From: Shinella zoogloeoides
GTDB lineage: Bacteria; Pseudomonadota; Alphaproteobacteria; Rhizobiales; Rhizobiaceae
NCBI RefSeq assembly: GCF_003574625.1
Contig: NZ_QNUJ01000006.1
Coordinates: 248,001-312,000, forward strand
Length of the DNA stretch: 64,000 nt
Reading direction: 5' to 3'
Under the pieces are notes generated by a model. The model was not told where the DNA came from and searched no databases. It saw only the letters and a list, made by a program, of their open reading frames with translations. Position 1 is the stretch's first letter, and every line of letters begins with the position of its first letter. Position numbers and translations under genes: made by a program. Positions 1 to 64,000 of this stretch are shown piece after piece.

Positions 1-23
1 CGGGACAGGAAAGGCGTCATCAT
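1..23 (-). CDS. 5' end of an unidentified minus-strand gene (partial)
   Basis: A minus-strand ATG at 23, with a second in-frame ATG at 20, is preceded by the strong Shine-Dalgarno sequence GGAGGA about five bases upstream. The frame stays open to the left edge of the window, giving only seven codons, so no function can be assigned. The gene lies downstream of prs on the same strand, with the prs terminator in between. Confidence 0.4.
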
Positions 24-112
24 GGAGTCCTCCAGGTGAATCTCGCCGAACCGTAACGCAAAAGTGAAGCATCCGGTATCGGGGCGAACGTAAAAAACAG
101 GGGATGGTTGCC

Positions 113-152
113 AAAAGAAAAGGCCCGCGCAACCAGAGGTGCACGGGCCTTT
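113..152 (-). terminator. Intrinsic terminator of prs
   Basis: An inverted repeat pairs AAAGGCCCG (119-127) with CGGGCCTTT (144-152), followed on the minus strand by an interrupted T-run (complement of 113-121). It lies about 20 bases past the prs stop codon. Confidence 0.75.
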
Positions 153-170
153 CGAAAGGGTCGTGGCGGG

Positions 171-1103
171 TCAGTCGAAGAGGCTGGAAACGGACTCTTC
201 GGCGCTGGTGCGGTTGATCGCCTCGCCGAGCAGGTTGGCGGTCGAGATCACGCGGATATTGTGCGCGGACTGGACGGCCGTGGTCGGCTGGATCGTGTCG
301 GTGATCACCAGTTCCTTGAGCTTGGAAGAGGTGACGCGCGCCACGGCGCCGCCCGAAAGCACGCCATGGGTGATATAGGCGGTGACGCTGGTGGCGCCGT
401 TCTTCAAGAGCGCCTCGGCCGCGTTGCAGAGCGTGCCGCCCGAATCGACGATGTCGTCGATCAGCAGGCAATCCTTGCCCGCGACGTCGCCGATGACGTT
501 CATGACCTCGGATTCACCCGGACGGTCGCGGCGCTTGTCGACGATGGCCAGCAGACAGTCGAGGCGCTTGGCCAGCGCGCGGGCGCGCACCACGCCGCCG
601 ACGTCCGGCGAGACGACCATGACGTTCTTCAGGTCGTAGTTCTGCTTCACGTCGCGCGCCAGGATCGGCACGGCGTAGAGGTTGTCGGTCGGAATGTCGA
701 AGAACCCCTGGATCTGGCCGGCATGCAGGTCGAGCGTCAGCACGCGGTCGGCACCGGCCTCGGTGATGAGGTTGGCGACCAGCTTGGCGGAGATCGGCGT
801 GCGCGGGCCGGGCTTGCGGTCCTGGCGGGCATAGCCGAAATAGGGGATCACGGCCGTGATGCGGCGCGCCGAGGAGCGGCGCATCGCATCGATCATGATG
901 AGCATTTCCATCAGGTGGTCGTTCGTCGGGAACGACGTCGACTGCACGACGAAAACGTCCTCGCCGCGCACATTCTCCTGGATTTCAACGAAGATTTCCT
1001 GGTCTGCGAAGCGCCGAACCGTGGCACGGCCGAGCGGAACATTCAGATAATTGCAGATCGCTTCGGCCAGAAGCCGGTTCGAATTGCCCGCGAAAACCTT
1101 CAT
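171..1103 (-). CDS. prs: Ribose-phosphate pyrophosphokinase
   Basis: A 310-residue protein that makes PRPP from ribose 5-phosphate and ATP, supplying purine, pyrimidine, histidine, tryptophan and NAD synthesis in the cytoplasm. The length matches bacterial class I PRPP synthetases. It starts MKVFAGNSN, carries the flexible catalytic loop [13 protein letters not shown] near residue 190, and has the PRPP-binding signature [13 protein letters not shown] near residue 215. An ATG start with no good upstream alternative was used. It is a single gene with its own terminator; no attenuator or operator is obvious in the 125 bases upstream. Confidence 0.97.
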
Positions 1104-1228
1104 CTATGGTCCGCCTGTTATTATGCTGATGGGGGGCGTTTAAGCGGCAAAATCCGTGAATGCAAGGGCCTTGCCCCCTCAGGAAAGCGATTCTTCGCAT
1201 TTGGCTGTGATTTACCCTTTCGGACGGC

Positions 1229-2008
1229 TTAACCCCGCAGCGAACCACGCCATTCGAGATAGTCCCGGATCGTCTTGTGGGCGATGTCCTCCATCGTGCG
1301 CGCAGGCACGACGGTCCAGGGATCGGCGGCGGTGCCCGGCACGCTCTCCTGGCCCTGGATGCGGTGCAGCCGCGAGCCGCCGCCGTCGAGCACGTCCCAG
1401 ACATAGACGACCGTGGTCTTGCCGCTGTCGTTCATCGCCGAGAAATAGCCCTTGAGGATATATTCGGTGGAGTTGTCCGAAGCGCTGCGGATCGTCAGGC
1501 CGCTCGAGCGCGCTTCGGCGCCGAGCCGCTTGGAGAGCGGCGTGACGGCCTCGACCGGAGCGCCGATGATCGGCAGGAAGCGGATCGTCGCGCCGGCCGC
1601 GGATGCGGCGGGGGGCAGGGCCGCGACCTCTTCCGTGCCGCCTGACGTTTCGGCGGCGAGCGAGTTGCGGGCGAAATCCTCGTCCGCCGGCCCGCGGCGG
1701 CCGCCCTGGTTGCGGGCGAGCGCATCGGCCTGGCCCTGAAGCGTGCCGGCGGTGTCCTCGCCGGTCGAGCCGCCGATGCCGGAGGGCGAGGTGAAGGCGG
1801 TCTGCTGCGTGGCGGTCGCGACCGGCATGGTGGTGACGGGCCTCGACTCGGCGCTCATCTGGTCGAGATCGTTCTGCGTCACCGGCGGTGAATTGAAGTT
1901 GCTGCCGACATCGACGCGCGGAATGAGCGCATCGGTGCTGTTGCAGCCGGCAAGGGTGGCAATGAGACCGATCAGTGCCAGCCGCTTCGTCAGCTCGTGC
2001 ATTGTCAT
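1229..2008 (-). CDS. Hypothetical outer-membrane lipoprotein
   Basis: A 259-residue protein beginning MTMHELTKRL with a lipoprotein signal peptide ending in lipobox LAGC, so the mature protein should be lipid-anchored at the new N-terminal Cys (near residue 20). The middle (roughly 30-120) is low-complexity, rich in Ser, Thr, Gly and Ala; the last 130 residues look folded and may be the functional domain. I do not recognise a family. A longer in-frame opening to 2551 exists but overlaps the neighbouring M24 gene and precedes the signal peptide, so the ATG at 2008 was chosen; ATG 2002 is an alternative. A 7-bp inverted repeat (AGGAGGC/GCCTCCT, 2022-2038) sits just upstream. Confidence 0.8.
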   Translation of the reverse strand: MTMHELTKRLALIGLIATLAGCNSTDALIPRVDVGSNFNSPPVTQNDLDQMSAESRPVTTMPVATATQQTAFTSPSGIGGSTGEDTAGTLQGQADALARNQGGRRGPADEDFARNSLAAETSGGTEEVAALPPAASAAGATIRFLPIIGAPVEAVTPLSKRLGAEARSSGLTIRSASDNSTEYILKGYFSAMNDSGKTTVVYVWDVLDGGGSRLHRIQGQESVPGTAADPWTVVPARTMEDIAHKTIRDYLEWRGSLRG

Positions 2009-2109
2009 CGTTCGTGTCCTCAGGAGGCTTTGGCCTCCTCTGTCCCGCAACGATTTATGGGTTTCGCCCCAGGGCCTGTCAATCGCAGGATCTTGCGGGT
2101 TGTCTCCTG

Positions 2110-3261
2110 TCAGACCGCGATGAAATCGAGGCCGTAGCGGGACAGCGCCTTCGGCGTGTCGGTGGTGGTAAGATAGGTCTGGCCGAGCGTCATGGCCGTC
2201 GCGCTCTCCGAATCGAGCACGATCGTGTGCAGGAAGAGCGACATGTTCGGCTCGATTTCCTGCGGGTTGCCCATCAGGAACATCTGCGGGTCCATCCAGG
2301 AGGGCGCAAAGCGCGCGCCGACGGAATAGCCGCAGGTGTTCAGCCGGTGGCGGGCAAGGCCGCGCTCGTCGACGATGCGGGCGAAGGTCTCGAAGACGGT
2401 GCCGAAAGTATGGCCGGGACGCAGCACCATCTCCATCGCCTGCATGGCCTCGCGGCAGGCGCTGTAGAGTTCGCGGTGGCGGCTGCTCGGCTCGCCGATC
2501 AGCGCCGTGCGCATCATCGGCGCGTGGTAGCGCGCGCTGACGCCCGACCATTCGATGGTGAGCTGGTCGGTCGCATCGAGCCGGCGGCGGCCGGACTTGG
2601 AGCGGCAGAGCAGCGCGTCGGCGCCCGAGCCGATGACGAATTCGTTCGCGGCGTAATCGCCGCCGCCAGCAAGCACCGCGTTCTGCAGCGCCGCCAGGAT
2701 CGCCGCCTCGTCGGCGCCGGCGGCGATCAGCGGCAGGGCGGCGTCCAGCGCATCGTCGGAAAGGGCGGCCGCGCGCTCGACATAGGCGATTTCCGCCGGG
2801 CTCTTGATGAGGCGCAGGCGGCTGACGAGCGTGGAGGCGTCGACGATCTCGCCGAAGCTCTGGAGCTGGTTGTCGAGGAGGCGTGCATTGCGGCCGGTCA
2901 GGCCGTGCGTGTCGTATTCCACGCCGATGCGGCAGCCGAGCAGGTCGAGATCGGACAGGAGGTTCTTCAGGTCCATGGTCGGGTCCGCGTTCACGCGGTC
3001 GATCCAGACCTCGATCTTCTCGATATTGGAGGTGTGGCGCGCCTGGCGCAGGTCCGCCGAGCGGGTGAGCAGCACCATGCTGCCATCGGCCTTGACGACC
3101 AGAGTCTGGAAGAAGAAGTAGCCGAACGTATCGTAGCCCGTCAGCCAGTACATGCTCTCCTGCGCGAAGAGCAGCATGGCGTCGAGCTTTTCCTCCCGCA
3201 TGCGGGAGGTCAGGCGCTGGAGCCGGTTGGCGTATTCCTCGCTATCGAAGTGAAGTGCCAT
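2110..3261 (-). CDS. M24 (pita-bread fold) hydrolase, creatinase/ectoine-hydrolase-like, lacking metal ligands
   Basis: A 383-residue protein with a creatinase-type N-terminal domain (about 10-145) and a C-terminal pita-bread domain (about 155-375), the architecture of Xaa-Pro dipeptidase, creatinase and ectoine hydrolase DoeA. The peptidase metal ligands appear lost: the first Asp is Glu (TIEWSG), the Asp of the GDxTRT-type motif is Pro (HAPMMRT), the His of the SHxxG-type motif is Tyr (CGYSVG), and the EPG Glu is His (LFLHTI). It is therefore unlikely to be a conventional metal-dependent peptidase and more likely cleaves a small amide or amidine. Creatinase, in the same fold, works without metal. 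The substrate is unknown, and the neighbours do not reveal it. Confidence 0.75.
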   Translation of the reverse strand: MALHFDSEEYANRLQRLTSRMREEKLDAMLLFAQESMYWLTGYDTFGYFFFQTLVVKADGSMVLLTRSADLRQARHTSNIEKIEVWIDRVNADPTMDLKNLLSDLDLLGCRIGVEYDTHGLTGRNARLLDNQLQSFGEIVDASTLVSRLRLIKSPAEIAYVERAAALSDDALDAALPLIAAGADEAAILAALQNAVLAGGGDYAANEFVIGSGADALLCRSKSGRRRLDATDQLTIEWSGVSARYHAPMMRTALIGEPSSRHRELYSACREAMQAMEMVLRPGHTFGTVFETFARIVDERGLARHRLNTCGYSVGARFAPSWMDPQMFLMGNPQEIEPNMSLFLHTIVLDSESATAMTLGQTYLTTTDTPKALSRYGLDFIAV

Positions 3262-3288
3262 GGCGGTGTCTCCTTCGCTTGCGGGGTT

Positions 3289-4080
3289 TCAGCCCCTTAG
3301 CATGATCGCTGAAATCTGGCGGCCGTAATCGGGTTCCTGCCGGTGGGTCGTGCGCCGGTAGGAGAAGAACCGCTCTTCGTCGGGATAGGTGCAGAGGTCG
3401 AGGTTCTCGGCCGTCACGCCGGCGTCGGCGAGGCGCTGCGTTGTCAGCCCCGGCAGGTCGAACATGGCGTGGCCGGGCTTTTCGGACGGCGTGAAGTAGC
3501 GCTCGTAAGCCTTGTCCACGCCGAGGAAGCGTTCGACGAATTCCGGGCCGACCTCGTAGTTGCGGCGGCTGATCGAGGGGCCGAGGCTGGCGAGGATGCT
3601 GCCGCGCTTCGCGCCGAGCCTTTCCATGGCCGTTATGGTGTTTTCGAGGACGCCGTAGAGCGCGCCCTTCCAGCCCGCATGGGCGGCGCCGACGACGCGG
3701 GCCTCGGGATCGCAGAAGAGGATCGGGCCGCAATCGGCGGCGAGGACACCGAGGACGACGCCGGGCGTGGCGCTGACCAGCGCGTCCGCCTCCGGGCGCG
3801 ATCCGTCATAGGTCTCGTCGACGATGACGACATCGGGCGAGTGGACCTGGTGCACGGTGGCGAGCCGGCCGGGCTCCGCCGAGAACCAGCGCGCGACGCG
3901 GGCGCGATTCTCCTCGACCTTGCCGCGCTCGTCCTTCGAGCCGAGGCCGACATTGAGGCCGCGATAGATGCCTTCGGACACGCCGCCGGCGCGGGTGAAG
4001 AACCCGTGCAGGGCCGCTTTTCCGGCGCGTTCCGCAAGCAGCGGGCTTTCGATGGGCGTTGGGGGCGCTTGGTCCTTCAT
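3289..4080 (-). CDS. pgeF: Peptidoglycan-editing factor / multicopper-type purine nucleoside phosphorylase (YfiH/PgeF, DUF152)
   Basis: A 263-residue DUF152 protein. Characterised family members act as zinc/copper enzymes on purine nucleosides, and the E. coli homologue YfiH/PgeF is linked to correct peptidoglycan composition. The metal-binding signature is intact: His in TVHQVHSPD, Cys in LAADCGPI and His in GAAHAGWKG. The start was set at MKDQAPP (4080), trimming 18 residues of an upstream extension that shows no family similarity. It is the distal gene of a minus-strand run lgt-midA-pgeF, 99 bases after the methyltransferase stop, an order consistent with co-transcription. Confidence 0.88.
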   Translation of the reverse strand: MKDQAPPTPIESPLLAERAGKAALHGFFTRAGGVSEGIYRGLNVGLGSKDERGKVEENRARVARWFSAEPGRLATVHQVHSPDVVIVDETYDGSRPEADALVSATPGVVLGVLAADCGPILFCDPEARVVGAAHAGWKGALYGVLENTITAMERLGAKRGSILASLGPSISRRNYEVGPEFVERFLGVDKAYERYFTPSEKPGHAMFDLPGLTTQRLADAGVTAENLDLCTYPDEERFFSYRRTTHRQEPDYGRQISAIMLRG

Positions 4081-4179
4081 GGTCTCTCGGCTGGCTTCGG
4101 GCTGGGCCGCCAGGCAAGGATGTCGCCGGGGCATGCGGGGTCAAATCGGGCCGAATGTTGTCCGGCCTTGGCTTATGTG

Positions 4180-5280
4180 TCAATCGGGCTGACGGAACGG
4201 AAAGAGGGCGAGCGGTGCGCTGCCGACGGCCAGCACCTTGAAAAGATCGCCCATTTTCCCCGCGCCCGAGCCTGCGAGACGGTCGACATCGGCGAGGATC
4301 GATTGCTGCGTCGCCTCGTCGCGGTTGCGGCCGAGCGCGGAGGCGCGTTCGCCGATGCCGAGGCCGACGAGGAAATCGCCCTGGTGCAGCATGCCGTGCA
4401 CATGAAGGCCCGCGCCGACGGCCGCGCCCGCCAGCCGCTCGAAGTCCACATGGCTCGTCAGGTCGGCCTCGCCGGGATGGGCGAGCGGCGGGTCGAAATC
4501 GTGCTTCAGCACGGCCTGCAGCGTATCGCCGAAGCCGGTGACGAAATGGCCGTAGTCGATGACGAGCGCCGTGCCGCCGCAGCGGGCGATGCGCTCGCCG
4601 ATCGTCGCCATGACGGCTTCGCGGGCCGGGGCGATCTCGAAGATCGTGCCGTTTTCGGCCGTCCTGTGATGCTCCGGCAGCAGCGCCGGGTCGATGCCGG
4701 CAACGCCCGCGGCGAAGGTGAGCTCGTCCTCGGCGTCGAGGCCGACCATGCGCTCGCGGAAGCCGGAAGCGGTCTTGATGAACTGGCGGATCGGGATGGC
4801 GTCGAAGAGCTCGTTGGCGGCGAGCAGCACGAAGCCTTCCGGCAGTTCCTCGAAGCTGTCGTGCCAGGCGACGCGCGCGGCATGGGTGCCCAGCGTCTCG
4901 CGCTGGACGGTGCGCAGTTTCGGGCTCGTCTCGATGAGATGGATCGTCGCGCTCTCGTAGAGCTCGGGGGCGATGCGGGAGACGACGCGCAGCATGTCGG
5001 CCATCATCGTGCCGCGGCCGGGGCCGATCTCGGCGATGCGCACCGTCTCGGGCGCGCCGTGCCTTTGCCATGCATGGACGAGGAAGACGCCGAGCATCTC
5101 GCCGAAAAGCTGGCTGACCTCCGGCGCGGTGATGAAATCGCCGGCCTCGCCGAAGGGGTCGCGCGTGCGGTAGTAGCCATAGGCGGGGTCCGCGAGGCAC
5201 AGGGCGAAATAGTCGGTCACGCTGATGGGGCCGTTGGTGCGGATCAGCGCCTTGATCTTGCGGGCGAGGGGCGTCGTCAT
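4180..5280 (-). CDS. Class I SAM-dependent methyltransferase, MidA/NDUFAF7 family (COG1565)
   Basis: A 366-residue protein of the family whose mitochondrial member NDUFAF7 dimethylates an arginine of complex I subunit NDUFS2 during assembly; the bacterial member may act likewise on NuoD, which is inference. The SAM-binding motif is IAEIGPGRGTMMADML near residue 75, followed by ANELFDAIP. The start MTTPLARK at 5280 lies 13 bases after the lgt stop codon, indicating an operon. The longer opening to 5460 overlaps lgt and was rejected. Confidence 0.88.
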   Translation of the reverse strand: MTTPLARKIKALIRTNGPISVTDYFALCLADPAYGYYRTRDPFGEAGDFITAPEVSQLFGEMLGVFLVHAWQRHGAPETVRIAEIGPGRGTMMADMLRVVSRIAPELYESATIHLIETSPKLRTVQRETLGTHAARVAWHDSFEELPEGFVLLAANELFDAIPIRQFIKTASGFRERMVGLDAEDELTFAAGVAGIDPALLPEHHRTAENGTIFEIAPAREAVMATIGERIARCGGTALVIDYGHFVTGFGDTLQAVLKHDFDPPLAHPGEADLTSHVDFERLAGAAVGAGLHVHGMLHQGDFLVGLGIGERASALGRNRDEATQQSILADVDRLAGSGAGKMGDLFKVLAVGSAPLALFPFRQPD

Positions 5281-5293
5281 GGCGTTGGTCCGC

Positions 5294-6136
5294 TCAGGCC
5301 CTTGCGGGCTCGGCCCGGCGGGCGCGGATGATCGCCCACAGGCCGACGACGAGCATCGGCAGCGACAGCAGCATGCCCATGGTGAGCCAGCCGCCGTAGA
5401 GATAGCCGAGCTGCGGGTCGGGCTCGCGGAAGAATTCCACGGCGATGCGCGACAGCGCATAGCCGCAGACGAAGAGGCCGGTGACGATACCCGGGCGCTT
5501 CAGTGCGCCGAAGCGGTAGATTGCGAGCGCCAGCACGGCGAGCAGGACGATGCCCTCGAGGCCGGCTTCATAAAGCTGGCTCGGATGGCGCGCGAAGGGG
5601 CCGGCTTCCGGGAAGACGACGGCCCAGGGCGCATCGGACAGGCGGCCCCACAGCTCGCCGTTGACGAAATTGGCGATGCGGCCGAAGAACAGGCCGATCG
5701 GCACCACGGCGGCGACGATGTCGAAGAGGCTCCAGATCGGGATGCGGTTGCGCCGGGCGAAGAGGATCATGGCGAGCGTCGTGCCGGCGAAGCCGCCGTG
5801 GAACGACATGCCGCCGTTCCAGACCTTTATGGCGCGCAGCGGATCGGCGGCGACATTCGGGAAGTCGTAGAAGAGGATATAGCCGACGCGGCCGCCGAGG
5901 ATGATGCCGACGGCGGCCCAGACGAGGAAGTCGTCGAGCATGGCGCGCGTCATCGGCGCTTCGCCCGCCCACAATCGCGGCGTCTCGATCAGCCGGCGGG
6001 CATAGAGCCAGCCGAGCATGATGCCGACGACATAGGCGATGCCGTACCAGTGGACGGCGACCGGGCCGATCGAGAAGGCGATCGGGTCGATCTCGGGAAA
6101 GGGCATGATGGCGAAGAGTTGCGCTATATTCGTCAA
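5294..6136 (-). CDS. lgt: Prolipoprotein diacylglyceryl transferase
   Basis: A 280-residue inner-membrane enzyme that transfers diacylglycerol from phosphatidylglycerol to the lipobox Cys of prolipoproteins, the first step of lipoprotein maturation. Seven hydrophobic segments and the family motifs [25 protein letters not shown] and RHPSQLYEA are intact. The start given is a TTG at 6136; an ATG at 6106 (MPFPEIDP) would remove ten residues, and neither has a strong Shine-Dalgarno. It is the first gene of the lgt-midA-pgeF run. Lipoprotein substrates in this window include the products at 1229-2008 and 60942-61514. Confidence 0.95.
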
Positions 6137-6365
6137 GGCTCGGATATTCCTGATTTGCGCGGAAGATGGCGAGGGCTTGCGGCAGGGTCAAGGCGAGAAA
6201 TGGCGCGCGGTGGCCGCGCGGCGTCCGGATACGCCGCGATCCACCGAAATCCGCCCCGGAAATCGCCCCGAAATCGCTTGCAAGCGGCGGCGCGAGACCC
6301 TACCTCAGTTCCAAGACGCGGGCGGCAGGCCCGCCAGGACCATCGATCCCCCAGGAGGGCAGACC

Positions 6366-6623
6366 ATGACCACCGGTGCCAACCGCATTCTCGACGACTT
6401 CGCCAAGCTGATGACCGATGCCGCCGGCGCCGCGCAGGGCGTGCGCAAGGAAGCCGAGACGGTGTTCCGCGCCCAGGCCGAGCGATTCATCAACGGCATG
6501 GACCTCGTCAAACGCGAGGAATTCGAGGCGGTGCGGGAAATGGCCATCAAGGCACGGGACGAAAACGACGCGCTTCTGAAGCGCATCGAAGCCCTCGAAG
6601 CGCGCCTCAATACAGGCAACTGA
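6366..6623 (+). CDS. ubiK: Ubiquinone biosynthesis accessory factor UbiK (BMFP family)
   Basis: An 85-residue protein beginning MTTGANRILDDFAKLMTDA. BMFP/UbiK proteins are short coiled-coil proteins that support the ubiquinone-synthesis complex and can bind membranes. The N-terminal amphipathic helix and the C-terminal heptad pattern (FEAVREMAIKARDENDALL) match the family. A strong AGGAGGG Shine-Dalgarno at 6353-6359 fixes the start at 6366 and excludes the long in-frame upstream extension. It is divergent from lgt and ends in a strong terminator. Confidence 0.88.
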   Translation: MTTGANRILDDFAKLMTDAAGAAQGVRKEAETVFRAQAERFINGMDLVKREEFEAVREMAIKARDENDALLKRIEALEARLNTGN

Positions 6624-7014
6624 CCCGTTTCGGGGCAGCATTTCAGAGGCAGGACTCGGTTGGCGTGATTCACATCGCGCCAACCGTTTTTTTTAATAAA
6701 TTTTTTACCCCTGTGGACACTTCCGAAAAGCTCTTTTCGCAGAGTCTCTTAAGCGACCGACCTGAATCTTTTTCACAACCTCTGTCCACAACCGGCCGGG
6801 GAAAACGGGAAGGCGGGGGCTGGCGTCGTGACTCCGCCGTTATACACTGATTTTAAATGATGATTCGAAACGGGCAACGCAAGCTTCGGGCAGGGTAAGT
6901 CGTCCAGATTGCGTAAAGTGCCGAGCAATCATTCAGTGTTGTATCCGGAGTACGGTTTGCCGCGTCGTGTGTGTGAGCGCGACGGCGCATGCCTTCCGGT
7001 CTTGAAGGTGATGC
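6624..7014. other. AT-richer intergenic region between ubiK and the YbjN gene
   Basis: After the ubiK terminator the region is AT-rich to about 6730, then holds a TTTTTCACA at 6770-6778 matching the relaxed DnaA-box consensus TTWTNCACA, with partial matches near 6713 and 6783. No coding potential is seen. It must contain the promoter of the ybjN-proC operon, but I could not place hexamers convincingly. Confidence 0.4.
6658..6694 (+). terminator. Intrinsic terminator of ubiK
   Basis: A 12-bp stem (6658-6669 with 6674-6685, one G-T wobble) closes a TCAC loop and is followed by eight T residues. This is one of the strongest terminators in the window. Confidence 0.9.
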
Positions 7015-7515
7015 ATGAGCTTTATGGAATTGGATATCGGGCGCCAGTCCAACCCGGTCGACATGATCGAGTTCGTCGCAGCCAACAATGACTGGACGTT
7101 CGAGCGATCCGGCGAAGACGAGATCGCGATGACCGTCGAGGGCAAGTGGACGGACTACCACGTCTCCTTCTCCTGGATGGAGGAATTCGAGGCGCTGCAT
7201 CTGGCCTGCGCCTTCGACATCAAGGTTCCCGAAAGCCGCGTCAACGAGGTGCACTGCCTGCTCTCGCATGTGAACGGCCAGGTGCTCATGGGGCATTTCG
7301 ACCTGTGGCGCCGCGAGGACGTGGTGATCTTCCGCCAGTCGCTGCTGCTGGCCGGCGGCGCGGAGCCGACCAACCGGCAGGTCGAAGTGCTGCTTTCCAG
7401 CGCGCTCGAATCCTGCGAGGCCTATTTCCAGGCCTTCCAGTTCGTCGTCTGGTCCGGCATGGACGCCCAGTCCGCCGTCGACGCCGTGCTGTTCGAAACG
7501 GTCGGGGAGGCCTGA
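7015..7515 (+). CDS. YbjN domain-containing protein
   Basis: A 166-residue soluble protein of the YbjN family, a type III secretion chaperone-like fold whose bacterial members are poorly characterised and have been linked to stress and motility phenotypes. The start MSFMELDIGRQSNPVDMIEF at 7015 follows a GAAGGTGATGC context that supplies a Shine-Dalgarno. The stop is only two bases before proC, so the two genes are surely co-transcribed and probably translationally coupled. Confidence 0.85.
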   Translation: MSFMELDIGRQSNPVDMIEFVAANNDWTFERSGEDEIAMTVEGKWTDYHVSFSWMEEFEALHLACAFDIKVPESRVNEVHCLLSHVNGQVLMGHFDLWRREDVVIFRQSLLLAGGAEPTNRQVEVLLSSALESCEAYFQAFQFVVWSGMDAQSAVDAVLFETVGEA

Positions 7516-7517
7516 GG

Positions 7518-8336
7518 ATGGCAGCGGCTGCGACGGGTCCCATCGTTCTCATCGGCGCCGGCAACATGGGCGGCGCCATGCTTTCGGGCTGGCTGAAGAG
7601 CGGCATTTCCGGTTCGTCCGTTGTCGTCATCGATCCCGGCCCGCAGCCGGCCATGGCCAAGCTGATCGCCGACAACGGCGCGCACCATGAAACCTCCGCG
7701 CCTGCGGGCGTGAAGGCGGGCGTCCTCTTCGTCGCCGTCAAGCCGCAGGTGATGGACCAGGTCCTGCCGCCGCTGAAGGGGCTCGTCGGGCCCGAGACCG
7801 TCGTGGTGTCGGTCGCCGCCGGCAAGACGATCGCCAATCTGGAAAGCCATCTCGGCGCGGCCGCCACCGTTCGCGCCATGCCGAACACGCCGGCGATGAT
7901 CGGCCGCGGCGTCACCGGAGCCTTCGCCAATGCGCGCGTCACCGCGGCGCAGCGCGATTTCGTCCATTCCCTCCTCAAGGTCAGCGGCCCGGTCGAATGG
8001 GTCGCGAGCGAGGCCGATATCGATGCCGTCACCGCCGTCTCGGGCAGCGGGCCGGCCTATGTCTTCTATCTCGTCGAGTGCATGGCAGAGGCGGGCCGCA
8101 AAGCCGGCCTGCCGGCGGACCTCGCCATGCGGCTCGCACGGGAAACAGTCGCGGGGGCTGGTGAACTGCTTCACCAGTCCCCCGACGACGCCAGCCGCCT
8201 GCGCCAGAACGTGACCTCGCCGGGCGGCACCACCGCCGCTGCGCTCGCCGTACTGATGGCCGAGGACGGCATGCAGCCGCTCTTCGACAAGGCCATTGCG
8301 AGTGCCCGCAAGCGTGCCGAGGAACTGGCGGGCTGA
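7518..8336 (+). CDS. proC: Pyrroline-5-carboxylate reductase
   Basis: A 272-residue cytoplasmic enzyme reducing 1-pyrroline-5-carboxylate to L-proline with NAD(P)H, the last step of proline synthesis. The N-terminal Rossmann motif IGAGNMGGAML (about 12-22) and the family signatures SGSGPAYVFYLVE and TSPGGTTAAAL are intact. The start at 7518 (MAAAATGPIV) lies two bases after the YbjN stop, and the GAGG Shine-Dalgarno overlaps that stop codon, so the upstream reading-frame extension is not used. Confidence 0.96.
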   Translation: MAAAATGPIVLIGAGNMGGAMLSGWLKSGISGSSVVVIDPGPQPAMAKLIADNGAHHETSAPAGVKAGVLFVAVKPQVMDQVLPPLKGLVGPETVVVSVAAGKTIANLESHLGAAATVRAMPNTPAMIGRGVTGAFANARVTAAQRDFVHSLLKVSGPVEWVASEADIDAVTAVSGSGPAYVFYLVECMAEAGRKAGLPADLAMRLARETVAGAGELLHQSPDDASRLRQNVTSPGGTTAAALAVLMAEDGMQPLFDKAIASARKRAEELAG

Positions 8337-8356
8337 ACTCTCATATGACCGGTTTG

Positions 8357-8395
8357 CCCTTCTCCCTGTTTGCGGGGAGAGGTTAGGGTGAGGGG
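8357..8395 (+). repeat. Half-copy of the dispersed RIME-like palindromic repeat
   Basis: The segment contains CTTCTCCC...CGGGGAGA followed by GGTTAGGGTGAGGGG. This is the inverted arm of the repeat seen complete at 60767-60923 and 62988-63144. Only one arm is present here, between proC and csaA. Confidence 0.7.
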
Positions 8396-8416
8396 TTTGC
8401 AGACAGGAATTTTTTC

Positions 8417-8758
8417 ATGACCGAAACCATCACCTACGCCGATTTCGAACGCGTCGACATCCGCGTCGGCACCATCGTCGAGGCGCTGCCGTTTCCCGAG
8501 GCGCGCAAGCCGGCCTACAAGCTGCAGATCGATTTCGGCCCCGAGATCGGCATCAAGAAGTCCTCGGCGCAGATCACCGTGCATTATACATTGGAAGATC
8601 TCGTCGGCCGCCAGGTGCTTGCCGTCGTCAATTTCCCGCCGCGCCAGATCGGCCCGGTGCGCTCGGAAGTGCTGACGCTCGGCTTCGAGGACGAGACGGG
8701 CGCGATCGTTCTTGCCGGCGTCGGCCAGGCCGTGCCGAACGGCAAGAAGATGTGCTGA
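8417..8758 (+). CDS. csaA: tRNA-binding OB-fold protein CsaA
   Basis: A 113-residue protein of the CsaA family, dimeric OB-fold proteins related to the tRNA-binding domain of methionyl- and phenylalanyl-tRNA synthetases; B. subtilis CsaA has chaperone activity linked to protein export. Family motifs visible are FERVDIRVGTIVEA near residue 11, KSSAQITVHY near 53, and the ending VLAGVGQAVPNGKKMC. It lies 80 bases after proC with a RIME-like half-repeat between, so it may be transcribed separately. Confidence 0.9.
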   Translation: MTETITYADFERVDIRVGTIVEALPFPEARKPAYKLQIDFGPEIGIKKSSAQITVHYTLEDLVGRQVLAVVNFPPRQIGPVRSEVLTLGFEDETGAIVLAGVGQAVPNGKKMC

Positions 8759-9298
8759 GCGGGCGAGTATCCGCGGCGCCGGTCGACGTGGCCGTGCGGC
8801 GATGAAGTACGGTCCGCGCAGCCGCGGGCGCGTTACAGGGGCGGGCAAGGCAACCCGCCCGCCGTTCCTTCACGGTATCCGGGCGATACTGGAGTGGCCG
8901 CGCGTCTTCTTCCGCGGTGCAATATAAATCATACGATAGCACCGGAAACCCCGTAAAAGCTGAGGGATTTTTCGGCAATCGCCCGGAATTTGACCAAAGT
9001 TAGGCGTCACAAGAGCGCATCAAAACTTTTGCTTGCCAATTTGTCGCAAACACATCAATCTTGCGCCGTTCGGGCAATTTGCGAACACGGGAAGACCTTG
9101 AATAAAAGCGCGCCGGAGACGCGAAACAATTCCGGGCAGCCAACATCTGGACGGTCCTTGGACTATATGGTTGGCTGGCTGCGGTGAAAACAGGACCCTT
9201 TCCTCAACCTCGAGAACTGCCTGCCTAACGCCCTACGGGGCAAAACTGATGTGCTGCCCGCCGCCAAATATACGGGCAGAGAGAAAAGGACCTGACGC
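8759..9298. other. 540-bp intergenic region upstream of the cold-shock gene
   Basis: No convincing gene is present. The stretch from about 8980 to 9170 is clearly less GC-rich than its neighbours. A 65-codon opening at 8990-9187 has no Shine-Dalgarno and no recognisable product. A CTATAT at 9163-9168 could be a -10 element for cspA, giving a leader of roughly 125 nt, but no good -35 is seen. The last 30 bases carry AAAAGGA, the likely ribosome-binding site of cspA. Confidence 0.4.
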
Positions 9299-9514
9299 AT
9301 GGCCGAAACTGGCATCGTAAAATTCTTCAACACCGAGAAGGGCTTCGGCTTCATCAAGCCCGACAACGGTGGTGCGGATATCTTCGTACACATCTCCGCC
9401 GTGCAGGCTTCGGGCCTGAACGGCCTTTCCGAGAACCAGAAGGTAAGCTTCGACACGGAACCCGATCGCCGCGGCAAAGGCCCGAAGGCGGTCAACCTGC
9501 AGATCGCCGGCTGA
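9299..9514 (+). CDS. cspA: Cold-shock protein (CspA family)
   Basis: A 71-residue single cold-shock domain that binds single-stranded nucleic acid and acts as an RNA chaperone. Both RNA-binding motifs are present: RNP1 KGFGFIKP near residue 15 and RNP2 DIFVHISAV near residue 28. The long, low-GC leader upstream fits the cis-regulated leaders common in this family, although cold induction cannot be read from sequence. Several paralogues are usual in rhizobia, so the symbol denotes the family and not a specific orthologue. Confidence 0.95.
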   Translation: MAETGIVKFFNTEKGFGFIKPDNGGADIFVHISAVQASGLNGLSENQKVSFDTEPDRRGKGPKAVNLQIAG

Positions 9515-9546
9515 GCCGGAACTTTCTCAGGATTTTCAAGTTGAAG

Positions 9547-9570
9547 CCCGGCAGAGATGCCGGGTTTTTT
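9547..9570 (+). terminator. Intrinsic terminator of cspA
   Basis: A perfect 7-bp stem CCCGGCA/TGCCGGG with a GAGA loop is followed by six T residues, 32 bases past the cspA stop. Confidence 0.92.
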
Positions 9571-9653
9571 CATTCAGCCTCCGTTCAGCCTCGTTTCTCT
9601 AGTTTGGTAGCATCATTCGACCGGCCAAGCCGGCGTCCAAAGGAAGTAAGGTC

Positions 9654-10079
9654 ATGAACAAAGTCATCAAAGCCATCGTGCTTTCTGCAGCGGCCGCCGC
9701 CACGTTGATCACCGCAACCGCCGGCATTGCCGAAGCGCGTGACCGTGACGGCTACTGGGGCAACGGCCATCGCCCCTACTATCGCCGCCATCACCATAAC
9801 AACGACGCCCTCGTGGGCGGCGCGCTCGGCCTTGCCACCGGCATGATCATCGGCGGCGCGATCGCTTCGCAGCCGCGCTACGAAGAGCGCCGTGTCTATG
9901 TCGAGCCGGATTACTATCCCGAGCCCGAGCGCCGCGTGATCTATCGCGAGGCCCCGAGCTACGAGCCCTGGACGCAGTCCTGGTACCGCTTCTGCTCGCA
10001 GCGTTACCGCTCGTTCGACGCGAACACCGGCACCTATGTCGGCTATGACGGCCGCGAGCATTTCTGCACTGCCGGCTGA
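9654..10079 (+). CDS. BA14K family secreted protein
   Basis: A 141-residue protein with a signal peptide (about 1-28, hydrophobic core AIVLSAAAAATLITATAG), a His/Arg/Tyr-rich stretch (RRHHHNNDA), a glycine-rich hydrophobic hairpin (GGALGLATGMIIGGAI) and a C-terminal BA14K domain containing WYRFCSQRYRSFDANTGTY. BA14K was described as a Brucella immunoreactive, lectin-like protein and is widespread in Rhizobiales envelopes, where its role is uncertain. The gene is monocistronic, with its own terminator and a GGAAG-type ribosome-binding site. Confidence 0.9.
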   Translation: MNKVIKAIVLSAAAAATLITATAGIAEARDRDGYWGNGHRPYYRRHHHNNDALVGGALGLATGMIIGGAIASQPRYEERRVYVEPDYYPEPERRVIYREAPSYEPWTQSWYRFCSQRYRSFDANTGTYVGYDGREHFCTAG

Positions 10080-10100
10080 TCGGCCGCGGGCTTGAATCGA

Positions 10101-10132
10101 AAGGCGGGTGCCGCGTGGCACCCGCCTTTTTT
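10101..10132 (+). terminator. Intrinsic terminator of the BA14K gene, also serving the convergent MBL gene
   Basis: A perfect 12-bp stem (AAGGCGGGTGCC with GGCACCCGCCTT) with a GCGT loop runs directly into a T-run ending at 10132. It lies between two convergent genes and could work in both directions. Confidence 0.92.
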
Positions 10133-10156
10133 ATATCTACAGGGAAGTTTGCGCCC

Positions 10157-10804
10157 CTAAAGTCCGCGCAGGAAGGGGTTGGTGCGGCGCTCCTCGCCGA
10201 TCTTGCCGCCCGGCCCGTGGCCGCAGAGGAAGCCGACCTCGTCCCCCAGCGGAAACACCTTGTCGCGGATCGATTCCAGAAGCTGCTGATGGTCGCCGCC
10301 GGGAAGGTCCGTGCGCCCGATCGAGCCGTGGAACAGCACGTCGCCGAGATGGGCGAAGCCCTGGTTGCGGTTGAAATAGATCACGTGTCCCGGCGCGTGG
10401 CCGGGCGTGTGGTAGACCTCGAATTCGTGGTCGCCGAAGGAAACCCTGTCGCCGTCCTCCAGCCAGCGGTCCGGCACGACATTGCTGACTTTCATCGGCA
10501 CGCCGAACATCGAGGCCTGCGCCTCCAGCCGCTGCAGCAGTTGCAGGTCGTCCTTGTGCGGGCCGATGATGTCGAGGCCGAGCGCTTCCTTCAGTTCCTT
10601 GGCGCCGCCGGCATGGTCGATATGGCCGTGCGTCAGCCAGATCGCCTTGAGGGTGATGCCGTTTTCCTCGACGGTCTTCAGGATCACCTCGACATCGCCG
10701 CCCGGATCGACGACCACGCCTTCCTTCGTTTCGGTGTCGAAGAGGATGGTGCAGTTCTGCTGGAAGGGGGTGACGGGAATGATGCCCGCCTGAAGCATGC
10801 CCAT
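10157..10804 (-). CDS. MBL-fold metallo-hydrolase (glyoxalase II-like)
   Basis: A 215-residue metallo-beta-lactamase-fold hydrolase with the zinc motif LTHGHIDHAGG near residue 58, a downstream metal His in HTPGHAPGHV and Asp in HLGDVLFHG. The C-terminal GHGPGGKIGEERRTNPFL is typical of the YcbL/glyoxalase II-like thioesterases. The likely activity is hydrolysis of S-D-lactoylglutathione or another thioester, but the substrate is not certain. It is a single gene convergent with the BA14K gene. Confidence 0.88.
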   Translation of the reverse strand: MGMLQAGIIPVTPFQQNCTILFDTETKEGVVVDPGGDVEVILKTVEENGITLKAIWLTHGHIDHAGGAKELKEALGLDIIGPHKDDLQLLQRLEAQASMFGVPMKVSNVVPDRWLEDGDRVSFGDHEFEVYHTPGHAPGHVIYFNRNQGFAHLGDVLFHGSIGRTDLPGGDHQQLLESIRDKVFPLGDEVGFLCGHGPGGKIGEERRTNPFLRGL

Positions 10805-10886
10805 GGGGTCCTCGCTCGATTGCCGCTTGTCGCTTCCCTATAGCCGCAAGCGCGGGCGAAGACCAAGCCTGAACTGGGAAACCGTT

Positions 10887-11048
10887 CTAGCGGGCGCTCG
10901 CCATCTCCTGCACCGGGCCGGTCGCCAGCGTCGGCGAGACGGTGGAGAAGAGCAGCATCGCCACGGCGATGTTGAAGGCGGCGTAAAGATAGACGACGGG
11001 ACGGAGGCGCTTGGCGACCGGGTTCTGCGGCTTCGGGTTCGTTTGCAT
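10887..11048 (-). CDS. Small single-span membrane protein (53 aa)
   Basis: A minus-strand frame of 53 codons starts at an ATG at 11048 preceded by a good Shine-Dalgarno (AGGAAG). It encodes a basic, Pro-rich N-terminus (KPQNPVAKRLRP), one membrane segment (about residues 18-36, VVYLYAAFNIAVAMLLF) and a short tail. The charge distribution predicts an N-in orientation. I do not recognise the family. It lies between the MBL hydrolase and the lrp-type regulator, all on the minus strand. Confidence 0.6.
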   Translation of the reverse strand: MQTNPKPQNPVAKRLRPVVYLYAAFNIAVAMLLFSTVSPTLATGPVQEMASAR

Positions 11049-11172
11049 CGTTCTTCCTGCTGTTTCCGGCCGCTCCGGGCCCCATGCGATTTCTTCTACA
11101 ACGACGCAGGAATCCGGCCTGTTCCAACGGGAACAGGCGAGGCGGGAGGCTGTTGCTTTCGCGCAACAGCGC

Positions 11173-11625
11173 TCACAGCGGCAGGGCGGTGGTTTCCTTC
11201 AGCGTGTCGAGCACGATGGCGGTCTTGACGTGCGAGACGGATTCGTGCGGCAGCAGCACGTCGTTGACGAAGGCGGAGAGCGCCTTGAGGTTCGGCACGA
11301 CGACCTTGATGATGTAGTCCATCTCGCCGGTCAGCGAATAGGCTTCCAGCACCTCCGGCAGATTGGAGATCAGCCGCGCGAAGCGCACCGCATTGTCGCG
11401 GTTGTGCGTGGAAAGCGTCACGGTGACGATGATGACGATGCCTAGGTCGAGCTTTTCCCGGTCGAGTTCGGCCCGGTAAGCGTGGATGATGCCTTCCTCC
11501 TCAAGGCGGATGCGCCGGCGCGAGCATTGCGAGGGGGAGAGGTTGATGCGCTCCGACAATTCGTTGTTCGTCAGGCGCGCATCCTCCTGCAGATGCGCCA
11601 GCAGCTTGCGGTCGAAATCGTCCAT
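11173..11625 (-). CDS. Lrp/AsnC family transcriptional regulator, divergent from hpd
   Basis: A 150-residue regulator with an N-terminal winged helix-turn-helix (about 4-50, NNELSERINLSPSQCSRR) and a C-terminal RAM/ACT-like effector domain. The start MDDFDRKLL at 11625 was preferred over a 22-residue extension, because the family begins directly at this motif. It is divergent from 4-hydroxyphenylpyruvate dioxygenase with a 137-bp shared region holding two near-identical 13-bp repeats. That layout suggests it controls tyrosine or phenylalanine catabolism, possibly with an aromatic amino acid as effector, which is inference. Confidence 0.9.
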   Translation of the reverse strand: MDDFDRKLLAHLQEDARLTNNELSERINLSPSQCSRRRIRLEEEGIIHAYRAELDREKLDLGIVIIVTVTLSTHNRDNAVRFARLISNLPEVLEAYSLTGEMDYIIKVVVPNLKALSAFVNDVLLPHESVSHVKTAIVLDTLKETTALPL

Positions 11626-11658
11626 TTGCACGGATTGCCCTTCTGAATAAGTATCTGC

Positions 11659-11711
11659 GCACGAACATTGCATGGATTTGCCAAAGCGCAAGCACTATGC
11701 ACGCACATTGC
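11659..11711. promoter_or_regulatory. Candidate Lrp-type operator: two 13-bp direct repeats 40 bp apart
   Basis: GCACGAACATTGC (11659-11671) and GCACGCACATTGC (11699-11711) differ at one base and are spaced exactly 40 bp, close to four helical turns. They lie between divergent lrp-type and hpd genes, as expected for cooperative binding by an octameric Lrp-family protein. Confidence 0.55.
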
Positions 11712-11762
11712 GCGGAAATCGCGCCATACTGTTCCTGACATCATTTTCGAGGAGGATGAACG

Positions 11763-12866
11763 ATGGGCCCTTTCCCGCATGACGCACCGCCGGCCGAGAT
11801 CACGGCGGAAAACCCGGCGGGCACGGACGGCTTCGAGTTCGTCGAGTTCGCCCATCCGGAACCGGAAAAGCTGGAAGAGCTTTTCGCCCGCATGGGCTAC
11901 AGCAAGGTCGCCACGCATCGCAGCAAGGCGATTTCCGTCTGGCGGCAGGGCGACATCAACTATCTCGTCAATGCCGAGCCCGGCTCGCATGCCATGAAAT
12001 TCGCGGATGTGCACGGTCCCTGCGCGGCCTCCATGGCGTGGCGCGTGGTCGATGCGCGGCATGCCTTCGAACATGCGGTCTCCAAGGGCGCCACGCCCTA
12101 TGAAGGGGACGACAAGGCGCTCGACGTGCCGACCATCGTCGGCATCGGCGGTTCGCTGCTCTATTTCATCGAGACGTATGGCGCCAAGGGCTCGGCCTAT
12201 GACGCGGAATTCGAATGGACCGGCGCGCGCGATCCGAAGCCCGAGGGCGTCGGCTTCTATTATCTCGACCACCTGACGCACAACGTCTATCGCGGCAACA
12301 TGGACAAGTGGTGGGATTTCTACCGCGAGCTCTTCGGCTTCAGGCAGATCCATTTCTTCGACATCGACGGCCGCATCACCGGCCTCGTGTCGCGCGCCAT
12401 CACCTCGCCCTGCGGCAAGATCCGCATTCCGCTGAACGAATCGAAGGACGAGACAAGCCAGATCGTCGAGTACCTGAAGAAGTACAAGGGCGAGGGCATC
12501 CAGCACATCGCCGTCGGCACCGATGCGATCTATGACGCGACCGACAGGCTCGCCGGGAACGGCCTGAAGTTCATGCCCGGCCCGCCGGACAATTACTACG
12601 ACCGCTCCTATGTGCGTGTCGTCGGCCATGAGGAGCCGGTCGAGCGCATGAAGACGCACGGCATCCTCATCGACGGCGAAGGTGTCGTCGACGGTGGCAT
12701 GACAAAGATCCTGCTCCAGATCTTCTCGAAGACCGTAATCGGTCCGATCTTCTTCGAGTTCATCCAGAGGAAGGGCGACGAAGGCTTCGGGGAGGGCAAT
12801 TTCCGCGCGCTCTTCGAGAGCATCGAGGAAGACCAGATCCGCCGGGGCGTCATCGCAGCAGAATAA
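11763..12866 (+). CDS. hpd: 4-hydroxyphenylpyruvate dioxygenase
   Basis: A 367-residue Fe(II) dioxygenase that converts 4-hydroxyphenylpyruvate to homogentisate in tyrosine catabolism. It has two VOC domains; the iron ligands are predicted at H170 (YLDHLTHNV), H248 (EGIQHIAV) and E332 (FFEFIQRKG), all present. An AGGAGGATGAACG context gives a strong ribosome-binding site. It is divergent from an Lrp/AsnC regulator. The rest of the homogentisate pathway (hmgA, fahA) is not in this window. Confidence 0.96.
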   Translation: MGPFPHDAPPAEITAENPAGTDGFEFVEFAHPEPEKLEELFARMGYSKVATHRSKAISVWRQGDINYLVNAEPGSHAMKFADVHGPCAASMAWRVVDARHAFEHAVSKGATPYEGDDKALDVPTIVGIGGSLLYFIETYGAKGSAYDAEFEWTGARDPKPEGVGFYYLDHLTHNVYRGNMDKWWDFYRELFGFRQIHFFDIDGRITGLVSRAITSPCGKIRIPLNESKDETSQIVEYLKKYKGEGIQHIAVGTDAIYDATDRLAGNGLKFMPGPPDNYYDRSYVRVVGHEEPVERMKTHGILIDGEGVVDGGMTKILLQIFSKTVIGPIFFEFIQRKGDEGFGEGNFRALFESIEEDQIRRGVIAAE

Positions 12867-12902
12867 CAACCGCGGCACCCAAGCCAACGCGGGGAAGGAA
12901 GG

Positions 12903-12929
12903 GGCGGTCGCATTGCGGCCGCCTCTTTT
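12903..12929 (+). terminator. Intrinsic terminator of hpd
   Basis: A 9-bp stem GGCGGTCGC/GCGGCCGCC (one G-T wobble) with an ATT loop is followed by TCTTTT, 37 bases past the hpd stop. Confidence 0.8.
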
Positions 12930-13111
12930 CGTTGGATAAAACTCCGGTGCAGGAGGCGCACGGATAAATTGACAGCGGCCAAGACTCTCCGCACGTTAGG
13001 GAAGCCGAATCTTTCGGCACCGGCGCGGGCTCCAGATCGCGGCCGGCAACGAGGCAGGTGTCCGGTCCCGGAGCACTCTTCATTCCGGGCGCACCTTTCG
13101 GAGGGGAAGTC

Positions 13112-13381
13112 ATGGAAGCATTGATGCCCATCATCACGCAGCTCATCGCCGGCGCCGTCGGGGGCAACGCCGCGGGCGCCGCCCTGAAACAGGTGGCCGT
13201 GAGCGTGATCGTGCGAACCATCGTCGGGGCCATCGGGGGTGTCGGCGGCGGCCTTCTCCTGCAGATGGTTGGCGGTGAAGCCGGTCTTTCCGGCCTCGTT
13301 GCCAATGGCATCGGTGGTCTGGTCGGCGGCGGCGTGCTCACCGCGATCGTCGGCGCCGTGCTCGGCAAGAAGCCGGCCTGA
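13112..13381 (+). CDS. Small glycine-rich hydrophobic protein
   Basis: An 89-residue protein of almost entirely hydrophobic and Gly residues, with repeated GG pairs (AGAVGGNAAGAA, GAIGGVGGGLL, GIGGLVGGGVL) and a short basic tail GKKPA. It probably forms two or three tightly packed membrane helices, resembling glycine-zipper proteins. A GGAGGGG Shine-Dalgarno at 13100-13106 fixes the start at 13112; the 18-residue upstream extension is unlikely. It is monocistronic, with its own terminator. Function unknown. Confidence 0.75.
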   Translation: MEALMPIITQLIAGAVGGNAAGAALKQVAVSVIVRTIVGAIGGVGGGLLLQMVGGEAGLSGLVANGIGGLVGGGVLTAIVGAVLGKKPA

Positions 13382-13389
13382 ACGAGAAA

Positions 13390-13415
13390 GGCGGCCCGCA
13401 AGGGCCGCCGTTTTT
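13390..13415 (+). terminator. Intrinsic terminator of the small glycine-rich gene
   Basis: A perfect 8-bp stem GGCGGCCC/GGGCCGCC with a GCAA tetraloop is followed by G and five T residues. Confidence 0.9.
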
Positions 13416-13605
13416 CTTGGGCGGACCCTTTTCCGCCCGCGCGCGCCATCCCGGCCTGCCGCGCCCCTTGCTTTTTCCCTTTCTTCTTTCAAGTTGATTG
13501 TTTTGCCGATTACGGTCTAACCAGAGACGGCAGAAGCGTAATTTGCGCCCGGCGAGGAGAAATCCGGATATTCTTCGGCACCGGAGCGAAATGGGGACGG
13601 CAGGC

Positions 13606-14112
13606 ATGAAAGGAAACGACAACGTGGCTCGACAGGCGCCGGAGAAGAACGGCTTGGGCGCGCTGCACGAGGACGCCATGACCGGCGACGGCCGTATCGA
13701 CTTCGAGATCATCGAAGGCCTGTTCTTCGCCTATCGCGACTTCATCTCCGATCCGGATGCCATCCTGGAGAAAAGCGGCTTCGGCCGCGCCCATCACCGC
13801 GTCGTGCACTTCGTCAACCGCGAGCCGGGCATGACCGTCGCCGACCTGCTCGACACGCTGAAGATCACCAAGCAGAGCCTTGCGCGCGTCTTGAAGCAGC
13901 TCATCGATTCCGGCTATATCCAGCAGGTGGCCGGCCCCGAGGATCGCCGCCAGCGCAAGCTCTACCCGACAAGGGCCGGAAGGGAACTCGCGCTCGCGCT
14001 CGCCGAGCCGCAATCCCGCCGCATCGCCCATGCATTCGAGGATATGAATGCAGGCGACCGCCGGGTGGTGATCCGGTTCCTCACCGGCATGCAGAACGCC
14101 CGAAACGATTGA
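13606..14112 (+). CDS. MarR family transcriptional regulator (PetP-like)
   Basis: A 168-residue winged-helix regulator. The helix-turn-helix lies around residues 70-105 (MTVADLLDTLKITKQSLARV), followed by the wing with the conserved PEDRRQRKLYPT. The start at 13606 (MKGNDNVARQ) was chosen; ATG 13591 would add five residues. It is followed after 25 bases by an OmpR-type regulator and then a histidine kinase, all on the plus strand. The MarR-OmpR pairing recalls PetP-PetR of Rhodobacter, which are needed for cytochrome bc1 expression, so a link to respiratory control is possible but not shown here. Confidence 0.85.
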   Translation: MKGNDNVARQAPEKNGLGALHEDAMTGDGRIDFEIIEGLFFAYRDFISDPDAILEKSGFGRAHHRVVHFVNREPGMTVADLLDTLKITKQSLARVLKQLIDSGYIQQVAGPEDRRQRKLYPTRAGRELALALAEPQSRRIAHAFEDMNAGDRRVVIRFLTGMQNARND

Positions 14113-14137
14113 GAATTTGACCCTGGAGGTGAAGACG

Positions 14138-14845
14138 ATGACCGCGGCCGGTACGCCCTCCGACGATGCATCCCATCTTCTCGTCGTCGACGACGACACC
14201 CGCATCCGCGAGCTTCTGAACCGTTACCTGGTGGCCGAGGGCTTTCGTGTGACGGTAGCGGGCGATGCCGACGAGGCCCGCCGCAAGCTGCGTGGCCTCG
14301 ATTTCGACCTCATCATCATGGACGTGATGATGCCCGGCGAGAGCGGGCTTTCGCTGACGAAGAGCCTGCGCGAGATCCGCCCCGTGCCGATCCTGATGCT
14401 GACGGCGCTCGCCGAATCGCGCGCGCGCATCGAGGGACTGGAGGCGGGGGCGGACGACTACCTGTCAAAACCCTTCGAGCCGCGCGAACTGGTGCTGCGC
14501 ATCAACAACATCCTGAAACGCAACGCCGCGCCGGCAACGCCGAAGATCGAGCAGGTCATGTTCGGTCCCTACACCTTCTCCATCGTGCGCAAGGAACTGA
14601 AGCGCGGCAGCGATCCGATCCGCCTCACCGATCGCGAGCAGGAGATCATGCTGCTTTTCTCGCTGCGCGCCGGTGAGACGATCCCGCGGCACGAACTGAT
14701 CGGCGAGGAGACCGAGGTCGGCGAGCGCACCATCGACGTGCAGATCAATCGGCTGCGCCGCAAGATCGAGGAGGACCCCTCCAACCCGGTCTGGCTGCAG
14801 ACGGTGCGCGGCATCGGCTACCGGCTGAGCGTGGAACAGGGTTGA
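14138..14845 (+). CDS. OmpR-family response regulator (PetR-like)
   Basis: A 235-residue two-component regulator. The receiver domain (about 12-130) has the acidic pair VVDDD, phosphoacceptor D62 (LIIMDVMMPG), the Thr of LMLTAL and Lys of YLSKPF. A winged-helix DNA-binding domain follows (about 140-230), ending QTVRGIGYRLSVEQG. The start MTAAGTPSDD at 14138 is fixed by a GGAGGT Shine-Dalgarno seven bases upstream. It is cotranscribed with the MarR gene before it and the histidine kinase 31 bases after it, its probable cognate sensor. Confidence 0.93.
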   Translation: MTAAGTPSDDASHLLVVDDDTRIRELLNRYLVAEGFRVTVAGDADEARRKLRGLDFDLIIMDVMMPGESGLSLTKSLREIRPVPILMLTALAESRARIEGLEAGADDYLSKPFEPRELVLRINNILKRNAAPATPKIEQVMFGPYTFSIVRKELKRGSDPIRLTDREQEIMLLFSLRAGETIPRHELIGEETEVGERTIDVQINRLRRKIEEDPSNPVWLQTVRGIGYRLSVEQG

Positions 14846-14876
14846 GCGTGGAACGCCCGGCGGAAAGCGCGGTCCG

Positions 14877-16259
14877 ATGACCACTTTCGAGACATTGCGG
14901 CGGGACCTCGAACGCGCGCCGCTCGCCGGCTGGCGGCGCCTCGCCCGCTGGCTGCGCCGCCGCATGCCGACGGGCCTCTATGCCCGCTCCCTCCTCATCA
15001 TCATCCTGCCGATGGTGCTCTTGCAGGCGGTGGTCGCCTTCGTCTTCATGGAGCGCCACTGGCAGCTCGTCACCCAGCGCCTTTCGCAGGCGGTCACACG
15101 CGACATCGCGGCGATCATCGATCTCATCGACACCTATCCGGAAGATCCGGCCTATGCCCAGATCATCCGCATCGCGCGCGAGCGGCTGGACCTGATCGTG
15201 TCGATCGAGCCGGGCACCGAGCTGCCGCCGCCGCGCCGCAAGCCCTTCTTCAACATTCTCGACGAGATCCTCAGCGACGAGATCGTCCGCCAGATCCGCC
15301 GGCCGTTCTGGATCGACACGGTTGGCGACAGTGGCGTCGTCGAGGTCCGCATCCTGCTCGACAAGAAGGTGCTGCGCGTCTATGCGCGGCGCAACCAGGC
15401 CTATGCGTCGAACACGCATATCTTCCTGCTCTGGATGGTCGGCTCGGCGCTGGTGCTGATCGGTATCTCCATCCTCTTCCTGCGCGGCCAGATCCGGCCG
15501 ATCCTGACGTTGACGCAGGCGGCCGAGAGCTTCGGCAAGGGGCAGAAGATGCCGGAGGGTTTTGCACCGCGCGGGGCCAACGAGGTGCGCCGCGCCGGTC
15601 TTGCGTTCATCCTCATGCGCGAGCGCATCGAGCGCCAGATGGAGCAGCGCACCGCCATGCTGACCGGTGTCAGCCACGATCTGCGCACCATCCTCACCCG
15701 CTTCAAGCTGCAGCTCGCGCTTGCCGGCGACAATCCGGACCTTCAGGGCCTCCACAAGGATGTCGAGGACATGCAGAGCATGCTGGAGGGCTATCTTTCC
15801 TTTGCCCGGGGTGACGCGGAGGAGGATGTCGGCGAATTGCGGCTCTCCGACCTCTTCGAACGGCTCGCCATGGAGGCCGAGCTGCACGACCGCACCTTCA
15901 GCAGCGAAATCGATGGCGACGACGAGGTGCTGGCCCGCCCGAACGCCTTCAGCCGTCTCGTCGGCAATCTGGTGTCGAACGCCTTCCGCTATGCCAGAAC
16001 GGTGCGCGTGGAGGCACGGCGGAACGCCAAATGGCTGACGATCACCGTGGACGACGACGGCCCGGGCATTCCCGAACGGTCGCGCGAGGATGTCTTCAAG
16101 CCGTTCTTCCGTCTCGACGAGGCGCGCAATCTCGACGCGTCCGGCACGGGCCTCGGCCTTGCCATCGCCCGCGACATCGCGCGCAGCCACGGCGGCGACG
16201 TCACGCTTTCCGACAGTCCGCTCGGCGGCCTGCGCGCGACGGTCCGCGTTCCGGCCTGA
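14877..16259 (+). CDS. EnvZ-type sensor histidine kinase
   Basis: A 460-residue inner-membrane kinase. A first membrane segment (about 38-58, SLLIIILPMVLLQAVVAFVF), a periplasmic domain of about 120 residues and a second segment (about 181-201) precede a HAMP linker, a dimerisation/phosphoacceptor domain with GVSHDLRTILTR, and an ATPase domain with the N-box LVSNAFRYA, G1 box DDDGPGIP and G2 box GTGLGLAIA. The Pro usual in the HDLRTPL motif is Ile here. The signal is unknown. It is the last gene of the MarR-OmpR-kinase run and ends nine bases before a convergent gene. Confidence 0.92.
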   Translation: MTTFETLRRDLERAPLAGWRRLARWLRRRMPTGLYARSLLIIILPMVLLQAVVAFVFMERHWQLVTQRLSQAVTRDIAAIIDLIDTYPEDPAYAQIIRIARERLDLIVSIEPGTELPPPRRKPFFNILDEILSDEIVRQIRRPFWIDTVGDSGVVEVRILLDKKVLRVYARRNQAYASNTHIFLLWMVGSALVLIGISILFLRGQIRPILTLTQAAESFGKGQKMPEGFAPRGANEVRRAGLAFILMRERIERQMEQRTAMLTGVSHDLRTILTRFKLQLALAGDNPDLQGLHKDVEDMQSMLEGYLSFARGDAEEDVGELRLSDLFERLAMEAELHDRTFSSEIDGDDEVLARPNAFSRLVGNLVSNAFRYARTVRVEARRNAKWLTITVDDDGPGIPERSREDVFKPFFRLDEARNLDASGTGLGLAIARDIARSHGGDVTLSDSPLGGLRATVRVPA

Positions 16260-16268
16260 CGGACGGCT

Positions 16269-17171
16269 TCAGGCTTCCACGGCGACGTTCGCGCGGCGGG
16301 GGCGCAGCAATTCCGGCACGAGCTCCACCGCCAGCATGGCGGCGAAGATGATGGCGCAGCCGGCATAGCCGGCAGGCGTGATCGTCTCGCCGAGCAGCAT
16401 CACACCGAAGGCGGCGGCGAACAGGGCCTCGCTGGAAAGGAAGATGGCGGCCTGCGGGGCGCTCGTGTAGCGCTGGGCAATGTTCTGGAAGATGAAGGCC
16501 ATGCCGCTGGAGAACAGGCCGGCATAGAGGATTTCCGGCAGAGCGCCCTTGATGGCGGCAAGGCTCACGGGCTCGAACAGGAAGCCCGCCGTGCAGCCGA
16601 GCACCGCGCAGACGGCGAACTGCACGAGCGAGAGCGCGAGCGGCCGGCCGGAGCGGCCCGCATGAACGCCGACGCAGATCATCTGCACCGACCAGAGCAC
16701 GGCGCACAGGATCGTCAGCATGTCGCCGGCCGTCAGCGCCGCGAGCGCGCCGCCCGAGAGAAGAAAGATGCCGAAGGAAGCCATGAGCGCGGCGGGCCAG
16801 ACGACCCAGTGCGGCCGGCGGCGCAGCGCCAGCACGGTGAGGATCGGCGTGAAGACGACATAGAGGCCGGTGAGGAAGCCGGAATTGGTGACGGTGGTGG
16901 TGAGGAGGCCGATCTGCTGCGCGGCGGCGGCGGCAAAGAGCGCGATGCCGGTCAGCACGAAGCCGGCAAGGTCGCGCCGGCGAAGGGGGCTTGCCGCGCG
17001 CGCCTTTTCCCACAGCGCGAAGGGCGCGGCGACGACGGTCGCAAGGACGAAGCGCAGGCCGATGAACCAGATCGGTCCCAGCGTCTCCATCGCCGTCGAC
17101 TGGGCGATGAAGCCCGCGCCCCAGATGGCGCCGGCCAGCAACAGGAGAAGGTTCGCCTGAATGCGCGTCAT
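16269..17171 (-). CDS. EamA/DMT superfamily transporter
   Basis: A 300-residue membrane protein with ten predicted helices and two EamA repeats (about 5-135 and 150-285). The first begins NLLLLLAGAIWGAGFIAQ. DMT/EamA members export amino acids or other metabolites, but the substrate cannot be predicted. The stop codon lies nine bases from the convergent histidine kinase stop. An AAGAGA ribosome-binding site precedes the ATG at 17171. Confidence 0.9.
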   Translation of the reverse strand: MTRIQANLLLLLAGAIWGAGFIAQSTAMETLGPIWFIGLRFVLATVVAAPFALWEKARAASPLRRRDLAGFVLTGIALFAAAAAQQIGLLTTTVTNSGFLTGLYVVFTPILTVLALRRRPHWVVWPAALMASFGIFLLSGGALAALTAGDMLTILCAVLWSVQMICVGVHAGRSGRPLALSLVQFAVCAVLGCTAGFLFEPVSLAAIKGALPEILYAGLFSSGMAFIFQNIAQRYTSAPQAAIFLSSEALFAAAFGVMLLGETITPAGYAGCAIIFAAMLAVELVPELLRPRRANVAVEA

Positions 17172-17271
17172 GTCTCTTGACCCTGTGATGGGAGATAGGC
17201 GGGCGTCAACGCGCCCGCGGCCCTGCTAGCAGGTGCCCGCCGTTCAGGCAAGGGCGGTCGAGGGCGCGGGG

Positions 17272-18441
17272 TCAGTCCGTGGTGGTGACGCGGGAAACGC
17301 GCAGGAGCGCGCCGTCGGCATCGTCCGTCAGCAGCAGGAGTGCGCCGTCCGGGTCGACGACGACGTCGCGGATGCGGCCATATTCGCCGGCGAGCATGCG
17401 TTCCTCGGCGACGATGGCGCCGCTGTCGTCTCGCTCGAGGCGGGCGACGAGCTGGTATTTCAGCGCGGCGACGATGAGGTTGCCATCCCATTCCGGGAAC
17501 ATTGCGCCGCGATAGACGGCGATGGCGCCCGGCGCGATGGACGGGTCCCAGTAGTAGAGCGGTTGTTCGTAGCCCGCGGCGGACGAGCCGAGGTCGAATT
17601 CCGCGCCCGAATAGTGCCGCCCGTAGGAGACGAGCGGCCAGCCGTAGTTGCGGCCGGGCTGCGGGTTGTTGATCTCGTCCCCGCCGCGCGCGCCGTGCTC
17701 GGCGGTGAGCAGGGTGCCGTCCTTCGGATCGATGGTCAGCCCCTGCGGGTTGCGGTGGCCCTTGGACCAGATTTCCGCAAGGCCATCGGAGCTGCCGCGG
17801 AAGGGATTGCCGGCAAAGGGACTGCCGTCGGGGTTGATGTGCAGGATGGAGCCGGCATGGTCGCGCGGATCCTGCGCGCGAGCGCCGTCGCCCCTGTCGC
17901 CGATGCCGAAGAACAGGCTGCCGTCCCTGGCGATGGCGATGCGTGAGCCGAAATGCTCGCCGCGCCCGGTGAGGCGGTTCATCAGGAAGATGCGGGTCGT
18001 GCCTTCGAGCTTCGTGCCGTCGTCCGAAAGCCGGGCCTTCGCGACGGCGGTGCCGATGCCGCCGTTGCCGCGGGCGCTGTAGGTGAGGAAGAGGGTGCGG
18101 CTCGTCGCGAAATCGGGCGCGAGCGCGATGTCGAGCAGGCCGCCCTGGCCGTTGGTCGCCACTTCCGGCACGCCGCTGATCGGCGCGGAAATATGGCCCT
18201 TGCGGATCAGGCGGAGCGTGCCGCCCTTTTCGGAGACGATATAGGCGCCATCGGGCAGCACTTCGACGGACCAAGGATGCTTGAGGCCCGTCGCCACGGT
18301 CTCGACGGCAAGCTCGGCCTTCTTGCTGGGGAAATTGCGGGTTTCTGCGGCGGAAGGGGCAGGGGAGAATGCAAGGGCGAGGAGGAATGCCGCGGCGGCG
18401 ACCGCCAAAGCGCTTTTCCGGTAGGTCTTTTCCTGTCGCAT
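17272..18441 (-). CDS. PQQ-dependent aldose sugar dehydrogenase (soluble YliI/Asd-like)
   Basis: A 389-residue exported six-bladed beta-propeller protein of the glucose/sorbosone dehydrogenase family. A signal peptide (about 1-32, LAVAAAAFLLALAFSPAPSAA) sends it to the periplasm. Family features include HPWSVEVLPDG, NGQGGLLDIALAPDF, GHRNPQGLTIDP and EHGARGGDEIN, the calcium/PQQ region. It oxidises aldose sugars using pyrroloquinoline quinone. No PQQ synthesis genes are in the window, so cofactor supply cannot be judged. It is followed on the same strand by the EamA gene after 100 bases. Confidence 0.9.
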   Translation of the reverse strand: MRQEKTYRKSALAVAAAAFLLALAFSPAPSAAETRNFPSKKAELAVETVATGLKHPWSVEVLPDGAYIVSEKGGTLRLIRKGHISAPISGVPEVATNGQGGLLDIALAPDFATSRTLFLTYSARGNGGIGTAVAKARLSDDGTKLEGTTRIFLMNRLTGRGEHFGSRIAIARDGSLFFGIGDRGDGARAQDPRDHAGSILHINPDGSPFAGNPFRGSSDGLAEIWSKGHRNPQGLTIDPKDGTLLTAEHGARGGDEINNPQPGRNYGWPLVSYGRHYSGAEFDLGSSAAGYEQPLYYWDPSIAPGAIAVYRGAMFPEWDGNLIVAALKYQLVARLERDDSGAIVAEERMLAGEYGRIRDVVVDPDGALLLLTDDADGALLRVSRVTTTD

Positions 18442-18537
18442 GCCCGTCTCCCATCCTTGTGCCGATAACTGGCCCAGACGCGGGCGGCTTTCAAGAGCGT
18501 TCGGGCCGGACGCGGCAGGAAGGCGCGAAAGCGCGCC

Positions 18538-18756
18538 TCACTTTTGCGTGGGGTCGACCTTTTGCGGGGAAACTGCGTCGGGCGCGGTCTTTTCGATGCT
18601 GGAAGTCTTGATCGTATCGACGGCGACGGCCGGGGGAGACATGAGGCCGACGACCATGACCACGCAGGCGGCCAGCGCCGTCATGGCGATGAGGAACATG
18701 GCGCGCGATTCCCGCACCTTTGGCGACCTGCCGATCTTGTCTTCGTCGAGAAACAT
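18538..18756 (-). CDS. Small membrane protein (72 aa), hypothetical
   Basis: The frame starts MFLDEDKIGRSPKVRESRAMF at 18756, preceded by the Shine-Dalgarno AGGGGA. The longer opening to 18849 adds residues with no support. A basic cytoplasmic N-terminus, one membrane segment (about 20-40, MFLIAMTALAACVVMVVGLM) and a Thr/Ser/Lys-rich tail of about 30 residues are seen. No family is recognised. It lies between the sugar dehydrogenase and the EAL gene on the same strand, separated from the latter by a terminator. Confidence 0.65.
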   Translation of the reverse strand: MFLDEDKIGRSPKVRESRAMFLIAMTALAACVVMVVGLMSPPAVAVDTIKTSSIEKTAPDAVSPQKVDPTQK

Positions 18757-18875
18757 CGTTTTCCCCTGTCTCGGTTTTTTCCCGTTGCAGTACGAAAAAG
18801 CCTGCGGAAATCGGCGCGACAAGGACCGAATTGCGGCAAGGCACGGCATTTATTGCGGCGAAAAGATGGCATGGT

Positions 18876-18905
18876 AAAAAAGGCGGATTTTCAGCATGTT
18901 CCGCC
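18876..18905 (-). terminator. Intrinsic terminator of the EAL-domain gene
   Basis: On the minus strand GGCGGA (complement of 18900-18905) pairs with TCCGCC (complement of 18882-18887) across a 12-base loop and is followed by six T residues (complement of 18876-18881). Confidence 0.75.
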
Positions 18906-18930
18906 GAATAGACGGCCGCTTCGCACCGTT

Positions 18931-19839
18931 CTAGACACCCCTCCTGCCGAACTGGCGCTGAGAGCGTTGAAGGCGGGTTTCCGCCGGGGCGTGGGTGCCT
19001 GCCGAGGGGGCTTGCGCAGGCATCCGCGAAGGCGCTTCCCCCGTCTCGGGAAAGGTCGCGTTGAAGCTCGTCGGGGCGATCTCCGGCCGGGCCAGCAGAT
19101 AGCCCTGCATCAGCGGCCCGCCCATCTCGCGGCAGAGCGCGATCATGTCCGGCTCCTCTATGCCGGCGACGATGGCGCGGATGCCCTTCTGGGCGAGCTG
19201 GCCGACGACGATGCGCAGCAGCGCGAGGCCCGCGGAGTTTTCCGCAAAGCCGTGCAGCCATGCCGTGTCGAAGGTCACGAATTGCGGGCGCAGGCGTTCG
19301 AGGCGGTCAAGGTCGCGATCCTCGCCGGCGTAGTCGTCGATGGCGATGGAAAAGCCGCTTTCATGCAGGCGTGCGGCAAACTCCGCTAGCTCGTCGGAAT
19401 CGTCCAGCGGGTGCTCGTGGATTTCGCAGGCGATGGCATCCGGCGCCATGCCGGCCTGATGGGCCGAGAGTCGCAGCCGCTCGACCTCCTGGCGCATTGC
19501 CTGGGACGCGCCGTAGAATCCGGTCTGGAAATTGACCAGGAGCGCGACGCCCTGCCGGCCGAGCGCGCCCGTACTGAGGATGTGCAGGCTGCGGCAAAGG
19601 CCATCCACCGCCGCGCACTCCTCTTCCGGCACCGTTCGGAAGAAATCCGTCGGGGCGATGGGCTCGCCCTTGATGCTGGCGCGGATCAGGCCCTTGAAGG
19701 CGGCGATCTGCAGGTGTCCGTCCTGATGCTCGCAGAAGATCGGCTGGAGGGCGGATTGCAGCAGGTAGGGACCATAGATCGCGCTGAAGGCGCCGTCCGG
19801 CTGGCGGACGAGATTGGAGAAGATGCTTCTTTCGCTCAT
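18931..19839 (-). CDS. EAL-domain protein, degenerate active site
   Basis: A 302-residue protein consisting mostly of an EAL domain (about 15-255) with a Pro/Ala-rich tail. EAL domains hydrolyse cyclic di-GMP, but key residues are altered: the EAL signature is KGL (AAFKGLIRAS), the DDFGxG loop reads IDDYAGEDRD, and the later catalytic Lys (VKID) appears as VTFD. QGYLLARP near the end is retained. The protein is therefore probably a c-di-GMP receptor or a protein-binding domain and not an active phosphodiesterase. ATG 19839 (MSERSIF) was chosen; ATG 19851 is possible. Confidence 0.82.
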   Translation of the reverse strand: MSERSIFSNLVRQPDGAFSAIYGPYLLQSALQPIFCEHQDGHLQIAAFKGLIRASIKGEPIAPTDFFRTVPEEECAAVDGLCRSLHILSTGALGRQGVALLVNFQTGFYGASQAMRQEVERLRLSAHQAGMAPDAIACEIHEHPLDDSDELAEFAARLHESGFSIAIDDYAGEDRDLDRLERLRPQFVTFDTAWLHGFAENSAGLALLRIVVGQLAQKGIRAIVAGIEEPDMIALCREMGGPLMQGYLLARPEIAPTSFNATFPETGEAPSRMPAQAPSAGTHAPAETRLQRSQRQFGRRGV

Positions 19840-21365
<1,526 letters not shown>

Positions 21366-21386
21366 CGCATTTCACTTCGTGAACGA

Positions 21387-21415
21387 GAAACCCGCCGGAG
21401 ACGGCGGGTTTTTTT
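21387..21415 (+). terminator. Intrinsic terminator of aatA
   Basis: AAACCCGCCG pairs with CGGCGGGTTT around a GAGA loop and is followed by a T-run to 21415. It sits between convergent genes. Confidence 0.9.
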
Positions 21416-21432
21416 GTTGCGCGGTGCGCCGC

Positions 21433-22527
21433 TCAAAGGCCGATCAAGGTCAGCATGACAAAGGTGGCGAAGAGGATGAAATGCGTCATCCCCTCGATGG
21501 CGTTCGTCTCGCCGTCGTTGAGGTTGATGGCGGCGGCGATCAGCGTGATCGTCGCCATGACGGTCTGCGTCGGCGACATGGCCATGATGAAGGGCTGGCC
21601 GGTATAGAGGGCGATGGCCTCCATGACGGGCACCGTGAGGATGACCGTCGAGAGCGAGGCGCCCATGGCGATGTTGACGACCGATTGCATGCGGTTGGCG
21701 AGCGCGGCGCGCAGCGCCGTCAGGATTTCCGGCGCGGCGGAGATCGCGGCGACCACCACGGCCATCAGCGCCGGCGGCGCGCCGGAACCCTTGAGCCCGG
21801 CGCCGAGCAGCACCGACATCACTTCCGCGAGCGCGCCGATCAGCACCACGCCGATGACGATGACGGCGATGGAGAGGCCGGCCGGCTCGTCTTCCTCCGG
21901 CTCCGTGCTCTTGTGGGCCTCCTTCCGCTCGGCGCGCGGATAGGCGTAGCTGAAGAAATAGGAATGCGCGCCGACCTGCATGCGCAGGAAGAGCGCATAA
22001 AGCGCGATCATCGCGCCGATGGTGAAGGCGGAATAGAGGTGCCAGCTTTCGCGCGGCACGAATTCCGGCACGACCATGGAGATGCCCATGGCGGTCAGGA
22101 TCATCACGCCGTAGGTCTTTCCCGAATCGTCGTTATAGGGCTGCTCGCCGTGGCGGATGCCGCCGAGGAGGGCGGCAAGGCCGAGGATGCCGTTGATGTC
22201 CAGCATCACCGCCGCATAGATCGTGTCGCGCACCAGCGTCGGCGAGGTCTCGCCCTGCATCATGATGGCGAGGATCACCACCTCCACCAGCACCGCCGAC
22301 AGGGTGAGAATCATCGTGCCATAGGGATCGCCGACCTTGGAGGCGAGGATTTCCGCGTGGTGGGCGATGCGGGTGGAAACGAGAACGATCGCGACGACGA
22401 GGGCGAAGGCGGCCGCCAGCACCGGCAGGCGGCCCATCTCCAGCAGGCTGTGTTCGCTCGCATAGGCGAGGATGGCGGCGGCAAGGCCGACGAACAGGAA
22501 GCGTTCCTTCAGCAGGCTGGATAGCAT
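21433..22527 (-). CDS. Calcium/proton (cation/H+) antiporter, CaCA/ChaA-type
   Basis: A 364-residue inner-membrane protein with about eleven helices in two halves, each with a CaCA alpha-repeat: residues near 65-95 (LTLSAVLVEVVILAIMMQ) and near 275-310 (AAISAAPEILTALRAALANR, then NIAMGASLSTVI). A charged cytoplasmic loop (ERKEAHKSTEPEEDEP) separates them. It exchanges Ca2+, and possibly Na+ or K+, for protons. The start MLSSLLKERFLF at 22527 was preferred over an 18-residue extension without membrane character. Monocistronic. Confidence 0.88.
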   Translation of the reverse strand: MLSSLLKERFLFVGLAAAILAYASEHSLLEMGRLPVLAAAFALVVAIVLVSTRIAHHAEILASKVGDPYGTMILTLSAVLVEVVILAIMMQGETSPTLVRDTIYAAVMLDINGILGLAALLGGIRHGEQPYNDDSGKTYGVMILTAMGISMVVPEFVPRESWHLYSAFTIGAMIALYALFLRMQVGAHSYFFSYAYPRAERKEAHKSTEPEEDEPAGLSIAVIVIGVVLIGALAEVMSVLLGAGLKGSGAPPALMAVVVAAISAAPEILTALRAALANRMQSVVNIAMGASLSTVILTVPVMEAIALYTGQPFIMAMSPTQTVMATITLIAAAINLNDGETNAIEGMTHFILFATFVMLTLIGL

Positions 22528-22581
22528 GGGCAGGCGGCTCCCTGTGGTTGCATCTTGCGTAGATGTAGCCGAGACCCGCAA

Positions 22582-22618
22582 AAAGGAAACGCCCGCGGGG
22601 AGAAAACCGCGGGCGTTT
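22582..22618 (-). terminator. Intrinsic terminator of the Old Yellow Enzyme gene
   Basis: A perfect 12-bp stem (AAACGCCCGCGG 22587-22598 with CCGCGGGCGTTT 22607-22618) is followed on the minus strand by CCTTTTT. It lies 30 bases past the stop at 22648. Confidence 0.85.
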
Positions 22619-22647
22619 CTGCATGGTTCTTTTAGGCGACGCCTTGA

Positions 22648-23769
22648 TCAGGCGACGTTTTCAAGGGCCGGGTAGTCCGTATAGCCCCTGGCGCCGCCGC
22701 CGTAGAACGTGTCCTTGTCCGGCGGGTTGAGCACCGTGTCGTTCTTCAGCCGCTCCACGAGGTCCGGGTTGGCGATGAAGAGCTTGCCGAAGGCGACGAG
22801 GTCGGCCCGGCCTTCCTCAACGGCGTCGATGGCCAGTTCCCGGTTGTAGCCGTTGTTGGCCATCCAGGCGGCCTTGCCGCCGGCCGCCTTGTAGGCCGTA
22901 TGCAGGGCTTCGTAGTCGAAGGGCCTGTCGCCCTGCTGGTGATCGCGCGGACCGCCGGTCGCGCCTTCGATAATGTGGATATAGGCGAGGTCGTGCTTCG
23001 CAAGGCCCTCGACGACATGGGTGAAGAGCGGCTGCGGTTCCGGGTCGAAGGCGTCGTTGGCGGGCGTCACCGGCGAGATGCGGATGGCGGTGCAGCCGGC
23101 GCCGATCTCGGCGACGATCGCGTCGACGACCTCGAAGAGGAAGCGGGCGCGGTTCTCGATGGAGCCGCCGTAGTCGTCCGTGCGCTTGTTGCTGCCGGAG
23201 CGCAGGAACTGGTCGATGAGATAGCCGTTGGCGGCATGGATCTCGATACCGTCGAAGCCGGCGTCGATCGCGGCGCGGGCCGCGTGGCGGTAATCCTCCA
23301 CGATGCCGGCAAGCTCGGTGCGGTCGAGGGCGCGGGGCTCGGAGGTCTCGGCGAAGGCGCCGCTGCCGTCGGCATTGATGAGATAGGTCTTGGATCTGGC
23401 GATGACGGCGGAGGGGGCCACCGGCTTGCCGCCGTTCGGCTGGAGGCTCTCATGCGAGACGCGGCCGACATGCCACATCTGCACGACGATCTTGCCGCCG
23501 GCCTTGTGTACGGCGTCCGTCACCTGCCGCCAGCCGGCGAGCGCTTCGGGCGTATAGAGGCCCGGCACGTCGGCATAGCCCTGGCCCTGCTGGGTGATGG
23601 GCGTGCCCTCGGTGATGATGAGGCCGGCGGAGGCGCGCTGCTCGTAATAGGTCGCGTTCAGCGTGTTCGGCACGGCGCCCGGCGAACGGTTGCGCGTCAG
23701 CGGCGCCATGACGATGCGGTTGGCGAGCTGGATATCGCCGATCCTGATGGGGTCGAAGAGCGAGGTCAT
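22648..23769 (-). CDS. Alkene reductase, Old Yellow Enzyme family (NemA-like)
   Basis: A 373-residue FMN-dependent TIM-barrel reductase of the OYE family, which reduces activated C=C bonds and often nitro-compounds such as N-ethylmaleimide or nitroglycerin. Motifs include NRIVMAPLTRNRS near residue 19, the substrate-binding HAANGYLIDQF near 178, and SGSNKRTDDYGGSIENR. The start MTSLFDPIRI at 23769 has an AAGGA ribosome-binding site; the 46-residue extension upstream overlaps the arsR 3' end. It lies 68 bases downstream of an ArsR-type repressor, a layout like nemR-nemA. Confidence 0.92.
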   Translation of the reverse strand: MTSLFDPIRIGDIQLANRIVMAPLTRNRSPGAVPNTLNATYYEQRASAGLIITEGTPITQQGQGYADVPGLYTPEALAGWRQVTDAVHKAGGKIVVQMWHVGRVSHESLQPNGGKPVAPSAVIARSKTYLINADGSGAFAETSEPRALDRTELAGIVEDYRHAARAAIDAGFDGIEIHAANGYLIDQFLRSGSNKRTDDYGGSIENRARFLFEVVDAIVAEIGAGCTAIRISPVTPANDAFDPEPQPLFTHVVEGLAKHDLAYIHIIEGATGGPRDHQQGDRPFDYEALHTAYKAAGGKAAWMANNGYNRELAIDAVEEGRADLVAFGKLFIANPDLVERLKNDTVLNPPDKDTFYGGGARGYTDYPALENVA

Positions 23770-23837
23770 GGAAGGATCCTTCTTCTGCTGGGAAAGGTGA
23801 CGTCGTCTGCGGCAAGGGCCGGCGGAAGCCGGACTGC

Positions 23838-24143
23838 TCAAAGGGCGCCGTTGATGTGGTGGAGAAAGGCCGCGATCTTTTCTTCGTCGCGTTTGAAGAA
23901 CACCCACTGGCCGACCTTGCGCGTCGTCACGAGGCCGGCGCGCTGGAGGGTGGCGAGATGGGCGGAAACGGTGGACTGCGAAAGATCGCAGCGCTTTTCG
24001 ATCTGGCCGGCGCAGACGCCGAATTCCAGCGGGTGCTCCTGGCCGGCGAAATGCTGCTGTGGCTCCTTCAGCCAGGCGAGGATCTCCATCCGCTTGGGAT
24101 GGGCGAGGGCCTTGAGGATTTCGTCGGTGTCGGGCGTGGTCAT
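23838..24143 (-). CDS. ArsR-family winged-helix repressor
   Basis: A 101-residue regulator beginning MTTPDTDEILKALAHPKRME. The recognition helix region is LSQSTVSAHLATLQRAGLV near residues 55-75. A Cys in FGVCAGQIEKRCDLS gives two thiols close together, which could sense electrophiles or metals. The upstream extension to 24260 overlaps the sRNA terminator region and was rejected. It precedes the OYE gene on the same strand and probably represses its own operon. Confidence 0.88.
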   Translation of the reverse strand: MTTPDTDEILKALAHPKRMEILAWLKEPQQHFAGQEHPLEFGVCAGQIEKRCDLSQSTVSAHLATLQRAGLVTTRKVGQWVFFKRDEEKIAAFLHHINGAL

Positions 24144-24222
24144 CTCTATCGTGATCCGGCGATGGTTATATCGTCTGATCTCGATATCGGGTTCGCCGTT
24201 CGGCGATACAAGAGGCGTCGGC

Positions 24223-24340
24223 AAAAAAAGAGGGCCACAAGCGAAGCTTGGGCCCTGCAAGTTTGAAGGTTAAAGAACCTCCAGAGGGGAACAGCCAGCG
24301 CGCGGTACTGGGAGGAGAAAGACCGCGGATGCGCCGGCTG
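24223..24340 (-). ncRNA. AbcR-type trans-acting sRNA, copy A (alpha-r15 family)
   Basis: A predicted minus-strand transcript of about 118 nt. It starts after a promoter at 24346-24374. The 5' hairpin (outer stem GAACAGCC/GGCTGTTC, inner stem CGCGGT/ACCGCG) displays a loop containing CCTCCCAGT, the CUCCCA anti-Shine-Dalgarno motif of AbcR RNAs. A second single-stranded region carries CUGGAGG. It ends in a terminator formed by AGGGCC...GGCCCT with a CAAGC-GAA-GCTTG apical stem and a seven-U tail (complement of 24223-24229). AbcR1/AbcR2 repress ABC-transporter mRNAs with Hfq in Agrobacterium and Sinorhizobium. Confidence 0.85.
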
Positions 24341-24345
24341 TTCTA

Positions 24346-24374
24346 GATATGGGGGAGGGGCCGGCATTCTTCAA
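24346..24374 (-). promoter_or_regulatory. Sigma-70 promoter of AbcR-type sRNA copy A
   Basis: On the minus strand TTGAAG (24374-24369) and CATATC (24351-24346) are separated by exactly 17 bases, placing the transcript start near 24340. Confidence 0.65.
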
Positions 24375-24434
24375 GAGAAGCGCGTGCCAAGTTTTCCGGG
24401 AAGGGTGGAAATTCCTTTCCGGTGAACGGAAGGC

Positions 24435-24555
24435 AAAAAAAGAGGGCCGCAAGATCAACTTGGGCCCTTTATAGTTTTGAAGGTAATAAAACCTCCAGAG
24501 GGGAACAGCTGGTGCGGTGGCACTGGGAGGAAAAAGCCACCAAAGTGCATCAGCT
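24435..24555 (-). ncRNA. AbcR-type trans-acting sRNA, copy B (alpha-r15 family)
   Basis: A second minus-strand transcript of about 121 nt, homologous to copy A in layout: a 5' hairpin (CAGCTG outer, GGTGGC/GCCACC inner) with CCTCCCAGT in the loop, the shared middle containing CTGGAGGTTTT, and a GGGCCC-type terminator with CAAG/CTTG apex and a seven-U tail (complement of 24435-24441). Sequence outside the loop, middle and terminator has diverged, with stem base pairs changed together, which supports a conserved RNA structure. It is nearest to the LysR gene; in Brucella the LysR protein VtlR activates abcR2. Confidence 0.85.
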
Positions 24556-24561
24556 GCGCGT

Positions 24562-24590
24562 CATATGCTGGTTTTTTGGGCATGCATCAA
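24562..24590 (-). promoter_or_regulatory. Sigma-70 promoter of AbcR-type sRNA copy B
   Basis: On the minus strand TTGATG (24590-24585) and CATATG (24567-24562) are separated by 17 bases, giving a start near 24555. The 50 bases upstream, next to the lsrB-like gene, include GCATGC palindromes that could bind a LysR-type activator. Confidence 0.65.
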
Positions 24591-24646
24591 TCCGTTAATG
24601 TGCATGCCAGCCATGCGCGGGGCGCAGGCCTTGCCGAAAGCCGTCC

Positions 24647-25543
24647 TCAGAAGTTCCAGTTGCGCGCCTTGGCGACGATGAAGTCGCGGAAAACCTTGAG
24701 CTTCGCCGCGTTCTTCATCTCGCTCGGATAGCAGAAATAGGTGTCGAACGAGGGAATGTCGGCGCTCACCGGCAGCTGGATCAGCCCGGGATCGCGCCCG
24801 ACGATATAGTCCGGCAGCATGGCGATGCCGATGCCGAGCAGGCAGGCGCGCTTGATCGAGGTCTGGCTGTTGATCTGCAGCACGGAGGGGCGGGGATTGT
24901 CGGAATCGCGCCCGGCGATCTCCAGCCAGTTGACGTCGAGCAGGTAGCTCGGTGCAGGCTCGCCGAAGGTGATGATCTTGTGGTTGTCGAGATCGTCGAT
25001 CGACTGCGGCTCGCCGTAGCGGTTGATGTAGGAGGGGGCGGCGTAGAGGTGCATGTGCACCGTGAACAGCCGGCGCTGGATGAGATCCGACTGCTGCGGC
25101 TCGCGCAGGCGGATGGCGCAGTCGGCATGGCGCATGTTCACGTCCAGCTCCTCGTTGTCGAGGATGAGCTGCACCTGCATGTCCGGATAAAGCGCGAGGA
25201 ATTCCTGCACCTTGTCCGTCAGCCAGCCCTGGCCGAGGCCGACGGTGGTGGTGATGCGCAGCTTGCCGCTCGGCTTCTCGGTGTTTTCCGTCAGCTGCAC
25301 GCGCACGCTTTCGAGCTTCATCAGCACGTCGTGGGCGGCGCGATAGAGAATCTCGCCCTGCTCGGTGAGGATCAGGCCGCGGGCATGGCGGTGGAAGAGC
25401 TTGATGCCGACATCCTGCTCCAGCGCACTCACCTGGCGGCTGATGGCCGATTGAGAAAGGTGCAGCTTGTCTGCGGCGTGCGTGAACGAGCCGGCCTCGG
25501 CCGCGGCGTGAAAAATCCGCAGCTTGTCCCAATCGAGCGGCAT
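24647..25543 (-). CDS. lsrB: LysR-family regulator, LsrB/VtlR-like
   Basis: A 298-residue LysR regulator with an N-terminal winged helix (about 5-62, FTHAADKLHLSQSAISRQVS) and a two-lobe substrate-binding domain. It contains Cys in MRHADCAIRLRE and in IKRACLLG, positions of interest because LsrB of S. meliloti is redox-sensitive. Position beside tandem AbcR sRNAs and trxB matches lsrB of S. meliloti and vtlR of Agrobacterium and Brucella, which supports the name. ATG 25543 (MPLDWDKLRIF), with GGGGGAT upstream, was preferred over ATG 25555, which lacks a Shine-Dalgarno. Confidence 0.85.
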   Translation of the reverse strand: MPLDWDKLRIFHAAAEAGSFTHAADKLHLSQSAISRQVSALEQDVGIKLFHRHARGLILTEQGEILYRAAHDVLMKLESVRVQLTENTEKPSGKLRITTTVGLGQGWLTDKVQEFLALYPDMQVQLILDNEELDVNMRHADCAIRLREPQQSDLIQRRLFTVHMHLYAAPSYINRYGEPQSIDDLDNHKIITFGEPAPSYLLDVNWLEIAGRDSDNPRPSVLQINSQTSIKRACLLGIGIAMLPDYIVGRDPGLIQLPVSADIPSFDTYFCYPSEMKNAAKLKVFRDFIVAKARNWNF

Positions 25544-25657
25544 TCTATCCCCCATATGTCTGTGCGGCGGGGAGCGCGTGCCTCCCGCCCGGTCGCTGAT
25601 ACTACTGTTCCCACGCGGGCGGTCGGATGCGAATCCGCCGCCCTTTGTTGGCGGCTT

Positions 25658-26647
25658 CTACTCGGCCGCAATTGCGACAGGCATATGACCTGCAAGGTAT
25701 TTTTCGGTTTCGAGGGCCGCCATGCAGCCCATGCCGGCGGCCGTGACCGCCTGGCGATAGATGTCGTCCGTGACGTCGCCTGCGGCAAAAACGCCCGGCA
25801 CGTCCGTCGCGGTGGAATCGGGCGCGGTCCAGAGGTAGCCGTTCGGCTTCTGGCGCAGCTTGCCCTTGAAGAGTTCCACTGCCGGCGCGTGGCCGATGGC
25901 GACGAAGACACCGTCCGTTTCCACATCGCGCGTCTCGCCGGTCTTCACGTTGCGCAGCGTCACGCCGTTGACGGAGGCCGGCATCGGCGGCTTGGGCTCG
26001 GCGCCGAGATATTCGACGACCTCGTGGTCCCAGACGACCTTGACGTTTTCCTTGGCGAACAGGCGCTCCTGCAGGATCTTTTCCGAGCGGAACGAATCGC
26101 GGCGGTGCACGACCGTCACGGTTTTCGCGAGATTGGCGAGGTAGAGCGCTTCCTCCACGGCCGAATTGCCGCCGCCGACCACGATGACGTCCTTGCCGCG
26201 GTAGAAGAAGCCGTCGCAGGTGGCGCAGGCCGAAACGCCGAAGCCCATGAACTTATGCTCGGTGTCGATGCCGAGCCACTTGGCCTTGGCGCCGGTGGCG
26301 ATGATGAGCGCATCGGCGGTCCACTCGGTTCCGCTGTCGGTGGAGATGCGGAAGGGACGCACGTCGAGGTCGACATTGGTGACGAGGTCGTTGACGATCT
26401 CGGCGCCGACATGCTCCGCCTGCTTGAGCATCTGCTCCATCATCCAGGGACCCTGCACCGGATCGGCATAGCCCGGATAGTTTTCCACATCCGTGGTGAT
26501 CATGAGCTGGCCGCCCTGTTCCATGCCGGCGATCAGCACCGGCTCCAGCATGGCGCGGGCGGTGTAGATGGCGGCGGTGTAGCCGGCGGGGCCGGAGCCG
26601 ATGATCAGCACCTTGACGTGACGGGCGGAAGCAGGGCGGGCGGACAT
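25658..26647 (-). CDS. trxB: Thioredoxin-disulfide reductase
   Basis: A 329-residue flavoprotein that reduces thioredoxin with NADPH. The FAD-binding motif IIGSGPAGYTAAIYTARA is near residue 15, the redox-active CATC (SACATCDGFFY) near 143, the NADPH motif VVGGGNSAVEEAL near 162, and the second FAD motif GVFAAGDVTD near 290. The start MSARPASARH at 26647 has a GGAAGGA ribosome-binding site. It lies upstream of lsrB on the same strand, 114 bases apart; the pairing fits oxidative-stress control by LsrB. Confidence 0.95.
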   Translation of the reverse strand: MSARPASARHVKVLIIGSGPAGYTAAIYTARAMLEPVLIAGMEQGGQLMITTDVENYPGYADPVQGPWMMEQMLKQAEHVGAEIVNDLVTNVDLDVRPFRISTDSGTEWTADALIIATGAKAKWLGIDTEHKFMGFGVSACATCDGFFYRGKDVIVVGGGNSAVEEALYLANLAKTVTVVHRRDSFRSEKILQERLFAKENVKVVWDHEVVEYLGAEPKPPMPASVNGVTLRNVKTGETRDVETDGVFVAIGHAPAVELFKGKLRQKPNGYLWTAPDSTATDVPGVFAAGDVTDDIYRQAVTAAGMGCMAALETEKYLAGHMPVAIAAE

Positions 26648-26895
26648 GGTCGTTCCTTCCGGGGCCATCGCCCCAATCGGCCCTGCGCGCGGTCTCGCGC
26701 ATGGCAGAGCCAGCGTGTCTGTGTTCGATCCTCATTTATGAGGGGAGTCGACCGAGTTTCAAGAGCTCGCGGCGGTTTGCCAACAGACAAGCAAAGCCCC
26801 GTGACATATTTGTGCCGCTTGGGGTAACAATGTTGCGCCGATGCGACGATTCGGGTTACTTCCGGTCGCCATTCCGAAAGGTTTCAAAAGCTCCC

Positions 26896-27363
26896 ATGTT
26901 TCGTGCCGAACTCGACGCCATCGACATCCGCATCCTGAAGGAACTGCAGGCCGATGGCCGGATGACCAATGTGGAGCTGGCCGCCCGGGCCGGCATTTCC
27001 GCCCCGCCCTGCCTTCGCCGCGTGCGCAAGCTGGAGGAGGCCGGCATCATCGAGGGCTACACGGCGATGCTGAACGCCCCCGCGCTCGGCTACGACCTCG
27101 TCGCCTTCTGCATGGTCGGCCTCAAGCACCAGTCGGAAGCCAACCTCAAGGCGTTTGCCGCCGCGACCGGCGAATGGCCGATGGTCCGCCAGGCCTGGAT
27201 GGTCTCCGGCGACAGCGACTTCCTGCTCCACTGCGTCGCCGAAAACCTCACCCGCTTCCAGGACTTTGTCATCGAGGAGCTCACCGCCAATCAGCAGGTG
27301 GACACCGTGCGGACGATGCTGACGATCCGGCAGGTCAAGAAGGTGGGGCTGGTGGAACTTTGA
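26896..27363 (+). CDS. lrp: Lrp/AsnC family transcriptional regulator
   Basis: A 155-residue regulator with a helix-turn-helix (about 20-50, TNVELAARAGISAPPCLRR) and a RAM effector domain. The start MFRAELDAIDIRIL at 26896 matches the family; the 65-residue upstream extension does not. It is divergent from trxB, with a 248-bp region between. It corresponds by position to lrp of S. meliloti between trxB and the lps genes. Its last 29 bases overlap the 3' end of the convergent ELM1-like gene. Confidence 0.9.
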   Translation: MFRAELDAIDIRILKELQADGRMTNVELAARAGISAPPCLRRVRKLEEAGIIEGYTAMLNAPALGYDLVAFCMVGLKHQSEANLKAFAAATGEWPMVRQAWMVSGDSDFLLHCVAENLTRFQDFVIEELTANQQVDTVRTMLTIRQVKKVGLVEL

Positions 27364-28318
27364 ACGCCTGCCAGCGTGTCATGATCTGACGCGCCAGTTC
27401 TTTTGTGGCATTGAGCGGCGGATGATTGCCTATAACGGGCATATCCGGGAAACGGCCGACAGGAAACTTTCGCGAAAGGGCGGCGATAAAACGGTCGATC
27501 TTGGGATGCCCACCTGAAGGATGGAATATCTGCACAGGCACGCCGATTGCCACGGCCTCTCCCACCATATTCGTTGAATCGGCGGTGACGATGATCTCGT
27601 CGGCCCAGGACAGGTATGCAAGAAATGGATTCTCGGTCTTGCCGTCCCACATATGTATATTCGGGCGTTCGGCGAGGTCGGCAAGCGCCTTGGCAAGCGA
27701 AGGCGGTGTCCGGCGCGATGTCGTGATCATCAAGGCCGATCCACTGTCGAGCTTTGCGTGAAGGCCATGCAACAGGCGTTGAATATCCTCCCCGGTGAAG
27801 CGGTGATGCCGGCTGTCCCCGCCGATGAGGACTGTGACTCTCGGCTTCGGCAAGGGCATCAATGCCGCCGCAAAGGCAGCATGCGCTTCGGAGAGGCGTT
27901 GGGCAGACAGTCGATTGGGGGCGGTCGTCGTGACCAGGACATTGTCGCCTCTCGGCGTATCGTGCTCCTGCACGATGAGCAGATCGGCGTCGTGGCGCGA
28001 CGTGCGTGGATCTTTGAAAAGCACGCAGAAGGTTTCCGGTGAAGCCGCCTTGAGCTTTCGGAGATAGGGAACTGCACGACGCCCCGTGGCGAGACATATA
28101 TCAGGGAAGGGAGGCGAGAGGGGCGAGCCCTGTCTCGACGGGGCGTCCTTCGGGTCAATCGGCCCTATCGGCATGAACCAGGTGAAGGCGCGGCGGGGCG
28201 CTACGCGGCGCAGGATCGTCTTCGCCTCCATCGCTTCGGCAAGGCCGATCATCGGCTGTTCGTCACCGGCTTTGCCGTCCGTCAGCACCCAGACGATGGG
28301 AGACGTGTCGTTCGTCAT
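27335..28318 (-). CDS. Mitochondrial fission ELM1-like protein (DUF1022)
   Basis: A 327-residue protein of the ELM1/DUF1022 family, related in fold to glycosyltransferases and often found in bacterial LPS loci; its biochemical role is unproven. Motifs visible are WVLTDGKAGDEQPMIGLAEA at the N-terminus, FPDICLATGRRAVPYLR, VLIGGDSRHHRF and the C-terminal VTADSTNMVGEAV. The start MTNDTSPIVW at 28318 lies seven bases after the glycosyltransferase stop, so the two genes form an operon. The 3' end overlaps lrp tail-to-tail. Confidence 0.85.
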   Translation of the reverse strand: MTNDTSPIVWVLTDGKAGDEQPMIGLAEAMEAKTILRRVAPRRAFTWFMPIGPIDPKDAPSRQGSPLSPPFPDICLATGRRAVPYLRKLKAASPETFCVLFKDPRTSRHDADLLIVQEHDTPRGDNVLVTTTAPNRLSAQRLSEAHAAFAAALMPLPKPRVTVLIGGDSRHHRFTGEDIQRLLHGLHAKLDSGSALMITTSRRTPPSLAKALADLAERPNIHMWDGKTENPFLAYLSWADEIIVTADSTNMVGEAVAIGVPVQIFHPSGGHPKIDRFIAALSRKFPVGRFPDMPVIGNHPPLNATKELARQIMTRWQAFKVPPAPPS

Positions 28319-28325
28319 CTCGGCG

Positions 28326-29489
28326 TCATGGCGCCGCCATGCGCTTTTCATAGGCGGAGAACTCTCTTTCGAGCATTTGCTGCGTGGTGAAAGTCGCCAG
28401 TACGTGTTCGCGTCCGTGCGTTCCCATGACAGCCAGGCGCCCCGGATCCGCAAACGCTTCCTCAAGGGCGGCCGCGAGAGCCGCTACATCACCAGGAGGT
28501 ACAAGCCAGCCCGTTTCACCCGGCAGAACGGTTTCTCTGCTGCCGCCATGGTTGGTTGCGATCACCGGCGTTTCCATTGCCTGTGCCTCGATGGCTGCCC
28601 GGCCGAAAGCCTCCGGCCGGATGGAAGCGGAAACGGCAAGGTCGGCTGCGGCGAGAATGGCCGGAACATCGCGGCGACTGCCTGCGAAAAAAATCCTGTC
28701 GGAGAGACCAAGCCGTTCGATCTGTTGCTTTACGCGGGCGATTTCGTCCGGGTTGCCTTCGCCGACAAAGGCCGCATGCAGGTCGTTTCGGCTGCAGCGG
28801 GCCATGGCGTCGACGAAAACGGAATGGCCCTTCCAGTTGGTAATACGGCTTACCATGACGGCCAGCGGTACCCCTTCAATGACACCGAGTTCGGCTCGAA
28901 CGGCGCTTCGGGTAGCGTCGGATATGGTTGCAGGCTCGAACAATGTGGGATCAATGCCGCGCGGCGCGACGACGATCCGCTCTTCTGGATAGCCATAAAC
29001 ATCGACGATATGTCTACGGATGAACTGCGAGTTGGCAATCACGACCGGCGTACGCAACATGGCGCTATTGTATAAGCGCTTCAGTACGTTGCCGTGGCTA
29101 TATACGCCGTGGAAAGTGGTAATGAAGCGGGCCTGTCGCTTCGCAAGTTTGCAAGCGAGGAGACCGACCCATGCGGGCGCCCGGCTCCGAGCGTGCACGA
29201 CATTGATCCCTTCGGCATCGATAAGGCGGGCGACGGACCGAGCGGCTCGAATTATCGTGAATGGCGACTTGCTGCCAACGGGAATCGATACATGCCGGCT
29301 TCCCACCGCCTCAACGGCGGAAACCAGCGCCCCGCCGCGACTGGCAACGAGATTGGGAATTCCGCGTGCACTCAGATACTGGGCCATCTCGACCGTGCTG
29401 CGCTCGACGCCGCCATCCCCGAGAGCCGGGAGAAGCTGAAGGATTTTTAAATTTTCGGACCCTTGCGAAGGGAAAGTGGATGCGAGCAT
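28326..29489 (-). CDS. GT4-family glycosyltransferase (LPS biosynthesis)
   Basis: A 387-residue retaining glycosyltransferase with the GT-B fold. The N-terminal domain begins ILQLLPALGDGGVERST; the C-terminal donor-binding domain has the GT4 E-x7-E signature EAFGRAAIE and ends with GETGWLVPPGDVAALA. The start at MLASTFPSQG (29489) is preferred over a 46-residue extension with atypical composition, although its ribosome-binding site is weak. The corresponding position in S. meliloti holds the lps core genes, so a role in LPS core sugar addition is inferred. The acceptor and donor are unknown. Confidence 0.85.
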   Translation of the reverse strand: MLASTFPSQGSENLKILQLLPALGDGGVERSTVEMAQYLSARGIPNLVASRGGALVSAVEAVGSRHVSIPVGSKSPFTIIRAARSVARLIDAEGINVVHARSRAPAWVGLLACKLAKRQARFITTFHGVYSHGNVLKRLYNSAMLRTPVVIANSQFIRRHIVDVYGYPEERIVVAPRGIDPTLFEPATISDATRSAVRAELGVIEGVPLAVMVSRITNWKGHSVFVDAMARCSRNDLHAAFVGEGNPDEIARVKQQIERLGLSDRIFFAGSRRDVPAILAAADLAVSASIRPEAFGRAAIEAQAMETPVIATNHGGSRETVLPGETGWLVPPGDVAALAAALEEAFADPGRLAVMGTHGREHVLATFTTQQMLEREFSAYEKRMAAP

Positions 29490-29924
29490 ACTCTTGCCAA
29501 TGCTGGGATTGTTACCCACAGAGGAGATGAATGGAGCCTCTGACCTACAGCTTTTGCCCGAGAAGGCATCAGAATGATAGTGGTCGTCATGATGCGTTTT
29601 AAAGCGACGCGAAAGTGATCGAGACACACGAAGCGCTTATATCGAAACAGCGTCTAGGATGGATACGCTTTTGGTTGGCATCGGCCTCGCCGTAATTCTC
29701 TCAAGATTCGTTAGTCGTCAAGCTTCGTTGCGGAATATTGCGAGCCTGAGTATCGTCTCCCTCTGCGGCATTTTATTCCATCTTGCTGGAGTTAAGGTGG
29801 AGGATTGATCGAAATTCTTCCTCATCACAAGGCGATTGTGAGGTTCGCCTCCGGCATTTATCGTGTTCCGATCATGTCAGAATTCATATATATTTACGGC
29901 AGCTCGCTAGGTCTATCGATTCTC
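29490..29924. other. AT-richer gap inside the LPS block
   Basis: About 435 bases of lower GC between the GT4 and GT10 genes. It contains one small possible gene (29659-29808, plus strand), a hairpin CCTCA-t-CAC/GTGAGG near 29819-29842, and an inverted repeat CGCTAGG/CCTAGCG (29905-29911 and 29924-29930) overlapping the GT10 stop. The composition suggests recent insertion or decay. Confidence 0.45.
29659..29808 (+). CDS. Possible small hydrophobic protein (49 aa)
   Basis: An ATG frame of 49 codons runs MDTLLVGIGLAVILSRF, then SRQASLRN, then a second hydrophobic stretch LSIVSLCGILFHLAG and the acidic end VKVED. Two short membrane segments separated by a basic loop would make a hairpin protein. 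The ribosome-binding site is weak (TAGG overlapping the start) and the strand is opposite to the flanking LPS genes. It may be a small membrane protein or chance. Confidence 0.35.
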   Translation: MDTLLVGIGLAVILSRFVSRQASLRNIASLSIVSLCGILFHLAGVKVED

Positions 29925-30986
29925 CTAGCGCAAAAGTAGTCCGGTGATACGGTTTTTCAGGTGGAGTGCCTCGCGAAAGGCGAAAGTACCAGCAGCAAGC
30001 AGCGGATGACCCTTTCGAGCGGCACGCTGGCTCTTTAGCAATGCACCACCATTGCCCTTTGGTTTCGTGCCATTCTTCTCCACTACCTTGGCGATGAGCG
30101 TGAGAAGATTATGGTCTTCGAGCACACGGCGTCGCGCCTCGCGGATAGCGGGAAGGCGCTTTTCATATTCACCGTTATCGATCGCCTCACGCATGATCCG
30201 ATAGGCTTCATCCGGCTTGCGGATATCGATTGCTATAAAACTTTCGGCCGGGAAATAGTCTGCAGCGTTCGGCGCGCCGAAATAGAACGGCAAGGATAGA
30301 CCAAGAAAGGGGTCGGCGAGTTTCTCAGTGAAATGATGCGGGGCGAGGTGGTTCTCGATCGCCAGGTGGTATTTGTAGGGGTCGATTGCTTCCGCTTTAT
30401 CGTCGATGGGGCGATGACCGCGACCAAAGACCTCGAGATCCGGCATGCGTGCCGCCATGGCTTGCGTGAAATCGTAACGGAGGCGATGCAGCGTATGGCC
30501 CTGCCGCTTGGTAGAGCAGACCGTACCAATGGTTTTCACTTTTTCCGGAAAATAAGTGGCAATTTCGTCGGCGCTTCTCTGTCGGCTGCCATTGCCATAG
30601 AACCAATACAGGCCGGCCTGGTTATAAATGCGACCCGGGTGGCGTAGTGCGAAAGGCTCCTGACTCGTCACCACATGACCAAATTGGCGCGTATAAGTGC
30701 GGCTGTAAATCTTGATGCCCGATGGCTCTGTTGTGAAGAGAATGGTGTTTTCCGGCGCACAGGCGAGATTTTCCACCCGCATCGAACGGCGCTCGGTGCC
30801 GACCGGCGGAAAGTTCTCATAGACAACGAGCCAATCATAATCCCGCGCCTCTGGATCGAAGGTGAAGGAAAGGTTGTGCTTTTGGGAAAAACCGGAAAGT
30901 AGCTGGCGGGCAAGTGGCCCGCCCATTACCTTCACCACGGTGGCGGTTCTACCGCTACCGGTATTATTTTCCTCTTCGGAAAACAT
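29925..30986 (-). CDS. GT10-family (alpha-1,3-fucosyltransferase-like) glycosyltransferase
   Basis: A 353-residue protein. The C-terminal half carries the GT10 donor-site signature: YKYHLAIENH, then HFTEKLADPFL, then LPFYFGAPNAADYFP and SFIAID, the block that binds GDP-fucose in Helicobacter and eukaryotic alpha-1,3-fucosyltransferases. A probable LPS or capsule fucosyltransferase; fucosylation is inferred. ATG 30986 (MFSEEENN) has a GAGAGG ribosome-binding site; ATG 31001 overlaps the greA stop as TGATG and would add five residues. Codon use and GC are lower than in greA next to it, suggesting transfer. Confidence 0.85.
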   Translation of the reverse strand: MFSEEENNTGSGRTATVVKVMGGPLARQLLSGFSQKHNLSFTFDPEARDYDWLVVYENFPPVGTERRSMRVENLACAPENTILFTTEPSGIKIYSRTYTRQFGHVVTSQEPFALRHPGRIYNQAGLYWFYGNGSRQRSADEIATYFPEKVKTIGTVCSTKRQGHTLHRLRYDFTQAMAARMPDLEVFGRGHRPIDDKAEAIDPYKYHLAIENHLAPHHFTEKLADPFLGLSLPFYFGAPNAADYFPAESFIAIDIRKPDEAYRIMREAIDNGEYEKRLPAIREARRRVLEDHNLLTLIAKVVEKNGTKPKGNGGALLKSQRAARKGHPLLAAGTFAFREALHLKNRITGLLLR

Positions 30987-31000
30987 GGGCTGCCTCTCCA

Positions 31001-31477
31001 TCAACCCCAGCTGACGGCGAGGATTTCGTAGGCCTTGGAGCCGCCGGGGGCGTTGACTTCGATCGAGTCGCCGACTTCCTTGCCGATGAGGGCGCGGGCG
31101 ATGGGGGAGGAGATCGAGATGCGGCCCTGCTTCACGTCGGCTTCCTGGTCGCCGACGATCTGGTAGACCTTCTCTTCTTCGGTGTCCTCGTCGACGAGCT
31201 TGACCCTGGCGCCGAACTTGATCTTGGAGCCGGACATCTTGGAAAGGTCGATGACCTCGGCGCGCGCGACGAAGTCCTCCAGCTCCGTGATGCGGCCTTC
31301 GTTGTGGCTCTGGGCTTCCTTGGCGGCGTGGTACTCGGCGTTTTCCGACAGGTCGCCATGGGCGCGCGCCTCGGCGATCGCCTCGATGATTCGCGGACGC
31401 TCTTCCTGCTGACGCCAGCGCAGTTCTTCCTGCAGCTTGACGAAACCGTCCTGAGTCATCGGTACCTTTTCAACCAT
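31001..31477 (-). CDS. greA: Transcription elongation factor GreA
   Basis: A 158-residue factor that rescues backtracked RNA polymerase by stimulating transcript cleavage. The N-terminal coiled coil (about 1-75) carries the acidic tip [14 protein letters not shown], and the C-terminal FKBP-like domain ends [19 protein letters not shown]. The start [11 protein letters not shown] at 31477 has a GGACGGGAA ribosome-binding site. It is the first gene of a minus-strand run into the GT10 gene, with adjoining stop and start codons. Confidence 0.95.
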
Positions 31478-31655
31478 TTTATTCCCGTCCTTCAGACCGC
31501 GCCGCCCGGCTTCCCAGCCATGCGGACGCAAAAGAAAACGGTCTCCGGAGAAGAATCCCCGGAACCGTCGGAAGCGTTTGAACGGCCCTTATAGCAGATT
31601 GCGCCCCGCGAAAGCCAGTTTTTTCGCCGCCGCTTCCGCGCTGCCCACAGCGGTC

Positions 31656-31680
31656 GGAACAATCGCCCGGTGCTGCCGTT
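31656..31680 (+). promoter_or_regulatory. EcfG-type general stress promoter (GGAAC-N16-CGTT)
   Basis: GGAAC at 31656-31660 and CGTT at 31677-31680 are separated by 16 bases, an exact match to the consensus for the alphaproteobacterial general stress sigma factor EcfG/RpoE2. It lies about 25 bases before the start codon of the 87-residue protein gene. Confidence 0.75.
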
Positions 31681-31704
31681 AGCGCTCTATCGCGGGAGGC
31701 GTGC

Positions 31705-31968
31705 ATGGCAATCGACGGGACGGTTCATCTGGAAGGCAGGATCAATGCGCACCGGCGCCTGTTGGTCGAACTCATCTCGGCCATCGCCGCCATGCCCGAG
31801 GCGCGCGACGCGCTCGTCGCCATGGCCCGCGACAGCGAAACGGTTCGCGACCACGAGGAGGATCCCGGCATCGAGCCGGATGCCACCTTCGCCGCCCAGC
31901 AGATCGCCGACGATGAAATCCGCGCGATCCTGAAGGCCGCGATGGCGCGCCTCGAAACCAGATCATGA
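31705..31968 (+). CDS. Hypothetical 87-aa helical protein, stress operon
   Basis: An 87-residue acidic, mostly helical soluble protein (LVELISAIAAMPEARDALVA, then DDEIRAILKAAMARLE). It has no signal peptide or membrane segment. A GGGAGG ribosome-binding site precedes the ATG. It is the first gene after an EcfG promoter and ends ten bases before the CsbD-like gene, so it is likely to be induced in stationary phase or by stress. I do not recognise the family. Confidence 0.75.
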   Translation: MAIDGTVHLEGRINAHRRLLVELISAIAAMPEARDALVAMARDSETVRDHEEDPGIEPDATFAAQQIADDEIRAILKAAMARLETRS

Positions 31969-31978
31969 GGAACGGACG

Positions 31979-32722
31979 ATGGGTGTGATCGAGAAGATTT
32001 CCGGCTATTTCAAGCAGCTTGCCGGCGAGGTATCCGGCAACCAGGCGATGCATGACGAAGGACGGCGGGAGGCGGTGGGCGTAAATCACCCGGATGTCGA
32101 GGCAATGCACGCCGAACCGCGCACGCCGTCCGCGGCGGAAAGCGCCGCTCCGGCGGAGAGCGAGGCGGGGAGGGCCGTCCGTGCGGATGCGGCGCCGCAG
32201 TTCGTGATCTCGCGGGCCGGCGCGAGCAATGACGGCGTTTCCAGCGCCAAGCCGCGGGTCATCACCGGGAGCGACGACGCCACGGCGCATCGCACGCCGC
32301 CCGGCATGACGGAGCCGGCCCGTGACTGGTCGGCGGGCTTCGACGAGACCGCGCCGCGGCGGGATACCGGCGCGCCGGCCGTCGACTATTCCGATATGGA
32401 GCAATTGAAGCTCTTCCGCCTCGTTCCCATCGCGGCGGCGGGCGACCAGAACTGGGACCTTGCGCCGAACCAGGGCGAGGTGGTGGTGCGCGCCCGCTCC
32501 AGCGGCGATGCGCGGGTCGTCGCGGCCGAGGCGGAGCTCGATTATCTGGAGATCGACGCGCTGCCGGGCGACGGCAATTCCACGACCTCGTCCAGCGCCT
32601 TCCGCAGCGAGAAGCTCTACACGGTCATCGACGAGACGGATCCTGCCTATCCGGTCGAAGGGCCGCGCGGGGTCGTGGCCGGGAAGGTCCGTGTCGACAA
32701 TATCCGACCCAGCGAACTTTGA
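31979..32722 (+). CDS. Hypothetical protein with CsbD-like N-terminus
   Basis: A 247-residue protein. Residues about 5-35 (FKQLAGEVSGNQAMHDEGRR) resemble the CsbD stress-protein motif. A disordered Ala/Glu/Pro-rich linker follows (about 40-130), and the last 110 residues (from MEQLKLFRLVPIAAAGDQNW) look folded, with several beta-like stretches. CsbD is a general stress protein in many bacteria, which fits the EcfG promoter upstream. It is the middle gene of the three-gene run, 10 bases before and after its neighbours. The exact function is unknown. Confidence 0.72.
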   Translation: MGVIEKISGYFKQLAGEVSGNQAMHDEGRREAVGVNHPDVEAMHAEPRTPSAAESAAPAESEAGRAVRADAAPQFVISRAGASNDGVSSAKPRVITGSDDATAHRTPPGMTEPARDWSAGFDETAPRRDTGAPAVDYSDMEQLKLFRLVPIAAAGDQNWDLAPNQGEVVVRARSSGDARVVAAEAELDYLEIDALPGDGNSTTSSSAFRSEKLYTVIDETDPAYPVEGPRGVVAGKVRVDNIRPSEL

Positions 32723-32732
32723 GGAGAGAGCG

Positions 32733-33698
32733 ATGAGCCCGAGCCAGTCCGCCCGCACGGCAGAAAAGCAGCGCGACATCCAGGAAGAGGTGGCCAAGGC
32801 CGACCGCAAGGGCAGGAGCGAAAAGCCGGGCGCCATGCAGGCTGGTGCGCGGCCCTATCCCGCGCCGCCCTTTCCCGGGCAGCACCAGCCGAAGCCCGGC
32901 AGGGAGGCCACGCTCGATCCGCCGCCGATGTACGACGCTCCCTTCTACAAGGGCTCGGAAAAGCTGAAGGATAAGGTGGCGCTCATCACCGGCGGGGATT
33001 CCGGCATCGGCCGGGCGGTCGCCGTGCTCTTTGCGCGCGAGGGCGCGGATGTCGCCATCGTGCATCTTGCGGAAGGAAAGGATGCGCGGGAGACGATCGC
33101 GGCCGTGGAGGCGGAAGGCCGGCGCTGCATCGCTTTTGCCGGCGACGTCAAGGACAAGGCGTTCTGCGTGCAGACGGTGAAATGCGTGGTGCGGGACCTC
33201 GGGCGGCTCGATATCCTCGTGAACAATGCCGCCTTCCAGGTGCACACGAAGGATATCGCCGACCTTTCGGAAGAGCATTTCGACGAGACGCTGAAGACCA
33301 ATCTCTACGGCTATTTCTTCATGGCGCAGGCCGCGGTGCCGCACATGAAGACGGGGTCGGCGATCGTCAATACAGGCTCGGTCACGGGGCTGGAGGGTTC
33401 GAAGGACCTCCTGGACTATTCGATGACCAAGGGCGGCATCCATGCCTTCACGCGCTCGCTCGCCGGCCAGCTCGTGCCGCGCGACATCCGCGTCAATGCC
33501 GTGGCGCCGGGGCCGGTCTGGACGCCGCTGAACCCCTCCGACAAGGCGGCCGAGGACGTGGCGAAATTCGGCGCACAGACGCCGATGAAGCGGCCCGCCC
33601 AGCCGGAGGAGCTGGCACCCGCCTATGTCTTCCTCGCCTCGCCGCAATGCTCCAGCTACATCACGGGAGAAGTGCTCCCGATCATCGGCGGCTATTGA
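32733..33698 (+). CDS. SDR family oxidoreductase (YghA/YdaD general stress type)
   Basis: A 321-residue short-chain dehydrogenase. A disordered N-terminal extension of about 70 residues rich in Pro (RPYPAPPFPGQHQPKPGR) precedes the Rossmann core with ALITGGDSGIGRAVA, LVNNAAF and the catalytic Ser plus Tyr-x3-Lys (NTGSVTG; DYSMTKGG). This extended SDR type includes the B. subtilis general stress protein YdaD and E. coli YghA. A GAGGAGAG ribosome-binding site fixes the start at 32733. It is the last gene of the EcfG operon and ends at a shared terminator. Confidence 0.9.
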   Translation: MSPSQSARTAEKQRDIQEEVAKADRKGRSEKPGAMQAGARPYPAPPFPGQHQPKPGREATLDPPPMYDAPFYKGSEKLKDKVALITGGDSGIGRAVAVLFAREGADVAIVHLAEGKDARETIAAVEAEGRRCIAFAGDVKDKAFCVQTVKCVVRDLGRLDILVNNAAFQVHTKDIADLSEEHFDETLKTNLYGYFFMAQAAVPHMKTGSAIVNTGSVTGLEGSKDLLDYSMTKGGIHAFTRSLAGQLVPRDIRVNAVAPGPVWTPLNPSDKAAEDVAKFGAQTPMKRPAQPEELAPAYVFLASPQCSSYITGEVLPIIGGY

Positions 33699-33703
33699 AA
33701 ACG

Positions 33704-33731
33704 AAAAAAGCCGGGCAGATTGCCCGGCTTT
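33704..33731 (-). terminator. Bidirectional terminator between the SDR gene and carB
   Basis: An 11-bp stem (AAAGCCGGGCA with TGCCCGGCTTT) and a GAT loop separate two convergent genes. The longer T-run is on the carB side (complement of 33704-33709). Confidence 0.9.
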
Positions 33732-33752
33732 CCATTCCTCAGGAGATCGGCC

Positions 33753-36700
33753 TCAGAAATAGGCCTGAAGCGGCCGTACCTCGAGCTGGCCCTGCTTGAG
33801 GGCCTTGATCGCCTGGGCGGCGGCTTCCGCGCCGGCCATGGTCGTGTAGTAGGGCACCTTCTGCATCAGCGCGGCGCGGCGCAGCGACTTCGAGTCCGAG
33901 ATCGCCTTGCTGCTGTCCGTCGTGTTGATGACGAGGCTGACCTGGCGGTTGCGGATGGCGTCCTCGACATGCGGGCGGCCTTCCTGCACCTTGTTGACCT
34001 TGATCGCCTCGATGCCCTTTTCGGCAAGGAAGCGGGCCGTGCCGGAGGTGGCCATGACCTTGAAGCCGATCTCGGTGAGGAGGCGCACGGCCGTCAGCAC
34101 GCGCTCCTTGTCCTCGTCACGCACGGAGACGAAGACCGTGCCTTCGCGCGGCAGGTCGACGCCGGCGCCGAGCTGCGACTTGGCGAAGGCCAGCGCGAAG
34201 TCCGTGTCGAGGCCGATGACCTCGCCGGTCGAGCGCATTTCCGGGCCGAGCAGCGTATCCACACCCGGGAAGCGGGCGAAGGGGAACACGGCTTCCTTGA
34301 CGGCGATATGCTTGAGGTTGCGCGGGTCCGGCTTCTCGCCATAGGCGGCAATTGCCGCATCGAGGCCTTCGCCGGCCATGACGCGGGCGGCGATCTTGGC
34401 GATCGGCGCGCCGATGGTCTTGGCGACGAAAGGCACCGTGCGCGAGGCGCGCGGGTTGACTTCCAGCACGTAGATCGTGCCGTCCTTGATGGCGTATTGC
34501 ACGTTCATCAGGCCGCCGACGTTCAGCGCCTTGGCGAGCGCCTTGGTCTGGCGTTCCAGTTCGTCAACGATCTCGTTGGAGAGCGTGTGGACGGGCAGCG
34601 AGCAGGCCGAGTCGCCCGAATGGATGCCGGCTTCCTCGATATGCTCCATGATGCCGGAGACGAAGACGTCCTTGCCGTCGCAGAGCGCGTCCACATCGAC
34701 CTCGACCGCGTTCGACAGGTAGCTGTCGAAGAGCAGCGGGTTCTTGCCGAGCAGGGTGTTGATCTGGCCGGTCTTGTCGTTCGGGTAGCGCTGCTTGATG
34801 TCCTCGGGAACAAGTTCCGGCACCGTATCGAGCAGATAGGTCTGGAGCTGGCCTTCCGAATGGATGATCTGCATGGCACGGCCGCCGAGAACGTAGGACG
34901 GGCGCACGACCAGCGGGAAGCCGATCTCGGCCGCGACGAGACGGGCCTGCTCGACCGAATAGGCGATGCCGTTGTTCGGCTGGGCGAGGTCGAGCTTCTG
35001 GAGCAGCTTCTGGAAGCGGTCGCGGTCCTCGGCAAGGTCGATCATGTCCGGTGCGGTGCCGAGGATCGGGATGCCGTTCTTCTCCAGCGCTTCGGCGAGC
35101 TTCAGCGGGGTCTGGCCGCCGAACTGCACGATGACGCCGACGACTTCGCCGTTGGTCTGCTCGGCCTTCAGGATCTCGATGACGTCTTCTGCCGTCAGCG
35201 GTTCGAAATAGAGGCGGTCCGACGTGTCGTAGTCGGTCGAGACGGTTTCCGGGTTGCAGTTGACCATGATGGCTTCATAGCCGGCGTCCTTCAGGGCGAA
35301 GGCGGCATGGCAGCAGCAATAGTCGAACTCGATGCCCTGGCCGATACGGTTCGGGCCGCCGCCGAGGATGACGACCTTCTTGCGATCCGAGATGCCGGCT
35401 TCCGAGCGCGTCGCGCCGGCAAACGGGGTTTCGTAGGTCGAGTACATGTAGGCCGTGGGCGAAGCGAACTCGGCAGCGCAGGTGTCGATGCGCTTGAAGA
35501 CCGGGCGGACATTGAGGCCGTTGCGCAGCTCGGCCACTTCCTTCGGGCGCCTGCCGGAGAGGGTGGCGAGGCGCGCGTCGGAGAAGCCCATGGCCTTCAG
35601 CATGCGCAGGTTCTCGGCGTCGGCCGGAAGGCCGTGCTCGCGGATGCGGGCCTCCATGTCGACGATGGCCTTGAACTGCTCGAGGAACCACGGGTCGATC
35701 TTCGAGCCTTCGTGGACTTCCTCCGGCGTCAGGCCCATGCGCAGCGCCTGGGCGACCATGCGCAGGCGATCCGGCGTCGGCGTGGAGATGGCAGCGCGGA
35801 TGGCATTGTTGTCGTTGCCGTCGCCAAGGCCGGGAATCTCGATCTCGTCGAGGCCGGTCAGGCCCGTTTCGAGACCGCGCAGGGCCTTCTGGAGCGATTC
35901 GGCGAAGGTGCGGCCGATGGCCATGACTTCACCGACCGACTTCATGGCCGTGGTCAGCGTCGGCTCGGCGCCGGGGAATTTCTCGAAGGCGAAGCGCGGG
36001 ATCTTCGTCACGACATAGTCGATGGACGGCTCGAAGGAGGCCGGGGTCGCCCCGCCGGTGATGTCGTTCTCCAGCTCGTCGAGCGTGTAGCCGATGGCGA
36101 GCTTGGCCGCGATCTTGGCGATCGGGAAGCCGGTGGCCTTCGATGCCAGCGCCGAGGAGCGCGAGACGCGCGGGTTCATTTCGATGACGACGAGCCGGCC
36201 GTTTTCCGGGTTTACGGCGAACTGCACGTTGGAGCCGCCCGTCTCGACGCCGATCTCGCGCAGCACCGCGATCGAGGCGTTGCGCATGATCTGGTATTCC
36301 TTGTCCGTCAGGGTCAAGGCGGGGGCGACGGTGATGCTATCGCCCGTATGCACGCCCATCGGGTCGATGTTCTCGATGGAGCAGATGATGATGCAGTTGT
36401 CCGCCTTGTCGCGGACGACTTCCATCTCGTACTCCTTCCAGCCGAGGACGGATTCCTCGATGAGGACTTCCGTGGTCGGGGAGGCGTCGAGGCCGGAATT
36501 GACGATCTCGAAGAATTCCGAGCGGTTGTAGGCGATGCCGCCGCCGGTGCCGCCCAGCGTGAAGGACGGGCGGATGATGGCGGGCAGGCCGATGACGTCG
36601 AGCGCCTGCGCGCCGATGGCCATGGCATGGCTCATGTAGCGCTGCTTGCGGTCGGTCTCGCCGAGGTTCCACTGGTTCTCAAGCTCGTCCAGCGCCTTGT

Positions 36701-37235
36701 CGAGCGCATCGCCCGAAAGCTCGGCCTTCAGCTTGGCGCGCTCGGCCTCGTGGAGCTTGCGGTCCTTGTCCTTGATCTCGGTGGCGTTGGCCAGCATCGA
36801 CTTCGGCGTTTCGAGGCCGATCTTGGCCATGGCCTCGCGGAAGAGCGCGCGGTCCTCGGCCTTGTCGATGGCTTCCGGCTTGGCGCCGATCATCTCGACA
36901 TTGTAGCGGTCGAGAACGCCCATGCGCTTGAGAGAGAGCGCGGTGTTGAGCGCGGTCTGGCCGCCCATGGTCGGCAGCAGCGCGTCCGGGCGCTCCTTGG
37001 CGATGATTTTCGCCACGACTTCCGGGGTGATCGGCTCTACGTAAGTCGCGTCGGCGAGGCCCGGATCGGTCATGATCGTCGCCGGGTTGGAGTTGACGAG
37101 GATGACGCGGTAGCCTTCCTCCTTCAGCGCCTTGCAGGCCTGGGTGCCGGAATAGTCGAATTCGCAGGCCTGACCGATGACGATCGGCCCCGCGCCGATG
37201 ATGAGGATCGATTTCAAATCTTGGCGCTTGGGCAT
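33753..37235 (-). CDS. carB: Carbamoyl-phosphate synthase large subunit
   Basis: A 1160-residue enzyme that makes carbamoyl phosphate from bicarbonate, ammonia and two ATP, feeding arginine and pyrimidine synthesis; ammonia comes from CarA (45503-46717). Two homologous ATP-grasp halves are visible: [20 protein letters not shown] near residue 10 with [16 protein letters not shown] near 320, and [18 protein letters not shown] near 635 with [16 protein letters not shown] near 900. The MGS-like allosteric domain occupies the last 150 residues. Length is slightly above the E. coli 1073. carA lies over 8 kb away, so they are not an operon here. Confidence 0.97.
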
Positions 37236-37273
37236 CTCTCTATCCGTTCTTAACGCATGGGCCGCGCGCGCAT

Positions 37274-37306
37274 AAAACCGGCCATGGTGATGGGTTCACC
37301 GGCCGG
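37274..37306 (-). promoter_or_regulatory. Possible carB leader attenuator hairpin
   Basis: In the 5' leader of carB, CCGGCC (37278-37283) pairs with GGCCGG (37301-37306) and GGTGA pairs with TCACC around a 5-base loop, with a 2-base bulge. On the minus strand the hairpin is followed by TTTT (complement of 37274-37277), 40 bases before the carB start. It resembles a weak terminator. No leader peptide was identified. Confidence 0.35.
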
Positions 37307-37444
37307 GCGCGCATCTATGGTCGTTCAAAGGCTAGAAGCGGCTTATAGGCAAAGGAAGGGGCGAGCGGAACCCCGAAAATCGCCGAATCGACAGGAAAAG
37401 TGCGGGGACTTTGCGCTGTCGATCCGGGGTGTCGCGGGCGGGCC

Positions 37445-38251
37445 TTACTCGCCGGCCAGAATGCCCGGCAATTCTGCGAGGATGCCGTCCCGCGCGCGCA
37501 GGCTGGTGCGCGATTCCTGCTTCTTCTCGTCCTGCATCAGCCGGGCGAAAACGACGGTGCGGTCCTCGCGGCGCGCCCAGCCGACATACCAGCCCCAGGG
37601 GCGGGCATAATCGAAATTGCCGTCGGTCTTTCGGGGATAGGCCATGCCGGTCTTGCCCTGCGCCCGCCAGCCGTCGGCGATGTCGCGTCCCTCGACGATC
37701 TCCATCGCCGCATCCATCGCCTCGGCGGAGACGGGCAGCTCATGGTTCACCAGCTTGCGCAGGAATTCCACCTGCTCGCGCGGCGAGATATTCAGCGAGG
37801 AGGCGATCCAGGCGCGCTCGAGGCCGTTGTCCTTGCCGGGATCGCCGGTCATGTCGCCATTGCCGTAGCCGAAGGCTTCGGCATAGTCGCGCAGCCGCTC
37901 GTAGCCGAGGAATTCGGTGATGCGCTGGGAATACCAGACGACGGAATATTCCAGCCAGCGCTTCGGCGTCGTCGGCTGGCGCCAGTTGTCGCCGCCCCAG
38001 TCGGGATAGCCCTTGATGAAGGGTAGCGCCGGCTCCTCGGCGTTTTCGAGGAAGCCGGAATCATAGCCCATCACCGCGAGCGGCACCTTGAAGGTGGAGG
38101 CGGGGGTGACGCGTGTCTTGCAGTCGCCCTTTTCCAGGATGATCTCGCCGTTTTCCGCATCGGCGACGATGCTACAAATAATGCGGGCCTCGGCGGGCAT
38201 GGCGAAGCCGGCGGCCAGCAGGATGCCGGCCGCGAAGGGACGCAGGTCCAT
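37445..38251 (-). CDS. Class D (OXA-type) beta-lactamase
   Basis: A 268-residue periplasmic serine beta-lactamase. A signal peptide covers about residues 1-23. All class D motifs are present: S52-x-x-K (STFK, 52-55), S-x-V (SVV, 103-105), YGN (129-131), W148 in the position of the class D omega-loop Trp, and KTG (200-202). The start at ATG 38251 with a GAGGA ribosome-binding site is preferred over a GTG one codon upstream. It is divergent from a LysR gene, the classic inducible beta-lactamase arrangement. Which beta-lactams are hydrolysed cannot be predicted. Confidence 0.9.
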   Translation of the reverse strand: MDLRPFAAGILLAAGFAMPAEARIICSIVADAENGEIILEKGDCKTRVTPASTFKVPLAVMGYDSGFLENAEEPALPFIKGYPDWGGDNWRQPTTPKRWLEYSVVWYSQRITEFLGYERLRDYAEAFGYGNGDMTGDPGKDNGLERAWIASSLNISPREQVEFLRKLVNHELPVSAEAMDAAMEIVEGRDIADGWRAQGKTGMAYPRKTDGNFDYARPWGWYVGWARREDRTVVFARLMQDEKKQESRTSLRARDGILAELPGILAGE

Positions 38252-38361
38252 CACGTTTTCCTCTATTTCCGAATGACTTGTGCATCATGGATAGCAATGC
38301 TTTCATGGCCTGACAAAAGATGAATACTGGTCTCAGCCATTAGGAAAATTGGGGCATTGCC

Positions 38362-39249
38362 ATGGTTCGGCCTTATCTACCGCTGAACGCCTTCCGCGCC
38401 TTCGAGGCCTCCGCCCGCCATCTTTCCTTCACGCGCGCCGCCATCGAGCTGAATGTCACGCAGGCGGCCGTCAGCCATCAGGTGAAGAGCCTGGAGGAGC
38501 AGATGGGCGTCGTCCTCTTCAAGCGTCTGCCGCGCGGTCTGATGATCACGGCGGAGGGGGAGAGCCTGCTGCCGGTTCTGCGCGACAGCTTCGACCGCAT
38601 GGCGGATGCGGTGGAGCGCTTCCGCGGCGGGCATGTGCGGGAGATATTGACGGTGGGCGCTGTCGGCACCTTCGCCGTCGGCTGGCTGCTGCCGCGGCTC
38701 GCCGGTTTTCGCGAGCGCCATCCCTTCGTGGAGGTGCGGCTTTCCACCAACAACAACCGGGTGGACCTTGCCGCCGAAGGGCTCGACTTCGCCATCCGCT
38801 TCGGGGCCGGCGCATGGCATGGGACGGATGCCGTGCGCCTCTTCGATGCACCGCTGTCCGTGCTCGCCATTCCCGCCGTCGCGCGCGACCTCAAGGAGCC
38901 CGCCGACCTGCTCGGGCTGACGCTGCTGCGCTCCTACCGGCGCGACGAGTGGACGCGCTGGTTCGAGGCCGCCGGGCTGCCGCGCACGCCGCCGCCGCAG
39001 AACGCCATCGTCTTCGACACCTCGCTCGCCATGATGGAGGCGGTTTTGCAGGGCGCGGGCGTCGGCCTTGCGCCGCCGCTGATGTTCTCGCGGCTCTTGG
39101 CCGCCGGGGCTGTCGTCCAGCCTTTCCGCACCAGCGTCGCGCTCGGCAGCTACTGGCTGACCCGCCTGCAATCGCGCAGCCTCACCCCCGCCATGTCCGC
39201 CTTCGCCGCGTGGCTGGCGGAGACGGTGGCGGAGGAGGGGCTGGCCTGA
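38362..39249 (+). CDS. LysR-family regulator, AmpR/GcvA-like, divergent from the beta-lactamase
   Basis: A 295-residue LysR regulator of the GcvA/AmpR subfamily. It starts MVRPYLPLNAFRAFEASARH, with the helix-turn-helix at about 20-50 (LSFTRAAIELNVTQAAVSHQ) and the linker KRLPRGLMIT. The effector domain spans about 92-290. AmpR proteins sense muropeptides and activate divergent beta-lactamase genes. The same layout here (110-bp shared region) makes that role likely, although the effector is inferred. Confidence 0.88.
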   Translation: MVRPYLPLNAFRAFEASARHLSFTRAAIELNVTQAAVSHQVKSLEEQMGVVLFKRLPRGLMITAEGESLLPVLRDSFDRMADAVERFRGGHVREILTVGAVGTFAVGWLLPRLAGFRERHPFVEVRLSTNNNRVDLAAEGLDFAIRFGAGAWHGTDAVRLFDAPLSVLAIPAVARDLKEPADLLGLTLLRSYRRDEWTRWFEAAGLPRTPPPQNAIVFDTSLAMMEAVLQGAGVGLAPPLMFSRLLAAGAVVQPFRTSVALGSYWLTRLQSRSLTPAMSAFAAWLAETVAEEGLA

Positions 39250-39255
39250 GCCCGG

Positions 39256-39915
39256 TCAGGTGAGGTTGCGTCGGCGCTCCAGCTCGGCGTCGGTCGGCGT
39301 CTCGAACTCGAAGGAGCCGCTGGCGACGTCGCCGGCGCGGGCATAGCGGCTCATGACGATGCCGGTGTCGCTGGTGCGCGAATCGATCAGCGTCAGGGCG
39401 CGCGGGAAGGAGGCGTCGCCGAAGAGCCGCTTGCCCTTGCCGAGGATGACCGGGAAGACGGAGACGTGGATCTCGTCGACGAGGTCGTTCTCGAACAGCG
39501 CCTTCAGGAATTCGGTGGAGCCTTGCGTCAGGAGGTCCGGCCCGTTGCCGTCCTTCAGCTTGCGCACGGCCGCAATGGTGTCCGAGCCGAGCACATGGCT
39601 GTTCTGCCATGTGGGTTTGAAATCCGGGTTACGGGTCGCGACATATTTATCGATGCGGTCGAAGAGCGGGCCGATCGGGTCGTCCTTGTCCACATAGGGC
39701 CAGTGGGCCGCGAAGATGTCGTAGGTCTTGCGGCCGAGCAGCAAGTCGAAGGGTTTTGCAAAAAGCTCGCCGATGAAGGCGCCCATCTTCTCGTCGAACA
39801 TCGGGGCGGCCCAGCCGCCGAATTTGAAGCCGCCGACGGGGTCTTCGTCCGGCCCGCCCGGCGCCTGCATGACGCCGTCGAGGCTGGTGAATGCGCCGAC
39901 AATGATCTTTCGCAT
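39256..39915 (-). CDS. Dihydrofolate reductase family protein (RibD C-terminal domain)
   Basis: A 219-residue protein with the RibD C-terminal/DHFR-like fold: MRKIIVGAFTSLDGVMQAPG at the N-terminus, LLLGRKTYDIFAAHWPY near residue 60, and LLTQGSTEFLKALFENDLVDE near 130 with the NADPH-site pattern. Members include YwjB-type putative reductases; the substrate is unknown. The start at 39915 has an AGGAGA ribosome-binding site. It ends six bases from the convergent LysR gene stop. Confidence 0.88.
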   Translation of the reverse strand: MRKIIVGAFTSLDGVMQAPGGPDEDPVGGFKFGGWAAPMFDEKMGAFIGELFAKPFDLLLGRKTYDIFAAHWPYVDKDDPIGPLFDRIDKYVATRNPDFKPTWQNSHVLGSDTIAAVRKLKDGNGPDLLTQGSTEFLKALFENDLVDEIHVSVFPVILGKGKRLFGDASFPRALTLIDSRTSDTGIVMSRYARAGDVASGSFEFETPTDAELERRRNLT

Positions 39916-39997
39916 GGAGACTTCTCCTGGCACGGTTGATTGACGGATACCTAGAGACGAACGGCGCGACGGCGAGCCGACAGGCGCCGGAAAAATA

Positions 39998-40834
39998 TCA
40001 GCCCCAGCGGGTGCGCACCGCATCCGTCCGGCTACGGCTCACCGGAATCTCACAGCCGTCCTTCAGGAGGATCGCCAGCTTGCCGTCGGAGCGCAGGAGC
40101 CTTTCGACATGCACATCGGCGACGAAATGCGAGCGGTGCACCTGCAAGCCCGGCGTGCCGCCGACTTCCTCCACGGCATCGGAAAAGCGCAGCAGGATCA
40201 ATTCCCGCCCGCGGCTGGTCGTCACCTCGGTATAGTGGTCGGCGACGGTCATGTGCAGGATCGGGCCGCGGTTTTCCGGCCTGAGGCGGCGCAGCAGCGG
40301 CACATCTGCCCGTTCCTCCTCGCTCGGCGGGACGGAGGAGAGCGCCTCGGCCTGCCGGCTGCTCATCGTCAGGTAGGTGAGGGCGCAGAAGAGGGCGGAG
40401 AGGAGGAGGCCGGTCGCGATGCTTGCGGCAAGGTCGGAGATTGTCGGCGTGCCGCCGAAGGTCGCGCGGCTGATCGCATTCGTCGCAAGCCCGACCGGTA
40501 CGCCGGCGACCAGCGTGCCGAGCGCCATGCGGCGGCCAAGGCTCGGGATATGGTCCCGCAGCAGCGTGTTGACGAGCACGATGGCGGTGACGGCGATGGC
40601 CCAGGCGACGGCATGCAGCACGAGCCAGAAGCCGAGGCGAGGGATGGCGGCCAGCCGCTCCGCGGTGCCGTAGGGACCCGTCACCCAGAAGATCAGCACC
40701 ACCGCGCCGAAGGTCGCCCAGAACCGCGGCGCGCGCAGGAAGACCTGCAGTTCACGAAGCGCGGATTGCAGCAAGGGGCGTTCCACGAAGTTTTCCGTCC
40801 GTTCGGGCCAAAGCGTTTGAAGCGGCCCGATCAT
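39998..40834 (-). CDS. Membrane-anchored LytTR-domain DNA-binding regulator
   Basis: A 278-residue protein with four predicted membrane helices (about 38-58, 68-92, 102-122 and 135-158) followed by a C-terminal LytTR DNA-binding domain (about 190-275; ILHMTVADHYTEVTT, then LQVHRSHFVADVHVERLLR). LytTR domains bind direct repeats upstream of target genes. A membrane-bound form of this kind suggests regulation by a membrane signal or partner. It is divergent, 43 bases apart, from a DUF2306 membrane protein, its likely target. Confidence 0.85.
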   Translation of the reverse strand: MIGPLQTLWPERTENFVERPLLQSALRELQVFLRAPRFWATFGAVVLIFWVTGPYGTAERLAAIPRLGFWLVLHAVAWAIAVTAIVLVNTLLRDHIPSLGRRMALGTLVAGVPVGLATNAISRATFGGTPTISDLAASIATGLLLSALFCALTYLTMSSRQAEALSSVPPSEEERADVPLLRRLRPENRGPILHMTVADHYTEVTTSRGRELILLRFSDAVEEVGGTPGLQVHRSHFVADVHVERLLRSDGKLAILLKDGCEIPVSRSRTDAVRTRWG

Positions 40835-40877
40835 TGGCGGAAGACGGGGCCGAATTCAACCGCCCCCGGAGCCCGCC

Positions 40878-41387
40878 ATGACCTTCGAGCCGCTTGCCAA
40901 CGCGCCCTTCGCCGTCCAGTTCCACGTCGCGACCGTGCTGCCGGCGGCCGTGCTCGGCGCCGTCCTCCTCGCCCGCCCGAAGGGCACGCCGGCCCATCGG
41001 CTGCTCGGAAAAGTCTGGCTTTTCCTGATGGTTGCGACGAGTTTCTCGACCTTCTTCATCCATGGAATCAACACATTCCACGGCTTCAGCCCGATCCATC
41101 TCCTCTCGCTCTATGTCATCCTCGCCAGCGTGCCGGCCGTGATGGCGGCGCGGCGCGGCAATATCCGCGCGCACCGCGCCCAGGTCGCCGGCATATATTT
41201 CGGCGGTATCGTCGTTGCGGGTCTCTTCACCCTCGTTCCGCACCGGGTGATGGGCGCGATGATCTTCGACGGGTCGTCTGGCCTCGCGAGCGGGCTTGCC
41301 GCTGCCGCCGTCAGTTTCCTGCTCGTCGCGGCGGGGGCGCTGGCGGTGCGCGAAGCCGGCTGGGGCGGGCTTCTCCGGCGGCGCTGA
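40878..41387 (+). CDS. DUF2306 membrane protein
   Basis: A 169-residue membrane protein with about four or five helices (TVLPAAVLGAVLLAR, VWLFLMVATSFSTFFI, LLSLYVILASVPAVMAA, VAGIYFGGIVVAGLF, ASGLAAAAVSFLLVAAG). DUF2306 proteins have conserved His residues (here in HRLLGK, FFIHGIN and HGFSPIH) that may bind heme or metal; the function is unknown. The start MTFEPLANAPFAV follows a GGAG site. It is divergent from the LytTR regulator, a recurrent pairing that suggests joint function. Confidence 0.8.
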   Translation: MTFEPLANAPFAVQFHVATVLPAAVLGAVLLARPKGTPAHRLLGKVWLFLMVATSFSTFFIHGINTFHGFSPIHLLSLYVILASVPAVMAARRGNIRAHRAQVAGIYFGGIVVAGLFTLVPHRVMGAMIFDGSSGLASGLAAAAVSFLLVAAGALAVREAGWGGLLRRR

Positions 41388-41403
41388 GGGGCCGCTTTTC
41401 GTT

Positions 41404-41431
41404 TTGCAAGGCGCCCCGGCAGGCCCTATAA
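41404..41431 (+). promoter_or_regulatory. Candidate sigma-70 promoter of the YpfJ-type metallopeptidase gene
   Basis: TTGCAA (41404-41409), a 16-bp spacer and CTATAA (41426-41431) lie 67 bases before the start codon. Confidence 0.5.
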
Positions 41432-41497
41432 GTCGTTGCTGAGGAACGAATTCATGCGATGAACGTTCGTCGGCAATTCAATGCGGGGAAATGCGCC

Positions 41498-42430
41498 ATG
41501 GAATGGAAAGGTCGTCGCCAGTCGGGCAATATCGAGGACCAGCGCGGAGCCGGTCCCTCGATGGGAGGCAGCAATCCCTTCGGCCGGGGCGGCGGTTTCC
41601 GCATTCCGATGGGCGGCGGCGGCCGGTCCGGCGGCGGCATGAGCATCGGCACCATCATCTTCCTCGTCGTCATCTATTTCGTCTTCAAGGCGATGGGCAT
41701 CGATCTCCTGCAGGTCATGGGCAATGGCGGGCAGGTCAGCATGCCGGGCTTCGAGCAGACGGAGAGCGCCAGCAACCGTTCCTCGCCGCAGGAGGAAGAG
41801 ACCAAGGAATTCATGGCGACGGTGCTCGCCGAGACCGAAGACACCTGGAACGGCATCTTCAAGGCAGCCGGCGAGACATACGAGGAGCCCAAGATGGTGC
41901 TCTTCTCCGGCTCCGTCAAATCCGCCTGCGGCTTCGCCTCGGCGGCGTCCGGGCCGTTCTATTGCCCGGGCGACCACAAGGTCTATCTCGACATGAGCTT
42001 CTTCGACGAGCTCGCCAACAAGTTCGACGCGGCCGGCGACTTCGCCCAAGCCTATGTCGTGGCGCATGAGGTGGGCCACCATGTCCAGAACCTCACCGGC
42101 ATCCTGCCGCGCTTCAACCAGCAGCGCCAGCGCATGAGCGAGGCGGAGGCGAACCAGATGTCCGTGCGCGTCGAGTTGCAGGCCGACTGCTATGCCGGCA
42201 TCTGGGGCAAGTACACGCAGCAGAAGGGCCTTCTGGAAAGCGGCGACCTCGATGAGGCGCTGAACGCTGCCACGCAGATCGGCGACGACACGCTGCAGAA
42301 GCGCATGCAGGGCTATGTCGTGCCGGAAAGCTTCAACCACGGCACTTCCGAGCAGCGCCGCCGCTGGTTCAAGCGCGGCTTCGACAGCGGCCGCCTGGAT
42401 GCCTGCAACACCTTCCAGGGCGAGCCCTGA
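41498..42430 (+). CDS. Neutral zinc metallopeptidase, YpfJ family
   Basis: A 310-residue protein. A Gly/Arg-rich N-terminus (FGRGGGFRIPMGGGGRSGGG), one membrane segment (about 49-65, IGTIIFLVVIYFVFKAM) and a periplasmic zinc protease domain with HEVGHH near residue 189 followed by the downstream metal Glu in LQADCYAGIWG. Cys in KSACGFASAASGPFYCPGD may form a disulfide. The start MEWKGRRQSGNIEDQRG at 41498 is the family start. Function is little studied. Confidence 0.9.
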   Translation: MEWKGRRQSGNIEDQRGAGPSMGGSNPFGRGGGFRIPMGGGGRSGGGMSIGTIIFLVVIYFVFKAMGIDLLQVMGNGGQVSMPGFEQTESASNRSSPQEEETKEFMATVLAETEDTWNGIFKAAGETYEEPKMVLFSGSVKSACGFASAASGPFYCPGDHKVYLDMSFFDELANKFDAAGDFAQAYVVAHEVGHHVQNLTGILPRFNQQRQRMSEAEANQMSVRVELQADCYAGIWGKYTQQKGLLESGDLDEALNAATQIGDDTLQKRMQGYVVPESFNHGTSEQRRRWFKRGFDSGRLDACNTFQGEP

Positions 42431-42450
42431 TATTACACGGACTTCTCTGA

Positions 42451-42486
42451 AAAGCCCTCCGGCTTGCCTGCCGAGGGGCTTTGCCT
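42451..42486 (+). terminator. Terminator-like hairpin after the metallopeptidase gene
   Basis: AAAGCCCTCCGGC (42451-42463) pairs with GCCGAGGGGCTTT (42470-42482) with one mismatch and one wobble. The following TTGCCTTTT is a weak T-tract. Confidence 0.6.
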
Positions 42487-42643
42487 TTTCGGGCCGAACG
42501 GGCCGTTATCATCGACGAATCCGATCATAAGCATCAAAACTTTTGAGATGTTCATGGATTGTTTCGCTGAAAGAAGTGAAATAGAACTCCCCGCCTGACA
42601 TTTTTGCCCCCGGGGCGCTGTTCATTCTTTCGAGGTCACATCC

Positions 42644-43897
42644 ATGATCGATGCCAGGTCTACCCGGCGCGGGCTCTTTCTCGTCTTCATGATCATGTTC
42701 CTCGACGTGATCGGCATTGCCATCATCATGCCGGTGCTGCCGACCTATCTGCGTGAGCTGACGGGCGACGATATCAGCCAGGCGGCCATCGACGGCGGCT
42801 GGCTGCTGCTCGTCTATGCCGGCATGCAGTTCCTCTTCGCGCCGCTCATCGGCAATCTCTCGGACCGTTTCGGCCGGCGGCCGGTGCTGCTGGCCTGCAT
42901 CCTGACCTTCGCCATCGACAACCTCATCTGCGCGCTGGCGGCGAGCTACTGGATGCTCTTCGTCGGGCGGGTGCTGGCGGGCATCAGCGGCGCGAGCTTC
43001 AGCACGGCGGCCGCCTATATCGCGGACGTGTCGAACGACGAGACCCGCTCGAAGAATTTCGGGCTGATGGGCATCGCCTTCGGCACCGGCTTCGTCATCG
43101 GGCCGGTGATCGGCGGGCTTCTCGGCGAGTTCGGGCCGCGCATTCCCTTCTATGGCGCGGCCGTGCTTGCCTTCCTCAATTTCGTCGGCGCCTGGATCCT
43201 GCTGCCGGAGAGCCTTGCGGCGCACAATCGACGTTCCTTCGAGCTTGCCCGCGCCAATCCGCTCGGCGCTCTCATGCAGATGCGCAACTATCCCGGCGTG
43301 CTCTGGGTCGGCGTCGTCTTCCTCTGTTATGGCCTGGCGCATGCCGTCTATCCGGCGGTCTGGTCCTTCGTCGGTTCCTATCGCTACGGCTGGAGCGAGG
43401 GACAGATCGGCCTGTCGCTCGGCATCTTCGGCATCGGCGGCGCGGTCGTCATGGGCTTCGTCCTGCCGCGCATCGTGCCGAGGCTCGGCGAGTACCGCAC
43501 GGCCGTCCTCGGCCTCGTCTTCTCGGTCGTCGCGCTTTCCGGCTATGCCGCGGCGTGGCAGGGCTGGATGGTCTATGTCGTCATCGCCCTGACCGCGCTG
43601 GAGGCGCTGGCCGATCCGCCGCTGCGCTCCATCGCGTCCGCCCGCGTGCCGGCCTCGGCGCAGGGCGAGCTGCAAGGGGCGCTGACCAGCGTTTCCTCGA
43701 TCACGACCATCATCGGACCGCTGATCTTCGCGCAGGTCTTCAGCCATTTTACCGCCCCGTCCGCGCCCGTCGCCTTCGCCGGTGCGCCGTTCGCAGTGGC
43801 GGCGCTCATCCTCCTTGCCGGCCTGGCGATCTTCCTCGTCAAGCTGAAAGGGGCCGGTGTCGGCCCGAGCGGGAATTTTGCCCCGGAAAGCGCCTGA
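42644..43897 (+). CDS. MFS transporter, TetA-like drug/H+ antiporter
   Basis: A 417-residue major facilitator with twelve predicted helices. Antiporter features are the N-terminal [20 protein letters not shown], motif [16 protein letters not shown] between helices 2 and 3, and [18 protein letters not shown] in helix 5, as in TetA class proteins. It probably exports tetracycline-like or other hydrophobic compounds, but the substrate is not established. A GAGG ribosome-binding site precedes the ATG. A 13-bp palindrome (TCAAAA-C-TTTTGA, 42534-42546) lies about 100 bases upstream; no local regulator gene is present. Confidence 0.88.
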
Positions 43898-43935
43898 AGC
43901 GCTTTCAAACGTGACATTTCGACGAAATTTTCGTC

Positions 43936-43972
43936 CGGAAACGGCCCCGGAGCGCCGTTTCCGCGCATTTTT
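43936..43972 (+). terminator. Probable terminator after the MFS gene
   Basis: A 10-bp stem (CGGAAACGGC 43936-43945 with GCCGTTTCCG 43954-43963) with an 8-base loop is followed by CGCATTTTT. A second perfect inverted repeat, GACGAAA-T-TTTCGTC (43921-43935), immediately precedes it. Confidence 0.55.
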
Positions 43973-43987
43973 GATGACGTCATCAAA
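43970..43987. promoter_or_regulatory. 18-bp perfect palindrome, candidate operator of the MATE gene
   Basis: TTTGATGACGTCATCAAA is a perfect palindrome 61 bases upstream of the MATE start codon. It is not an FNR/FixK site, because the TTGAT and ATCAA halves are separated by six bases where those sites need four. Its size and symmetry suit a TetR, GntR or MarR dimer, none of which is encoded next to it. Confidence 0.55.
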
Positions 43988-44048
43988 TCTATTCGATTGA
44001 TCGCGACCGGAACTTGTGATCGGAAGCGAGGCGAAAGTGAGAACTATC

Positions 44049-45422
44049 ATGCACATGGCAACGCATCGCGAGGACAACGGCTGGGGGCGGCATTTCCGGG
44101 CGACCCTGACGCTCGGCGTGCCGCTGATCGGCGCCCAGCTCGCCCAGCTCGGCATCCATACGACGGACGTGGTGATCCTCGGCCGGCTCGGCGCGGCGCA
44201 TCTCGCGGCCATCGTGCTGTCCAGCCAGTTCTTCTTCACGATCTTCATGCTCGGCTCGGGCTTCGCCAATGCCGTCATGCCCATGGTGGCGCAGGCCTAT
44301 GGCCGGGGCGACACGGTTTCCGTGCGCCGTTCGGTGCGCATGGGCATGTGGGTAGCACTCTTCTATGCGGCGCTGATGATCCCGCTCTTCTACAATGCGG
44401 AAAACATCCTGCTCTTTGCCGGCCAGAAGCCGGAGGTCGCCGCGCTTGCCGGCAGCTACCTGAAGATCGCGCAATGGGGGCTCGGCCCGGCGCTGCTCTT
44501 CATGACGCTGCGCGGCCTCGTCAGCGCGCATGGGCGGGCGGGTATCGTGCTCTATGTCACGATCGTCATCCTCTCCGTCAACGCCTTCTTCGCCTACGCG
44601 CTGGTGCTCGGCCATTTCGGCTTCCCGGCCCTCGGCATGGAGGGGGCGGCCATCGTTTCCTTCGGCGTGAACGTGCTGAGCTTCGTGCTCATCACCGCCT
44701 ATATCCAGGCGCAGCCGGACATGCGCCGCTACGAGCTTTTCGTGCGCTTCTGGCGGCCGGACTGGGGCGCTCTGCGCGAGGTCGTCTATCTCGGCCTGCC
44801 GATCGGCCTTACCATGCTGGCGGAAGTCAGCCTCTTCACGGGCGCCTCGCTGCTGATGGGCAATATCGGCACGCTGGAGCTTGCCGCGCACGGCATCGCG
44901 CTCCAGCTCGCCTCCGTCGCCTTCATGGTTCCGCTCGGCCTTGCGCAGGCGGGCACGGTGCGCGTCGGCGTGGCGCACGGGCGCGGCGATCATCTCGGCG
45001 TCGTGCGCGCGGCCTGGGCGGTGCTCGTCATCGCGGCGACCATTGCGGTCGGGGGCGGCCTACTCTTCGCGCTCATCCCGACGAAGCTCGCCTCGATCTT
45101 CCTCGACAAGGCGGGTACGGATTCGGCCGCGGTTCTCGCCATCGCCGGCCCCTTCGTGGTGGTCGCGGGCCTCTTCCAGCTCGTCGACGGCCTGCAGGCG
45201 ATCGCCGCCGGCCTGCTGCGCGGCCTGAAGGACACGCGCATCCCGATGGTGCTGGCGCTGATCTCCTACTGGCCGGTCGGCTTCTTCGCCGCCTGGCTCT
45301 TCGCCTTCCCGGTGGGCTTGGGCGGCATCGGCATCTGGTTCGGCTTCCTCGCCGGCCTTTCCACTGCGTCGATCCTGCTCAACCTGCGCTTCTACCGGCT
45401 GGTGAGGCAGAGGGGCGCCTGA
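44049..45422 (+). CDS. MATE family efflux transporter (NorM-like)
   Basis: A 457-residue exporter with twelve predicted helices in two MatE repeats (about 15-175 and 240-400). Characteristic stretches are LTLGVPLIGAQLAQLGIHTT, ILGRLGAAHLAAIVLSSQ and MPLGLAQAGTVRVGVAHGRG-type sequence. NorM proteins extrude cationic drugs in exchange for Na+ or H+; the substrate is unknown. ATG 44049 (MHMATHRED) is chosen; GTG 44016 would add 11 residues. A palindromic operator candidate lies upstream. Confidence 0.87.
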   Translation: MHMATHREDNGWGRHFRATLTLGVPLIGAQLAQLGIHTTDVVILGRLGAAHLAAIVLSSQFFFTIFMLGSGFANAVMPMVAQAYGRGDTVSVRRSVRMGMWVALFYAALMIPLFYNAENILLFAGQKPEVAALAGSYLKIAQWGLGPALLFMTLRGLVSAHGRAGIVLYVTIVILSVNAFFAYALVLGHFGFPALGMEGAAIVSFGVNVLSFVLITAYIQAQPDMRRYELFVRFWRPDWGALREVVYLGLPIGLTMLAEVSLFTGASLLMGNIGTLELAAHGIALQLASVAFMVPLGLAQAGTVRVGVAHGRGDHLGVVRAAWAVLVIAATIAVGGGLLFALIPTKLASIFLDKAGTDSAAVLAIAGPFVVVAGLFQLVDGLQAIAAGLLRGLKDTRIPMVLALISYWPVGFFAAWLFAFPVGLGGIGIWFGFLAGLSTASILLNLRFYRLVRQRGA

Positions 45423-45442
45423 CGCCCGAGAGTGGCGATAAG

Positions 45443-45474
45443 AAAAGCCCGCCGGATCGCTCCGGCGGGCTTTT
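45443..45474. terminator. Bidirectional terminator between the MATE gene and carA
   Basis: A perfect 14-bp stem (AAAAGCCCGCCGGA with TCCGGCGGGCTTTT) with a TCGC loop gives a T-rich 3' end on both strands, serving two convergent genes. Confidence 0.92.
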
Positions 45475-45502
45475 CACGTCGATGGTGGGGCGGATCGCCT
45501 GC

Positions 45503-46717
45503 TTATGCGCGTTCCGGGATGGCTTCCTCGCCCTTCCTCTCGCGCACCAGGTTGATGAAGCGGCGGAAGAGGTAGTGGCTGTCCTGCGGGCCGGGGGAGG
45601 CTTCCGGGTGGTGCTGCACGGAGAAGACCGGCTTGCCGGTCAGGCGCAGGCCGCAATTCGTGCCGTCGAACAGGGAAACGTGGGTCTCCTCGACGCCTTC
45701 GGGCAGGGTGGAGGAGGCGACGGCGAAGCCGTGGTTCATCGAGACGATCTCGACCTTGCCGGTCGTGTGATCCTTTACCGGATGGTTCGCGCCGTGGTGG
45801 CCCTGGTGCATCTTCTCGGTCGTCGCGCCGACGGCGAGGCCGAGCATCTGGTGGCCGAGGCAGATGCCGAAGACCGGAATGCCCGTTTCGATCAGCGTCT
45901 TGATCACCGGCACGGCATATTCGCCGGTTGCCGCCGGGTCGCCCGGGCCGTTGGAAAGGAAGATGCCGTCCGGCTTCAGCGCCAGCACGTCGTCGGCGCT
46001 GGAGGTGGCCGGCATGACCGTGACCTTGCAGCCGAGGCCCGTGAAGAGGCGCAGGATGTTGCGCTTCACGCCGTAGTCGAGCGCGACGATGTGATACTTC
46101 ACGTCGCTGTCGGCAAGGTCCTCGTAGCCTTCGTTCCACACCCACGGCTTCTGGCTCCAGCGCGAGGACTGGCCGGAGGAGGCGGGCTTGGCGAGGTCGA
46201 GGCCGATGAGGCCGCCCCAGGCCCTGGCTTCGGCCTTCAGCGTCTCGATGTCGAAGACGCCGTTCGGGTCGTGGGCGATCACCGCGTTCGGCGCGCCGTT
46301 CTCGCGGATCCAGGCGGTCAGCGCGCGGGTGTCGATGCCCGAGAGGCCGATGATGCCGCGGGCCTTCAGCCAGGCGTCGAGGTGCTTTGCGGCGCGGTAG
46401 TTCGACGGCTCGGTGATGTCGGCCTTGAAGATCGTGCCGACCGCGCCGTGGCGGGCGGCCGGCGTCAGGTCCTCGATGTCCTCGTCATTGGCGCCGACAT
46501 TGCCGATATGCGGGAAGGTGAAGGTGACGATCTGGCCGAGATAGGAGGGGTCGGTCAGGATTTCCTGGTAGCCCGTCAGCGCCGTGTTGAAGCAGACTTC
46601 CGCGGTCACCTTGCCGGTGGCGCCGATGCCCTTGCCTTCGATCACGGTGCCGTCGGCAAGGACGATGAGGGCGGTGGGCTTTTCAGTGGTCCATGCGGGG
46701 GTCGAGGTCATAGTCAT
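45503..46717 (-). CDS. carA: Carbamoyl-phosphate synthase small subunit
   Basis: A 404-residue glutaminase subunit that passes ammonia to CarB. The N-terminal domain spans about 10-160; the class I glutamine amidotransferase domain has the nucleophile Cys in FGICLGHQMLGLA near residue 292 and the catalytic His/Glu in VQHHPEASPGP near 376. LSNGPGDPAATG is the oxyanion/glutamine-binding motif. ATG 46717 (MTMTSTPAW) is chosen with a GGAAAC site; ATG 46711 is an alternative. It is divergent from the yqeY-dnaG direction. Confidence 0.96.
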   Translation of the reverse strand: MTMTSTPAWTTEKPTALIVLADGTVIEGKGIGATGKVTAEVCFNTALTGYQEILTDPSYLGQIVTFTFPHIGNVGANDEDIEDLTPAARHGAVGTIFKADITEPSNYRAAKHLDAWLKARGIIGLSGIDTRALTAWIRENGAPNAVIAHDPNGVFDIETLKAEARAWGGLIGLDLAKPASSGQSSRWSQKPWVWNEGYEDLADSDVKYHIVALDYGVKRNILRLFTGLGCKVTVMPATSSADDVLALKPDGIFLSNGPGDPAATGEYAVPVIKTLIETGIPVFGICLGHQMLGLAVGATTEKMHQGHHGANHPVKDHTTGKVEIVSMNHGFAVASSTLPEGVEETHVSLFDGTNCGLRLTGKPVFSVQHHPEASPGPQDSHYLFRRFINLVRERKGEEAIPERA

Positions 46718-47033
46718 CCCGTTTCCGGTGTCGGGCGCCGGCTTGAAAGCCGAGGGGACGGACACCATTTAAGGTCGCAGGCAAAGGCGCGCGGAAACCC
46801 GCGTTGGTTCGCCCTGATTGCCGATTTTCGTGCAGGTGCCGGAAAATAGACAAAGCAGGGGACAGGGTCAACCGTTGCCTGTGGATTGCGCGGAATTATA
46901 AAGCGTTTAAAATCAATCGCTTGCGTAATCCGTTTGCCGGCGGACCCTCCGCCGGTCTATGAGCATGCACAATCGAACGACGATAGAGGCCGAGCTGCGC
47001 ATCCCGCGCCGGCAGCCTCCCATGGAGAAAATG
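46718..47033. other. Divergent promoter region between carA and yqeY
   Basis: About 316 bases without a supported gene. A plausible promoter for yqeY is TTGCCT (46875-46880), a 16-bp spacer and TATAAA (46897-46902). No terminator or leader peptide is evident on the carA side. Confidence 0.45.
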
Positions 47034-47483
47034 ATGCGCGATACCATCGCAAACGCCTTGAAGGATGCACTCAAGGCAAGAGACGCCTGCCGTGTTTCCA
47101 CGCTGCGCCTGATCCAGGCCACGCTGAAGGATCGCGACATCGCCAACCGCGGCGCCGGCAAGGGGCCGGTGGAAAATGACGAGCTGCTGCAGATCCTCGC
47201 CAAGATGATCAAGCAGCGCGAGGAATCCGCCAAGATCTTCGCCGAAAACGGCCGCCCGGAACTCGCCGCCCAGGAGCGCGAGGAAATCACGGTCATCCAG
47301 AGCTTCATGCCGGAGCAGCTCTCCGACGAGAAGGTCAAGGAGCTGATTTCCGGCGTGATCGCCGAGATCGGCGCGCAGGGCCTGCGTGACATGGGCAAGG
47401 TCATGGCCGTGCTCAAGGAGCGCCATCCCGGCCAGATGGACTTCGCCAAGGCCTCCGGCGTGGTGAAGGACCTGCTGAAGTAA
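47034..47483 (+). CDS. yqeY: GatB/YqeY domain-containing protein
   Basis: A 149-residue protein of the YqeY family, homologous to the C-terminal tRNA-binding domain of the amidotransferase GatB. It starts MRDTIANALKDALKARD; GGAG six bases before the third of three nearby ATGs (47034) supports that start. Conserved stretches are STLRLIQATLKDRDIANR, LAKMIKQREESAKIF and LRDMGKVMAVLKERHPGQMD. In many alphaproteobacteria it precedes dnaG and rpoD, as here. Its precise role is unsettled. Confidence 0.9.
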   Translation: MRDTIANALKDALKARDACRVSTLRLIQATLKDRDIANRGAGKGPVENDELLQILAKMIKQREESAKIFAENGRPELAAQEREEITVIQSFMPEQLSDEKVKELISGVIAEIGAQGLRDMGKVMAVLKERHPGQMDFAKASGVVKDLLK

Positions 47484-47506
47484 ATTGCGGTCCTTGCGGT
47501 ATCATG

Positions 47507-47530
47507 AAGGCGGCCGGTGGCCGCCTTTTT
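47507..47530 (+). terminator. Intrinsic terminator of yqeY
   Basis: AAGGCGGCC (47507-47515) pairs with GGCCGCCTT (47519-47527) and runs into TTTTT. It separates yqeY from the dnaG region. Confidence 0.88.
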
Positions 47531-47711
47531 CGTTTCCGGCCTGCGGCTTGCGGGAACCAAAAGGAAGGCGCACAGTTGAGCTCGCAGCAATAGGAGCGTG
47601 ACGATGCGTCGTCGAACGTCACCGCCCGCCCCGGCGAAGTGCATGTGGTGCCGCCGGATTGTCTAGCGTCGAGGTTCCCGGTGGCCGTTCCACGAAACGG
47701 AGGCCGAACCC

Positions 47712-48050
47712 ATGCGTGCGACGTTTCTTCTTTCCCTCGCAGCCATCGCCCTTGCCGGGCCGGCCCTTGCGCATGATGCGCCGAGCGGCTGGCAGTACGA
47801 GCAATATTGTTGCAACGGCAGCAACCACAACGGCGACTGCCAGATGATCCCGGCGACCGCCGTGCGCATCGTCCACGGGGACTATCAGGTGACGCTGGCG
47901 CCGGGCGACCATCGTCTCGCCACCCGCCGCCATATCTTTCTCCTGCCGCAGGGCACCGCCCGCCGCTCGCAGGACGGAGAATATCATCTCTGCCTCTACC
48001 CGACCGAGGATACGCCCCGCTGCTTCTACGCGCCCGACATGGGATTTTGA
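47712..48050 (+). CDS. Small secreted cysteine-containing protein, hypothetical
   Basis: A 112-residue exported protein. The signal peptide (about 1-20, FLLSLAAIALAGPALA) is cleaved after ALA-H. The mature protein has five Cys (YCCNGSNHNGDC near the N-terminus, then HLCLYPTEDTPRCFYAP), so disulfides in the periplasm are likely. A GGAGG ribosome-binding site gives a firm start. This sequence type is common in Rhizobiales, but I know no function. A GGAAC with AGTT 16 bases on (47553 region) is one base away from the EcfG consensus and is not called. Confidence 0.78.
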   Translation: MRATFLLSLAAIALAGPALAHDAPSGWQYEQYCCNGSNHNGDCQMIPATAVRIVHGDYQVTLAPGDHRLATRRHIFLLPQGTARRSQDGEYHLCLYPTEDTPRCFYAPDMGF

Positions 48051-48138
48051 GCCGGAGCCTGTGAATTGCCGTGGCGCCGGGCGGTAATGCTGGCGGTGGG
48101 CCCCGCGCATGGTTATATGGACCTCGACCGAGGTATCC

Positions 48139-50106
48139 ATGCGCTTTTCCAACGCCTTCCTAGACGAGATCCGCGACCGCGTCCCCATTTCGGACGTGAT
48201 CGGCCGACGCGTGACCTGGGATCGCAGGAAGACCAACGTCTCGCGCGGGGACTATTGGGCCTGCTGCCCGTTCCACGGCGAGAAATCGCCGTCCTTCCAC
48301 TGCGAGGACCGCAAGGGCCGCTACCATTGCTTCGGCTGCGGCGTCTCGGGCGATCACTTCCGCTTCCTCACCGATCTCGACGGCCTGTCCTTCCCCGAGG
48401 CGGTCCAGCAGATCGCCGATCTCGCGGGCGTCGCCATGCCCCAGCCGGACCCGCAGGCCGAGCAGCGCGAGAGGGAGCGCATGGGCCTCGTCGAGGTCAT
48501 GGAGATGGCGACCCGCTTCTTCGAGGACCAGCTCCAGACGCCGGCCGGGGCGAAGGCGCGCGCCTATCTGCGCGACCGCGGGCTGACCGGCCGCACCATC
48601 GAGACCTTCCGCCTCGGCTATGCGCCGGAGAGCCGCAACGCGCTGAAGGAGTTTCTGGCGGGCAAGGGCGTGCCGAAGGAGGCGATCGAGGCCTGCGGCC
48701 TCGTCGTGCACGGGCCGGAAATCCCCGTCTCCTACGACCGGTTCCGCGACCGCATCATGTTCCCCATCCTCTCGGTGCGGGAAAAGGTCATTGCCTTCGG
48801 CGGCCGCGCCATGTCGCCGGACGCGCCGGCGAAATACCTCAATTCCAACGAGACCGAGCTCTTCCACAAGGGGAGTGTGCTCTACAACCACGCCCGCGCC
48901 CGGAAGGGGGCTCAAGGCGCTGACGGCGCCGGCACGATCATCGCCGTCGAAGGCTACATGGACGTGATCGCGCTCTACCAGGCGGGCATCGAGAACGCCG
49001 TCGCCCCGCTCGGCACGGCGCTCACCGAGAACCAGCTCGATCTGCTCTGGAAGATGACGCCGCAGCCGGTGCTCTGCTTCGACGGCGACGGGGCGGGCAT
49101 CCGCGCGGCGAACCGGGCGGCCGATCTCGCGCTGCCCTTCATCAAGCCGGGCCGCACGGTGCGCTTCGCGCTGCTGCCCGACGGCAAGGACCCGGACGAT
49201 CTCGTGCGCCACGAGGGCCGCGCACCCTTCGACAAGGTGCTGGCGAATGCCCGTCCGCTCGCCGACATGATCTGGAACCGCGAGGTCCAGGGCTCGACGC
49301 TGGACACGCCGGAAAGCCGCGCCGAGCTGGAATCGCGCCTGCGCCAGATCACCGCGGGCATCGCCGACGAGGACGTGCGCCGCCACTACCAGCAGGACAT
49401 GCGCGAGCGGCTGAACGCCTTCTTCCGCCCCGTCCAGCGGCAGGGCGGCGGCGGCTTTTCCGGCAACCGGCAGGGTAGGGGCGGCGGCCGCGGCGGGCCG
49501 CAGGGCAATATGGTCCCCTCCGGCATTTCCGACCGGCTCGCCCGCTCGGCGCTGGTGCGCGGCGCGCAGGAGCTGCCGGCCCTGCGCGAAAGCGTGCTGG
49601 CGCTCACCGTCGTCAACCATCCGGGCCTTCTCTTCAGCGACTATGACGAGATCGCCATCATCGAATACGAGAACCGCGACCTCCAGCGCCTCTGGTCGGC
49701 CCTCATCGGCATTGCCGGCTCCGTCGGCGCGCGGCTCGACCGCGCCCGGCTGGTCGAGGAGCTGGAAGCCGCCGGCTTCGACACCCTGCTCAAGGGCCTC
49801 GACCAGCAGATCCGCAATTCGCGCCTGTGGACCGCGACGGAGGACGCCGCGCCCGAGGATGCCCGCGAAGGCTATCTCCAGGCGCTCGCCCTCCACAAGC
49901 GCACCCGCGCGCTCCTCTGGCAGCGCCGCGAACTGGAACGCGAACTCGCCGTCTCGACGGATGAGGGCGACGACGAACGCGTGCCGCAGATCCTGCGCGC
50001 GCTTCAGGAGGTGCAGATGGAGACCGTCCGGATGGAGAACCAGGAGGCCATCATCGAAGGCTTCGGCGTGCTCTCCGGCCGGGTGAAGGGGCCGGCGGGG
50101 AAGTAG
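48139..50106 (+). CDS. dnaG: DNA primase
   Basis: A 655-residue primase that makes RNA primers at replication forks. The zinc-binding domain carries CCPFHGEKSPSFHC with CFGCGVSGD (about 38-65); the TOPRIM catalytic core (about 260-345) has IIAVEGYMDVIAL and LCFDGDGAGIRAANRA. A Gly-rich linker (GGGGFSGNRQGRGGGRGG) joins the C-terminal DnaB-interaction domain. The start MRFSNAFLDEIRDRVPI at 48139 has a GAGG site. It belongs to the conserved yqeY-dnaG-rpoD neighbourhood. Confidence 0.96.
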   Translation: MRFSNAFLDEIRDRVPISDVIGRRVTWDRRKTNVSRGDYWACCPFHGEKSPSFHCEDRKGRYHCFGCGVSGDHFRFLTDLDGLSFPEAVQQIADLAGVAMPQPDPQAEQRERERMGLVEVMEMATRFFEDQLQTPAGAKARAYLRDRGLTGRTIETFRLGYAPESRNALKEFLAGKGVPKEAIEACGLVVHGPEIPVSYDRFRDRIMFPILSVREKVIAFGGRAMSPDAPAKYLNSNETELFHKGSVLYNHARARKGAQGADGAGTIIAVEGYMDVIALYQAGIENAVAPLGTALTENQLDLLWKMTPQPVLCFDGDGAGIRAANRAADLALPFIKPGRTVRFALLPDGKDPDDLVRHEGRAPFDKVLANARPLADMIWNREVQGSTLDTPESRAELESRLRQITAGIADEDVRRHYQQDMRERLNAFFRPVQRQGGGGFSGNRQGRGGGRGGPQGNMVPSGISDRLARSALVRGAQELPALRESVLALTVVNHPGLLFSDYDEIAIIEYENRDLQRLWSALIGIAGSVGARLDRARLVEELEAAGFDTLLKGLDQQIRNSRLWTATEDAAPEDAREGYLQALALHKRTRALLWQRRELERELAVSTDEGDDERVPQILRALQEVQMETVRMENQEAIIEGFGVLSGRVKGPAGK

Positions 50107-50126
50107 AGGACAGCACTGGCGGCGTT

Positions 50127-50152
50127 GGATCCTCGGGCTTGACCCGAGGACC
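50127..50152. repeat. Short palindromic repeat (GGATCCTCGGG...CCCGAGGA)
   Basis: TCCTCGGG and CCCGAGGA form an 8-bp stem with a CTTGA loop. This sequence type recurs widely in rhizobial intergenic DNA from general knowledge; only this copy was noticed here. It may also slow transcription after dnaG. Confidence 0.5.
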
Positions 50153-50330
50153 CACGCCCCGAGAACGACGTCTGATCATCTCCCAAGCAAAAGCAGCTTG
50201 CGCCATCATGCGACCCCTGCCGCTCGACATGCGCTTTCGCCATGACTAACGCCGAGCCTCACCGATCAGCGCCGCTGCCGCACCGGCACCTACCAATTTT
50301 CCCGTTCTGAACTTTCTTCACAACTTACCC

Positions 50331-50359
50331 TTGAAATTAGAACGAAACAAGAACATTGT
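50331..50359 (+). promoter_or_regulatory. recQ promoter overlapped by a LexA box (GAAC-N7-GAAC)
   Basis: TTGAAA (50331-50336), a 17-bp spacer and CATTGT (50354-50359) form a candidate promoter. GAAC-N7-GAAC at 50340-50354 is an exact match to the reverse complement of the alphaproteobacterial LexA site GTTC-N7-GTTC and fills the spacer, an ideal place for repression. Confidence 0.68.
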
Positions 50360-50438
50360 GCGTGAACGCGAAAGTCGTCCGTCGGGTGGTTGCCGAGGGT
50401 CCCGTGCTTGGCCAGAATGGAGGGAGAAAGTGCAGGTC

Positions 50439-52301
50439 ATGATTCAGGCAAATCCCTCCGGTTCCCTCTCCGCCCTGTTCGATGCTGAGGTCGCCGATCC
50501 GCTCGACGTGCTCAAGCGCGTCTATGGCTACGACGCCTTCCGCGGCAAGCAGCAGGCGGTGGTGGAGCATGTGACGGCGGGGGGCGATGCCGTCGTGCTG
50601 TTTCCGACCGGGGCGGGCAAGTCGCTGTGCTTCCAGATTCCCGCGCTCTGCCGCCAGGGCGTCGGCATCGTCATCTCGCCGCTGATCGCGCTGATGCGCG
50701 ACCAGGTGGAGGCGCTGAAGCAGCTCGGCGTCAAGGCGGCGGCGCTGAATTCCTCGCTGACGCGGGACGAGTTCTTCGCGGTGCGCGACGCCATGCGGGC
50801 CGGCGAGCTCGATCTTCTCTATGTCACGCCCGAGCGCATCGTCACGGACGGCTTCGCCGATCTCGTGGCGGAGGCCCGCATCGCGCTCTTCGCCATCGAC
50901 GAGGCGCATTGCGTCTCGCAATGGGGGCATGATTTCCGGCCGGAATACCGCACGCTCGGCCTGCTCGGCGAGCGCTATCCCGGCGTGCCGCGCATCGCGC
51001 TGACGGCGACGGCCGATCCGCATACGCGCGAGGACATCATCGAGCGCCTCGGGCTCGATGATGCCGAGGTCTTCACCACCAGCTTCGACCGGCCGAACAT
51101 TTCCTACGAGATCGCCGAGCGCGACCAGGCGCGCCAGCAGCTGCTACGCTTCCTGTCGCGCCACGAAGGAGAGAGCGGCATCGTCTATTGCCTGTCGCGT
51201 GCCAAGGTGGAGGACACGGCCGCGTGGCTGAACACGCAGGGCATTCGCGCGCTGCCTTACCATGCCGGGTTCGACCGAGCGGTGCGCGACGCGAACCAGG
51301 ATGCGTTCCTGAAGGAAGAGAACCTCTGCCTCGTTGCCACCGTCGCCTTCGGCATGGGCATCGACAAGCCGGATGTGCGCTATGTCGCCCATCTCGACCT
51401 GCCGGGTTCGGTGGAGGCCTATTACCAGGAGACCGGGCGCGCGGGGCGCGACGGCCTGCCCTCCGAGGTCTGGATGGCCTATGGCATGGCCGACGTCGTG
51501 CAGCGGCGCAAGATGATCGACGAGGGCGGGGCGGCCGAGGATGTGAAGCGCATCGAACGCGCCAAGCTGACGGCGCTGCTCGCCATCTGCGAGACGGCAA
51601 GCTGCCGGCGCAAGGCCATCCTCGCGCATTTCGGTGAGGCCCATCCGGGTCATTGCGGCCATTGCGACACCTGCCGCAACCCGGTCGAGACCTGGGACGG
51701 CACGGAGGCCGCGATCAAGGCGCTCGCGGCGGTCTATCGCACGGGCGAGCGCTTCGGCGCGGGGCACGTCATCGATGTGCTGATGGGCACGGCCAACGAG
51801 AAGACGGAGCGCTTCGGCCATACGGACATGCCGGTCTTCGGCGCCGGCAAGGATATCGCGCCGCGCATCTGGCAATCGATCTTCCGGCAATTGCTGGCCA
51901 TGGGCCTCATCAGCGTCGACCATTCCGCCTATGGCGCGCTGAAGCTTGAGCCTGAGGCGCGCGCCGTCTTCCGCCACGAGCGGGAGGTGCTGTTCCGCAA
52001 GGACCGGCCGCAGACCGGGCGCAAGGCAAGGGCTGGCGGCTCGCCCGCCGCCCGCGAACGCGACAACCTTTCGGGTTCCGACCGGGAGCTCTTCGAGCTG
52101 TTGCGGGCCGAGCGCCTTGCCATCGCCAAGGATCTCGACGTGCCGCCCTATGTCGTCTTCCCGGATACGACGCTGATCGCGCTTGCGCGAGAACGGCCGG
52201 CCGATCTCGAGGAGCTTCTCGACATTCCCGGCATCGGCGTTTCCAAGCGCGACCGCTTCGGCGAGGCTTTCCTCGCCGTCATCGAGGATTTTGCGGGCTA
52301 G
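50439..52301 (+). CDS. recQ: ATP-dependent DNA helicase RecQ
   Basis: A 620-residue 3'-5' helicase for recombination and replication repair. Walker A GAGKS is at residues 58-62, the DEAH box reads [19 protein letters not shown], and the second RecA lobe has [14 protein letters not shown] and [13 protein letters not shown]. The zinc-binding RQC region contains [12 protein letters not shown] and CGHCDTC; a C-terminal HRDC domain ends at residue 618. The start [10 protein letters not shown] at 50439 fits the family; the 36-residue upstream extension covers the SOS promoter. Likely SOS-inducible. Confidence 0.95.
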
Positions 52302-52371
52302 TTTTTGCGAGGCCTGTCGGAACGTTCGGTCCCCTATCGTCCTTGTTGACGGTCAGCAGGAGGACGTTCCG

Positions 52372-52842
52372 ATGAAAGTCACGCAGCATCTCTGGTTCGA
52401 GAAGGACATGGAGGCCGCCATCGGTTTCTATGCCTCGCTCATTCCCGGCTCTTCCGTCCATTGGGTCACGCCCGTCATGGCCGATACGCCGAGCGGGCCG
52501 GCCGGCAGCGTGAAGATCGCGAGCTTCACGCTCGGCGACCAGCGCTACATGGCCATCGAGGCCGGGCCGCTCGATCCCTTCAATCACAGCTTCTCCATCA
52601 TGGTGGAATGCGAGACGCAGGGCGACCTCGACCGACTGTGGGACGCGCTGAGGGAGGGTGGCTCGGTGGAGCAGTGTGGCTGGCTGAAGGATCGCTGGGG
52701 CCTTTCCTGGCAGATCGCGCCGACGCGGCTCGGCGAACTGATGAGCGATCCCGATCCGGACAAGGTGCGCCGTGTCACTGCGGCGATGCTGAAGATGGTC
52801 AAGCTGGATATCGCGCCGCTGGAGGCGGCTGCGGCGGGGTAG
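52372..52842 (+). CDS. VOC family protein (PhnB-like)
   Basis: A 156-residue protein of the vicinal-oxygen-chelate fold, of the PhnB/3-demethylubiquinone methyltransferase-like type, which has no proven enzyme activity in most members. Motifs are TQHLWFEKDMEAAIGFYASL, NHSFSIMVECETQGDLDRLW and CGWLKDRWGLSWQIAP. An AGGAGGA ribosome-binding site fixes the start at 52372. It lies 70 bases after recQ and is followed by a block of palindromic repeats. Confidence 0.88.
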   Translation: MKVTQHLWFEKDMEAAIGFYASLIPGSSVHWVTPVMADTPSGPAGSVKIASFTLGDQRYMAIEAGPLDPFNHSFSIMVECETQGDLDRLWDALREGGSVEQCGWLKDRWGLSWQIAPTRLGELMSDPDPDKVRRVTAAMLKMVKLDIAPLEAAAAG

Positions 52843-52853
52843 GTGGGCGCTTG

Positions 52854-53313
52854 CCCCTCATCCCGCTGCCGCGACCTTCTCCCCACAGGCGGGAGAAGGG
52901 AGGGATGCCGGGGTTTCCCGGGTTCGCCGGCGTGAGAGGATCGGGAGGGCGTGGCTGCCTGATCCTTTCGGCATCGACCAGCGCACATCCATGCCCGCGG
53001 CAGGGCTGTCGCATATGGAATTCGGCATTGCCGCTCTTCCCTTCTCCCCAGCGGGGAGAAGGTGGCCTGAAGGATCGGATGAGGGGTATCTCGAATAAAG
53101 CCGTTGATTTTTTCTGCTTTCGGCGTCCCCCTCATCCGCCTGCCGGCGCCTTCTCCCCGCTGGGGAGAAGGGAGATGGGGAAACGGCTTCCTTCAAAATC
53201 GATAGCCTCCCCGCAAGCAGTGAGAAGAGGTCGGCAATGTTTGGAGAAACCGGCGCGGCAATCTCCTTCGCCTCGTTTACGGGGAGAAGGTGGCCGGCAG
53301 GCCGGATGAGGGG
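52854..53313. repeat. Two tandem RIME-like inverted-pair repeats
   Basis: Four arms occur: forward 52854-52891, inverted 53037-53086, forward 53127-53173 and inverted 53265-53313 (degenerate). Each forward arm reads CCCCTCATCC, a GC-rich segment, then CTTCTCCCC and GGGGAGAAGG as a small hairpin; inverted arms are the reverse complement ending GATGAGGGG. They make two adjacent inverted pairs, 233 and 187 bp long, that fill the gap between the convergent VOC and SDR genes. No coding potential is evident. Confidence 0.8.
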
Positions 53314-53319
53314 CTTCGT

Positions 53320-54090
53320 CTACATCCGCACCGTCATTCCGCCATCCACAACCAGCACATGGCCGTTGACGAAGGAGGCGGCGTCGCTGGCGAGGAAGAG
53401 GGCGGCGCCGGCGATTTCGTCGGGGCGCGCCCAGCGCTGGACGGGGATGCGCTGGCGCACGAAGGGCGTCAGCTCGTCGTCGGCGGCCATCGCGGCATTG
53501 GTTTCCGTCGCAAACCAGCCGGGCGCGATGGCGTTGCTGGTGATGCCGAAGGGGCCGTATTCCACCGCCATGCCGCGCATCAGGCCGGTGAGGCCGTGCT
53601 TGGCGGCGGGATAGATACCGTCGTTCGGCAGCGCGACATGGCCGTTGATCGAGGTGACCGAGATAAGGCGGCCATGGCCGTGACGCTTCATGATCGCCGC
53701 CGCGTCGCGCGAAAGGCTGGCGGCGGCGGCAAGGTCGGTGAGGAGAAGTGCGTCGATGGCCGCATCCTCCATTTCGGAGAGCGGCCGGCGGTCGCGCGCG
53801 CCGACATTGTTGACCAGCACGTCCAGCCGCCCGTGCCGGCGCTCGATTTCGGCGAGGGTTTCGCGCTGGGCGTCGCGGTCGGCGATGTCGAAGGCGACGG
53901 CGGAGGCGCTGCCGCCGGCGGCAACGATTGCTTCCACCGCCTCGTCGAGCGTCGCGGCCGTCCGGCCCGTCAGCACGACATGCGCGCCGGCCTCGGCCAA
54001 GCCCTTCGCGATTTCGAAGCCGAGGCCGCGGCCGGCGCCGGTGACGAGGGCCACGCGGCCTTTCTGGGAAAACCTGTCCAATATCGTCAT
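53320..54090 (-). CDS. SDR family oxidoreductase (gluconate 5-dehydrogenase-like)
   Basis: A 256-residue short-chain dehydrogenase with VALVTGAGRGLGFEIAKGL near residue 12, LVNNVGARD, and the catalytic Ser plus Tyr-x3-Lys (SVTSINGH; IYPAAKHGL). The ending NGHVLVVDGGMTVRM is typical. Similar proteins include gluconate 5-dehydrogenase and 3-oxoacyl-ACP reductase; the substrate is not determined. The start MTILDRFSQKGR at 54090 has an AAGGAAG site. It is divergent from the methyltransferase gene. Confidence 0.9.
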   Translation of the reverse strand: MTILDRFSQKGRVALVTGAGRGLGFEIAKGLAEAGAHVVLTGRTAATLDEAVEAIVAAGGSASAVAFDIADRDAQRETLAEIERRHGRLDVLVNNVGARDRRPLSEMEDAAIDALLLTDLAAAASLSRDAAAIMKRHGHGRLISVTSINGHVALPNDGIYPAAKHGLTGLMRGMAVEYGPFGITSNAIAPGWFATETNAAMAADDELTPFVRQRIPVQRWARPDEIAGAALFLASDAASFVNGHVLVVDGGMTVRM

Positions 54091-54214
54091 CGTCGCTTCC
54101 TTTCGTGGCGCCACCGGACAGAGGCGGGGCCTTCCTGTCAACCCCGGCGGGCGTGATGGCGGGCTTTGTCCTTCGCCGAAAAGGCGCTATGTCCGCGGCG
54201 GAAAGGATTTCGCC

Positions 54215-54943
54215 ATGGCCCAGAACATCTACGACCAGCCCGCCTTCTTCGAGGGCTATTCCAGCCTTCCCCGCTCGATCCACGGGCTTGCGGGCGCGGC
54301 GGAATGGGAATCGGTGCGCGCGCTGCTGCCCGATCTTGCGGGCCGCCGCGTCGTCGATCTCGGCTGCGGCTTCGGCTGGTTCGCGCGCCATGCCGCCGCG
54401 GAGGGGGCGAAAAGCGTGCTCGCCCTCGATCTTTCGGAAAACATGCTGGCGCGCGCGAAGGCGGAAACGCAATCGCCGGCCGTGCGCTACGAGATCGCCG
54501 ATCTCGACCGGCTCGAATTGCCGGAGGACACCTTCGACTTCGCCTATTCCTCGCTCGCTTTCCATTATATCGCGGATTTCGACCGGCTGGTGCGCACGAT
54601 CCATGCGGCGCTGGTGCCGGGGTCGTCCTTCGTCTTCACCATCGAACACCCGCTCTACATGGCCCCCTCGGCACCGAACTGGGCAGAGGTCGATGGCCGC
54701 ACGGTCTGGCCGGTGGATTCCTATCTCGTCGAGGGTCCGCGCACGACGGACTGGCTCGCCAAGGACGTCGTCAAGCATCACCGCACCCTCGGCACGACGC
54801 TGAATGCGCTCATCGCCGCGGGGTTTGTCATCCGCCATGTCGAGGAGTGGAAGCCGAGCGAGGCGCAGCTTGCCGCGCATCCCGAATGGCAGGTGGAGCT
54901 CAATCGGCCGATGTTCCTGCTGATTGCCTGCGAGCGGCCCTGA
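54215..54943 (+). CDS. Class I SAM-dependent methyltransferase
   Basis: A 242-residue methyltransferase with motif I VVDLGCGFGWFARHAAAEG near residue 47, the acidic end of strand 2 LALDLSENM, and FDFAYSSLAFHYIADFDRLV. It is of the ubiquinone/menaquinone methyltransferase-like superfamily (Methyltransf_11), but the substrate is unknown. An AAGGA site at 54202-54206 supports the start MAQNIYDQP. It is divergent from the SDR gene, and GFA follows after 118 bases. Confidence 0.87.
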   Translation: MAQNIYDQPAFFEGYSSLPRSIHGLAGAAEWESVRALLPDLAGRRVVDLGCGFGWFARHAAAEGAKSVLALDLSENMLARAKAETQSPAVRYEIADLDRLELPEDTFDFAYSSLAFHYIADFDRLVRTIHAALVPGSSFVFTIEHPLYMAPSAPNWAEVDGRTVWPVDSYLVEGPRTTDWLAKDVVKHHRTLGTTLNALIAAGFVIRHVEEWKPSEAQLAAHPEWQVELNRPMFLLIACERP

Positions 54944-55061
54944 AAACGGGGCGGCGGCCCTTTACGCCGGCTGCGGCTGCGCTAGAACTATGCCGTGGAG
55001 CCATTCGCCGGCGCTATGATAACAAGACAAGCCGGCGCTTATCGGAAGGGAAGCCGAGCCC

Positions 55062-55517
55062 ATGAAGCAACCGACCTTGCCGCTTAACGGAGCCTGCCGT
55101 TGCGGGCGGGTGAAAATCTGCATCAGCGCGCCGCCGCTCCTGACCATGGCCTGCCATTGCACCGGCTGCCAGCGCATGTCGGCCAGCGCCTATTCGCTGA
55201 GCGCGGCGATCCCCTCAGAGGGCTTTGCCGTCACGGCGGGCGAGCCGGTCGTCGCCGGCGCCAGCCGCGAAGCGGGGCATCACTTCTGTCCCGATTGCAT
55301 GACCTGGATGTTCACGCGGCCGGCGGGGATGGATTTCTTCGTCAATGTCCGGCCGACCATGCTCGACGATACCGGCTGGTTCCAGCCCTTCATCGAGACC
55401 TATACGAGCGAGAAGCTCGCCTTCGCCGCGACCGGCGCCGTGCACAGCTACGAGAAATTCCCGCCGATGGAGGATTACGAGACGCTCGTCGCCGCCTATG
55501 CGGCGCGCGCGGCGTGA
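55062..55517 (+). CDS. GFA-family zinc protein (glutathione-dependent formaldehyde-activating-like), copy 1
   Basis: A 151-residue GFA/CENP-V-fold protein with the zinc motifs CRCGRVKI near residue 12, [10 protein letters not shown] near 31 and HFCPDCMT near 73. The name comes from the Paracoccus Gfa enzyme; most family members have no proven formaldehyde role. The start [14 protein letters not shown] follows a good AAGGGAAG site. It ends 50 bases before kbl and may be in its transcript. Confidence 0.85.
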
Positions 55518-55567
55518 GCTGCCGCTCTTCGATCCGACATGTTCCTTCCAGCCGTGAGTGCGCGTCC

Positions 55568-56755
55568 ATGACCTCTGCCTTCATCACCCATCTGCAATCC
55601 GAAATCGCCGGCCTCAAGTCCGCCGGCCTCTACAAGTCCGAGCGCGTCATCACCTCCAAGCAGGCGGGCGAGATCACTGTGACCTCGGGCGAGCGCGTGC
55701 TGAACTTCTGCGCCAACAACTATCTGGGCCTCGCCGACAACGAGGAACTGGCGGAGGCCGGCAAGAAGGCGCTCGACCGCTACGGCTACGGCATGGCCTC
55801 CGTGCGCTTCATCTGCGGCACGCAGGAGGAGCACAAGCAACTGGAGGCGCGCATCTCCGCCTTCCTCGGGCTGGAGGATACGATCCTCTATTCCTCCTGC
55901 TTCGATGCCAATGGCGGCCTGTTCGAGACGCTGCTTTCGGAGGAGGACGCCATCATCTCCGATGCGCTGAACCATGCCTCGATCATCGACGGCGTGCGGC
56001 TCTCCAAGGCGAAGCGCTTCCGCTATGCCAACAACGACATGGCGGCTCTGGAGGAGGAATTGAAGAAGGCGGAAGGCAGCCGCTTCAAGATGATCGCGAC
56101 GGACGGCGTCTTCTCGATGGACGGCATCATCGCCAATCTCGAGGGGGTCTGCGACCTTGCGGAAAAATACGGCGCGATGGTCATGGTGGACGACAGCCAT
56201 GCGGTCGGCTTCGTCGGCAGGCACGGCCGGGGCTCGGCGGAGCATTGCGGTGTGGAAGGGCGGGTCGATATCATCACCGGCACGCTCGGCAAGGCGCTCG
56301 GCGGCGCTTCGGGCGGCTATACGTCGGGCAGGCGCGAGGTGGTCGAATGGCTGCGCCAGCGCTCGCGGCCCTATCTCTTCTCCAACACGCTCGCCCCGGT
56401 CATCGCGGCCGCCTCGCTGAAGGTCTTCGACCTCATCGACAACGGTGATGCGCTCAGGAAGCGGCTCTATGCCAATGCCGATCTCTTCCGCGCGGAGATG
56501 ACGAAGCTCGGCTTCACGCTTGCGGGCGAGGGGCATCCGATCATCCCCGTCATGCTCGGCGATGCGAGCCTTGCGCAGGAGATGGCGAGCCGCATGCTGG
56601 AAAAGGGTGTCTATGTCATCGGCTTCTCCTTCCCCGTCGTGCCGCGTGGGCAGGCGCGCATCCGCACCCAGATGTCGGCCGCGCACAGCGAGGCGGATGT
56701 TCGCAAGGCGATTGACGTCTTCGCCGAGGTCGGACGCGAACTGGGCGTCATTTGA
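55568..56755 (+). CDS. kbl: Glycine C-acetyltransferase (2-amino-3-ketobutyrate CoA ligase)
   Basis: A 395-residue PLP enzyme that cleaves 2-amino-3-ketobutyrate with CoA to glycine and acetyl-CoA, the second step of threonine degradation through Tdh. Motifs are [29 protein letters not shown] and the PLP-lysine [13 protein letters not shown] near residue 244. The start [17 protein letters not shown] fits the family. It is followed after 33 bases by tdh, forming the conserved kbl-tdh operon. Confidence 0.96.
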
Positions 56756-56788
56756 ACTGCCTTCTGAATCCCTTGCGGAGTTTTTGTC

Positions 56789-57826
56789 ATGTCGAACATG
56801 ATGCGTGCGCTGGTTAAAGCAAAACCTGAAGTCGGCCTCTGGATGGAGACCGTGCCGGTGCCGGAGGTCGGCCCGAACGACGTGCTGATCCGGGTGAAGA
56901 AGTCCGCCATCTGCGGCACGGACGTGCATATCTGGAACTGGGACCACTGGGCGCAGAAGACCATTCCGGTGCCTATGGTCGTCGGCCATGAATTCGTCGG
57001 CGAGATCGCCGAGGTCGGCTCGGCGGTCACCAAATACCATGTCGGGGAACGGGTCTCGGGCGAGGGGCACATTGTCTGCGGCAAGTGCCGCAATTGTCGC
57101 GCCGGGCGCGGGCATCTCTGCCACTATACCAAGGGCGTCGGCGTCAACCGGCCGGGCTCGTTCGGCGAGTTCGTCTGCATTCCCGAGCATAATGTCGTGC
57201 CGATCCCGGACGACGTGCCGGACGAGGTGGCGGCGATCTTCGATCCGTTCGGCAATGCCGTGCACACGGCGCTTTCCTTCGATCTCGTCGGCGAGGACGT
57301 GCTCGTCACCGGGGCCGGGCCCATCGGCATCATGGGGGCGATGGTGGCGAAGCGCTCCGGCGCGCGCAAGGTCGTCATCACGGATATCAATCCGGTACGC
57401 CTCGACCTCGCCCGCAAGGTCGGCATCGATCATGTGGTCGACGCCTCGAAGGAGGACCTCGCCACTGTCATGACGGAGATCGGCATGACGGAGGGCTTCG
57501 ACGTCGGCCTCGAAATGTCCGGCGCCCCGCCGGCCTTCCGCTCGATGATCGACACGATGAACAATGGCGGCAAGATCGCCATTCTCGGCATCGCGCCCGA
57601 CGGCTTCGGCATCGACTGGAACAAGGTGATCTTCAAGATGCTCACGCTGAAGGGCATCTACGGGCGCGAGATGTTCGAGACCTGGTACAAGATGATCGCC
57701 TTCGTGCAGGGCGGGCTCGACCTTTCGCCGATCATCACCCACCGCATCAAGATCGACGAGTTCCGGGACGGCTTCGAGGCGATGCGCTCGGGCAATTCCG
57801 GCAAGGTCGTCATGGACTGGTACTGA
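56789..57826 (+). CDS. tdh: L-threonine 3-dehydrogenase
   Basis: A 345-residue zinc alcohol-dehydrogenase-type enzyme oxidising threonine to 2-amino-3-ketobutyrate with NAD. It has the catalytic zinc motif [13 protein letters not shown] near residue 40, GHEFVGEI, the structural zinc cluster [15 protein letters not shown] and the NAD motif [12 protein letters not shown] near 172. A GGAG site precedes the ATG at 56789. It acts with Kbl. Position between dnaG and rpoD matches S. meliloti. Confidence 0.97.
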
Positions 57827-57896
57827 TGCATGCCGCGCAAAAGTGTGCAGCGGTTTTGCGGCAACGGCATGCGTCTGAACAAAGGGAGGACTGCGT

Positions 57897-58244
57897 ATGA
57901 AGTACGAGGGAAGCTGCCATTGCGGCAATGTCGCCTTCGAGGTGGAGGGCGAGTTCACCTCCGCGCTCGACTGCAACTGTTCCATGTGCCGGCGGCGCGG
58001 CGGGCTTCTGGCCTTCGTGCCGCGCGAGAACCTGCGGCTGACGGTGCCGGAGGAAAACGTCTCGACCTACACGTTCAACCGCCATGTCATCCAGCATCAT
58101 TTCTGCGCCAGTTGCGGCATCGCGCCCTATGGCGAGGGGAGCGATCCGAAGGGCAACAGGATGGCGGCGGTGAACCTGCGCTGCATCCCCGCGGTCGATC
58201 TTGAAACATTGAGGATCGACAAGGTGGACGGGCGCTCGTTCTGA
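57897..58244 (+). CDS. GFA-family zinc protein, copy 2
   Basis: A 115-residue GFA-fold protein with CHCGNVAFEVEGE near residue 7, CNCSMCRRRGGLL near 28 and FCASCGIAPYG near 74. It is shorter than copy 1 at 55062 and has diverged, so it is not a recent duplicate. A GGGAGGA ribosome-binding site supports the start. It is located 70 bases after tdh, so the kbl-tdh pair is flanked by two members of the same family. Confidence 0.87.
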   Translation: MKYEGSCHCGNVAFEVEGEFTSALDCNCSMCRRRGGLLAFVPRENLRLTVPEENVSTYTFNRHVIQHHFCASCGIAPYGEGSDPKGNRMAAVNLRCIPAVDLETLRIDKVDGRSF

Positions 58245-58645
58245 GGCGGGTGATTCGGTCGGGGGTGCCGGGCGCGTGCCCTTGTCTTTCCGGGATTTGC
58301 CCCTACATGAGGCTCAATCGCCCGGATCCGCCGACTTTCCTGTCCGCGAACCCGAATCGGAACCTTTTCCGGCTTTTTTACCGGAAAAGCTTGACGTAAC
58401 CGAAAATTCTGGGAATCACCATGGTTGGCTGAGAAGGAATGGGTACGGCGGATCGGGAAGTCATGTCAATTATGTTGCTCAGGCAACATTCCCACGATCC
58501 CGCGGGCCGGGATGTGGTTAATCGGGATTTAATTGTCAATCCGTTAGGTCAGGGACGCTGATTCGCGTTTGCGCATGCCGAAGGGCGATCGGCTGCGGAA
58601 CCCCGACCGCTTGGAAACTGATGCTCAGGAAAGCGACGAAATAAT
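58245..58645. other. Leader and promoter region of rpoD
   Basis: About 400 bases without a supported gene. A perfect inverted repeat ATGTTGC-TCAG-GCAACAT lies at 58472-58489. TTGACG at 58391-58396 is a possible -35 but has no good -10. GGATT-N8-AATCC occurs near 58525. The AGGAAAG at 58627 is a distant ribosome-binding site for rpoD. Confidence 0.4.
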
Positions 58646-60697
<2,052 letters not shown>

Positions 60698-60713
60698 GGC
60701 GGCGAAGAAACCG

Positions 60714-60747
60714 AAAAGCCCCGCGACCGAGAGGTTGCGGGGCTTTT
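60714..60747 (+). terminator. Intrinsic terminator of rpoD
   Basis: AAAAGCCCCGCGACC pairs with GGTTGCGGGGCTTTT (one wobble) around GAGA, followed by a T-run to 60750. Confidence 0.9.
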
Positions 60748-60766
60748 TGTTTGTGGGATGTGTCTG

Positions 60767-60923
60767 CCCCTCATCCGGCTGCCGCCACCTTCTGCCCGCT
60801 TGCGGGGAGAAGGGAAGGATGCCTGGGTTTCCTCAAACAAACACGGTCATGTGACTGGAAAAGGGTGCCGCATATCCCTTCGCCCCGCTTGCGGGGAGAA
60901 GGTGGCGGCAGCCGGGTGAGGGG
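60767..60923. repeat. RIME-like inverted-pair repeat, 157 bp
   Basis: The forward arm at 60767-60814 begins CCCCTCATCCGGCTGCCG and the inverted arm at 60875-60923 ends GGGTGAGGGG. Each arm has an internal hairpin (CCCGC-TT-GCGGG type). The full element is 157 bp, identical in length to the copy at 62988-63144. Confidence 0.85.
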
Positions 60924-60941
60924 CAATCGCCCCCGCCAAAC

Positions 60942-61514
60942 TCACCATCCACCGCAGCTCTGCAATTGCCGTGCATAGTTGCCGGCCATGGTCGACGCCC
61001 GCTTGGCGCCGGCCTTCGCCGTCGCGCTCCAGTTGCCGCGCTGGTAGCCGGTATGGCCGTGGTAATAGGCGATGTAGAGCCGGTACGTGTCGTTGAGCGC
61101 GATGCCGTTCCGGCGGTTGCTCTCCGTATGATACCAGCCGATGAAGCGGATGGCGTCGCGGAAATCGGTGCGGCTCGCGGACCAGCGGCCCGTCTCGCGC
61201 TTGTAGCGCGCCCAGGTGCCGTCGAGCGCCTGCGAGAAGCCGAGCGCCGTCGACTGGCGCTTCCAGGGAATGAAGCCGAAGAGCTTGGTGCGCGGCGGGC
61301 GGGCGTTGTGCCGGAAACCGGACTCCGCATAGACCGTCGCCATCAGCACGGGGACGGGCACGCCATATTCGCGCTCTACACTATAGGCGGCTTTCCGCCA
61401 GTTATCGAAGTAGCCGTCGCGCTGCTCGAAGATGGCGCAGGCATTCTGCGTCTGTCTGGGGACGGACGCACATCCGGCGAGCAGCAGGAGGACGACGATC
61501 AATACGCAACGCAT
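60942..61514 (-). CDS. Lytic transglycosylase-like lipoprotein (SLT fold)
   Basis: A 190-residue lipoprotein with lipobox LLAGCAS (Cys near residue 15). The SLT-like catalytic Glu is in LMATVYAESGFRH near residue 64, followed by LGFSQALDGTWARYK and IAYYHGHTGYQRG. It probably cleaves peptidoglycan glycan strands at the outer membrane. The start MRCVLIVVLLLLAG at 61514 is clear. It runs towards the repeat and rpoD terminator region. Confidence 0.87.
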   Translation of the reverse strand: MRCVLIVVLLLLAGCASVPRQTQNACAIFEQRDGYFDNWRKAAYSVEREYGVPVPVLMATVYAESGFRHNARPPRTKLFGFIPWKRQSTALGFSQALDGTWARYKRETGRWSASRTDFRDAIRFIGWYHTESNRRNGIALNDTYRLYIAYYHGHTGYQRGNWSATAKAGAKRASTMAGNYARQLQSCGGW

Positions 61515-61814
61515 CGTGGATCCTCAAAATTTCCGGGTGTTTATAAATGGTAAATCTTAACAATCCGTTTTGATTCAATTGCAGTGCATCCTTATGCCGG
61601 GTGCGCCAAAACCGCCCGGCAAAGGTGCAATTGCATTATTTTGTTGCGCTTTTTGCCCTGCCGGCCTAATCAATCCACAGCACGCCGGGCCTTCGCGCAC
61701 GATTGTTCCGGAGCGTGAAAGTACCCCGTCCTGCTATCGGACACGGCCTGCGCCGTCCGGGCGCAGAATGGCTTGCGACCGGGCCCCTTGGCGGCCCCAG
61801 TTGAGGAGAGAACC
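61515..61814. other. Divergent region upstream of the transglycosylase and livK-like genes
   Basis: About 300 bases. It holds a candidate livK promoter (61644-61672) and a leader of about 135 nt containing GC-rich inverted sequences (GCGCCGTCCGGGCGC near 61751). No gene is seen. Confidence 0.4.
61644..61672 (+). promoter_or_regulatory. Candidate sigma-70 promoter of the livK-like gene
   Basis: TTGCGC (61644-61649), a 17-bp spacer and TAATCA (61667-61672) lie about 140 bases before the start codon. Confidence 0.45.
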
Positions 61815-62921
61815 ATGAAGAAGCAGATTTTCGCCGGAGCCTTCCTTGCGGCCTCCGTCGCCTTTGCGCCGCTCGCCCATGCCGATATCGTCATCGGCCT
61901 CATCGCCCCGCTCACCGGCCCCGTCGCCGCCTATGGCGACCAGGTGAAGAACGGCGCGGAAGCGGCCGTCGACCAGATCAACAAGAACGGCGGCATCCTC
62001 GGCGAAAAGGTCGTGCTGAAGCTGACGGACGATGCTGGCGAGCCCAAGCAGGGCGTTTCGGCCGCCAACCAGATCGTCGGCGAAGGCATTCATTTCGTCG
62101 TCGGCCCGGTCACCTCCGGCGTTGCCATCCCGGCTTCCGACGTACTGGCCGAGAACGGCATCCTGATGGTCACCCCGACCGCGACCGCGCCGGACCTCAC
62201 CGCGCGTGGCCTCACCAACGTGCTGCGCACCTGCGGCCGTGACGACCAGCAGGCCGAAGTCGCCGCCGCCTATGTGCTGGCCAAGATGAAGGACAAGAAG
62301 GTCGCCATCGTCCACGACAAGGGCGCCTACGGCAAGGGCCTGGCAGACGCCTTCAAGGCGGCGCTCAACAAGGGCGGCGTCAACGAGGTGCTCTACGATT
62401 CCATCACGCCCGGCGACAAGGACTTCAGCGCGCTGGTCACGCGCCTCAAGTCCGAGGGCGTCGAAGTCATCTACTTCGGCGGCTACCATCCGGAAGGCGG
62501 CCTGCTCGCCCGCCAGCTGAAGGACATGTCGGTCAGCGCCACGATCATCGGCGGCGAAGGCCTCTCCAACAGCGAATACTGGGCGATCGGCAACGACGCT
62601 TCGGCCGGCACGCTCTTCACCAACGCGTCCGACGCGCTGAAGAGCCCCGACTCGCAGGCGGCCGTCGCTGTTCTCAAGGAAAAGGGCGTCCCGCCGGAAG
62701 CCTTCACGCTCAATGCCTATGCCGCCGTCGAGGTTCTGAAGGCCGGCATCGAGAAGGCCGGCAGCGCGGAAGACCCGGTTGCCGTCGCCACCGCCCTGAA
62801 GTCCGGCGAAGCCATCCCGACCGCCATCGGCAAGCTGACCTACGGCGAGACCGGCGACCTCACCTCGCAGAGCTTCTCGCTCTTCAAGTGGGAAGACGGC
62901 AAGATCGTCGACGCCGAATAA
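61815..62921 (+). CDS. Branched-chain amino-acid ABC transporter substrate-binding protein
   Basis: A 368-residue periplasmic binding protein of the LivJ/LivK type. A signal peptide (about 1-23, [17 protein letters not shown]) is followed by [17 protein letters not shown], the Leu/Ile/Val-binding fold, with ligand-site stretches [14 protein letters not shown] and [13 protein letters not shown]. It captures branched-chain amino acids for an ABC importer, whose permease and ATPase genes are not here. A GAGGAGAG ribosome-binding site fixes the start at 61815. Such orphan binding proteins are typical targets of AbcR sRNAs. Confidence 0.92.
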
Positions 62922-62943
62922 GGCTGTCGTCATTCGAATGCGG

Positions 62944-62969
62944 ACGCCGGGGCTTTGCCCCGGCGTTTT
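62944..62969 (+). terminator. Intrinsic terminator of the livK-like gene
   Basis: A 9-bp stem ACGCCGGGG/CCCCGGCGT with a CTTTG loop is followed by TTTT. Confidence 0.88.
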
Positions 62970-62987
62970 CGTTTGTGGGGAGGGCTG

Positions 62988-63144
62988 CCCCTCATCCCGC
63001 TGCCGCGACCTTCTCCCCGCAAGCGGGGAAGGGGAATTCCGGGCCGGTTTCCTGCAAATCGGACCGATGGGGAAAGAAGGCAACGGTCCTACATGTCCCT
63101 TCTCCCCGCTTGCGGGGAGAAGGTGCCGGCAGGCGGATGAGGGG
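62988..63144. repeat. RIME-like inverted-pair repeat, 157 bp
   Basis: The forward arm at 62988-63034 begins CCCCTCATCCCGCTGCCG and the inverted arm at 63096-63144 ends GGCGGATGAGGGG. Same length, arms and orientation as 60767-60923; the internal sequence between the arms is only loosely similar. Confidence 0.85.
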
Positions 63145-63151
63145 CCGTCCC

Positions 63152-64000
63152 TTACCGCCCCGCCCGGAACTTCTCCTTCAGCCGCGCGATGTCCGCCGCG
63201 CTCCAGTCCGTCACGTCCGTCACCGCGATCCACGGGTCGATATAGTGCTCGCCCGCATAGACATGCCCGAGCCCCATGGGTGTCGTCGTCGCCATCGCCA
63301 TGTCGAGCGTCAGTTGCAGGAAGGTGACGACGGGGTACCACTGGAAGTCCGGCGAGACGTCCGGTCCGCGCGGCACGGCCATCCAGGCGGGTTGCCGGTA
63401 GAAGGAATAGGGATCGTAGAAGACGATCGGATCGCTGGCATATTGCAGATAGACGATGCGCATCGGCCCCCAGTGGTCGCCCGCCTCGGGCAGGGCGTTG
63501 CGCTGGCTGGTGAAGCGCACATAGGAGCCGTCGCGGAAGCGCGGCAGCCAGGCGGGCGTGCCCGGATTGCGCTCGGCCGTCATCTTGCGCCAGATGCGGC
63601 TGGGGAAGGGCGGCCCGGCCCAGAGCGCGCCCTGGTAGGGATCGCCGATCACCTCGAAGAGTTCCGCCGACTGCTCGGAGGAGAGGGCGCCGAGGCTGAG
63701 GCCGTAGAGGTAGAGCTTCGGCCGGTGCGCCTTCGGCAGGGCGGTCCAGTGCCCGTAGACGGCGCGGAAGAGGGCGCGCGCCGCCTCCGCCCCGTAATCG
63801 GGCTCGGCCAGCAGCGAGAGCCAGCTTGCGAGATAGGAATACTGGATGGCGACGCTCGCGATATCGCCGTGATGCAGGTATTCGACCGTGTCGATGCCCT
63901 CGGGATCGACCCAGCCGGTGCCCGTCGGCATGACGATGAGAAGGGTCGAACGCTCGAAGCCGCCGACGCGGATCAGCTCGTCGAGCGCGATCTTCGCCCG
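63152..64000 (-). CDS. Alpha/beta-hydrolase family protein (PF10081-like), 5' end beyond the window
   Basis: The frame is open through the right edge, so the visible 282 codons are the C-terminal part. An ATG at 63931 is internal: upstream codons (RAKIALDELIRVGGFERS) continue the fold. The nucleophile elbow LYLYGLSLGALSSE, the following PPFPSRIWRKMTAERNPGTP and DPIVFYDPYSFYRQPAW match the membrane-associated alpha/beta-hydrolase family with an N-terminal membrane domain, expected beyond the edge. Likely a lipase or esterase; the substrate is unknown. Confidence 0.8.
   Translation of the reverse strand, partial: RAKIALDELIRVGGFERSTLLIVMPTGTGWVDPEGIDTVEYLHHGDIASVAIQYSYLASWLSLLAEPDYGAEAARALFRAVYGHWTALPKAHRPKLYLYGLSLGALSSEQSAELFEVIGDPYQGALWAGPPFPSRIWRKMTAERNPGTPAWLPRFRDGSYVRFTSQRNALPEAGDHWGPMRIVYLQYASDPIVFYDPYSFYRQPAWMAVPRGPDVSPDFQWYPVVTFLQLTLDMAMATTTPMGLGHVYAGEHYIDPWIAVTDVTDWSAADIARLKEKFRAGR

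Follow-up and report, generated by a model that had tools for sequence, protein, structure and literature searches.

AbcR1 and AbcR2, small RNAs (sRNAs) of the ar15 family, have been described in several relatives of Shinella. In A. tumefaciens C58, as in the stretch of DNA studied here, the gene order is trxB-vtlR-abcR1-abcR2-arsR, VtlR being LsrB, and VtlR is reported to bind and activate the abcR1 promoter while AbcR2 is unaffected (PMC7486931). In S. meliloti the two genes are arranged in tandem between an arsR-type gene and lsrB (PMC8844928; PMC3712013), with independent start sites (PMC3712013). There, PabcR1 contains an LsrB box, GCAT-N3-TG-N3-T, at -61 to -49 and PabcR2 an RpoH1 promoter, CTTGAA-N16-CCTATAT, and a targeting role is assigned to the motifs aSD1 CUCCUCCC and aSD2 UUCCCCUC (PMC8844928). 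LsrB/VtlR is described as having no control over AbcR2 in either Agrobacterium or S. meliloti (PMC7486931, PMC8844928). The sources conflict on S. meliloti AbcR1: AbcR is unchanged in an lsrB mutant according to one (PMC7486931), whereas AbcR1 is clearly LsrB-dependent in the other (PMC8844928).

Other described systems resemble the Shinella locus less closely. In Brucella abortus only one of the two sRNAs, AbcR2, is under VtlR, and the two genes are located on different chromosomes, in contrast to the tandem found here (PMC7486931). Three AbcR homologues are listed for S. meliloti in a review (PMC7143759), against four in the Shinella genome. NfeR1 (ar14) of S. meliloti is likewise an sRNA of the aSD type that LsrB binds and activates via a similar box, although it belongs to another family, contains three aSD motifs and is also repressed by NtrC (PMC10746234). 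The command of several sRNAs by LsrB is therefore already published.

The AbcR locus of Shinella

The window is a stretch of 64,000 nucleotides of a Shinella genome, and it contains the gene order trxB-lsrB-abcR1-abcR2-arsR, the one published for A. tumefaciens (PMC7486931). Judged from its sequence, this is the known AbcR1/AbcR2 locus in another genus; the novelty implied by the original prediction finds no support, as the same locus has been published in related genera. The gene lsrB (24647..25555, minus strand) encodes a LysR regulator of the lsrB/vtlR type with 302 aa and the Pfam domains HTH_1 and LysR_substrate, the presumed activator of the proximal sRNA copy. The protein is 91% identical to its S. 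meliloti 4H41 counterpart, and its identity with LsrB proteins from named Shinella species reaches 98%, which places the window in Shinella or very near it. Upstream of lsrB is the conserved neighbour trxB, a thioredoxin reductase gene (25658..26668, minus strand; TIGR01292 over the cut-off), and an NADH:flavin oxidoreductase also neighbours the locus. An ArsR-type regulator with 101 aa from its ATG (23838..24143, minus strand; Pfam HTH_20 and HTH_5, NCBIfam HTH_metalloreg over the cut-off) lies downstream of the distal copy. A longer frame for this regulator, started by TTG at 24260, was rejected in favour of the ATG at 24143 because it overlaps the distal terminator.

Between the lsrB stop at 24647 and the arsR ATG at 24143, placed by eye, a gap of about 500 bp is filled by two RNA-like elements on the minus strand. 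The proximal, AbcR1-type copy (24555-24435) measures 121 nt from its presumed start to the end of the T-run, and the distal, AbcR2-type copy (24339-24223) measures 117 nt, so that two minus-strand copies do occupy the arsR-lsrB gap as had been claimed. The copies are identical in 93 of 121 aligned columns. An Rfam scan of the whole window gave two matches over the cut-off, both to RF02345 (ar15), after the tool had set aside two matches from the same clan with lower scores. The proximal match (24555-24438, minus strand) scores 102.4 bits (E 2.2e-20) and the distal one (24339-24226, minus strand) 94.9 bits (E 1.7e-18), against a gathering cut-off of 40 bits, and both span model positions 1-112 of 112. 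The proposed match of the pair to AbcR1/AbcR2 (alpha-r15) is thereby borne out, and this identity, read from the sequence, is fully supported.

Both targeting motifs are present in each copy and unpaired in single-sequence folds. The aSD1-type motif CCTCCCAGT sits in the loop of stem-loop 1, the 5' hairpin, where it had been predicted, at 24522..24530 in the proximal copy and 24307..24315 in the distal copy (both minus strand). The aSD2-type motif TTCCCCTC, located in the alignment between stem-loops 1 and 2, occupies 24498..24505 in the proximal copy and 24284..24291 in the distal copy, again on the minus strand. In sequence details the pair differs from that of S. meliloti. CTGGAGG, which had been proposed as the second motif, does occur in both copies (24498-24492 and 24284-24278, minus strand). 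Its assignment needs correction, however, since it forms the 5' arm of stem-loop 2, and the motif published as the second targeting one, UUCCCCUC, is unpaired and immediately precedes this arm. The sequence of each copy also confirms the expected GGGCC terminator stem, followed by seven T.

Each copy folds on its own into three hairpins and has a terminator-like end. The fold energies lie 5.5 (proximal) and 5.9 (distal) standard deviations below those of shuffled sequences (z -5.5 and -5.9), and for either copy none of 200 shuffles was as good. Two stem pairs change on both sides between the copies, from U-A to C-G, in agreement with the earlier remark that stem bases differ together. The fold and covariation check extended this to relatives: in an alignment of 40 sequences chosen from 237 ar15 rows, in which the terminator stem was left unpaired, 10 of the 18 predicted pairs, in stem-loops 1 and 2, showed at least one two-sided compensatory change.

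Distribution of the pair

We searched 81 genomes for ar15 under strict filters, by which weak matches are lost, and obtained a match at E 0.001 or better in 46 and over the cut-off in 38. The genome under study and all 19 of the 19 same-genus genomes possess the tandem pair plus at least one further ar15 copy. Among 32 genomes from other families of the order, none contained ar15 over the cut-off, and weaker matches were seen in three.

Two same-genus genomes depart from the usual picture. In one the AbcR pair is split by about 2.8 kb (L127 ~2614-5418), and the insert contains frames resembling, by eye, an NCS1-type permease and a nucleoside deaminase. In the other (G004; L012, L118-L121), six ar15 copies are spread over four contigs.

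Promoters of the two copies

A predicted LsrB/VtlR-type box, GCATGGCTGGCAT (GCAT-N3-TG-N3-T), was recognized by comparison with the published consensus at -61 to -49 of the proximal copy (24604..24616, minus strand), just outside the interval of the original prediction (24223..24590). It is followed by a -35-like hexamer TTGATG (24585..24590, minus strand), which belongs to a block conserved in relatives, and by a -10-like hexamer CATATG (24562..24567, minus strand), of which CATA is conserved in relatives. The distal copy has an RpoH1-type promoter, CTTGAA-N16-CCCATAT (24347..24375, minus strand), one base off the published CTTGAA-N16-CCTATAT, and no LsrB box was found upstream of it. Its -35/-10-like pair, read by eye, is TTGAAG / CATATC. 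The tandem position between an arsR-type gene and lsrB, the box at -61 to -49 and the RpoH1 promoter on AbcR2 are all shared with S. meliloti (PMC8844928). The -35/-10 pair with a 17-bp spacer expected for each copy can be seen in the sequence, yet a generic scan of 24100-24700 for E. coli-type sigma-70 promoters and terminators returned no promoters, thus missing both proximal hexamers, and no terminators. The promoter claim therefore rests on the relatives and the published sites, not on that scan.

Promoter signatures were compared across a locus set of 237 rows from which exact duplicates had been dropped, comprising 85 proximal copies, 88 distal copies, 5 single copies beside lsrB, 46 solo copies and 13 plasmid rows, one of the latter being a chance match within a coding gene that was excluded. 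As the strict LsrB pattern misses 40 of the 85 proximal loci, mostly through a change of the first G to A, we used a relaxed form (CAT-N3-TG-N3-T) and give both counts, which come from mutually related loci, many of them picked by lsrB similarity, and not from independent samples. The relaxed box occurs in 82/85 proximal, 5/5 single-copy lsrB, 8/88 distal and 32/46 solo loci; the strict box is present in 45/85, 5/5, 8/88 and 32/46 of the same classes. A first count with a different anchor had given the strict box in 39/51 solo and 7/88 distal loci, the solo class then including five lsrB-side loci. The strict RpoH pattern was found at 28 of the 88 distal copies, at none of the 85 proximal ones and in no other class. 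The division of the promoters, with the LsrB box on the proximal side and the RpoH pattern on the distal side, is thus kept in relatives.

The idea that the pair lies beside its likely LysR activator is accordingly correct for the proximal copy, with its LsrB box at -61, but it does not carry over to the distal copy, which has an RpoH1-type promoter in place of a box and whose published counterpart AbcR2 is independent of LsrB/VtlR. One could still suppose that the adjacent regulator activates the whole pair, as lsrB is directly upstream and as a box occurs in the 8 of 88 distal copies of relatives noted above, for example in Rhizobium tubonense and R. multihospitium. We regard this as unlikely in view of the signature of the distal window copy and of the independence of AbcR2 from VtlR/LsrB in Agrobacterium and S. 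meliloti (PMC7486931, PMC8844928). The pair is very probably composed of AbcR1 (proximal, LsrB-activated) and AbcR2 (distal, RpoH1-driven), the ar15 sRNAs of Shinella species. Family membership, fold, covariation, gene order and promoter signatures were computed here for the pair, and our reading of its transcription and regulation draws on relatives.

Several Rhizobium-type genomes (L102, L103, L109, L111 and L112) have a distal copy with an LsrB box and without an RpoH-type match, and the division of labour between the copies seems to be lost in them. In Ferirhizobium litorale (L107 ~4012-4740), lsrB adjoins a run of four consecutive AbcR-like copies, and copies three and four have a strict LsrB box.

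Conservation of the upstream regions also bears on whether the two elements are genes in their own right. Among ten-base blocks of the proximal promoters, conservation peaks in the one from -60, at 1.66 bits per column, against 1.52 in the one from -20 and 0.09 to 0.39 in those between -200 and -81. The distal promoters are more variable and more weakly conserved. Since lsrB, the two elements and arsR follow each other in this order on the same strand, the elements could stem from the lsrB mRNA, as 3' fragments left by processing, or form a leader of arsR. That seems most improbable to us, because relatives conserve the promoter region, that of proximal copies strongly and that of distal copies more weakly, each copy has a terminator-like end, and in S. 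meliloti independent start sites have been reported (PMC3712013). Moreover, the two solo copies of this genome retain both promoter and RNA although neither an lsrB nor an arsR frame could be seen within 1.5 kb of them.

The greater variability of the distal promoters would also suit a decaying duplicate that has little function and has been retained by chance, and in Agrobacterium AbcR2 affected 8 genes against almost 100 for AbcR1 (PMC7486931). Decay is nonetheless a very unlikely account of the distal window copy, in which both targeting motifs are intact and the stem changes are compensatory, and a distal copy is present in this genome and in all 19 same-genus genomes.

Further AbcR copies in the same genome

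The genome contains four ar15 copies, namely the tandem pair and two others at C23:111556-111665 and C12:374818-374930; contig C12 also bears repC, and C23 does not. Both extra copies carry a strict LsrB box at -61, and box to CATA spans exactly 53 bp in each of the three boxed copies of this genome. A genome-wide search for the box, 30-45 further bases and CATA gave 16 matches, of which 3 are AbcR promoters, and the reversed pattern used as a control gave 2. The same box at the same distance on the two extra copies suggests that three of the four AbcR copies answer to LsrB. Relative to the A. tumefaciens C58 locus, the Shinella genome thus has two further ar15 copies, both with an LsrB box, the comparison being one of loci.

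AbcR copies on conjugative plasmids

A blastn search with the C23 copy matched 392 of 72,556 plasmid records, 276 of them typed conjugative, although the 392 include some of chromid size and one of 4.6 Mb. In a spread of 60 of these 392 rows, 50 alignments start no later than query base 51, where the box begins, 1 starts inside the box and 9 start further on. We hand-picked 23 plasmid contexts (L154-L176), 4 from the best list and 19 from the 60-row spread, and found the strict box in 21, the relaxed box in 22, the aSD1 motif in 22 and the aSD2 motif in all 23. The 9,890 bases further upstream in these contexts contain only one additional strict box match.

The RNA lies directly behind a giant helicase/methylase gene in 12 of the 23 contexts (L155, L156, L158, L159, L165, L166, L168-L171, L174 and L176), and a ParB-type gene follows downstream on the same strand in 13, the 12 helicase-linked ones and L164; the remaining contexts are varied in their neighbours. 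On Rhizobium etli p42a, the RNA is located about 13 kb from the traC-traA gap, in a stretch that encodes a DUF3991/toprim protein, a large protein matching SNF2/helicase families and, weakly, a methylase, and further a ParB_N and an ArdC-type protein. A 2.3-kb p42a query containing the helicase end, the RNA and the ParB start found matches in 788 plasmid records, and in 259 of these at least 80% of the query was covered. Among the rows listed, many cover about 83% in two pieces, and some plasmids with the module therefore probably lack the RNA. The plasmid module extends beyond the RNA itself.

Plasmid copies such as those on Rhizobium etli p42a and Agrobacterium pusense pA agree with the Shinella solo copies in RNA, box and distance, p42a having the relaxed box only, and differ from them in their location on conjugative plasmids, in 12 of 23 cases directly behind the giant helicase/methylase gene. 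In a tree of 132 short rows the chromosomal pair is separated from a group that unites the plasmid copies with most solo copies; with 15 of 128 branches starred and a long-branch warning, the tree supports at most this broad split. Within the group, plasmid copies are interspersed with solo ones, and some solo copies from other genera are placed outside it. The two extra copies of the present genome appear to belong to the mobile lineage proposed below.

Extrachromosomal ar15 copies as such are known, and a 2012 survey of alpha-proteobacterial sRNA families reportedly placed third ar15 loci on extrachromosomal replicons. The available parts of an older rhizobial sRNA survey are silent on such copies (PMC3927594), and we met no account of the plasmid gene arrangement or of the LsrB box on plasmid copies in the literature covered, which included a minority of the subscription papers. 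The extra copies were probably known already; their recurrent place in a plasmid module and the shared LsrB box may be new.

Proposed regulation and targets

By analogy with the described systems, each sRNA of the pair would be transcribed on its own and work with Hfq. LsrB, the product of the adjacent gene, would activate AbcR1 via the predicted box at -61, and the heat-shock sigma factor RpoH1 would drive AbcR2 in stress or stationary phase. Both RNAs would pair through the CU-rich aSD1 and aSD2 motifs, for which a targeting role is published in S. meliloti (PMC8844928), with ribosome-binding sites and so block translation, and their likely targets would be the mRNAs of ABC-transporter binding proteins and metabolic enzymes. 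Because LsrB and RpoH1 would control AbcR1 and AbcR2 separately and the two RNAs would share targets, one target set would receive two inputs, redox/growth and stress.

Target preference was examined in 562 genes (87 binding-protein genes and 475 others) called with a simple frame caller in 40 stretches of the genome. The pairing energies of the aSD1 and aSD2 cores placed binding-protein genes higher than the others with an AUC of 0.62 each, the cores standing without a shuffled control of their own. Longer seeds gave 0.53, 0.56 and 0.59, Shine-Dalgarno strength alone 0.58 and the 16S tail 0.55. The two longer seeds of AbcR1 (0.53 and 0.56) performed no better or barely better than 60 shuffles each (mean 0.49 and 0.47, highest 0.57 and 0.56). 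The enrichment is weak, runs in the expected direction and is confounded by Shine-Dalgarno strength, and it lends the proposed targets no more than mild support.

We tentatively propose, with considerable doubt, a third and mobile AbcR lineage, in which conjugative plasmids of Rhizobiaceae carry a compact unit, made up of LsrB box, promoter, sRNA and terminator, whose product would act as a host-addressed regulatory RNA in plasmid establishment. Such a unit would often lie between the giant helicase/methylase gene and the ParB-like gene, and on p42a in an ArdC-bearing region beside transfer genes. The switch of the plasmid copy would be read by the chromosomal LsrB of the recipient, and its seeds would equal those of the host AbcRs; an incoming plasmid would thus raise the AbcR dose and so lower the nutrient uptake of the new host under redox stress.

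The window pair extends a known regulatory locus to Shinella, and it revises the view that both RNAs are under the neighbouring LysR protein. Three of the four AbcR copies of this genome and 21 of the 23 plasmid copies have one LsrB box at the same distance. If LsrB does read these copies, several replicons carry sRNAs under a redox regulator encoded on the chromosome, and an sRNA of host type may serve plasmids to tune the metabolism of cells that they enter.
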